Virus record (IMG/VR): IMGVR_UViG_3300008448_000371
Location: 1-32,252 of that record
Reading direction: 5' to 3' (one strand)
Length of the DNA: 32,252 nucleotides
Source of the DNA: a virus
Both the position numbers and the translations under genes were made by a program. The notes below the pieces were generated by a model, which did no database searches, was not told where the DNA came from, and saw nothing but the letters and a program-made list of their open reading frames with translations. Below, piece by piece: positions 1 through 32,252 of the stretch (its first letter is position 1; each line of letters opens with the position of its first letter).

Positions 1-1
1 A

Positions 2-1915
2 GACGCTTTGTGCTTTTGCTTATTTGATTATTCACATAGAGCAGGCAGAGCAGATCAAGTCCTAAATAATAAGAAACAAGACTTCTGGTGTAAGTTTCAA
101 TTCCAAATAAATGGTTTGGATTACTTTATAGAAAAAGCAGCTCAGAAGTATGCAAAAGGTCCTTTAGCTGGTAAACTGCGAGTTGATATAAATTTTTGGT
201 ATGTGAATGCGGAAGGTGAAACAGTCAGCTTGAATGGAGAGCAGCGCAAAGATACAAACCGAATTATACAAACCTATGTAGGTAGCTTTGATGACTTTAT
301 TTTAACAGCCTTATCTCTACAAGGTAATAATTCAAACTTTATAGAAAAGACACAAGGTGAGCGAAAAGATTTATTAGCAAACTTCTTAGACTTGAAAGTT
401 TTTGACTTATTAACAGAGCTAGCAGCAAAGGAGATAAAAACAACAACAGTTTTGTTAGAGGAATACCAAAAGCAGGATTTTGACCAAAAGCTAGGTGACG
501 CAGAACGATCGATTGACCAGCTAAACAACCAGTACAAAAACGTACAGGAGCTTTACAATAAGACTGAAGCAGAGACAGCTGATTTAAACAATAAAATGGT
601 TGAATTGGCAGCCAAACTACGACCAAACGAAGCAGGTGGTTTAGTTTTAGATACCTTGGAGAAAAATGCTCAAAACCTACAAAGTAAACTGGTAGCTCAA
701 AGAAAACAAGTTGAAACACTTGAAAGCAGTACAAAATCCATTAGGGATGAAATAGTGAATTGTTCTTCGTTTTTGAGTGGAAAGGATATTGAAGGAATAC
801 AAGACACTTATAAGTTTTATACAAATAAGTTAGATGCAAAAAAGGAATTAGACAACACTTTAGCTCACTACAAAATAACAATCGGAACAAAGTTAGATAA
901 GCTTAAAAAGCTAGAAACTCACGAATATGATCCAAACTGTAAGTATTGTACATCTAATGCATTTGTAAAGGATGCTATAGCAACTAAAGAGGAGTTGGAA
1001 GATGATAAGAAGGCGGTAGCAGATTTTCTTGCAAAAAAGAAAGAAGTTGATGATTACATTGAGCAAGCTGCTTGGGTTGTAAAAGAGTATAATGAAATAA
1101 CAAAAGTTATTGATCTGGCTCAAAAACTAAAAAGAGACCTACAATTAGAGGAATCAAGATTAGCAACTACACAGTCTCAATTAGAGGTTTTAACACGTGA
1201 AATTGAGCAGAATCAAGCAAACATTGACCTTTATCATAAAAACATAGAGACTATCCATTTTAACGAAAAAACACAGGAGACCATCAATCTAACAAAGAGG
1301 TCCTTAGATGCTAAGCGTTTTGACCTAACCAAATACAGCAAACAACTGCAGGATATTCATGGCAAGATAAAGGTAGCTGAGGTAGTTATAGAAGAGTGTA
1401 ATGCAAACATAATCCACATGCAGCAACTAAGTGATAAACAAGTTGCTTATGATTATTATCAAAAGGCTGTTGGACGAGATGGTATTCCTTATATTTTAAT
1501 AAGCAAGGCAATTCCATTCATTCAAAATTATGTTAATAACATATTAACACAAGTTGTTGACTTCACTATAGAAATAGAAACAGATGGAAAGAATATTAAC
1601 GTATTCATAGTATATGATGGGAATAAGTGGCCATTAGAGTTGGCATCTGGTATGGAAAGGTTTGTATCAGCCTTAGCTATAAGAGTGGCGTTGATTAAGA
1701 TAACTAACCTACCAAAGCCAGACTTTATAGCTATAGATGAAGGCTTGGGTGTATTAGATAGTAGTAACTTAAACTCTATGCATATGTTCTTTAATTACTT
1801 AAAAGATGTGTTTAAGTTTACTTTAGTAATTAGCCATATTGATGTTGTGAGAGACATGATGGACACAATCCTATCAATAGATAGGAAAGATGATTTTAGC
1901 TATATTAACTACTAG
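2..1915 (+). CDS. 46: Recombination endonuclease subunit gp46-like (SbcC/Rad50 family), 5' truncated
   Basis: SMC-type ATPase subunit of the T4 gp46-gp47 (Rad50-Mre11-like) nuclease, which resects DNA ends for recombination-dependent replication. The frame is open from base 2 and begins DALCFCLFD, the helix that normally follows the Walker A lysine, so the P-loop lies just off the window; the TTG at base 8 is not a real start. A long coiled coil carries a zinc hook CKYC at bases 938-949. The C-terminal half has an ABC signature LASGMERF at 1640-1663, Walker B (FIAIDEGLGVLD) at about 1724-1759 and an H-loop LVISHID at 1822-1842. LASGMERF in place of LSGGQ is usual for phage gp46. The gp47 partner is not in the window and would be expected upstream. 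The family call is firm; the phage gene number is by analogy. Confidence 0.9.
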   Translation, partial: DALCFCLFDYSHRAGRADQVLNNKKQDFWCKFQFQINGLDYFIEKAAQKYAKGPLAGKLRVDINFWYVNAEGETVSLNGEQRKDTNRIIQTYVGSFDDFILTALSLQGNNSNFIEKTQGERKDLLANFLDLKVFDLLTELAAKEIKTTTVLLEEYQKQDFDQKLGDAERSIDQLNNQYKNVQELYNKTEAETADLNNKMVELAAKLRPNEAGGLVLDTLEKNAQNLQSKLVAQRKQVETLESSTKSIRDEIVNCSSFLSGKDIEGIQDTYKFYTNKLDAKKELDNTLAHYKITIGTKLDKLKKLETHEYDPNCKYCTSNAFVKDAIATKEELEDDKKAVADFLAKKKEVDDYIEQAAWVVKEYNEITKVIDLAQKLKRDLQLEESRLATTQSQLEVLTREIEQNQANIDLYHKNIETIHFNEKTQETINLTKRSLDAKRFDLTKYSKQLQDIHGKIKVAEVVIEECNANIIHMQQLSDKQVAYDYYQKAVGRDGIPYILISKAIPFIQNYVNNILTQVVDFTIEIETDGKNINVFIVYDGNKWPLELASGMERFVSALAIRVALIKITNLPKPDFIAIDEGLGVLDSSNLNSMHMFFNYLKDVFKFTLVISHIDVVRDMMDTILSIDRKDDFSYINY

Positions 1916-1919
1916 CTAC

Positions 1920-1928
1920 TATTTATTA
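1920..1928 (+). promoter_or_regulatory. Variant late-promoter-like motif TATTTATTA
   Basis: A one-base departure from the TATTTATA(A/T) box found elsewhere. It sits just after the gp46 stop and 12 bases before the ATG at 1941. Weaker than the other copies because of the mismatch. Confidence 0.4.
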
Positions 1929-1940
1929 TAAAAGCATAGC

Positions 1941-4900
1941 ATGTCGGTAAATCCTTACAGATCAAGATTATTAAAATACTATTATTTAGAAAACTTTCCA
2001 GTTGTAGACACAAGTTCAAACTCTCCACAATACTTCAACATAGTTGATTTTCCTGAAGAAGTAGGTGGAGGTAAAAACTTGGTAGTCTTCTTAGGAAATA
2101 GCCAAGGTTTAGCAACAGGTTACTCTATAGACGCTGAGGTTGTAGACGCTGATGGACAGCCTATATACTACGAATTCAGTACTTTAACTGATCGATTTGG
2201 AAACCGCTACCTAAGTTTTGACATATACGACAACACTGCACCAGGATTAGCAACTTTGTATTTAGTGGGTGTAACCAACAACGCACCAGTAGTAGAAGGA
2301 AAGTATAATGTAATCTGGTCAAGACAGTTTGTAGTAACGCCATACAAAAGAAACGACGCTGACTTAGTATTCGACACACCAGCCTTAGTTGAGGTGGATC
2401 AGGTAATACTTCCATATGCTTACCGCTCATCCTCAATAGCTACAATCCCTACAGCCAATGCTACATCAAGCACATTATCTTTAACACAAGCAAACTTTTC
2501 AGGATTTGATAAACTGGAAGCGGACGATTTAGGAATCTTAGATAGTGCAATACAGCCAATAGCAGTAAGTGCATCAGCCAACTCAACAACAATAAATTCA
2601 GTTAATACAACATTCCGTTCACTACAATCAGACATTGAAAGTGGCTTTAAAATAGGTACATGGAGCAAATATAATACAATTTTATCAGCCTCATCACCAA
2701 TCTTTAATTCTGGATTTATTGGAGCTACGTTGGAACTTGATGTGAGTAGAGGAATAAACTCATTTACGTTTACACCTGCAACAGCTTCTAATTTTAGTGG
2801 ATCTTTGTTAAATACCTTAGACAACTTTCAAGCAGTGGTTGTTGATGTATTGGATTCAAATAGAGTATTAATTAACAAAAAAATGCAAATCAGTGGTGTG
2901 GTGAATAGAGGAGGTGGTAGATTTGCAACAAGTGCTCACACTATAGAATCTGCACGAGGCTTTACAGGCAGCTTTCAATATAGACCAAACAGTTTGTTCT
3001 ACGTTACAAGCTCAGCAATATCATCAAGTTACCTGCAATTTACATTTAGAGACTTGAGACCTATTGGAGGTCAGGTTAACAGCATAAAAACATACTACAG
3101 GCTATCAGATAGCTCAACAGATTTTAAATTGTTAAGTGATCAGTTGGTTAAGCCTATCGAACTGCTGGTAGATCCAAACTATCCAAACCAGACGGGTTAT
3201 GGGTTGGGAATATCAGATTACAGATTGGTGGGTCATTTTACAACACAAAGCATTTTAGACCTTTACTGGTTGTTTGGACAAGATACTCCAACAGATACGG
3301 TTGAGTACAACACAGGTTCTATAGTTTACTCACAACCTCAAATAGATAGTGTTAGACTACAATCAAATACTGCAAGCTTTGATCTATTTTACACAAAAGA
3401 CTATCAAACCTATATAAAAGGTCAAACATATACAATCAGCTTTGAAACTACGATTGATGTCGATACAGAGCTGGAAGTCTATATGTCAAGTGAAGCTACA
3501 AAACCTAGCATAACTTCACGTCAAACAGCCCCAATTGCCTTTTTTGACGATCAACAACTAAACAAAACTAGAACTGGAGAACCTTACTCTAGATTTGGAA
3601 AGTTTTTAGGTAAAATAAAAAATTTAGAAAGATCTACAAAATACTTTGGACGAGTTGGTTTCGACTTCATTCCTGATGAGGATGGGTTAGGTAGACCAGT
3701 TTTTAGGTTAGTTTCTAAAAGTGGAACTCGAAATGCATACCTATCACGAATAAGCATTACGCCAACAACCTTGGCAGGCTTTACTCCAGATCTTGTGCAA
3801 TTTGCACTTCCGGTGGAATCTGATATACTATCTCAAGTAATGTCTCAAAGTATAGATTTGAAGTTTACATACCACGATTATACAGGAAGGCAATCAGAAT
3901 ATGAAACATACATATCTGATGTAAGATTAAACTTTCAGAACACGGCTGTTGGATTTGGCTGCAGTGCAGAAAGACTTGGTTGGACTTTTGGATTTCCATA
4001 TTATGCACAAGCAATATCAGGTGCAACATTCTTCTCTGCTAATCTATTAGGCTTTGGCTACCCATTAGTAAGTCAATCAGCTTATGGTGCAGCATCGAGA
4101 GTGTCACCGAGTGGTGTACCACATACAAGAAGTTTTTGGCCTCTTCCATTTTATAGCACTCAACCAGGTGATACTGGAAGCAACCAACGACTAGATTATG
4201 CTAGAGCGTTGGGAGTAGAATCTTTTGCATTAGGCTTAGGCACAATCTATTCTAGCTTTTGGAATACAAGAGTTCCAGTTTTACCAGGCACACACTCAAT
4301 AACACCTCAATCAATAACATACACATCTGTTTTATCAGATAATATACAGGGTGATGCTGCACAAGGAAGAATTACTTCAAGTTGGGTTTGGACAGATCCT
4401 TTCTACTTAAACTATAGTTATACAGGTAGCACCAACGTCCAATACGTTAATGCTTTCTTAAACCACGGATATCGTGGCTACGACTCTTCTAGTATTACAA
4501 ACATAAGGTTTCCAGAAAAAGGGTTAATAGGGATTACAAGAGCGGATGTATCTAATAGCTACGCCTCTCATAGTCGCAACTTAGGATCTGGAGCTGCCAA
4601 CATTAGGAATAAGACAGAAGCTTTAAAGAAGAGAAGGTTGATGTGGCCTGTAAATGGTCCATACTCAGCAAGCTACTTTACCGAAAATGGTGGATTATAC
4701 AATGTTAAGTTTACAATTGCTAGATCAGGCTCTTACTCACCTGATACTGGAAGCTACTTATCTGTTTACATATTTAATGCAAACGCAACTCTAACAACGG
4801 CAAGTGCTGACTTAACTGAAGGCTATACTGGACAGATTCCACCAAGTCAAAATGTAGTTAAGATAGGACATCTTTATAAAGAAAATGGTGTAGTATCTCC

Positions 4901-5132
4901 AGCCATATCTTGGTACAACGAGTATGAAAATACTTTTTATGATAGATACGATGTAAATTTAGTTCAATGGGGAACACCAGCACAACTAGTATTTGATCCA
5001 GGATTCACAGGAAGTATTAATCCCAACTTTTCAACATCGTTTGGATGTTTTATTACTGATGTTTCGTTTTGCAAAATAGGTGTGGTGACCGATCCACAAT
5101 ACATTAAACCACCAAACTTTAGAGAGGTATGA
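1941..5132 (+). CDS. Large putative virion structural protein (1063 aa)
   Basis: Not recognised as a named T4 protein. The sequence is rich in Ser, Thr, Tyr, Asn and Gly, with alternating hydrophobic residues typical of beta-structured tail or fibre proteins, and it has no enzymatic motif that I can see. Residues about 30-135 read like one beta-sandwich (Ig-like) module: hydrophobic strands alternate with turns such as VDADGQP and NTAPGL. There is no signal peptide or membrane segment. The start at 1941 is the first ATG after the gp46 stop, follows a late-motif variant by 12 bases, and gives MSVNPYRSRLLKYYYLENFP. Its end overlaps the next gene by four bases (ATGA), so the two are probably translated together. 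It may be a baseplate or tail-fibre component or a decoration protein; the exact role is unknown. Confidence 0.6.
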   Translation: MSVNPYRSRLLKYYYLENFPVVDTSSNSPQYFNIVDFPEEVGGGKNLVVFLGNSQGLATGYSIDAEVVDADGQPIYYEFSTLTDRFGNRYLSFDIYDNTAPGLATLYLVGVTNNAPVVEGKYNVIWSRQFVVTPYKRNDADLVFDTPALVEVDQVILPYAYRSSSIATIPTANATSSTLSLTQANFSGFDKLEADDLGILDSAIQPIAVSASANSTTINSVNTTFRSLQSDIESGFKIGTWSKYNTILSASSPIFNSGFIGATLELDVSRGINSFTFTPATASNFSGSLLNTLDNFQAVVVDVLDSNRVLINKKMQISGVVNRGGGRFATSAHTIESARGFTGSFQYRPNSLFYVTSSAISSSYLQFTFRDLRPIGGQVNSIKTYYRLSDSSTDFKLLSDQLVKPIELLVDPNYPNQTGYGLGISDYRLVGHFTTQSILDLYWLFGQDTPTDTVEYNTGSIVYSQPQIDSVRLQSNTASFDLFYTKDYQTYIKGQTYTISFETTIDVDTELEVYMSSEATKPSITSRQTAPIAFFDDQQLNKTRTGEPYSRFGKFLGKIKNLERSTKYFGRVGFDFIPDEDGLGRPVFRLVSKSGTRNAYLSRISITPTTLAGFTPDLVQFALPVESDILSQVMSQSIDLKFTYHDYTGRQSEYETYISDVRLNFQNTAVGFGCSAERLGWTFGFPYYAQAISGATFFSANLLGFGYPLVSQSAYGAASRVSPSGVPHTRSFWPLPFYSTQPGDTGSNQRLDYARALGVESFALGLGTIYSSFWNTRVPVLPGTHSITPQSITYTSVLSDNIQGDAAQGRITSSWVWTDPFYLNYSYTGSTNVQYVNAFLNHGYRGYDSSSITNIRFPEKGLIGITRADVSNSYASHSRNLGSGAANIRNKTEALKKRRLMWPVNGPYSASYFTENGGLYNVKFTIARSGSYSPDTGSYLSVYIFNANATLTTASADLTEGYTGQIPPSQNVVKIGHLYKENGVVSPAISWYNEYENTFYDRYDVNLVQWGTPAQLVFDPGFTGSINPNFSTSFGCFITDVSFCKIGVVTDPQYIKPPNFREV

Positions 5133-5644
5133 TATCTAATAGTAGAATAAGGAGTGTTAAATCACCAATACAGCCAATATCTCTATTCACGAGTAATCCA
5201 TATATGGAAAAGGTGTTTATTAAAAACATCTATCAAAGATGGGGTGGTGAGAGTATTGAGCAAATAAAACAAAAAGAAGAAGATAATCCATATACTTTAC
5301 GTATAGGATTACCACACCTTGATGAACAATTAAAACACGACAACATATTTTTTATACAAAGTTATCTCAGCTATAACCCAATTACAAAGGATGTTGAAAA
5401 AAGAGAAATAATTCCGTACAGAAATGTAGAAAAGGTGTATATTGGACAATCTGCAAGTGAAGTTGAATACAAGGATGCCAAGCTATTAGTAGCGGGAAAA
5501 GTTGTTGCAGATGACTATGCTTTTTTAGGTGAATCTAATTCTTTAAAATTAACTATTCAAGATCTTTTAAACAAAATTCAAAAACTTGAAGAAGAGGTAA
5601 GAAGATTAAAGCATCAACACCAAAACGAAACTATTTATAAGTAA
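5129..5644 (+). CDS. Hypothetical protein with C-terminal coiled coil, coupled to the large virion gene
   Basis: A 171-residue protein of unknown function. Its start codon overlaps the stop of the upstream 1063-residue gene (ATGA), which suggests translational coupling and a shared structure. The middle is a mixed alpha/beta segment. Residues about 125-165 run through VVADDYAFLGES into a heptad-like helix ending NKIQKLEEEVRRLKHQ, similar in style to the trimer-forming ends of phage fibre or chaperone proteins. A GAGAGG-like stretch precedes the ATG but is only one base away, so it is probably coding coincidence. The last codons contain the TATTTATAA motif that serves the next gene. A tail-fibre accessory protein is the likeliest role, by inference. 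Confidence 0.55.
   Translation: MISNSRIRSVKSPIQPISLFTSNPYMEKVFIKNIYQRWGGESIEQIKQKEEDNPYTLRIGLPHLDEQLKHDNIFFIQSYLSYNPITKDVEKREIIPYRNVEKVYIGQSASEVEYKDAKLLVAGKVVADDYAFLGESNSLKLTIQDLLNKIQKLEEEVRRLKHQHQNETIYK
5632..5640 (+). promoter_or_regulatory. Late-promoter-like motif TATTTATAA
   Basis: A perfect copy of the motif, overlapping the last codons of the upstream gene and 16 bases before the ATG at 5657. Matches T4 late TATAAATA at 6 of 8 positions. Confidence 0.55.
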
Positions 5645-5656
5645 CAAAACCTTTGT

Positions 5657-8071
5657 ATGAATTTATTAGCAAAATATTTAGTAGAGTCTATTTTAAAAGA
5701 GGAGGAAAGCGGCATTACCGTATTAATGCCTGGTGGATTTAAACCACCACACGGAGGCCACTTAGAACTAGCTAAAAGATATGCAGATCTTCCACAAGTA
5801 TCAGAAGTTCAAATATTAATAGGACCTGCAACTAGAGACGGAATTACAAGAGACCAGTCTCTAAAGATATGGAAGCTGTTATTAGCAGGAGCACCAAACA
5901 TAAAAGTGATACCAGTGCTAGAAGATAATCCACTACTGGCTGCATACAAGTTTATTGAAAAGGCTGAACCAGGTGTTTATGCTTTAGCATCATCCAACAA
6001 AGGTGGTGATTATGAAAGAGTAAAAAAGTTTGTTGAGGGACACAGCGAGTCAGGAAAATACCATAGAGCTGGTGTTGATGTGGTAGAGTTACCTGTAGAT
6101 GTAGCTCCACTACCATATGCAAATCGTTCACCAAAAGCTGAGAAATACGTCCCAGGCAAAAGTGAAAATGGTAAAGGTGTAAGTGCTTCTATTTTAAGAA
6201 AGGATTTGGCTAACAAAGACTTTGACGCATTTAAAACAAATTATCCAAATGTTCCTTCTGAGCAGGTGCTTAAAAGCATTTACAATATTTTAACAAAAGA
6301 GATAAACGAAAGTAAGCTACGTGCATTTGACTTTGATGATACGCTAGTAAAAACAAATGCTAAGGTTTACGTAACAAAGAAAATTACAGGACGAAAGTTA
6401 GTATTGACTCCAGGCGAATACGCTGTTTATAAGCCTGATGAAGGAGATACTTTTGACTTTAGTGATTTTGAATCACCAATCAAAAATGCAGTAGAACTAA
6501 AAAAATATACAAACATAATGCGTAAAGTTCTTCAATCACCAGACAGAGATAGAAGAACAGTAGTTTTAACAGCTAGAGCTAATCCATCAGTTGTATATGA
6601 CTTTTTGATGAAGTTAGGCATTCGAGTACCCGTTATAGCAGTGGGTAGCTCTGATCCAATGAAAAAAGCTGAGTGGATAGAAAAGCAGATCAAGGATGGT
6701 TATGATGATATTTATTTCTTAGATGATTCGGAGAAAAATATTAGAGCTGTTGAGACTTTGAAGACAAAGTATCCTAACGTTAAATTAAAAACTCAATTAG
6801 TACCTAGAGAAGAACCAATGAATGAAAATAAAATAATAACTGAAGGTGGAGCAGCTGGACACTTAGCACATCCATACGAGGATTATGACCTAACATTTGC
6901 TGATGTTGTAGCAATGATACAAGCTGCGTTAAGTGGAAAAATTGAATCAGCTCAAGAGAAGCTAGATGGACAAAATCTAATGGTAACCTACAAAGATGGT
7001 CAAGTTAGAGCAGCAAGAAATAAAGGTCAGGTTAAGAATATGGGTGCAAACTCACTAACAACGAAACAAATAGCTGATATGTTTGCTGGTAGAGGTCCTA
7101 TCCGCAACGCATTTGTAGAAGCAATGGCTGACCTAGAGGAAGCTATTAACAAGCTAACACCTGCACAAAAAGAAAAGTTTTTTGAGAATGGGAAAAAGTT
7201 TTTAAACTTGGAAGTACTATATCCAGAAACAGCAAATGTAGTTCCTTACGGAGCAGCACAATTAAGGTTGCATCACATTAAAGAATATGATGAAGCTGGA
7301 AATGTTGTAGGAGAGGATATTGAGAGTGCTAAGCGTTTAGAAGGTGCATTAAGACAAGTAGAAGCACAAAACCAAAAAACTTACGAGATAAGAATAACAG
7401 ACCCTTTAACAATAAAGAAATCATCTGATTACAAGCAACAAAGAGATGAGTTGGTTGGAATGTTAAAAGATGTAATGAAAAATTACGGCTTAAAAACTGG
7501 AGACAAGATGAGTCTTTATTTTGAGAAGTGGTGGCGCAACTATATAACCCAAACAGCTAAACAATATAACTACGACATACCAGCAAACGTATTACAACAG
7601 CTTATCAATAGATGGGCATTTGATATGAAAGATGTGAATATTAAAACAATTCGCGATGGTATTGACAACGAAGAATTTAAAAATTGGGTAGCAACTTTTG
7701 ATAAGACAGAAGTTTTAAAACAACGAAAAATAGCAACAAGACCAATTGAAAATTTATTTTTAAAACTTGGTGTATACACTCTAAAAAATATTGAAAACCT
7801 TGTGGCTTTAAATCCAAACGATAGTGTTCGTAAAATGAGAAAAGATTTGAAAGACAGTATTGCAAAGATTAAAGCGACGGCAAATGACCCACAATCTGGT
7901 GATGTAGCAATGCAATTCTTAAAACGTGAATTAGAGCGTTTAAAAGACATTGGTGGATTTGATGCAATATTACCTACAGAAGGACTTGTTTACAAGTACA
8001 ATGGAAAGCTTTACAAATTAACAGGAGCATTTGCACCGGTAAATCAAATATTAGGATATTTAAAATTTTAA
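5657..8071 (+). CDS. Three-domain protein: HxGH nucleotidylyltransferase, HAD phosphatase, KxDG ligase-like nucleotidyltransferase
   Basis: An 804-residue multidomain enzyme. Residues 20-205 form a cytidylyltransferase/NMNAT-like domain with GGFKPPHGGH (His32, His35) and a distal VSASILR matching the family's SxTxxR-type motif at 175-181. Residues 219-385 form a HAD phosphatase: DFDDT at 225-229, LTAR at 304-307, Lys336/337 and LDD at 355-357. Residues 397-804 contain EKLDGQN (Lys435), RAARNKG at 451-457 and FLNLEVLY (Glu519), the motif I and III pattern of covalent ATP-dependent RNA/DNA ligases. Phage proteins combining such domains are, as I recall, known in marine T4-like phages but lack an assigned role. 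Both linkers carry potential prohead-protease sites (INE|S at 218, ITE|G at 396), and the N terminus has a helix ending LKE at residue 15. RNA repair or NAD metabolism are possibilities. The domain calls are good; the substrate is unknown. Confidence 0.75.
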   Translation: MNLLAKYLVESILKEEESGITVLMPGGFKPPHGGHLELAKRYADLPQVSEVQILIGPATRDGITRDQSLKIWKLLLAGAPNIKVIPVLEDNPLLAAYKFIEKAEPGVYALASSNKGGDYERVKKFVEGHSESGKYHRAGVDVVELPVDVAPLPYANRSPKAEKYVPGKSENGKGVSASILRKDLANKDFDAFKTNYPNVPSEQVLKSIYNILTKEINESKLRAFDFDDTLVKTNAKVYVTKKITGRKLVLTPGEYAVYKPDEGDTFDFSDFESPIKNAVELKKYTNIMRKVLQSPDRDRRTVVLTARANPSVVYDFLMKLGIRVPVIAVGSSDPMKKAEWIEKQIKDGYDDIYFLDDSEKNIRAVETLKTKYPNVKLKTQLVPREEPMNENKIITEGGAAGHLAHPYEDYDLTFADVVAMIQAALSGKIESAQEKLDGQNLMVTYKDGQVRAARNKGQVKNMGANSLTTKQIADMFAGRGPIRNAFVEAMADLEEAINKLTPAQKEKFFENGKKFLNLEVLYPETANVVPYGAAQLRLHHIKEYDEAGNVVGEDIESAKRLEGALRQVEAQNQKTYEIRITDPLTIKKSSDYKQQRDELVGMLKDVMKNYGLKTGDKMSLYFEKWWRNYITQTAKQYNYDIPANVLQQLINRWAFDMKDVNIKTIRDGIDNEEFKNWVATFDKTEVLKQRKIATRPIENLFLKLGVYTLKNIENLVALNPNDSVRKMRKDLKDSIAKIKATANDPQSGDVAMQFLKRELERLKDIGGFDAILPTEGLVYKYNGKLYKLTGAFAPVNQILGYLKF

Positions 8072-8074
8072 AAA

Positions 8075-8389
8075 ATGGCAAGAATAAAATTAAAAAATCT
8101 AGTTCAACTAGATGAAAAAAAGCAAGCGATAGCAACATCTGAAAAAACAAACATCACTCTACACTTTGATGATGGATTCAAACAAGTAGGTGAAAATGGA
8201 ACACCAGAGCTTAACTTTGTTATAAGTATGAGTAGTGTGGGAGGTAAGGAGTATTTCAGAGAGGTTGGAGATAAAGAAGAAGCTCAAAGAATGCTTGAAG
8301 CAATTCGCTTGGAGTTCAGAAGAGCCTTACGTAAGTTTGACAAGAGAGTTGCACACGTAGTGGATAAATATAAATTACATACACGCTAA
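8075..8389 (+). CDS. Conserved-looking hypothetical protein (104 aa)
   Basis: Not recognised. It starts three bases after the upstream stop and overlaps the next ATG in TAATG, so it belongs to the same operon. The sequence has a basic N terminus (MARIKLKNLVQ), a central beta-like stretch (residues about 25-60) and a C-terminal charged helix (EEAQRMLEAIRLEFRRALRKFDKRV). It has no Cys, signal peptide or membrane segment. Context among head and tail genes suggests a small virion or assembly protein, but nothing in the sequence proves this. Confidence 0.6.
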   Translation: MARIKLKNLVQLDEKKQAIATSEKTNITLHFDDGFKQVGENGTPELNFVISMSSVGGKEYFREVGDKEEAQRMLEAIRLEFRRALRKFDKRVAHVVDKYKLHTR

Positions 8390-8901
8390 TGGATTATCAT
8401 GTTATGACCTCAAACAAGCACACAGTTCGTAAAGAAGGTGATGTTTGGGAAGAAAATGGAAAAACTTGGACCATAAAAAATGGTATCAAGAAATCAACCG
8501 GAAAACTCGATTCATATAGAAGAGAGTTAATTATGCCAATTGCATGTCCAAAATGCAAATGCGCAATGAAAAGCACAGTACATGAGCCTTTTTGGAAATT
8601 GTACAAGATGTGTCTCAATTGTGTGATTGACATGGAACATGAGATTAGAAAGGCTGGAAAGTGGGAAGAATATGAGCGTAAGAAAATAGAAGCAAACGCC
8701 AATAGCTTTTACAAAGATTTAGAACAATATGTAGAAGAGTTTATAGGCGTTCAATCAGCTGACAGCTTTGTGACTGAGGATGGTGCAAAAGAAAGTTGGA
8801 TAGACAATACAAAACAAAAAGCAGAAGAGATAGGAAAACAAGAACTCGATCAACTGCAAAAAGTAATAACTGATTACACAAACAAAAAGACTGATAAATG
8901 A
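8389..8901 (+). CDS. Zinc-ribbon hypothetical protein (170 aa)
   Basis: Function unknown. Two cysteine pairs, CPKC (Cys53, Cys56; Cys58 follows) and CLNC (Cys75, Cys78), form a likely treble-clef or zinc-ribbon site. It is preceded by a two-stranded region (WTIKNGIKKSTGKLD) and followed by a long charged helix. The layout ACPKC...WKLYKMCLNCVIDMEHE resembles small zinc-binding proteins of marine T4-like phages, as I recall. The start codon overlaps the upstream stop (TAATG) and its stop overlaps the next start (ATGA), so translation is tightly coupled. An internal Met at residue 6 is an alternative start. It could bind nucleic acid or be a structural cofactor. Confidence 0.65.
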   Translation: MDYHVMTSNKHTVRKEGDVWEENGKTWTIKNGIKKSTGKLDSYRRELIMPIACPKCKCAMKSTVHEPFWKLYKMCLNCVIDMEHEIRKAGKWEEYERKKIEANANSFYKDLEQYVEEFIGVQSADSFVTEDGAKESWIDNTKQKAEEIGKQELDQLQKVITDYTNKKTDK

Positions 8902-9557
8902 CAAAATTATCATCAATTCTAAAAGAGGTAGAAAATAAAGCAAATCTTGCAAAGCTAGACCAAGCAATGCAAAGTGGTTTATCTGCAATGGCCAGTGAGT
9001 TTTCTTCACAAAAGGATGCCTTAAAACAAGATGTAGCACAAGCTGATATAGAAATCAACGAATCTGTAACAGCATTAACCATTATAGGTGCATTCCTGGC
9101 AGCTCCAAAATTATTAGAACTTATTGCAAAAGGTTTTGGAAAGCTTATATCTGTGTTTCAATCGATAATTAAGCCAGGCCAAGCAAAAACTGAAGAAGGG
9201 CAGATCGCAGCTGTAGAAGCTATTGTACATTTTACACACAAGTGGCACAAGATGTATATTAAAGGAATAAAGGGCCTACTAAAGATTACAGGATTATTTG
9301 CAAAAGCTGGAATTAAAAAGGAGGTTGATCAACAAAGAGCAGCGGAGTTGGTGTTTTATACTATTGTAGCTGGCCTTGCTGTTTATTCTGGATTTGGAGC
9401 AGTATCAGCGTTCAAATCAGGTCTGGCTAAGGTAGCAGCAGCAGGTGGAACCGCAGCTGGAGATTTTGCTTTAGGATCTTTTGAAGTAGCAATGGCTTCT
9501 ATCAAGAGTGGTGAGCTTAGTGAATTTTTAGGAAAGGTCGGTCTTAAGACAGCTTAG
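8898..9557 (+). CDS. Putative virion or membrane-associated protein with two hydrophobic helices (219 aa)
   Basis: Not recognised by name. The N-terminal ten residues, MTKLSSILKE, resemble the short leader removed from T4 internal head proteins, with a Leu-x-Glu at 8-10, although Val follows where Ala or Gly is usual. Residues 57-80 and 149-172 are hydrophobic enough to be membrane segments, separated by an amphipathic basic stretch (residues about 110-142). The C terminus is Ala/Gly-rich. A packaged protein that inserts into the host membrane during DNA entry would fit, but this is inference only. The ATG overlaps the upstream stop (ATGA). The gene ends just before a late-promoter-like motif. 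Confidence 0.55.
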   Translation: MTKLSSILKEVENKANLAKLDQAMQSGLSAMASEFSSQKDALKQDVAQADIEINESVTALTIIGAFLAAPKLLELIAKGFGKLISVFQSIIKPGQAKTEEGQIAAVEAIVHFTHKWHKMYIKGIKGLLKITGLFAKAGIKKEVDQQRAAELVFYTIVAGLAVYSGFGAVSAFKSGLAKVAAAGGTAAGDFALGSFEVAMASIKSGELSEFLGKVGLKTA

Positions 9558-9558
9558 A

Positions 9559-9567
9559 TATTTATAA
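9559..9567 (+). promoter_or_regulatory. Late-promoter-like motif TATTTATAA, only 2 bases before the ATG
   Basis: A perfect motif copy directly after the stop at 9555-9557. The ATG at 9570 follows after two bases, so initiation about 6 bases downstream of the box would put the transcript start at or inside the start codon. Either a leaderless mRNA or a different role for the motif is implied. Confidence 0.5.
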
Positions 9568-9569
9568 GT

Positions 9570-10100
9570 ATGAATGAACAATCAAAAGGCCTTTGGCACA
9601 ATATTAGAGCTAAGCGGGCAAGAGGTGGTAAACCCGCTCGTAAAGGCTCAGAAGCGTATAAAAAAGCAGTAGCAGCTGCTAAGCGCATTAATGCAAAAGA
9701 GTCTGATGATTCGGAGGAAGACATTCCAGCACAAACAACTACAACGGGAAGTTTAGAGGCAATGCCAGGCAATGTGTATGAGGAGATGGATGTTTGCAAT
9801 AGATGTGCAGTTGCCTTATTAGAGGATATTAAAGCTGGTAAGTTTCCTCTAACAGAAGCAGAATATCAAGGACGTAAGGTATCGTTAGGTAAACCTTTTA
9901 GAACATCAGGAGGACCTAAAAAGTTTGCAGTATATGTAAAGAATAATAAGGGTAATGTTATAAAGGTTAATTTTGGAGATCCCAACATGCGAATAAAAAA
10001 ATCAAACCCAGAAAGAAGAAAATCTTTCCGTGCAAGACATAAGTGTGATACACCTGGTCCAAGATGGAAAGCAAGATACTGGTCGTGTAGAAAGTGGTAA
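9570..10100 (+). CDS. Basic phage protein with conserved Cys/Trp-rich C terminus (176 aa)
   Basis: The N-terminal 45 residues (GLWHNIRAKRARGGKPARKGS) are very basic and resemble a small module common in phage and giant-virus proteins. A middle acidic linker (ESDDSEEDIPAQ) leads to a C-terminal domain from about residue 105: GRKVSLGKPFR, then KKFAVYVKNNKGNVIKVNFG, then a basic end with HKCD and YWSC. That C-terminal block is, from memory, strongly conserved in marine T4-like phages with no known function. It may bind DNA or be a head component. ATG at 9570 is the only reasonable start, although it lies two bases after the promoter-like box. Ends one base before the next ATG. Confidence 0.65.
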   Translation: MNEQSKGLWHNIRAKRARGGKPARKGSEAYKKAVAAAKRINAKESDDSEEDIPAQTTTTGSLEAMPGNVYEEMDVCNRCAVALLEDIKAGKFPLTEAEYQGRKVSLGKPFRTSGGPKKFAVYVKNNKGNVIKVNFGDPNMRIKKSNPERRKSFRARHKCDTPGPRWKARYWSCRKW

Positions 10101-10101
10101 T

Positions 10102-10311
10102 ATGCCGTATAGAGCACAAAAACAAGGAGATAAATACGTAGTCTACAACAAAGAGACTGGTAGACGTGTTGGAGCAACTGCTGGCAACAAAGAAGCCCTA
10201 CGTAAATATTTAGCAGCCTTACACATAAATGCTAAGGAAGGTGTAAACCTTAAAGAAGAATTGCGCACATTAATCAGAAGAGAAATAGTGCGTGCATTGT
10301 CAACTAAATAA
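10102..10311 (+). CDS. Small hypothetical protein (69 aa)
   Basis: An in-frame upstream start at 10030 exists, but it would overlap the preceding gene by 71 bases. The ATG at 10102, one base after the upstream stop, is preferred because it gives MPYRAQKQGDKYVVYNKETG, a typical compact beta-hairpin start. The sequence continues through RRVGATAGNKEALRKYLAALHINA and ends in a charged helix (LKEELRTLIRREIVRAL). The KYVVYNKETGRRVG...KYLAALH pattern is, as I recall, a recurring small phage module of unknown role. Probably in the same operon as the basic protein upstream. Confidence 0.6.
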   Translation: MPYRAQKQGDKYVVYNKETGRRVGATAGNKEALRKYLAALHINAKEGVNLKEELRTLIRREIVRALSTK

Positions 10312-10328
10312 CAAACATATGGACTCCA

Positions 10329-10541
10329 GTGAGAAACGAACTAAACAAAATAGACATTTTACAAAAGATAGTGTTGATGATGGGAATGTTTTTCAACCCT
10401 CTTGGATTCGACGTACTTTTCTACACAATCCTGAAATTGACGAATTCTTATTGGATTACAACCTCTCTTTTTTACCTGGCATCAGCATTATGCTTTGGTT
10501 CATACTTCTTACTGGGACGATACTTTAATAAGAAAAAATAA
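10329..10541 (+). CDS. Small two-helix membrane protein (70 aa), GTG start
   Basis: Read from a GTG at 10329 in the frame giving MRNELNKIDILQKIV. Two hydrophobic helices at about residues 11-36 (with FFNPLGFDVLFY) and 42-63 are followed by a basic tail FNKKK, so both ends probably face the cytoplasm. An overlapping frame (ATG at 10319) encodes a less convincing peptide and is judged a shadow. No function can be assigned. Holins share this size and two-helix topology, but nothing else supports that call. Spacing to the upstream gene is 17 bases. Confidence 0.6.
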   Translation: MRNELNKIDILQKIVLMMGMFFNPLGFDVLFYTILKLTNSYWITTSLFYLASALCFGSYFLLGRYFNKKK

Positions 10542-10543
10542 AC

Positions 10544-10552
10544 TATTTATAT
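10544..10552 (+). promoter_or_regulatory. Late-promoter-like motif TATTTATAT
   Basis: Located right after the small membrane gene and 3 bases before the ATG at 10556. The spacing again implies an almost leaderless transcript if it acts as a -10 box. Confidence 0.5.
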
Positions 10553-10555
10553 AAA

Positions 10556-10960
10556 ATGAAACTAATAAACCTAATACCGCTAAGAGAGGCAGATGAGCAA
10601 TCAAATCCAGAATTAATTGCTACTCCCTATTTCCGTGAATTTCAAACATCTCACGGCTACAAACCATTATTTAAGTACATTGGTACAAAGGGTGAGCAAA
10701 TGATATTTAAAGCTGATGTTACCGATTTTGGTATGTTAGATCTTATTGTAACAGATGCTCAGCTATTTGCAAAAGTAACTGAAAAAGAGGCTACTTTTGG
10801 AATTGTATATACCTTAAGTGGCTTAGAGCAGTTCGATGCAACAGTTTGCAAAATGAAACAAAAAGACGGTCAAATAGAGCATATCATGTTTGATAATAAA
10901 GATAAGAAAAACTTTGACGCAAAAACAACAAATTTTGTAGACCTTCTTGATAAGCAATAA
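10556..10960 (+). CDS. Hypothetical protein with putative prohead-protease leader (134 aa)
   Basis: The first twelve residues, MKLINLIPLREA, contain Leu9-Arg-Glu11 followed by Ala12, matching the T4 gp21 cleavage rule (Leu/Ile-x-Glu before Ala/Gly). The same peptide LIPLREA occurs in the gene at 18813 next to the prohead protease, with different codons. The remaining 120 residues are a mixed alpha/beta domain without known motifs: YFREFQTSHGYKPLFKYIG, a hydrophobic core at about 60-95, and an acidic or Lys-rich end. By analogy with T4 internal proteins it may be carried inside the head. The mature function is unknown. Confidence 0.6.
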   Translation: MKLINLIPLREADEQSNPELIATPYFREFQTSHGYKPLFKYIGTKGEQMIFKADVTDFGMLDLIVTDAQLFAKVTEKEATFGIVYTLSGLEQFDATVCKMKQKDGQIEHIMFDNKDKKNFDAKTTNFVDLLDKQ

Positions 10961-10962
10961 AA

Positions 10963-11622
10963 ATGTTTGAAGTTTGTAGCATAAACCTTAGTAACAAAAC
11001 AGCACTAACAAAACCAATAAACTGGTCATCGGACCAGTTTTTTAGTTGCCAATTAACCCAATTTGATAGAGAGGGTTATGAGCTGTTACCAATTGAACAA
11101 GAATATTACAAAGCCAACGGAATAACTTTACATAGAGAGGATGTTTTAGCACATGAAAGTGGTCAAAAAGAAGGTTGGTATGCAGTAAGCTGTAACTGGC
11201 TTAAGCAGGTAAAGGCACATCCAAATCTATTTTTAGACCATTCACTAGTAGTACAACGTTTTGGTTTTGATGGGGAAGCATTAGAGCAGCTTAAACAATA
11301 TGCAAAACAAAGACCAGAGTTAAAAAAGCTTATAAATACAAAAACAAAGTGGGGCCACGATTTCTGTTTAGATTGGATTGATGGAGATGGTGTGATTGAA
11401 ATAATACATTGGGAATGGGATTTTAGAAATTATGCCGATTATTTAGAGCATAAAAATCACATGGAAAATATGATAAAAGAGACTAATTGGGAATTTTTTG
11501 CAAAATACATAATTGGAAAGTTTAAAAACACATCCCTATCAATAACCTCAGAAGAACTAGGTGATGCAAAAGCTAGGTATTTTGGATTAGAAAAAGCTTT
11601 TCGTCTTTACAAAACTTTGTAA
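10963..11622 (+). CDS. Hypothetical protein (219 aa)
   Basis: Not recognised. It starts two bases after the upstream stop. The sequence is rich in aromatics and His/Trp (WGHDFCLDWIDGDGVIEIIHWEWDF at about 129-153), with several acidic residues in that segment, and it has no signal or membrane region. The first 27 codons contain a perfect 9-base-pair stem followed by six T residues at 11019-11043, so transcription could be attenuated within the gene. Translation past the hairpin reads normally, so the gene is not interrupted. Role unknown. Confidence 0.6.
   Translation: MFEVCSINLSNKTALTKPINWSSDQFFSCQLTQFDREGYELLPIEQEYYKANGITLHREDVLAHESGQKEGWYAVSCNWLKQVKAHPNLFLDHSLVVQRFGFDGEALEQLKQYAKQRPELKKLINTKTKWGHDFCLDWIDGDGVIEIIHWEWDFRNYADYLEHKNHMENMIKETNWEFFAKYIIGKFKNTSLSITSEELGDAKARYFGLEKAFRLYKTL
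11019..11043 (+). terminator. Intragenic terminator-like hairpin
   Basis: AAACTGGTC (11019-11027) pairs perfectly with GACCAGTTT (11032-11040) around the loop ATCG, followed by further T residues to give six in a row. It lies 57 bases inside the 219-codon gene. It may be an attenuator or simply a coding coincidence. Confidence 0.45.
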
Positions 11623-11631
11623 TATTTATAA
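11623..11631 (+). promoter_or_regulatory. Late-promoter-like motif TATTTATAA
   Basis: Directly after the stop at 11620-11622 and 12 bases before the ATG at 11644. The flank TATTTATAAGAAAACTA is nearly repeated before the gene at 24236. Confidence 0.6.
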
Positions 11632-11643
11632 GAAAACTATAAT

Positions 11644-11961
11644 ATGAAAAAAGCACAAACTAAACAAGAGCGTTTACTTCGCCAAGAAGTTCGCAACCTA
11701 ATAGCAAAAATCCTAAAAGAGGAAGAAGAATCAGGTGCAGAAAACCAAAGCTCTGAAGAAGGTGAAGCTAAAGAACAAGACAGCTCAGCTGAATTAGATG
11801 AGTTTAAAGCTCGCTTTATACAAAAGTATAGAAGCATTGAAGGTGCTATGGATATGGAGACTGTAGTAGACACTTTTTCAAGTATATTTGATTCATTTGG
11901 AATGTCTAATGAGCAAAAAATACAAGTATTAAAAGCGATCAGAAACAATATTGTAAGATAA
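11644..11961 (+). CDS. Small charged hypothetical protein (105 aa)
   Basis: The N-terminal 26 residues form a basic amphipathic helix (QERLLRQEVRNLIAKILKE) ending in Leu24-Lys-Glu26, similar to other leaders in this window. An acidic low-complexity linker (residues 27-50, Glu/Ser rich) follows, then a compact helical domain (FKARFIQKYRSIEGAMDMETV...NEQKIQVLKAIRNNI). It has no Cys or membrane segment. The leader, linker and helical-domain layout fits a small head protein processed by the prohead protease, but the residue after Glu26 is Glu, not the usual Ala or Gly. Its TAA overlaps the next ATG by one base. Confidence 0.55.
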   Translation: MKKAQTKQERLLRQEVRNLIAKILKEEEESGAENQSSEEGEAKEQDSSAELDEFKARFIQKYRSIEGAMDMETVVDTFSSIFDSFGMSNEQKIQVLKAIRNNIVR

Positions 11962-12140
11962 TGAAAGTTAGAATTAAGGAGATAATCAAGCGCTTACGTG
12001 AAGAAACCGAATACCAGCAATTCTTCCAAAAAGCTATGAAAAAGTTTGGAATAAACGCACCATCTGAATTAGGCAGCGCTGAAAAAAAGAAGGAGTTTTT
12101 TGATTATATAGACGCTAACTGGAAAGCAGGCCAAGAGTAA
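11961..12140 (+). CDS. Very small hypothetical protein (59 aa)
   Basis: A short gene coupled on both sides through TAATG overlaps, at 11961 and 12140. The product starts with a basic helix (MKVRIKEIIKRLREE, with Leu12-Arg-Glu14), then has a compact helical segment FFQKAMKKFGINAPSEL and KKKEFFDYIDANWKAG. I recall the pattern of FxxAMKKFGI...PSEL...KKxFFxYIDxNW in short proteins and protein ends of marine T4-like phages, which supports a real gene despite its size. Function unknown. Confidence 0.6.
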   Translation: MKVRIKEIIKRLREETEYQQFFQKAMKKFGINAPSELGSAEKKKEFFDYIDANWKAGQE

Positions 12141-12490
12141 TGAAGCCTTTTTTAATTCAGCTAAGCATTCTGCTAATCGGATTAGGTATAGGCTTCTATT
12201 CTGGAATAGCTTACATCAATGCAGTAAAGTATGAAGAATTGGATAAGCTGCAGCAAACAATAAAGGTGTTGCAAGATTCAATTGATTCACGTGATGCTAA
12301 GATAAAGCAGCGTGAAGTTATTATAAGTGGTTTAGAATCTAAAATAGATACTCTAAACACCATAAACACTTTAAACAGACAGAGACTGCAGAGACTGAGA
12401 AAAAATTTAAACGATGAAATTAACAAGATTAAAACATATAGCACTTCTGATATTGCTGACTATCTCGACAAGCGTTATAGCACAAGATAG
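12140..12490 (+). CDS. Putative inner-membrane spanin-like protein (116 aa)
   Basis: One N-terminal membrane helix at about residues 4-27, then a long predicted coiled coil to residue about 100 (KLQQTIKVLQDSIDSRDAKIKQREVII) and a C-terminal tail ending DIADYLDKRYSTR. This is the topology of an Rz-type i-spanin anchored in the inner membrane with a periplasmic coil. The next gene starts inside its 3' end in the +1 frame, overlapping by 77 bases, as Rz1 starts within Rz. There is no enzymatic motif. A structural membrane protein is the alternative. Starts at the ATG overlapping the upstream TAA. Confidence 0.5.
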   Translation: MKPFLIQLSILLIGLGIGFYSGIAYINAVKYEELDKLQQTIKVLQDSIDSRDAKIKQREVIISGLESKIDTLNTINTLNRQRLQRLRKNLNDEINKIKTYSTSDIADYLDKRYSTR

Positions 12491-12821
12491 TTTAGTATGC
12501 AAACCTAAAAGCGTAATGCTAAAGGTTATACAGGATTTGAAGGCTTATGATGTGTGTAAGCAGGAAGTGGAGATAGTTGATTCTATGTATAAAGTAGAAT
12601 TTACAAAAAATACAGTAAAAGACTCCATAATAACAGAGCTTAGACAAAATAATAAAGACTACCAATCTAACTTAAGTGATTGTAAGGCAATCAACGCAGG
12701 ATATGAAGCAGTAGTAAAAAAACAACAAGAGGTTATAACTAATTTGGAATGGACGGTACTGGGTTGGAAAATTGCAACCGGAGTTGTAGCTGTAATAGGA
12801 TTACTGCCGTGGGTACTATAA
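12414..12821 (+). CDS. Secreted protein with C-terminal membrane helix, nested start (135 aa)
   Basis: Starts inside the upstream gene, in the +1 frame. Residues 1-24 are a signal peptide ending SVIAQ, the Ala-Gln ending typical of Bacteroidota. A periplasmic helical region with four Cys (residues 28, 48, 92 and one nearby) follows, and a C-terminal membrane helix lies at about 115-135 (WKIATGVVAVIGLLPWVL). An N-terminal export signal with a C-terminal anchor is the arrangement of unimolecular spanins. No true lipobox is present, however: the Cys at 29 is preceded by Ser-Leu-Val, not Leu-Ala-Gly. Another protein with this layout occurs at 23849. Likely a lysis protein, by inference. Confidence 0.5.
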   Translation: MKLTRLKHIALLILLTISTSVIAQDSLVCKPKSVMLKVIQDLKAYDVCKQEVEIVDSMYKVEFTKNTVKDSIITELRQNNKDYQSNLSDCKAINAGYEAVVKKQQEVITNLEWTVLGWKIATGVVAVIGLLPWVL

Positions 12822-12825
12822 AGTT

Positions 12826-14403
12826 ATGGAAAATACAAATAAAAGTATTAAGGAAATTATTAAAGAGGAGTACATAAAATGTGCTCAGAATCCACAACAC
12901 TTCATAAAGAAGTATTGTATGATTCAACATCCAACAAGAGGAAAAATACCATTTCACCTCTACCCATATCAAGAAGATACATTAGAAGATTTTTTAGAGA
13001 ATGATCGTGTAATTATTCTAAAATCCCGTCAGTTGGGTATTAGTACCTTAATTGCGGCTTATGCGTTATGGATGATCTTATTCCATAGCGATAAAAACGT
13101 ATTAGTTGTTGCGATTGATCAATTAACATCTAAGAACCTTGTAACAAAGGTTAGTGTTATGTTGGACAATCTACCATCGTGGTTACGTATGGGAACAACT
13201 GAAAGAAACAAACTAAGTATTCGTTTAAACAACGGATCACAAATTAAAGCCGTAGCAAGTACAGGTACATCAGGTCGTTCAGAAGCTTTATCATTGGTTA
13301 TTATTGATGAGGCGGCTTTCGTTGATGGAGCAGAAGAGTTGTGGGCATCCTTACAACAAACCTTATCAACGGGTGGTAGAGGTATTATTTTATCAACTCC
13401 TAACGGTACCGGTAACTTTTTCCACAAACTGTGGGTTAAAGCTGAAGCTGGTGAAAACAGATTCAAGACCTTAAGACTACCATGGCAAGTACATCCTGAA
13501 CGTGATCAAGCTTGGAGGGTAAGACAAGATGAAGAGTTAGGAACAAGACTAGCAGCACAGGAATGTGATTGTGACTTCTCAAGCTCGGGTAATACAGTAA
13601 TATCTCCAGATCTTTTAGCTTATTACTTACAAACAACTGCACAAGAGCCTGTAGAAAAAAGAGGGATCGATGGTGGTTTGTGGATATGGGAACAACCAGT
13701 GTATGGAAAGTCTTATATAGTAACAGCGGACGTTGCTCGTGGTGATGGAAGTGACTACTCAGCATTTCATGTAATAGATCCAGAGCGAATGATCCAGGTT
13801 GCTGAGTATAGAGGTCAGCTTACTACAAAAGAGTATGGTAATATGTTGGTAGCAATAGCTACTGAGTATAACGACGCGTTGCTCGTAGTAGAGAATGCCA
13901 ACGTTGGTTGGGCAACTATACAACAAATAATTGATAGAAATTACTCTAACCTTTACTATACATACAAGCACGATGTATTGGATTCGGATGCGTTCCTTAC
14001 TAAAGGATATGATTTAGCAAGCAAGTCTGATATGGTCGCAGGATTTACAATGTCAAGCAAGATAAGACCCTTAGCCATCAGTAAAATGGAGTTGCATATG
14101 CGAGAAAAAAATGTTATAGTACGATCTAAGCGCCTTTTAGATGAGCTAGCAACGTTCATTTGGAAGAGTGGTAGAGGAGAAGCAGCAACAGGTTATAATG
14201 ATGACTTGGTGATGAGCTTCTTACAAGGCTTATGGGTGCGAGACACTGCTCTACGCTTAAAACAAGCAGGTATAGAATTGACAAAAATAACAATGAAAGC
14301 AGCAAGAAATAGTGCCAACCTATACAAAGGATCTTATAGAACAGAAGACCCGTTTAAAGTTAATGTAGGGAAGTCACGAGAAGATATTACTTGGCTTTTG
14401 TGA
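12826..14403 (+). CDS. 17: Terminase large subunit (gp17-like)
   Basis: Packaging motor ATPase and headful nuclease, 525 residues. Walker A is the deviant KSRQLGIST (66-74), Walker B is LVIIDE (157-162) with catalytic Glu162, and the coupling motif STPNGTG lies at 190-196. The C-terminal RNase H-like nuclease shows Asp302 in VTADVARGDGSD, Glu356 in LVVENAN and Asp459/460 in YNDDLVMSF. Length is about 85 residues short of T4 gp17 (610), mostly at the ends. The next gene is the portal, with no tail sheath or tube gene between, unlike T4. No small terminase gene (gp16) was recognised upstream; the preceding genes look like lysis or small head proteins. Confidence 0.95.
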   Translation: MENTNKSIKEIIKEEYIKCAQNPQHFIKKYCMIQHPTRGKIPFHLYPYQEDTLEDFLENDRVIILKSRQLGISTLIAAYALWMILFHSDKNVLVVAIDQLTSKNLVTKVSVMLDNLPSWLRMGTTERNKLSIRLNNGSQIKAVASTGTSGRSEALSLVIIDEAAFVDGAEELWASLQQTLSTGGRGIILSTPNGTGNFFHKLWVKAEAGENRFKTLRLPWQVHPERDQAWRVRQDEELGTRLAAQECDCDFSSSGNTVISPDLLAYYLQTTAQEPVEKRGIDGGLWIWEQPVYGKSYIVTADVARGDGSDYSAFHVIDPERMIQVAEYRGQLTTKEYGNMLVAIATEYNDALLVVENANVGWATIQQIIDRNYSNLYYTYKHDVLDSDAFLTKGYDLASKSDMVAGFTMSSKIRPLAISKMELHMREKNVIVRSKRLLDELATFIWKSGRGEAATGYNDDLVMSFLQGLWVRDTALRLKQAGIELTKITMKAARNSANLYKGSYRTEDPFKVNVGKSREDITWLL

Positions 14404-14412
14404 TATTTATAA
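14404..14412 (+). promoter_or_regulatory. Late-promoter-like motif TATTTATAA
   Basis: Begins immediately after the terminase stop and lies 14 bases before the portal ATG at 14427. Confidence 0.6.
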
Positions 14413-14426
14413 AAAAGCATATTTAA

Positions 14427-16262
14427 ATGGCAGAAAAACAAAATTTATTTAGACGATTACAAAAACTATTTTCCACTGATGTTATCATTAGAAACGTAGG
14501 AGGAAACCAGATCAAGGTAATCGATACAGATGCTGTACAATCTTCAGGTAACATTGAAACAAATAGAAGGATTGACAGATTCTCAAGACTATATCAGAAT
14601 CTTCCAGGCTTCAGCTACTATCATGGTCAGCTACATTTAGCAACACGATTAGAGCTTTTTAGAGATTATGAAGCAATGGACACAGATAGTATCATCTCTT
14701 CGGCATTAGACGTATACGCTGATGAGGTAACAGTAAAAAATGAGTATGGTGATGTTCTTACCATAAAAAGTCCAGACGAGAAAGTTCAAAAAATATTACA
14801 CAATTTATTCTACGATGTATTAAACATTGAGTTTAATTTATGGCCTTGGACCAGAAACGTATTAAAGTATGGAGATTTTTTCTTAAAGCTTGACATTGCA
14901 GAAAATTTTGGTGTTATTAACGTTGAACCCATCGCAGCATACGAGATGATTAGAGAAGAAAACTTCGATCCAGAACATCCACACAGAGTTCGATTTAGAA
15001 GGGATTATAGTGCGTTAAGTGCACGTTCTCACGTTTCTACAACACAATCAGAGGAGTTTGAAAACTATGAGATAGCTCACTTCCGTTTATTAACAGATAC
15101 AAATTTCTTACCATATGGCCGTTCATTAATTGAACCAGCTCGTAAGGTTTGGAAGCAAGTTACTTTAATGGAAGATGCGATGTTAATTCATCGTATTATG
15201 AGAGCTCCAGATAAGCGTGTATTTAAGATTGACGTAGGTAATATTCCTCCACACGAAGTTGATGCTTATATGGAAGTTATCATCAACCAAATGAAAAAGG
15301 TACCTTTCGTAGATCCTGAAACAGGTCAATACAACTTAAGATTCAACATGCAAAACATGTTAGAAGATTTCTACTTACCGGTACGTGGATCTGAGAGTGG
15401 TACAAGTATAGAGCCTTTATCTGGTATCCAGTTTGATGCAATTCAAGATATAGAGTATTTGCGTAATAGGTTACTAGGAGCTTTAAAAATACCAAAAGCT
15501 TATATTGGGTATGAAGAGGATACTAGTGGTAAAGCAACTTTAGCTGCACAAGACTTCCGTTTTGCAAGAACAATAGAAAGAATACAAAGAATCATTGTTT
15601 CGGAATTATACAAAATTGCAATCATACACTTATACAGTCAAGGCATAACTGATTCAGAATTAGTAGACTTTACACTAACTTTAACAAGCCCATCTACCGT
15701 ATACGAAAAAGAGAAGGTAGAACTGTGGACTAGTAAAGTAACATTAGCTGGTGACATGATGGAGAAAAGATTGTTTAGCAGAGCGTGGATATATGAAAAC
15801 TTGTTCAGCATGTCCGAAGAAGAATATCTTGCAGAACAAGAAAGAGTTGTGGCTGATGCAAAAACTGAGTTTAGATTGGAACAGATTAAGACAGAAGGAA
15901 ACGATCCACAAAAAACTGGTAAGTCGTTTGGTACACCTCACGATATTGCTAGCTTGTATAAAGGAAATGGTGGCGTACCAAGAGGATATGGTGACGATAT
16001 GCCAGAAGGAGGTTGGCCAGGTGCTGGTAGACCAGAAGAGCCTGGAACTTACGGAACTCATAAACATCCACTAGGTTGGGACCCAATTGGTGTCAAAGGC
16101 AACAGACGAGTGAACGAAATGAAGACTAACAAAACCACTAAGAGCATCTTAGAAGATATCAGCAAGAGTTTTGCAATAAAAGAAACAATTCAAGCAAATA
16201 CTCCATCTGAAAAAGATGAGAATACTGGTTTATTATCTGAATCCAACCTATTAGACATATAA
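14427..16262 (+). CDS. 20: Portal vertex protein (gp20-like)
   Basis: Dodecameric DNA entry and exit channel at the head vertex and nucleator of prohead assembly. The 611 residues compare with 524 in T4 gp20. Core features are readable: a long helical clip and stem segment, a conserved LWPWTRNVLKYGDFF region at about 137-151, IPKAYIGYEEDTSGKATLAAQDFRFARTIER at about 355-385, and a helix to about 500. The remaining 110 residues are a Gly/Pro-rich extension (GVPRGYGDDMPEGGWPGAGRPEEPG) and a polar tail, longer than in T4. Starts 14 bases after a TATTTATAA motif. Followed after 19 bases by an unknown head gene with its own motif. Confidence 0.95.
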   Translation: MAEKQNLFRRLQKLFSTDVIIRNVGGNQIKVIDTDAVQSSGNIETNRRIDRFSRLYQNLPGFSYYHGQLHLATRLELFRDYEAMDTDSIISSALDVYADEVTVKNEYGDVLTIKSPDEKVQKILHNLFYDVLNIEFNLWPWTRNVLKYGDFFLKLDIAENFGVINVEPIAAYEMIREENFDPEHPHRVRFRRDYSALSARSHVSTTQSEEFENYEIAHFRLLTDTNFLPYGRSLIEPARKVWKQVTLMEDAMLIHRIMRAPDKRVFKIDVGNIPPHEVDAYMEVIINQMKKVPFVDPETGQYNLRFNMQNMLEDFYLPVRGSESGTSIEPLSGIQFDAIQDIEYLRNRLLGALKIPKAYIGYEEDTSGKATLAAQDFRFARTIERIQRIIVSELYKIAIIHLYSQGITDSELVDFTLTLTSPSTVYEKEKVELWTSKVTLAGDMMEKRLFSRAWIYENLFSMSEEEYLAEQERVVADAKTEFRLEQIKTEGNDPQKTGKSFGTPHDIASLYKGNGGVPRGYGDDMPEGGWPGAGRPEEPGTYGTHKHPLGWDPIGVKGNRRVNEMKTNKTTKSILEDISKSFAIKETIQANTPSEKDENTGLLSESNLLDI

Positions 16263-16268
16263 TCCATA

Positions 16269-16277
16269 TATTTATAT
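16269..16277 (+). promoter_or_regulatory. Late-promoter-like motif TATTTATAT
   Basis: Lies between the portal stop and the next ATG (16282), with a gap of only four bases. Confidence 0.5.
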
Positions 16278-16281
16278 TTAG

Positions 16282-17136
16282 ATGAAAAAGTCAAGTCACT
16301 CTAAGATTAAAAATACAATAATTCTGTTTGAATTATTAAGCAGACAAGTAGCTTCTGACACTATTAAGGGAGTCGATAAGTCGCCTGCCTTAGAGACTAT
16401 TAAAAAGTTTTTCAAACACAATACAACTTTAGCAAAAGAGTTGGTGTTGTATCAAACATTGGTGAATGAGTCATACAGAAGTAAGGATAAAGCAAACTAT
16501 CTAATTTCAACTGTATCAAAGCTTCGCAGAAAGTTAAACACAGAGGAGTTGAAAGTTCAGAAGTATGAGCTGATAAAAGAGATCAAATCCAATTATAATT
16601 TGACAACCTTTTTTAATACAAAGCTGCCGGAATACAAGCTATATGCATCTATTTACAGAGTATTGGAGGGTGTAGCAATCACTACAGCAGCAGAGGTAGT
16701 AGAAAGCAAATTTACTATATTAGAGCATTTAACACGAAACGTAAAAAGTATTAAGGCTGAAACTAAGATGATTTCAGAATACGTTCAACAAGATGAAGAA
16801 GTTCGTTTACTTGCCTATAAGTTGATGATTGATAAATTTAATGATAAGTATAGTGCTTTATCAACAAAGCAAAAGTCTATCTTAAAAGAGTATATCAACA
16901 ACGTATCAAATAATACAACACTTCGTGATTTTGTGGTAAAGCAAGCTTTAGATATTAGATTAACTTTAGAAAGTTTACTACCTAAAGTAAAAGACAAAAT
17001 CACCAAAATAAAACTAACAGAAGCTGTTTCTTTAACTAAAAAATATGAAAAGCTAAAAAGTATAAAAGAGGAGAACGTCCTATCATTATTACTTTATCAC
17101 GAACTTATAAAAGAGTTAAAAGATGCAACGAAATAA
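16282..17136 (+). CDS. Helical head-module protein of unknown function (284 aa)
   Basis: Almost wholly helical and Lys/Glu/Leu-rich, with repeated amphipathic segments (KNTIILFELLSRQVASDTIKG at about 11-31, KSIKAETKMISEYVQQDEEV mid-protein, KYEKLKSIKEENVLSLLL near the end). It has no membrane, signal or enzyme motif. Its position between portal and protease genes is that of the T4 prohead core genes 67 and 68, but there is no visible sequence match and the protein is larger. A core or chaperone role for the prohead is a positional guess. The stop overlaps the next gene's start by 14 bases. Confidence 0.6.
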   Translation: MKKSSHSKIKNTIILFELLSRQVASDTIKGVDKSPALETIKKFFKHNTTLAKELVLYQTLVNESYRSKDKANYLISTVSKLRRKLNTEELKVQKYELIKEIKSNYNLTTFFNTKLPEYKLYASIYRVLEGVAITTAAEVVESKFTILEHLTRNVKSIKAETKMISEYVQQDEEVRLLAYKLMIDKFNDKYSALSTKQKSILKEYINNVSNNTTLRDFVVKQALDIRLTLESLLPKVKDKITKIKLTEAVSLTKKYEKLKSIKEENVLSLLLYHELIKELKDATK

Positions 17137-17848
17137 ACACAGCGAAATCAAGCAATATATAAAAGAAACTGCAAAGAAGATAAAACAAGAAGGCAGCACA
17201 ACAGCCAACGCTCCAGGCTTTTTATCTGCAAAAGCTTTTGTAGGTGATGAGGATGCTGAAGGTAGCGAAAAGGGAATGGCCGCTGGTGCACCTTATTTAG
17301 ACAAGGCTCCAGATGAAAATAAGCACTTTGTAAAGCTACATGAAATAAGCTATAAAGCTTTTAAAGAAGATACATCAAAAACAGATATACAAAAAGTCAA
17401 CACAGCAATTTTAGAGATTAATAAGCGTATTCGTGAAATCAACAGAATAATGGATCACTCAATGCGTTTAAAGACAGAGTCTAACATAGCAGATGCAAAG
17501 TTGTGGAAAAAGACAAATGAGGCTTTAGTAAAAATAAGCCAACGTATGTCTGAAGCAGCTAAGAAAACTAAAAAGTTTGCAAACTTGAAAGAGATACAAA
17601 CAAACCAAGTTAAAGAGCGTATGCATAAGTTGCTAGCAACAGCAGGAATAAATATACAGTTAAATGATATTGAGGTTGATAGCCAAGATGGATCACACAC
17701 AATAGATGTATATATTGGCGGTGAACCTTATGGGTTTGACTTAGATAACAACATACTATCGTTCCAAGATTGGGACAAAGAGGTGGAGTTAGGTCTATTC
17801 AACAAAGATCAGGAAATTGTAGCTGGCCTTAAGAATGTATTAAAATAA
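17123..17848 (+). CDS. Head-module protein with probable protease-processed leader (241 aa)
   Basis: The basic N-terminal helix ends KKIKQE and is followed by GSTTANAPGF at residues 24-33. This closely parallels the cleavage region of the gp23-like protein (LIKE, then GSATTAG), so cleavage after Glu23 by the prohead protease is likely. The middle is a long helical region (residues about 80-175) rich in Lys, and the end is a small beta-rich domain (IQLNDIEVDSQDGSHTIDVYIGGEPYGFDLD at about 174-204). Unknown name; probably a prohead core or internal head protein. Overlaps the upstream gene by 14 bases and directly precedes the protease gene. Confidence 0.6.
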   Translation: MQRNKHSEIKQYIKETAKKIKQEGSTTANAPGFLSAKAFVGDEDAEGSEKGMAAGAPYLDKAPDENKHFVKLHEISYKAFKEDTSKTDIQKVNTAILEINKRIREINRIMDHSMRLKTESNIADAKLWKKTNEALVKISQRMSEAAKKTKKFANLKEIQTNQVKERMHKLLATAGINIQLNDIEVDSQDGSHTIDVYIGGEPYGFDLDNNILSFQDWDKEVELGLFNKDQEIVAGLKNVLK

Positions 17849-17850
17849 GA

Positions 17851-17859
17851 TATTTATAA
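17851..17859 (+). promoter_or_regulatory. Late-promoter-like motif TATTTATAA
   Basis: Three bases upstream of the prohead-protease ATG at 17863. Confidence 0.5.
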
Positions 17860-17862
17860 CAA

Positions 17863-18459
17863 ATGAACAAGGGATTACTTATAGATTCAATCGGTGCATT
17901 AACCGTTACTCCAGAGCAGATTAATGAATCCATGAATAAAAATGGAGGTCGATTAATATTAAGCGGAGTAATGCAGCGTGCAAAAGCTACAAATCAAAAC
18001 GGACGTGAGTATCCAAAACACATACTTATGCGTGAAGTTGACAAATATAAGAAAGTGTTTGTAGCTGAAAAGCGTGCATTAGGTGAATTAGACCATCCAG
18101 ATAGTGCAGTAGTAAACTTGTCAAATGTTTGCTTAAATGTATTAGACTTATGGTGGGAAGGTGATGATGTAATAGGTAGAATAGAAATACTGCCAACACC
18201 ATCAGGAAACATTGCTAAAAACTTACTTGGAGCAGGTATTCGTTTAGGAATTAGCTCAAGAGGGATGGGTAGTGTAAAAAACATTGGTGAAGGCAAAGTA
18301 GAGGTTCAAGACGACTTTGAGATAGTTTGCTGGGACTTAGTAAGCAACCCATCAACACAAGGTGCATTTATGAATAACCTGAATGAGTCGGTAGGTGCTA
18401 AGACAAACAAATTTTCAAAAGTAAACTCACTAATCAGTGATATAATATCGGTAATGTAA
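17863..18459 (+). CDS. 21: Prohead core protease (gp21-like)
   Basis: Serine protease of the T4 gp21/herpesvirus assemblin-like fold, which degrades the scaffold and trims head proteins after Leu/Ile-x-Glu during maturation. The 198 residues are near the T4 length of 212. Putative catalytic residues are His78 in GELDHP and Ser131/132 in LGISSRGMGS; Asp158 in CWDLVSNPS lies in another family-conserved motif. The early part (RLILSGVMQRAKATNQNGREYP) matches the family's substrate-pocket region. It sits directly upstream of small core-like genes, the scaffold and capsid genes, its expected targets. Confidence 0.92.
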   Translation: MNKGLLIDSIGALTVTPEQINESMNKNGGRLILSGVMQRAKATNQNGREYPKHILMREVDKYKKVFVAEKRALGELDHPDSAVVNLSNVCLNVLDLWWEGDDVIGRIEILPTPSGNIAKNLLGAGIRLGISSRGMGSVKNIGEGKVEVQDDFEIVCWDLVSNPSTQGAFMNNLNESVGAKTNKFSKVNSLISDIISVM

Positions 18460-18460
18460 T

Positions 18461-18826
18461 ATGGGAATGAAGCTAAAAAATATAGTTGAAAATATCAACA
18501 ATAAATTAACGAAGGAAGAAAAATCTATTTTCTTACAAGAGGTTGCTAAATACAATGAGTATGGTTCAGCAATCTACAGATCTGAAGATTTAAAGAGAGT
18601 TGCAGAAGCAATATCCAACTTAGTAAATACTGCAGAAAGAGTAACTTTAGAAGAGACTCAAGATTGGTTTGATGAGATTACAGTTAAGCGTAATTTAAAA
18701 ACTATTAAAGACAGCACAAATCAATTCAATAAGACTGTTAGTGAGATTAGTAAACTACAACAACGTTTAGAATCTTTATACGAAGAAATCGGACACAATC
18801 TTAGCAGATATTATGAAATTAAGTAA
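18461..18826 (+). CDS. Small helical protein (121 aa)
   Basis: Not recognised. It starts one base after the protease stop; Met3 is an alternative start. The sequence is a string of amphipathic helices (IVENINNKLTKEEKSIFLQEV, LKRVAEAISNLVNTAERVTLEE, and a C-terminal coil with NKTVSEISKLQQRLESLYEEI). It contains no Cys or membrane segment. Placement between protease and scaffold resembles small prohead-core genes of T4, but this is positional evidence only. Overlaps the next gene by 14 bases. Confidence 0.55.
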   Translation: MGMKLKNIVENINNKLTKEEKSIFLQEVAKYNEYGSAIYRSEDLKRVAEAISNLVNTAERVTLEETQDWFDEITVKRNLKTIKDSTNQFNKTVSEISKLQQRLESLYEEIGHNLSRYYEIK

Positions 18827-19145
18827 GAATAATGCAACTTTAATTAAGCTGGTTGATTTAATACCGCTTCGTGAAGCAGAAGAGGCTGGAGCAGAAGAGG
18901 AAAATCCATTTGGAGGTGCCGATGATGCCGAAAAAAAGGATTCTGGTGAAGAAGAAAAAGAACCAGCTAAGAGTGAAGCACCTGCAGGAATAATGGTTAA
19001 GTTTAACCGCTCAGCCGTAAAGCGTTATAATGATCAACCATTCTTAGGAAACCAAGGACAGGTTGCATCAATAGATAAGAACGGTATAGTGGTTAAAATG
19101 CCTAACGAAGTCGAAATCCTAGTCAACTTCAGCGATATAATCTAG
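18813..19145 (+). CDS. Small acidic head protein with LIPLREA leader (110 aa)
   Basis: The N-terminal 21 residues end LIPLRE, followed by AEEAGAEEE; Leu19-Arg-Glu21 before Ala22 is a textbook gp21 cleavage site. The same LIPLREA peptide lies at the start of the gene at 10556. An acidic low-complexity stretch (residues 22-55) leads to a small basic beta domain (VKFNRSAVKRYNDQPFLGNQG to VNFSDII). It could be a prohead core protein like T4 gp67/68 or a packaged protein. The start is inside the upstream gene by 14 bases. A terminator hairpin follows 22 bases after its stop. Confidence 0.6.
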   Translation: MKLSKNNATLIKLVDLIPLREAEEAGAEEENPFGGADDAEKKDSGEEEKEPAKSEAPAGIMVKFNRSAVKRYNDQPFLGNQGQVASIDKNGIVVKMPNEVEILVNFSDII

Positions 19146-19167
19146 CATTATAAAAAATATTTTACAG

Positions 19168-19197
19168 AAACCCACCTTTTTGGTGGGTTTTCTTATT
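19168..19197 (+). terminator. Rho-independent-like terminator before the scaffold gene
   Basis: AAACCCACC (19168-19176) pairs with GGTGGGTTT (19182-19190) around five T residues, followed by TCTTATTT. It separates the protease operon from the scaffold and capsid transcript. Confidence 0.75.
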
Positions 19198-19205
19198 TCC
19201 GGAGA

Positions 19206-19214
19206 TATGTATAA
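19206..19214 (+). promoter_or_regulatory. Variant late-promoter motif TATGTATAA
   Basis: One mismatch to the TATTTATAA box. It lies just after the terminator and 86 bases upstream of the scaffold ATG at 19301, so it could start a transcript with the longest leader in this window. The leader contains the stem CGCCAT/ATGGCG (19222-19227 with 19236-19241). Confidence 0.4.
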
Positions 19215-19221
19215 GTAAATA

Positions 19222-19241
19222 CGCCATTCTCCTATATGGCG
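19222..19241 (+). other. Stem-loop in the scaffold-capsid leader
   Basis: A perfect six-base-pair stem with an eight-base loop, followed by a weaker CAACT/AGTTG pair (19263-19267 with 19273-19277). Neither is followed by a T run, so neither is a terminator. They may stabilise the mRNA for abundant scaffold and capsid proteins; this is inferred. Confidence 0.35.
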
Positions 19242-19300
19242 GTCAATTATTGTATCCAATTGCAACTCAAATAGTTGTACAATCAAAAAAAATTAATCAA

Positions 19301-20299
19301 ATGAACAAATTGTTAAAAGACGCAATCGCAGATGCAAAAGCTGTGCGTGAAACAGCACTTGCAAACGCAAAACTTGCTCTAGAAGAAGCGTTCGCACCAA
19401 AACTACAATCAATGTTATCTCACAAAATTAAAGAAGAGATGATGGATGATGAAGAAGAAACTAAAGTTGAAGGTGAGGAAATGTCGGATGATGAGCAAAT
19501 GGAAACTCGCATGAAAGAGTTAGCTGGTCTAGCTGAAGAAGAAGACGAGGAAATGGGTTCTGAAGAAGACTTCGAATCCGAAGAAGAAATGGGTTCTGAA
19601 GAAGAAGAAATGGGCTCAGAGGATGAAATGGGTTCTGAAGAAGAAATGGGTTCTGAAGAGGACTTTGAATCTGAAGAAGACTACTCTGACGAAGATGAGG
19701 ACTTAGAAGAAATCTTACGTGAGTTAGATGCTGAAGAGTCTGAAGAATCAGAAGAAACTATGATGGAAGCTGAAGAGGAAGAAGAGGAAAAAGAAGCCGT
19801 AGACGAAGGTGAAGGATCAGAAGAAGATGAAGAAGTTAACTTAGACGAGTTAATCCAAGCTTTACGTGAAGAAGAGGGTGACGAAGAAAAAGAAGAGGAA
19901 GAGCCTGTTGAAGAAGCTAAGAAGATGAAGAAAATGAAAGAAGACTTAGAAGAAGCTTACAGTGTTGTAAAATTCTTACGTAGCAAACTTTCAGAAGTAA
20001 ATTTATTAAACGCAAAACTTCTTTATGTAAATAAGTTATTCCGTAAGAATGGATTAACTGAAGCACAAAAAGTAAAAATCGTTGAAACCTTTGACCGTGC
20101 AAAATCAGTTCGCGAAGCTAAGTTAGTTTACGCAACCTTATCAGAGTCAATGGTGTCAAAACCAGTAGCTCCAAAAGTATCAACCAAAAAAGCAGTAACT
20201 GAAGGTTTTGCTTCTAAAGCCAGCAAGAAGACAAACATTATTACTGAAGGTGATAAGCAAGTTAACAGATTTAAAGAATTAGCTGGTATTATTAAATAA
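19301..20299 (+). CDS. 22: Prohead scaffold core protein (gp22-like)
   Basis: The main scaffold, assembled inside the prohead and then digested by gp21. The ATG at 19301 (MNKLLKDAIADAKAVRETAL) is preferred to a TTG at 19250 because the added 17 residues look like leader and the ATG sits after an A-rich tract. The product is 332 residues (T4 gp22 is 269). Residues about 75-210 are extremely acidic, with tandem EMGSEEE repeats. A helical C-terminal third includes KMKEDLEEAYSVVKFLRSKL. Likely gp21 sites include LEE|A at 29 and IITE|G at 316. The C-terminal RFKELAGI echoes RMKELAGL before the acidic repeat. Directly followed by the capsid gene. Confidence 0.88.
   Translation: MNKLLKDAIADAKAVRETALANAKLALEEAFAPKLQSMLSHKIKEEMMDDEEETKVEGEEMSDDEQMETRMKELAGLAEEEDEEMGSEEDFESEEEMGSEEEEMGSEDEMGSEEEMGSEEDFESEEDYSDEDEDLEEILRELDAEESEESEETMMEAEEEEEEKEAVDEGEGSEEDEEVNLDELIQALREEEGDEEKEEEEPVEEAKKMKKMKEDLEEAYSVVKFLRSKLSEVNLLNAKLLYVNKLFRKNGLTEAQKVKIVETFDRAKSVREAKLVYATLSESMVSKPVAPKVSTKKAVTEGFASKASKKTNIITEGDKQVNRFKELAGIIK
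19550..19680 (+). repeat. Tandem acidic coding repeat in the scaffold gene
   Basis: Five copies of a GAAATGGGTTCTGAAGA-like unit encode E-M-G-S-E. Two flanking copies extend to MGSEEDFESEE, which suggests duplication of a block followed by expansion. All copies stay in frame. Confidence 0.75.
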
Positions 20300-20313
20300 A
20301 AAACCAAAAAACA

Positions 20314-21915
20314 ATGAATAATTTATTCGAAAACATCAAAACCGAAAACAGATCTGCCGAGAACAGAGCTTTAGTTAGCAAATGGGGTAAGTCAGGTTTG
20401 TTAGAAGGCTTAAAGAACGAGCACAAAGGTACAGTTGCTGTTCTATTAGAAAACCAAGCAAAGCAATTAATTAAAGAAGGTTCTGCTACAACTGCTGGTA
20501 CCGCTGGTGCTGGATTTGAGCAATGGACTGGTGTTGCTTTACCATTAATCCGTCGTATCTTCGCTGAGATCGCGGCTAAAGAATTCGTTAGCGTTCAACC
20601 AATGAACTTACCATCAGGTCTAGTATTCTACTTAGATTTCAAATATGGTACTAACAAGAGGCCTTTTGGATTCGATCCAACTGGTAAAAACCAAACAGGT
20701 ACTTTACAAGGTATCACTTCACAATCTGGTGCTCCTACAGACGGTTTATATGGCGCAGGTCGTTTTGGATATACATTCAACACTAACACCTCAGCTTCAA
20801 TAACTTTTTCAACAGGTTCAATCAGCGTTGCTGACGTAAACTACGATGGTGCTTACACAAGCTCATTATCAAACTACAGATTAGTAACTGCTACTTTCCC
20901 TGCTGATTCAGACATTGATGCTGTAAGAGCTATCACTGTTGTTTCAGGTTCAACTCCAATCGCTATTGAGTCTGCTTTCACTAAGAAAGTTGGATCAAAC
21001 GTACAATTCATCGTACTTGCATCTCAATTAGGTGGTTTAACTACTGCTGGTGCATTCACTGGTGAAATCAAATACGTACACCAACCTACTAACGATGACC
21101 GTGGTGATTTCGAAGCTAAGCCAGTATCAGCAACTAACCGTAACGTTGACACAGACTTAAACATCCCTGAGATTGAATTACAAATGCGTTCAATTCCAGT
21201 AACTGCTAAGACTCGTAAGTTAAAAGCAAGCTGGACACCAGAATTCGCTCAAGACTTAAACGCTTACCACTCAGTAGACGCTGAAGCTGAATTAACAGCA
21301 ATGTTATCTGAATACGTATCAATGGAGATCGACTTAGAAATCTTAGATATGTTAATTTCAGCTGCTTCAACAACTGAATACTGGTCAGCTAAAGTTGGTC
21401 AAGAGTGGAATACAGGTACAAACGCATTCACTACTTCACAATTCACTGGTCAAGCTTATATCCAAGGTACTTGGTTTGCAACTTTAGGTACTAAATTGCA
21501 AAAAGTAAGCAACGAAATCCACAGAAAAACTTTACGTGGTGGTGCTAACTTCTTAGTAACTTCTCCAACTGTATCAACTATCCTTGAATCAATCCCTGGA
21601 TACGCTGCTGATACTGATGGTGAAAAAATGAAGTATGCAATGGGTGTACAAAAAGTAGGTGCTTTAACAAGCCGCTACCAAGTATACAAGAACCCATACA
21701 TGACTGAAAACACAGTATTAATGGGCTTCCGTGGTTCTCAATTCCTTGAGACAGGTGCTGTATACGCTCCATACATTCCATTAATGTTAACTCCACTTGT
21801 ATATGATCCGAACAACTTTACACCTAGACGTGGTGTTATGACCCGCTACGCAAAAGTTGTTACCCGCCCCGAATTTTACGGAAAAGTATACGTAGCTGAT
21901 TTAGGCATAGTATAA
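20314..21915 (+). CDS. 23: Major capsid protein (gp23-like)
   Basis: HK97-fold major head subunit, 533 residues (T4 gp23 has 521). Typical T4-family landmarks are an N-terminal propeptide ending QLIKE at residue 55, followed by GSATTAG, the expected gp21 cut; VQPMNLPSGLVFYLDFKYG at about 94-112; and TRKLKASWTPEFAQDLNAYH in the middle. The C-terminal TRYAKVVTRPEFYGKVYV is also typical. Pro-rich codons and regular usage suggest high expression. It starts 14 bases after the scaffold stop on the same transcript and ends at a strong terminator 24 bases downstream. Confidence 0.96.
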   Translation: MNNLFENIKTENRSAENRALVSKWGKSGLLEGLKNEHKGTVAVLLENQAKQLIKEGSATTAGTAGAGFEQWTGVALPLIRRIFAEIAAKEFVSVQPMNLPSGLVFYLDFKYGTNKRPFGFDPTGKNQTGTLQGITSQSGAPTDGLYGAGRFGYTFNTNTSASITFSTGSISVADVNYDGAYTSSLSNYRLVTATFPADSDIDAVRAITVVSGSTPIAIESAFTKKVGSNVQFIVLASQLGGLTTAGAFTGEIKYVHQPTNDDRGDFEAKPVSATNRNVDTDLNIPEIELQMRSIPVTAKTRKLKASWTPEFAQDLNAYHSVDAEAELTAMLSEYVSMEIDLEILDMLISAASTTEYWSAKVGQEWNTGTNAFTTSQFTGQAYIQGTWFATLGTKLQKVSNEIHRKTLRGGANFLVTSPTVSTILESIPGYAADTDGEKMKYAMGVQKVGALTSRYQVYKNPYMTENTVLMGFRGSQFLETGAVYAPYIPLMLTPLVYDPNNFTPRRGVMTRYAKVVTRPEFYGKVYVADLGIV

Positions 21916-21939
21916 TCTAAACTAAACAAATAAATAAAG

Positions 21940-21967
21940 AGCTCTAGCACTGCTAGAGCTTTTTTTG
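21940..21967 (+). terminator. Strong terminator after the capsid gene
   Basis: AGCTCTAGC (21940-21948) pairs perfectly with GCTAGAGCT (21952-21960) around the loop ACT, followed by a run of Ts. It closes the scaffold-capsid operon. Confidence 0.88.
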
Positions 21968-21994
21968 TTTATATAGTTTGATAGTTCTACGGTA

Positions 21995-22003
21995 TATTTA
22001 TAT
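21995..22003 (+). promoter_or_regulatory. Late-promoter-like motif TATTTATAT
   Basis: Nine bases before the ATG at 22013, giving the homing endonuclease its own transcription start after the capsid terminator. Confidence 0.5.
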
Positions 22004-22012
22004 TAAAGTTCT

Positions 22013-22573
22013 ATGGAAAAGCATTATATATACAAACTAACAAGTCCAAGTGGAAAAGCGTACATTGGACGAACAACAAACTTTAATAGCAGGTTAACAA
22101 GACATTTACACAAAGCAAGAAGTGGCTACCAACATCCACTATATGATTCAATTCGAAAACATGGTTGGGACAACTTTATAAAAGAGGTTGTAGCTGAGGT
22201 GGTGGGAGATGACATAGCGTACGAAACAGAGCTGCTATTCATCAAACTATTTGACACTGTAAACAATGGACTTAACCTACAGTATAATACAAAGGATGGA
22301 GGAGATGTTTGGGCAAATAGAAAAGACACCTCAGAATACATGGCTTTTGTAGAAAAGATGAAGTCTATAAACAACCAATCTAAGATGCATGGTAAAAAGC
22401 ACTCCGACCAAGCAAAAGCAAAGCAAAAAGCAGCAGCTGTTGGTAGATATAGCTTAGACTGGTTTATACAAAGACATGGGTTAGAAGAGGGTACTAAAAA
22501 ATACGAAGAACGAAGATTGTTTTTAAAAAATCGCAATTTAAAGAAGGATGGGAGTGGGTGGTTTGTGTCATAG
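22013..22573 (+). CDS. GIY-YIG homing endonuclease (Seg-like)
   Basis: Free-standing DNA endonuclease of the GIY-YIG family, 186 residues. The catalytic motif appears as YIY at residues 5-7 and AYIGRT at 16-21, with Arg27 in FNSRLTRH and a downstream YETELLFIK carrying the likely metal-binding Glu. The C-terminal half contains KMHGKKHSDQAKAKQKAAA, a NUMOD-type DNA-binding segment common in T4 Seg enzymes, and a basic end. Neighbours are not interrupted: it sits between the capsid terminator and phoH. It probably promotes its own spread by cutting a related genome lacking it. The cleavage site cannot be read from this window. Confidence 0.88.
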   Translation: MEKHYIYKLTSPSGKAYIGRTTNFNSRLTRHLHKARSGYQHPLYDSIRKHGWDNFIKEVVAEVVGDDIAYETELLFIKLFDTVNNGLNLQYNTKDGGDVWANRKDTSEYMAFVEKMKSINNQSKMHGKKHSDQAKAKQKAAAVGRYSLDWFIQRHGLEEGTKKYEERRLFLKNRNLKKDGSGWFVS

Positions 22574-22594
22574 AGTTTTCAGACTTACACAAAC

Positions 22595-22603
22595 TATTTA
22601 TAA
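22595..22603 (+). promoter_or_regulatory. Late-promoter-like motif TATTTATAA deciding the phoH start
   Basis: Lies 14 bases before the ATG at 22618, the same spacing as for the portal gene. An upstream in-frame start at 22558 overlaps the endonuclease end and would place the motif inside the gene. Confidence 0.6.
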
Positions 22604-22617
22604 GAAATAGTTTACGT

Positions 22618-23307
22618 ATGGATAACCCACAACCGAAGATTTCGAATCTCGAAAAAAGAAAACCAAAAAACCCAATTAGGTTTAAAATTGAACTTAATGA
22701 CGAACAAAAGTTAGCAAAGGCTTCTATCTATGAAAACCCAGTAGTTTTATTAAAGGGAGCAGCCGGTAGTGGTAAAACATTAGTTGCATGTCAAACTGCC
22801 TTAGACATGCTGTTTAAACGTGAAATAGAGCGTATTGTAATCACAAGACCAACTGTAGCGAGAGAAGAGCTTGGATTCCTTCCAGGCGATTTAAAAGAGA
22901 AGATGGATCCATGGTTAGCACCCATTTATGCAAACCTTTATATGCTGTATAATAAGGAGGCTATTGACAAACTAGTTCAAGACAATACTATTGAAATTGC
23001 TCCATTTGCTTTTATGAGAGGTAGAACTTTTGCAAATAGCATGGTGATTGTAGATGAGTGCCAAAACATAACTCATGGTCAAACAGAGATGGTTTTGGGA
23101 AGATTAGGAAAGAATGGTAAGATGGTTTTTTGTGGTGATCTAACTCAAACGGATTTAAAAAACAAAAAAGATTCAGGAATAGCCTTTTTTACTAGAATTG
23201 AAGAAAAAGTGAAGGGTGTTAAAATACACACATTAAAAACTAACCATAGACACGAAATTGTTGAGTCAATTTTAGAGGTTTATAGCGAGTATAGAGATAT
23301 TAGCTGA
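22618..23307 (+). CDS. phoH: PhoH-like ATPase
   Basis: P-loop ATPase of the PhoH family, 229 residues, found in many marine phages. Walker A GAAGSGKT is at 47-54 and Walker B VIVDE at 143-147, followed by QNIT. The family signatures VITRPTV at 74-80 and GDLTQTDL at 173-180 are present, as is a C-terminal NHRHEIVESIL arginine region. The ATG at 22618 is chosen over 22558 because it follows the TATTTATAA box and avoids overlap with the endonuclease gene. The function in phages is not settled; links to RNA metabolism or phosphate stress have been proposed. Unrelated in function to its structural neighbours. Confidence 0.93.
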   Translation: MDNPQPKISNLEKRKPKNPIRFKIELNDEQKLAKASIYENPVVLLKGAAGSGKTLVACQTALDMLFKREIERIVITRPTVAREELGFLPGDLKEKMDPWLAPIYANLYMLYNKEAIDKLVQDNTIEIAPFAFMRGRTFANSMVIVDECQNITHGQTEMVLGRLGKNGKMVFCGDLTQTDLKNKKDSGIAFFTRIEEKVKGVKIHTLKTNHRHEIVESILEVYSEYRDIS

Positions 23308-23316
23308 TATTTATAT
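23308..23316 (+). promoter_or_regulatory. Late-promoter-like motif TATTTATAT
   Basis: Begins immediately after the phoH TGA and lies 25 bases before the ATG at 23342, with an A-rich leader. Confidence 0.55.
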
Positions 23317-23341
23317 ACGCACACAATAACAGAGTAAAAAT

Positions 23342-23596
23342 ATGAAGATGCCAATCTCTTTTGACCAGTTCTCAAAAGATCCCGTTAAAGGGTTGCTATT
23401 TATTGTATTAATAGCTATCGGTTACTTATATGTTGATGGTAAGATGAATTACCAACAACAAATATCTAAACACGAAGCAAAAATAGTAGTGTTGGAAAAC
23501 AAAGTAGAATTATTAACTACAGCCTTAAAACGTAGTGACAGCGCTTTAGCTGTGACTGTAACCAAACTAGAAATTTTAACACAGATTAAAAAGTAA
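23342..23596 (+). CDS. Small membrane-anchored coiled-coil protein (84 aa)
   Basis: One membrane helix at residues about 16-31 (KGLLFIVLIAIGYLYV), then a coiled coil to the end (KHEAKIVVLENKVELLTTALKRSD). The topology matches the spanin-like protein at 12140 but is shorter. Its TAA overlaps the next ATG. Possible i-spanin or phage membrane-complex component; the sequence gives no specific function. Confidence 0.5.
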   Translation: MKMPISFDQFSKDPVKGLLFIVLIAIGYLYVDGKMNYQQQISKHEAKIVVLENKVELLTTALKRSDSALAVTVTKLEILTQIKK

Positions 23597-23928
23597 TGAA
23601 GACAGTACTAGCATCTATTCTACTAGCATTATTAGTAGTAGCAACATCCACACCAGCTAAGGATGAAAAAGAAAGCGTTAATGTGGATGAGATTCTATCA
23701 AAAAGTCAAACCAACCTCAGCAAAGCAACTACAGTAACCAAGTTAGCTGATCAACAGCAGAAAGAAAAAATGGTTGAAATACTTGAAACTGTAGAAAAAT
23801 TACAAGCTGAAAAGTGTAAACTACAATTAGAATTAAAACAAGCAAAAAATGAGCAACAAGCTGCTGAGCATATTGATAATATGCCTATTGATACTGGGGA
23901 GCAGTTTCAGCTATTCCCAGAGAATTAG
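23596..23928 (+). CDS. Putative secreted coiled-coil protein (110 aa)
   Basis: An N-terminal hydrophobic signal (MKTVLASILLALLVVATSTPA) with likely cleavage near residue 21, then a charged, helix-forming region (SKATTVTKLADQQQKEKMVEILETVEKLQAEK) predicted as periplasmic coiled coil, and a short polar tail. Cys occurs once in the coil (EKCKLQ). No lipobox. The 3' 80 bases overlap the next gene in the +1 frame. With the gene upstream and the one downstream it forms a three-gene membrane/secreted set, perhaps for lysis. Confidence 0.5.
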   Translation: MKTVLASILLALLVVATSTPAKDEKESVNVDEILSKSQTNLSKATTVTKLADQQQKEKMVEILETVEKLQAEKCKLQLELKQAKNEQQAAEHIDNMPIDTGEQFQLFPEN

Positions 23929-24190
23929 GGTTATAGGTGGTGATACAGTTATTACATTTACAAAAGATCAAGCAAAGGCTGTAAACGACACTTTTACTTC
24001 ACAAAGACAAGCTATCTACAAATTAAAAATTCAAGATAGTTTGAATCAAGTAAGTAGAAAGCATTGTCAAGACAGTTTGCAAAATATACGAAACAAGCCT
24101 ACTCAAAAAAGTGCATTGGGTTGGGACGGATGGTTGTTTCTCACAACACAAGGGATAGTGTTTATTTTAATCGTAACCTACGGAACATAG
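23849..24190 (+). CDS. Secreted protein with C-terminal membrane helix, nested start (113 aa)
   Basis: Begins inside the upstream gene in the +1 frame (80-base overlap). A signal peptide at residues 1-24 ends SYSQ, followed by a short polar domain with DTVITFTKDQAKAV and one Cys, and a membrane helix at about 95-112 (LFLTTQGIVFILIVTY). The same layout (signal, periplasmic region, C-terminal anchor, nested +1 start) is seen at 12414, though the sequences are not clearly alike. It may be a spanin-type lysis protein or an anchored surface protein. No lipobox is present. Confidence 0.5.
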   Translation: MSNKLLSILIICLLILGSSFSYSQRIRVIGGDTVITFTKDQAKAVNDTFTSQRQAIYKLKIQDSLNQVSRKHCQDSLQNIRNKPTQKSALGWDGWLFLTTQGIVFILIVTYGT

Positions 24191-24213
24191 GTGAGATAGA
24201 TCAATTAGCTGCA

Positions 24214-24222
24214 TATTTATAA
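24214..24222 (+). promoter_or_regulatory. Late-promoter-like motif TATTTATAA
   Basis: Lies 13 bases before the neck gene ATG at 24236. Its flank TATTTATAAGAAAACTA matches the copy at 11623 over 17 bases. Confidence 0.6.
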
Positions 24223-24235
24223 GAAAACTAATACA

Positions 24236-25414
24236 ATGAATATAGCAGTTTGGCCAGGTTCAAGTTCATTTACAGCATTATCAGCATCATACTATAATGG
24301 TAGTAGCTCTATAAAACCTACACCGTTTGGATACTATGATGGAGATCCTCAATTCAAAACAGATGCAGATAGTGTATCTGATTGGTGTGCAAAAAGACTT
24401 GGATATCCAATATCTCAGGTAGAATTGCAAGACGTAAATTTTTATGCATGTTTTGAAGAAGCTGTTACTGAATTTGGGTCAATAGTTAACATGTATAATG
24501 CTAAAGACTATATGCTTAGTCTTATGGGCACACCCACAGCATCAAACATTCAAAATAGAGTACTTTCACCAAGCCTTGGTAGAACAATAGAGTTAGCAAA
24601 AAATTATGGAAGTGAAGCGGGTAGTGGTGGTAATGTTGATTACAAAAAGGGATACATAGAATTACAGCCTGGAGTTGTAACCTATGATTTAGATGTTCTA
24701 TGGGCTAATGTAAGTGAGAGTGGATCTCGTATAGAAATTAAACGAGTATTCCACGATGTAACACCTGCGATAGCAAGATACTTTGACCCTTATGTAGGAA
24801 CTGGAGCTGGTACTCAACAGTTGTTAGACAGCTTTGGTTGGGGCTCATACTCTCCAGCTGTTAGCTTCTTAGTAATGCCTCTATACGCGGATTTATTAAG
24901 AATGCAGGCTATCGAATTAAATGACCAAATAAGAAAGTCAAGTTTCAGCTTTGAATTAAGAAACAACAAATTAACAGTGTTTCCAGTACCAACGTCTGCA
25001 TTTAGATTGTGGTTTGATTACGTTGTAATAAAAGATAGAGACAACCCTTTAAAGATTGAAGAAACTGGTTTAATAAGTGATATTACTAATATTCCTTATA
25101 GCCAATTAACATACTCATATATCAATCCAGTTGGAAAGCAGTGGATTTATAAATACACTCTAGCCAACAGTAAAGAGATGCAAGGAAATGTTAGAAGTAA
25201 GTATGCGTCAATTCCAATACCAGGAGCTGAAGTAACCTTAAACGGTGCAGATTTAATTGCACAAGGAAGAGAAGACAAGACCAACTTGCTTCAAGATTTA
25301 AAAGATATGCTTCAAAGCATGACTCGTCAAGGTCAAATGGAACAAGAAACAGCAATCGCTGCAGCAATGCAGACAACTTTATCAAAGATACCATTAAAGA
25401 TTTATATAAAATAA
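24236..25414 (+). CDS. 13: Neck protein (gp13-like)
   Basis: Probable head-completion protein that seals the filled head and joins the tail, 392 residues. The recognisable part is the C terminus: WIYKYTLANSKEMQGNVRSKY, then PIPGAEVTLNGADLIAQGREDKTNLLQDLKD. This matches the pattern I remember from gp13 of T4-like cyanophages (RxKY..PIPG..TLNG..L). The N-terminal 180 residues include an aromatic start (WPGSSSFTALSASYY) and a FEEAVTEFGSIVNMYN helix typical of this family. It is the first gene of a neck and tail operon; the next two genes follow without gaps. T4 gp13 has 309 residues. The family assignment is from memory, and gp14 is the alternative. Confidence 0.65.
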   Translation: MNIAVWPGSSSFTALSASYYNGSSSIKPTPFGYYDGDPQFKTDADSVSDWCAKRLGYPISQVELQDVNFYACFEEAVTEFGSIVNMYNAKDYMLSLMGTPTASNIQNRVLSPSLGRTIELAKNYGSEAGSGGNVDYKKGYIELQPGVVTYDLDVLWANVSESGSRIEIKRVFHDVTPAIARYFDPYVGTGAGTQQLLDSFGWGSYSPAVSFLVMPLYADLLRMQAIELNDQIRKSSFSFELRNNKLTVFPVPTSAFRLWFDYVVIKDRDNPLKIEETGLISDITNIPYSQLTYSYINPVGKQWIYKYTLANSKEMQGNVRSKYASIPIPGAEVTLNGADLIAQGREDKTNLLQDLKDMLQSMTRQGQMEQETAIAAAMQTTLSKIPLKIYIK

Positions 25415-25415
25415 C

Positions 25416-25910
25416 ATGGCACTTTTTGGAAATAATAGAGACATTGCATTTTTTAAAAACATCAATAGGGAGTTGTTGGATGACATTATTCAACAAGAGG
25501 TTGATTTTTATCAATTGTCACTAGCTGACACCGAATCAAATATGTATGGTGAAGCTTCAAAAGGTAGAGTATATTATAGACCGGTGAGATTAAGTTGTTT
25601 GATTGAAAGAGAAGATATATTATCAAACCAAGATGACCAATTTGGTATTGACGTAACACAAAACATAGTGTTTAAGTTTTTCAAACCAAAATTGCGTGAG
25701 TTAAGCTTAGTGCCTAAAACAGGTGATATTATAGAAGTGAGAGGAAACTACTACGAAGTGGATAATGTTAATGAAAACCAATTCGTTTTAGGAAAGGATA
25801 ATGACTACGGTAAAAACGTAGGATCAGACTTTGGCGAAAGCTTTAGCATAATTTGTATAACTCACTTAGCACGTGTTTCAAGATTACAAATAGTAAAAGG
25901 AAGAGATTAA
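25416..25910 (+). CDS. Putative head-closure or neck protein (gp14-position)
   Basis: A 164-residue protein with a mixed alpha/beta pattern: INRELLDDIIQQEVDFYQLS at the N terminus, a core VYYRPVRLSCLIEREDILSN, and KTGDIIEVRGNYYEVDNVNENQFVLGKDNDYG, a beta-barrel-like stretch typical of phage head-closure proteins. Only one base separates it from the gp13-like gene, and its TAA overlaps the next ATG. It holds the place of T4 gene 14, though it is shorter (256 in T4) and the match is by position and fold impression only. Confidence 0.55.
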   Translation: MALFGNNRDIAFFKNINRELLDDIIQQEVDFYQLSLADTESNMYGEASKGRVYYRPVRLSCLIEREDILSNQDDQFGIDVTQNIVFKFFKPKLRELSLVPKTGDIIEVRGNYYEVDNVNENQFVLGKDNDYGKNVGSDFGESFSIICITHLARVSRLQIVKGRD

Positions 25911-27088
25911 TGGCAAAAACAAATAAAACGTTACCAAAAACACAATACGAAATCTCTAGAGATACTACAAAACCTATCTTCAATAGAGCAAACGAAGTAT
26001 CACGAGCTGATGATACTTTGAAGGAACTTTCTATTGGTTTAAGTGATCACGACTACGCCATTCAGTACTATTTTCAAAATGTAATCAAACCTCAAATAAA
26101 TGATGCAGGAACGATTAGAGACGTCCCTGTTTTGTATGGGGCTCCAGAAAAATGGAAAAACATACAGACGGATGGATATTTGAGAGATAAGCAAGGTAAA
26201 ATACTAACACCTTTAATTGCTTTCAGAAGAACTGGAATCACAAAAAATAAAACATTAGGATCAAAGGTTGATGCTAACAATCCAGCTGTTTATTACACAC
26301 AACAAAAAAGATATACACCACAAAACAGATACGATCAATTCAGCGTATTAACAAACAGCAAGCCTATACAGACGTTTATAAACACTGTAATGCCTGACTA
26401 TGTTGAACTTACATATGAAATAATAATCTGGACAGAGCATGTAGAGCAAATGAATAAGATTGTTGAAGGTGTTTTATATACGGAAGGAAGTTATTGGGGA
26501 GAGAAGGAGAGGTTTAAGTTTAGATCTAAGATAGATAGCTTTACAAACACTACAGACCTATTACAAGATTCTGAGCGTATTGTTCGCACAAACTTTACCT
26601 TAACCCTTTATGGTCAAATTGTTCCAGACGGTTTAGTAAAACAATTAAGCAATAGACTAAGCACCAAGACATTTAGTCCAAGGCAGTTGGTTATTGAAAC
26701 TGATGTGGAGGATAAACCTATTACGGTAGGAGCAGTTGAAAAGGCAGCAGTATACACACCATCAACATCTGGTGGTTCACGACCAAGTAGTGTAAACGCA
26801 CTAACTATAGCTTACCTAAATACAAACAAGTCAATAGAAAGAACAAGTATTTCGGTACCGGACACAGCAACCTTTACAGCAGAGTTTTTACCAGCACCGT
26901 CAGGAATGCCAGCAACAGATTTAAGTAACTTTACGTTCTTTGTTAATGGACTATTTATCGAACCAAGTGCAATAGCTAGCTTCACAAATCCATCAGCAAA
27001 CACGTGTGTGTTGGTTGTGGATACAGCAGAATTAGGTTTCACTTTACAGGCAGATGATGAGCTTGTAGCAATAGGAAAATTTAAATAA
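25910..27088 (+). CDS. 15: Tail-completion/sheath-stabiliser protein (gp15-like) with extra C-terminal domain
   Basis: Probably caps the tail tube and sheath at the head-proximal end. The in-frame ATG at 25910, overlapping the previous stop, is preferred to 25853, which would overlap the upstream gene by 58 bases. Residues 1-265 carry the gp15-like pattern (DVPVLYGAPEKWKNI, then KRYTPQNRYDQFSVL, then TVMPDYVELTYEIIIWTEHVEQ). The remaining 127 residues form an added beta domain ending FTFFVNGLFIEPSAIASF...DDELVAIGKFK, which reads like a repeated phage-surface module. The total of 392 is longer than T4 gp15 (272). The call is based on motif impression and position. Confidence 0.65.
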   Translation: MAKTNKTLPKTQYEISRDTTKPIFNRANEVSRADDTLKELSIGLSDHDYAIQYYFQNVIKPQINDAGTIRDVPVLYGAPEKWKNIQTDGYLRDKQGKILTPLIAFRRTGITKNKTLGSKVDANNPAVYYTQQKRYTPQNRYDQFSVLTNSKPIQTFINTVMPDYVELTYEIIIWTEHVEQMNKIVEGVLYTEGSYWGEKERFKFRSKIDSFTNTTDLLQDSERIVRTNFTLTLYGQIVPDGLVKQLSNRLSTKTFSPRQLVIETDVEDKPITVGAVEKAAVYTPSTSGGSRPSSVNALTIAYLNTNKSIERTSISVPDTATFTAEFLPAPSGMPATDLSNFTFFVNGLFIEPSAIASFTNPSANTCVLVVDTAELGFTLQADDELVAIGKFK

Positions 27089-27089
27089 T

Positions 27090-27329
27090 ATGGCAAAACC
27101 AAGAGTAGAACAGTTAAGAGGAGTTTTAGGAAACTCGGGCTCAGTTGAGTTGAGCGGTAGTCTTACTATAAAGCAAGACTCTACAACTCATTCTGCATTG
27201 ATAGTGAGTGGTTCAGCCGAAATAATGGATACAATCATAAACAATGCAATCGTTAGTGCATCTTTATCTATTCAAAATTTAGGAAAGTTGGGAGATAATG
27301 GTGTTATAGATTGTGGGAATTTTTTTTAA
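27090..27329 (+). CDS. Short fibre-like protein (79 aa)
   Basis: Begins one base after the gp15-like stop. Gly/Ser-rich beta repeats (LSGSLTIKQDSTTHSALIVSGSAEI) resemble fibre shafts, and the end IDCGNFF echoes the IDGGSF ending of the 329-residue protein downstream. It may be a small fibre or a fragment of a larger ancestral one. No other feature. Confidence 0.5.
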   Translation: MAKPRVEQLRGVLGNSGSVELSGSLTIKQDSTTHSALIVSGSAEIMDTIINNAIVSASLSIQNLGKLGDNGVIDCGNFF

Positions 27330-27335
27330 TTTACG

Positions 27336-27355
27336 CATTTATAAACTATTTATAA
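27336..27355 (+). promoter_or_regulatory. Doubled late-promoter-like motif (CATTTATAA and TATTTATAA)
   Basis: A near-perfect copy at 27336-27344 is followed by a perfect copy at 27347-27355, nine bases before the ATG at 27365. This is the only tandem pair seen in the window. Confidence 0.55.
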
Positions 27356-27364
27356 TAAAACAAC

Positions 27365-29827
27365 ATGTCGCAAATAATATTACATAGACGCGGTCATCTT
27401 AGTCAAATACCTTCAGACCCTAACAACATTAGAGAGGGTGAAATTATATTTGCAAGTGGTAGCATAGTCGCTTATCAACAGAATGGATCAACAACCTATA
27501 TAAGTGCTTCTTTATCTTTTATAGGTACAAAAATTGGATCAAATAATGCTCCAAAATATATTCCATTAACAGATGTTTTAAAAGGTCCTGGCCTACCAAG
27601 CATCGATACAGCAACTTACGGAACTAAGTTGGATGGTATTTTATGGGAAGATACGACTTCAAACGTATTGTACAGAATAGTTGCCAGTAACGAAGCTATT
27701 GCGACTGGATCACACGTACAACTGTCTGCAGAGATATCTGGTGATATTCTTGCTTTAACAGGTAGTTGGTATAACACAACTAACAATGTAGGTATAACTG
27801 GTTCTTTTGCTGTAAGTGGTTCAATATTTGCAAACAACATTACAAACGGATATCCAGCAAATCCTTGGGGAACAGACTTACAAGGCTCTTACTTTAATAA
27901 CTTCAACGCGCAAACAAACGCGTCAGATATTTTAAGATTTATTGCTGGTTTATTAAGTGCCTCAGCACCTGACGCATCTCCAAACACAAGAACATGGGGA
28001 AGCTTACAAACAACAGCAACAAATAACACAGCAGGATCAAAGCCAGCTGGAGCCGTTCCTCAAAACTCTACAAATTCAAGCATCGCTTATTTAAAGCTAA
28101 AAGGGTTTGCATCTGAAAGTGTTCAACTATTTTATAACGTAGGTAGTGTGTTTAGTAACATAAGCTACACAAACACCTACTCAAGTGTAGCAGCAGGTTC
28201 TACAGTTGTATCAAGCTCTGTAGATGCTCAATTGTTTGGATTAGGTTCAATACTGAGTGGAACAACACCAAGTACTTTCTTTGTAAGTGGTGGATTTAGT
28301 TGGTTCTTCTCAGACAACTCAAGCCAAACTTTAACTGCACAAAGTGCTTCACAAAACTTACTAACAGCCAACACTTTTGGAACAACAAATGGTCTAACAA
28401 TTGGTAGAATCAACACAGTTAATCCTGCCGTAATTCCACCTGCATACCAAGATGGAAAGTTTAGTAATATATTTAGTTCAACTTTATTTAACGGTGGTAT
28501 AATTGGAACAAACATAAGTTCATCAGGATACTACCATATATCAGCTTCTATAAGAATTGCAACAGGCTCGAGTGCATACTCACCAGCTCTTGCTTCTAAC
28601 ACAAGTGTGTTTTATCTACCAAGTTCAATCGACTCTGGATTAGGAACTAATACAATCTCATTTAGTAATTTTGGATTCCAACCATTAACAGCAACGTCTC
28701 GTTCATTGAGTGGTGCTCCTTACTTACAAACTGCTACTTGGAACGCATCTGCATCTGTTTCAGGAATTGCAAGTCCGCTTTATGTAATAAACGGAACTTT
28801 AGCAGCTATGTCGGAAGCAGATCCACTAGTAACTCTAACAGCAGCTGTAGGTGGTGCAATAACAGCAGCTACAAACGCATCTGGTTTAATATCTACAGCC
28901 AATGCTGTATTTGATTCAACAGGTGTAACAGCAAGAAGTGTTTCAACAATTCCATTTGAAACGGATATTGCAAAATTAACCGGTAGCTTATCATTTAACG
29001 CAGGCACCTCAGAAAACATTAACCAAACTGGATTAGGTACAACAACATTCAATCTATCAACAGTTGGTAATACAAGAGCTGGAACAACAGGTGGCACAAA
29101 TACGCAAACTATCAGCTACCATGCAGCAGGTACATTTGGACAGCCATCAGCTTCAGGATCTTTAGCATACTATGGACGAGCTCAAAACTTTGATGGTGGA
29201 AGCTTAACAGGTCTATCAGAAGCTTTCTCAGGAGAAGCTTATCGTATTGTATTAAACGACAACGTATTATCTTTCACAGGAACTCCTTGGAACACATCAT
29301 CATTCCAAGATGGATTAGGATGGAGAGACTTACAAGTTAAGCCTGGATTCTTAGTAAGACCTGGTGGAACTTATAAATACTGGTTAAATGATCCAGACTC
29401 AGGTCAGGATTACAAATACTATATTAGAAGATTTAGAACTGATGGTGGCACTAAGCAAAACTTATTCTTAGACCTAGGAACTACTTTAGTTGGATGGGAC
29501 TCAACCTCAAACGGTGTAGCCGCTGTAGTTCTATTTGAAAGTTTTAATAGCAGTGTAGTATCACCAGCAAGAATAGTTGACCCAACTAAATTGGTTAACA
29601 ACTTTATTGCAACTTACACATCGGGCTCTGCTGGAACAAATCCATTTGGTGTATCTATAGATTACTATGGAAATACAACTGGTGCTTTAACAGGAACAAA
29701 TTATAGAATACCTATGAGAAGTTCGGATGGAATATTCTTAAATAGTACCTACGATGAGTATTATGTAATAGTACGCTACAAAGGTGATCCAGCACCAATA
29801 TCATCAATAACCGTATCATATAGTTAA
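27365..29827 (+). CDS. Large fibre-like virion structural protein (820 aa)
   Basis: Gly/Ser/Thr/Asn-rich, low in charge, and lacking any enzyme motif, typical of a tail fibre or similar appendage. The start, MSQIILHRRGHLSQIPSDPNN followed by REGEIIFASGSIVAY, is an N-terminal attachment module shared with the last gene in the window (MAQNIILKRS...VGELALN). The middle has many short beta repeats, some resembling FGTTNGLTIGRIN. The C-terminal 200 residues form a more compact domain (AYRIVLNDNVLSFTG, GWRDLQVKPGFLVRPGG, YYVIVRYKGDP) that may bind receptors. No chaperone-like end is visible. The gene is followed after five bases by the next structural gene. Confidence 0.65.
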   Translation: MSQIILHRRGHLSQIPSDPNNIREGEIIFASGSIVAYQQNGSTTYISASLSFIGTKIGSNNAPKYIPLTDVLKGPGLPSIDTATYGTKLDGILWEDTTSNVLYRIVASNEAIATGSHVQLSAEISGDILALTGSWYNTTNNVGITGSFAVSGSIFANNITNGYPANPWGTDLQGSYFNNFNAQTNASDILRFIAGLLSASAPDASPNTRTWGSLQTTATNNTAGSKPAGAVPQNSTNSSIAYLKLKGFASESVQLFYNVGSVFSNISYTNTYSSVAAGSTVVSSSVDAQLFGLGSILSGTTPSTFFVSGGFSWFFSDNSSQTLTAQSASQNLLTANTFGTTNGLTIGRINTVNPAVIPPAYQDGKFSNIFSSTLFNGGIIGTNISSSGYYHISASIRIATGSSAYSPALASNTSVFYLPSSIDSGLGTNTISFSNFGFQPLTATSRSLSGAPYLQTATWNASASVSGIASPLYVINGTLAAMSEADPLVTLTAAVGGAITAATNASGLISTANAVFDSTGVTARSVSTIPFETDIAKLTGSLSFNAGTSENINQTGLGTTTFNLSTVGNTRAGTTGGTNTQTISYHAAGTFGQPSASGSLAYYGRAQNFDGGSLTGLSEAFSGEAYRIVLNDNVLSFTGTPWNTSSFQDGLGWRDLQVKPGFLVRPGGTYKYWLNDPDSGQDYKYYIRRFRTDGGTKQNLFLDLGTTLVGWDSTSNGVAAVVLFESFNSSVVSPARIVDPTKLVNNFIATYTSGSAGTNPFGVSIDYYGNTTGALTGTNYRIPMRSSDGIFLNSTYDEYYVIVRYKGDPAPISSITVSYS

Positions 29828-29832
29828 TAAAA

Positions 29833-30822
29833 ATGGCATTAGATAAAGAAATAAAATCAAGTAGATTATTAGCATCAAGAAGATATACACACGACAGCTT
29901 TAGTGATGCTCAAGAAGCTTTTACACAGACTATAGACATCGGTGCTGGTGAAGTATTGACTGACGTATCTGCAATACCAACAGCTTCATTACCTTTTTCA
30001 GGATCATCACAAAACGGTAGCATATTTCAAAGTGGTAGTCTGAACATTGCTAAATACTGGTACAGACAAAAGCTAACTAGATCAACAATCATATCCGGTA
30101 GTAAGAGTGAAGTTTGGTTCTTCTTAGATCCAGCTGGTGTTGATGCTGGTGTCGATGCACAGTTAGTTAACGCAAACCAACAAACAAACTTTATATCGCC
30201 AAAGTATTCAATACCTGCATTAGCAAATGCTAGTACTGAAGATAATCCAGCGGGTTATAAGGTAAAGGTTTTTGTATCATCAAATCCATCAGCTCCTGCA
30301 GACACTGATGTAATATCAGACAACAACTTTGTTTTTGATTATAAGACAGGTGTATTACAGTTTGTATCTAACGCACTATCACCATCAACAACTCAATACG
30401 TTTACGTTTCTACTTATCAATATGTAGGTAGAACTTTACAATCTCAGTTGAAGGATGGATCGATTTCTGGTAATACAACATGGGATAGTATATCAAACAA
30501 GCCAACTGGACTTGTATCAAGCTCAGCTCAAACAGTAGCAAATCTAGCTGGACAAACCGTAACAGTTGGAACGTTGGTTGCAGAAACCTACATTGTAAGT
30601 TCATCAGTAACTTATATAACAACAAGTTTTAGTAGCGGTTCAACTCAATTTGGTGATACCTTAGACGATACGCATAGATTCTCAGGCTCGTTGTATATAA
30701 TATCATCACAAAGTTTATACCAACCTAACATATCACCAGGAGATGCCGAATTTATTCTCTTTGTTGATTCGGGAAGTGGAGCTTTAACTTATAAAAATAC
30801 AATAGACGGAGGTTCTTTTTAA
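29833..30822 (+). CDS. Fibre-associated virion protein (329 aa)
   Basis: Structural protein of unknown name. The N-terminal 60 residues are charged and polar (LDKEIKSSRLLASRRYTHDSF), then beta-rich Ser/Thr sequence follows with SGSKSEVWFFLDPAG, a DYKTGVLQFVSNALSP stretch seen in other phage fibres, and a Gly/Ser shaft (SAQTVANLAGQTVTVGTLV). It ends AEFILFVDSGSGALTYKNTIDGGSF. The end resembles the IDCGNFF end of the 79-residue gene. Followed by a TATTTATAA box overlapping a terminator hairpin. Confidence 0.6.
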   Translation: MALDKEIKSSRLLASRRYTHDSFSDAQEAFTQTIDIGAGEVLTDVSAIPTASLPFSGSSQNGSIFQSGSLNIAKYWYRQKLTRSTIISGSKSEVWFFLDPAGVDAGVDAQLVNANQQTNFISPKYSIPALANASTEDNPAGYKVKVFVSSNPSAPADTDVISDNNFVFDYKTGVLQFVSNALSPSTTQYVYVSTYQYVGRTLQSQLKDGSISGNTTWDSISNKPTGLVSSSAQTVANLAGQTVTVGTLVAETYIVSSSVTYITTSFSSGSTQFGDTLDDTHRFSGSLYIISSQSLYQPNISPGDAEFILFVDSGSGALTYKNTIDGGSF

Positions 30823-30832
30823 AACTAACTCA

Positions 30833-30841
30833 TATTTATAA
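30833..30841 (+). promoter_or_regulatory. Late-promoter-like motif abutting a terminator
   Basis: TATTTATAA whose last base is the first base of the terminator stem. A start about six bases downstream would fall inside the first arm, so new transcripts would lack the full hairpin. Confidence 0.5.
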
Positions 30842-30866
30842 GAGGCTTACATAAGCCTCTTTTTTT
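30841..30866 (+). terminator. Terminator between fibre genes
   Basis: AGAGGCTT (30841-30848) pairs with AAGCCTCT (30853-30860) around ACAT and is followed by a T run. It lies 18 bases after the upstream stop and ends transcription of the neck-fibre operon. Confidence 0.85.
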
Positions 30867-30878
30867 ATATCCATATAT

Positions 30879-32252
30879 ATGGCTCAGAATATTATTTTAA
30901 AACGTAGTGCTGTTCCTGGCAAGATGCCAGACACTGGATCTCTGCAGGTAGGGGAACTAGCCTTAAATACTTACGATGGTAAGGCATTTATTAGGCAATC
31001 GGGATCGTTAGATAAGATTGTAACCTTAGTAGCGATAGATTCTAATGGTGTTTTAAACGTAACTGAGTCATTAACCTTAACAGGTAGTTTATTAGGAACT
31101 GCTTCATTTGCAAGAAGTGCCTCTTGGGCACCGTCTTCACTAGCATTTCCGTTTACCGGCTCAGCTGGTATAACGGGAAGTTTAAGTGTAGTAGGTCCTA
31201 CAATCTTACAAGGAAACGTTACCGTAACAGGTTCTATATTTGTTACGCAGTCACATATATCCACAGTTGATTATATCGACTATACAATAAACCCACCAAC
31301 GCCTGCTCACTTAGAAGGAAGAACACATTGGGACCAAGACCGTAAAACACTACAGATCGATACTGACGTAAATAACTTTGTTGTTTCTGCAGGTCACGTA
31401 ACTGTTTTAAGGGGAAGAAATACAAACTCTTTTACATTAACTAAAGGAACAGTTGTTTTTGTTAACGGTAATTCGGGCCAATTTGCTACATTCGGAACTG
31501 CGAGTTGGGAAAATGATGCCAATTCAGCATACACTATTGGTATCGTAGCTCAAAATATAAATGCTAATCAATTCGGTTATGTAGTAACCGATGGAGAAAT
31601 TACCGATATTAACACCAACGGATTTGCACCAGCAACATTGCTATATCTATCTTCTTCAGGTCAATACACAAACGTTAAACCAACACCTCCCTATCATACA
31701 GTAAGATTGGGGCAAGTAGTAGTGTCCTCTACTAGCGGTATACTACAAGTTAAAATTGATAATGGTTATGAACTTGGTGAATTACACGATGTATTAGATA
31801 CAACAACAACATCATCATATGGAGATTTATTAGTTAAAAGCGGTAGTTTGTGGATTAATACAAGACAGTTAACTGGTTCATATTCAATAACCGGTTCACT
31901 AACTGTGTCTGGTTCTGTAAATGTAACAGCAGGTATAACAGGTTCTCTATTAGGAACTGCTTCATTTGCTTCAACAGCATCTTTTTCATCAACAGCATCA
32001 TTCATCGATGTAACAGGTTCAAATGCTTTTGTTCAAGGTGGTAATAGTTTTGGCGCAGGCGCTGTATTAGGAACAAATGATAATCAATCTCTAATATTAG
32101 AAACGAGAGGTTCTGCTAGGTTAACCATAACAAACGCAGGTATAGCTCGTTTTTCACGTACAGGTAGTGGTAACTTAGTAGAATTATATGATAATAACAA
32201 TAATATAGTTACTCGTTTTCTTAATAATGGTCAAGCTGTTTATACTGAGGCT
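30879..32252 (+). CDS. Tail fibre-like structural protein, 3' truncated
   Basis: The frame is open for 458 codons from the ATG at 30879 to the window end with no stop. The N-terminal module MAQNIILKRSAVPGKMPD...LQVGELALNTYDGKAFIRQ is the tail-fibre type and is partly shared with the gene at 27365. Shaft repeats TGSLLGTASFA occur at about residues 68-78 and 353-364, the second followed by STASFSSTASF. A middle segment (LTKGTVVFVNGNSGQFATF to YVVTDGEITDINTNGFAPATLLYLS) is a common beta-roll domain of phage fibres. The end approaches a likely receptor-binding or chaperone region outside the window. Its ATG follows a terminator and a promoter-like motif. Confidence 0.75.
   Translation, partial: MAQNIILKRSAVPGKMPDTGSLQVGELALNTYDGKAFIRQSGSLDKIVTLVAIDSNGVLNVTESLTLTGSLLGTASFARSASWAPSSLAFPFTGSAGITGSLSVVGPTILQGNVTVTGSIFVTQSHISTVDYIDYTINPPTPAHLEGRTHWDQDRKTLQIDTDVNNFVVSAGHVTVLRGRNTNSFTLTKGTVVFVNGNSGQFATFGTASWENDANSAYTIGIVAQNINANQFGYVVTDGEITDINTNGFAPATLLYLSSSGQYTNVKPTPPYHTVRLGQVVVSSTSGILQVKIDNGYELGELHDVLDTTTTSSYGDLLVKSGSLWINTRQLTGSYSITGSLTVSGSVNVTAGITGSLLGTASFASTASFSSTASFIDVTGSNAFVQGGNSFGAGAVLGTNDNQSLILETRGSARLTITNAGIARFSRTGSGNLVELYDNNNNIVTRFLNNGQAVYTEA
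31090..31111 (+). repeat. Direct repeat, copy 1, in fibre gene
   Basis: A 22-base direct repeat, identical to 31948-31969, encoding part of LLGTASFA. Identical codon choice over this length suggests recent duplication or gene conversion between shaft repeats. Confidence 0.7.
31948..31969 (+). repeat. Direct repeat, copy 2, in fibre gene
   Basis: The second copy of the 22-base repeat at 31090-31111, in the same reading frame, followed by a further run of Ser/Thr/Ala/Phe repeats. Confidence 0.7.

Follow-up and report, generated by a model that had tools for sequence, protein, structure and literature searches.

The 804-residue protein encoded upstream of the head genes of this aquatic T4-like phage is probably an internal protein of the T4 type that has turned into a polyprotein, with a leader that would target it to the head, where it would be packaged and cut by the prohead protease. 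The first-pass annotation of the gene had proposed a packaged polyprotein, and that interpretation is supported; no virion mass spectrometry stands behind it, however, and cleavage, packaging, ejection, and the activities and substrates of the enzymes are inferred. The DNA analysed here (the window) is an IMG/VR fragment of 32,252 bases, in which genes for terminase, portal, gp21-like prohead protease, scaffold and major capsid protein are clustered at 12.8-21.9 kb. The polyprotein gene lies upstream of the terminase, portal, protease and capsid genes. The capsid protein is ~54% identical to those of Flavobacterium phage immuto and Microcystis phage Mel-JY01. The gene and its domains are as follows:

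5657-8071, plus strand: polyprotein gene, 804 aa, comprising a leader, HxGH nucleotidylyltransferase, HAD phosphatase and ligase
5711-6298, plus strand: HxGH nucleotidylyltransferase domain, about residues 19-214, assigned from its fold, PHROG 395 and motifs
6311-6796, plus strand: HAD phosphatase domain, about residues 219-380, assigned from PHROG 415 and motifs
6845-8068, plus strand: ligase (covalent nucleotidyltransferase) domain with the predicted mature N-terminus GGAAGH, assigned from an AlphaFold model and structure matches

A single uninterrupted open reading frame runs from the ATG at 5657 to the stop at 8071, and the active-site motifs are intact in all three domains. The chain is indeed the fusion of three enzymes in 804 residues that had been described, and the motifs at its joints are real. 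The first domain has, over residues 19-217, the PPAT/NMNAT fold in structure comparison (VIA Z 13-14, best 13.9, rmsd 2.6-3.1 over 150-168 residues) and matches PHROG 395 cytidyltransferase in a profile search. Its HGGH at 32 (H32-H35) and an ISSTxxR-like SASILR at 176 are set on a Rossmann-type fold. We assign it as a PPAT/NMNAT-like HxGH nucleotidylyltransferase, leaving unresolved whether the substrate is NMN, pantetheine or another compound. For the second domain, a profile search with the whole chain returned PHROG 415 polynucleotide kinase (E 3.9e-7, residues 207-367), and the HAD motifs FDFDDT 224 (DxDxT), VVLTAR 302 (TxR), KK 336 and FLDDS 354 (DD) are all present.

The third domain carries the ligase motifs EKLDGQN 434, AARNK 452, NLEVLYP 517, PTEGLVYK 773 and LYKLTG 785, and the K435xDG, E519, E775GxVxK and K787 region are invariant or nearly so across relatives. 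Modelled alone, residues 397-804 reach an AlphaFold pLDDT of 93.8. The top structural matches are the RNA ligases NgrRnl, T4 Rnl1 and Rnl2 and tRNA ligase; they are modest (VIA Z 7-8.5, rmsd 4-5) and extend over ~180-200 residues, or half of the domain. We place the domain in the covalent nucleotidyltransferase (polynucleotide ligase) superfamily; the fold does not give RNA as the substrate. No usable Pfam match was obtained for the window protein, no peptidase family was matched, and neither Pfam nor PDB gave a meaningful sequence match for the ligase part; a profile hit between the ligase and ribosomal protein S6 at E about 0.005 was dismissed as chance. Prevotella Lak phages were rejected as fusion relatives, as they match the transferase domain only; the matching frame stands alone, is 207 residues long and lacks a leader.

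The strict protease motif, which we define as [LI]xE/[SGA] with the slash at the predicted cut, occurs in the chain only at residues 10, 218, 396 and 495. The leader and the two joints are:

5657-5701, plus strand: leader MNLLAKYLVE/SILKE/E, a candidate capsid-targeting sequence, with possible cuts after residue 10 (5686) or 15 (5701)
6302-6313, plus strand: joint-1 site I-N-E/S, predicted cut after residue 218 (6310/6311)
6833-6847, plus strand: joint-2 site I-I-T-E/G, predicted cut after residue 396 (6844/6845)

Both joint motifs, I-N-E before Ser at 218 and I-T-E before Gly at 396, are present as the first-pass annotation had claimed. It had also ended the leader with LKE at residue 15; LKE/E is found there, and LxE at this position is invariant or nearly so across 14 close relatives, but LVE/S at residue 10 better fits both the T4 length of 10 residues and the strict motif. 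In the AlphaFold model of the full chain (mean pLDDT 82), values below 50 are confined to residues 1-6, 8-17, 216-233, 271-282, 294-297 and 381-401, which puts sites 10, 15, 218 and 396 in a disordered leader or disordered linkers; the expectation that 218 and 396 would lie in exposed linkers and not in folded cores is met in this model. The LEE/A noted at residue 495 is indeed inside the ligase domain. It was rejected as a cut site, being part of a confident helix (481-498, block pLDDT above 95) and not conserved, as relatives have T, I, A, S or N in place of its Glu. Shuffling residues 18-804 placed a strict site in both linkers by chance in 0.16% of 100,000 trials. This figure assumes that the linkers were fixed beforehand, which is fair because both joints had already been named in the first pass; it is not strong by itself, and the shortness of the motif is a caveat on all site matches.

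The head proteins of the same phage provide a calibration of these sites:

17863-18459, plus strand: prohead protease, gp21-like (PHROG 207, E 4.9e-57), with its own sites QINE/S (after residue 22) and LNE/S (after residue 175)
19301-20299, plus strand: acidic scaffold/core protein, between the protease and capsid genes, with a C-terminal site IITE/G (after residue 316)
20314-21915, plus strand: major capsid protein (PHROG 138, E 7.8e-75), with a propeptide site LIKE/GS (after residue 55)

In full, these sites read PEQINE/S near the N-terminus and LNE/S near the C-terminus of the protease, QLIKE/GSATTAG in the capsid protein and NIITE/GDK in the scaffold, and they are conserved in up to fourteen relatives. 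The protease site varies there as QINE, QITE, QIHE or QVNE before S or A, the capsid site as L(I/V/L)KE/(G/A)S, and the scaffold site as IITE, VLTE, IISE, ILSE and others. Joint 1 (INE/S) is identical to the protease site and joint 2 (IITE/G) to the scaffold site, these two being presumed cleavage sites of the head protease. The specificity of T4 gp21 is L/I-X-E, and a 10-residue CTS suffices for the packaging of foreign proteins (PMC9026906). On this comparison of sequences, the phage is predicted to encode a gp21-type protease acting after [LI]xE, the cutting itself being inferred. Between the major capsid gene and a PhoH-like ATPase reading frame, a GIY-YIG-like endonuclease frame (KLTSPSGKAYIGRT) was recognised by eye only at 22013-22573.

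Joint 2, the start of the ligase, could be followed through the largest number of relatives. A profile scan found at least 584 ligase relatives encoded in viral contigs, 80 of which were kept, and a DNA pattern scan added more. Alignment on the ligase start GGA[AY]GH gave 171 distinct joint contexts, or 118 after removal of redundancy; the relatives are not independent samples, and the Gly-Gly carries no weight as evidence, since the search pattern contained it. Of the 171 contexts, 133 have Glu immediately before GGA[AY]GH (position P1), 36 have Met and 2 have Cys; the corresponding numbers for the 118 are 95, 21 and 2. In the cultured Microcystis phage Mel-JY01 the joint reads IIAE/GG, for which a mature ligase starting with GGLGGH is predicted. 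P3 is Leu or Ile in 115 of the 118 non-redundant contexts and at 130 of the 133 Glu sites of the distinct set. The site at 396 is kept as [LI]xE/GG in nearly all of the 95 relatives with Glu, and [LI]xE has a frequency of 78% at the joint versus 0.5% per position elsewhere. Positions P5-P25 are near random (entropy mostly 3.6-4.1 bits, with 3.0 at P6, over the 118 contexts), so that the site stands conserved in an otherwise saturated linker. In the profile-based set the Gly-Gly is missing only from L004, a distant fusion that lacks the E/GG site. Two ligase joints, in L218 and L145, have Cys at P1 (LLVC and LLTC) and no Shine-Dalgarno element.

The conservation might instead reflect an ordinary cytoplasmic multi-enzyme fusion, in which xxE/GG is kept as part of the structure or active site of the ligase and its likeness to a protease site is accidental. 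P4 is mostly Leu (93/118), and part of the joint conservation could therefore be structural; P4-P2 as a whole are mostly Leu or Ile and strand-like, and GGA[AY]GH is itself highly conserved. Against this, the joint segment has no confident structure in the model of either the whole chain or the ligase alone, and a fold constraint does not predict a P1 that is only Glu, Met linked to a Shine-Dalgarno element or, twice, Cys.

The Met joints bear directly on this question. All 21 of them in the non-redundant set carry a Shine-Dalgarno hexamer, versus 2 of the 95 Glu joints; at the Met joints nine bases separate AAGGAG, or a near match to it, from the ATG (for example AAG GAG TTA TTA CTT ATG GGA GGA). 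An element of this type precedes 25 of 25 joint Mets; elsewhere in the chains, only 8 of 1744 internal Met codons have one. The protease site is therefore replaced at these joints by a second translation start, and the expectation that the site at 396 would be conserved is fulfilled, as 95 of 118 relatives have Glu and nearly all of the others (21) the Shine-Dalgarno element and ATG. An initiator Met before Gly is normally removed, so both routes lead to the same GGAYGH N-terminus. On a ligase tree made without the joint columns, the Glu/Met state changed at least seven times, with six changes forced by starred branches. Such an interchange is hard to explain by structure alone, and we infer that a free N-terminus of the ligase is what is selected, even though the Met lineages retain LLL before the Met, as a cytoplasmic fusion with a structural motif would allow. 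The Met-lineage phages that were checked (G012, G013 and G017) retain a prohead protease with the usual self-site. Internal initiation alone would yield a ligase without a leader, and packaging of that product is therefore not implied in Met lineages.

Fewer sequences bear on joint 1. The site at the start of the HAD domain is INE/S in the window, LDE/G in L017 and LNE/D in L118 and L119, the four sequences whose HAD domain is intact, so the site at 218 is conserved as had been anticipated, with the caveats that HAD-bearing sequences are few and P1' is variable (S, G, D, D). In 14 of 16 close relatives, the end of the transferase domain is followed by [LIV]xE at a distance of 20-25 residues. 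In the marine chains it is mostly found 6-7 residues before the first transferase strand, after a leader and after an internal module alike. This presence of such sites at other joints also counts against the cytoplasmic fusion. Upstream of the ligase the modules vary, from none to HAD, HAD plus an LPGG module, LPGG alone, or large marine chains with a P-loop kinase, a second transferase type and others.

The LPGG...P.(S/A)F module is found between transferase and ligase in L008, L011-L013, L015, L016, L019, L118 and L119, either in place of the HAD domain or after it; by eye the module is LETM1-like, and it is unidentified. The marine chains L021, L033, L039 and L040 (1200-1540 aa) combine transferase and ligase with a P-loop kinase (Zeta_toxin/AAA_33) or a Zn_protease-like module, the Zn_protease match coming from one relative, L040. 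The cultured Flavobacterium phage immuto encodes a 907-aa protein (L007:5164-7887) with an HxGH transferase followed by VVKE/GSSGT, which resembles the capsid cleavage site LIKE/GSATT.

At the other end of the chain, M1, L4, L8 and E15 of the leader are invariant in the 14 close relatives, and E10 is present in 13 of them. A leader of the type MN.L[TA]K[YW]LVESILTE is found before the transferase (the window and L071), before a kinase (L039), before an uncharacterised module (L033) and, in L172, directly before the ligase (MNKLTQFLVDGILNDPKPTLNE/GG). T4 IPII and IPIII start with MKTYQEFIAE/A, which is closely resembled by the leaders of stand-alone ligases (MKLFTYQEFLNE, MKIYNNFEQFITE, MNKLYTYEEFLTE and MKFLKSYEEFLNE); a stand-alone transferase in contig L159 has the leader MKHVKLFEQFISE/A. 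The same contig contains seven consecutive, otherwise mostly unrelated genes (L159:5262-8942) with leaders like those of T4 internal proteins (MKHVKLFEQFVNE/A and variants). This run includes the ligase and a separate HxGH transferase and is, to judge from its sequence, an apparent operon of head-packaged proteins. That the enzymes fused in the window are found elsewhere as separate proteins, each like a T4 internal protein, is the strongest support for packaging, and the chain itself is predicted to bear a T4-type capsid-targeting leader ending in a gp21-type site. With T4-like targeting leaders on stand-alone relatives added to the evidence from the joints, we regard an ordinary cytoplasmic fusion as unlikely.

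A chain packaged by its leader from which the leader alone is removed, with the domains staying linked and the joint motifs being relics of the leaders of once separate genes, is very unlikely: relatives with separate genes and leaders do exist, the joint MNENKIITE/GG resembles the end of such a leader (MKFLKSYEEFLNENLILE/GG in L005) and the joints do not keep the full T4-like leader length, but relics should decay like the linker, whose entropy approaches 4 bits, and P1 and P3 have not decayed; where the Glu is lost, the Shine-Dalgarno element and ATG have been gained.

Other reading frames in the window have similar starts. Two different small proteins (10556-10960 and 18813-19145) share the leader end LIPLRE/A(D/E)E, which probably marks a second kind of capsid-targeting leader in the phage. 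The frame at 11644-11961 has ILKEEEESGAEN near its start, like the ILKEEESGI of the fusion, and the frame at 8898-9557 starts with MTKLSSILKE; both may encode core or packaged proteins.

For the packaged polyprotein, we propose the following course of events. The short N-terminal leader, like a T4 capsid-targeting sequence, would bring the chain into the prohead core, where the gp21-like protease would cut after the Glu of [LI]xE at residue 10 and/or 15 of the leader, at joint 1 (218/219) and at joint 2 (396/397). The predicted products are the nucleotidylyltransferase, the HAD phosphatase and a ligase beginning GGAAGH. Once released, the enzymes would stay with the DNA and be ejected into the next host. 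There they would most likely act at once, phosphatase and ligase on nucleic-acid ends and the transferase on a nucleotide cofactor such as NAD; some relatives would add a P-loop kinase to phosphatase and ligase. Sister lineages would obtain the same ligase N-terminus from the internal Shine-Dalgarno element and ATG, with removal of Met before Gly.

A role in RNA repair or NAD recovery on entry, as raised in the first pass, is only suggested, on the basis of domain identity. That RNA-end repair is the main role of the ligase part is a tentative proposal, about which we are slightly more doubtful than convinced. The inferred pairing of phosphatase and ligase, joined by a kinase in certain relatives, would suit the healing and sealing of nucleic-acid ends, for example of tRNAs cut by host defence nucleases, and the transferase may serve to restore NAD or a different cofactor. 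More broadly, we lean towards the view that a widespread aquatic T4-like phage family ships modular head polyproteins, in which one leader is followed by any enzyme modules with protease-cut joints, and the site at the ligase joint can be swapped for an internal start that gives the same Gly-Gly N-terminus. If these polyproteins are modular in this way, the swap implies a difference between lineages: some would supply the enzyme packaged, others would provide it in the cytoplasm as well.

If the proposal is true, a single leader allows tailed phages to deliver several enzymes as a genuine polyprotein that the capsid protease itself matures, and scanning for [LI]xE at domain joints becomes a predictor of virion cargo that needs nothing but sequence. 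It would also suggest that phages benefit, on entry, from the repair of nucleic-acid ends and from cofactor chemistry. The exchange of cut site and internal start amounts to a natural experiment of an unusual kind; its outcome suggests that selection keeps the free ligase N-terminus. Neither enzyme polyproteins cut by a prohead protease nor virion proteomics of Mel-JY01 or Immutovirus were reported in the literature searched, which left out many subscription papers and all preprints.

Among known systems, the ligase shares motifs I to V with the polynucleotide ligases Rnl1, Rnl2, NgrRnl and tRNA ligase, the first of which belongs to the Pnkp/Rnl1 RNA repair of T4, and the profile match and motifs suggest a relation of the HAD phosphatase to the PNK family. 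Unlike those four ligases, the window ligase has a large helical insert, and unlike the T4 Pnkp/Rnl1 system, the window has no kinase module. The window protein resembles the T4 internal proteins IPI, IPII and IPIII and Alt in that a short leader at its N-terminus ends with a predicted protease site; the [LI]xE gp21-type protease, the location in the head-gene region and the variable cargo are shared as well. The T4 internal proteins are single and trimmed mainly N-terminally, whereas the chain described here has several enzymes behind a single leader and further sites at its internal joints. Polyvalent proteins, as described by Iyer et al. 2017 (PMC5512222), likewise combine multiple dissimilar enzymatic domains on a single phage chain near virion genes. 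According to that paper, they are thought to be packaged and injected, and its authors compare them with viral polyproteins as an analogy only (PMC5512222). Release of domains is ascribed there, for some members, to an embedded peptidase, whereas the sites in the window match a separate prohead protease; a set of transferase, HAD and RNA-ligase-like domains with an interchangeable cut site and start codon was not found in the portion of the paper available (PMC5512222). The concept proposed here combines two established elements: targeting of the T4 type followed by gp21 processing on the one hand, and polyvalent proteins on the other.
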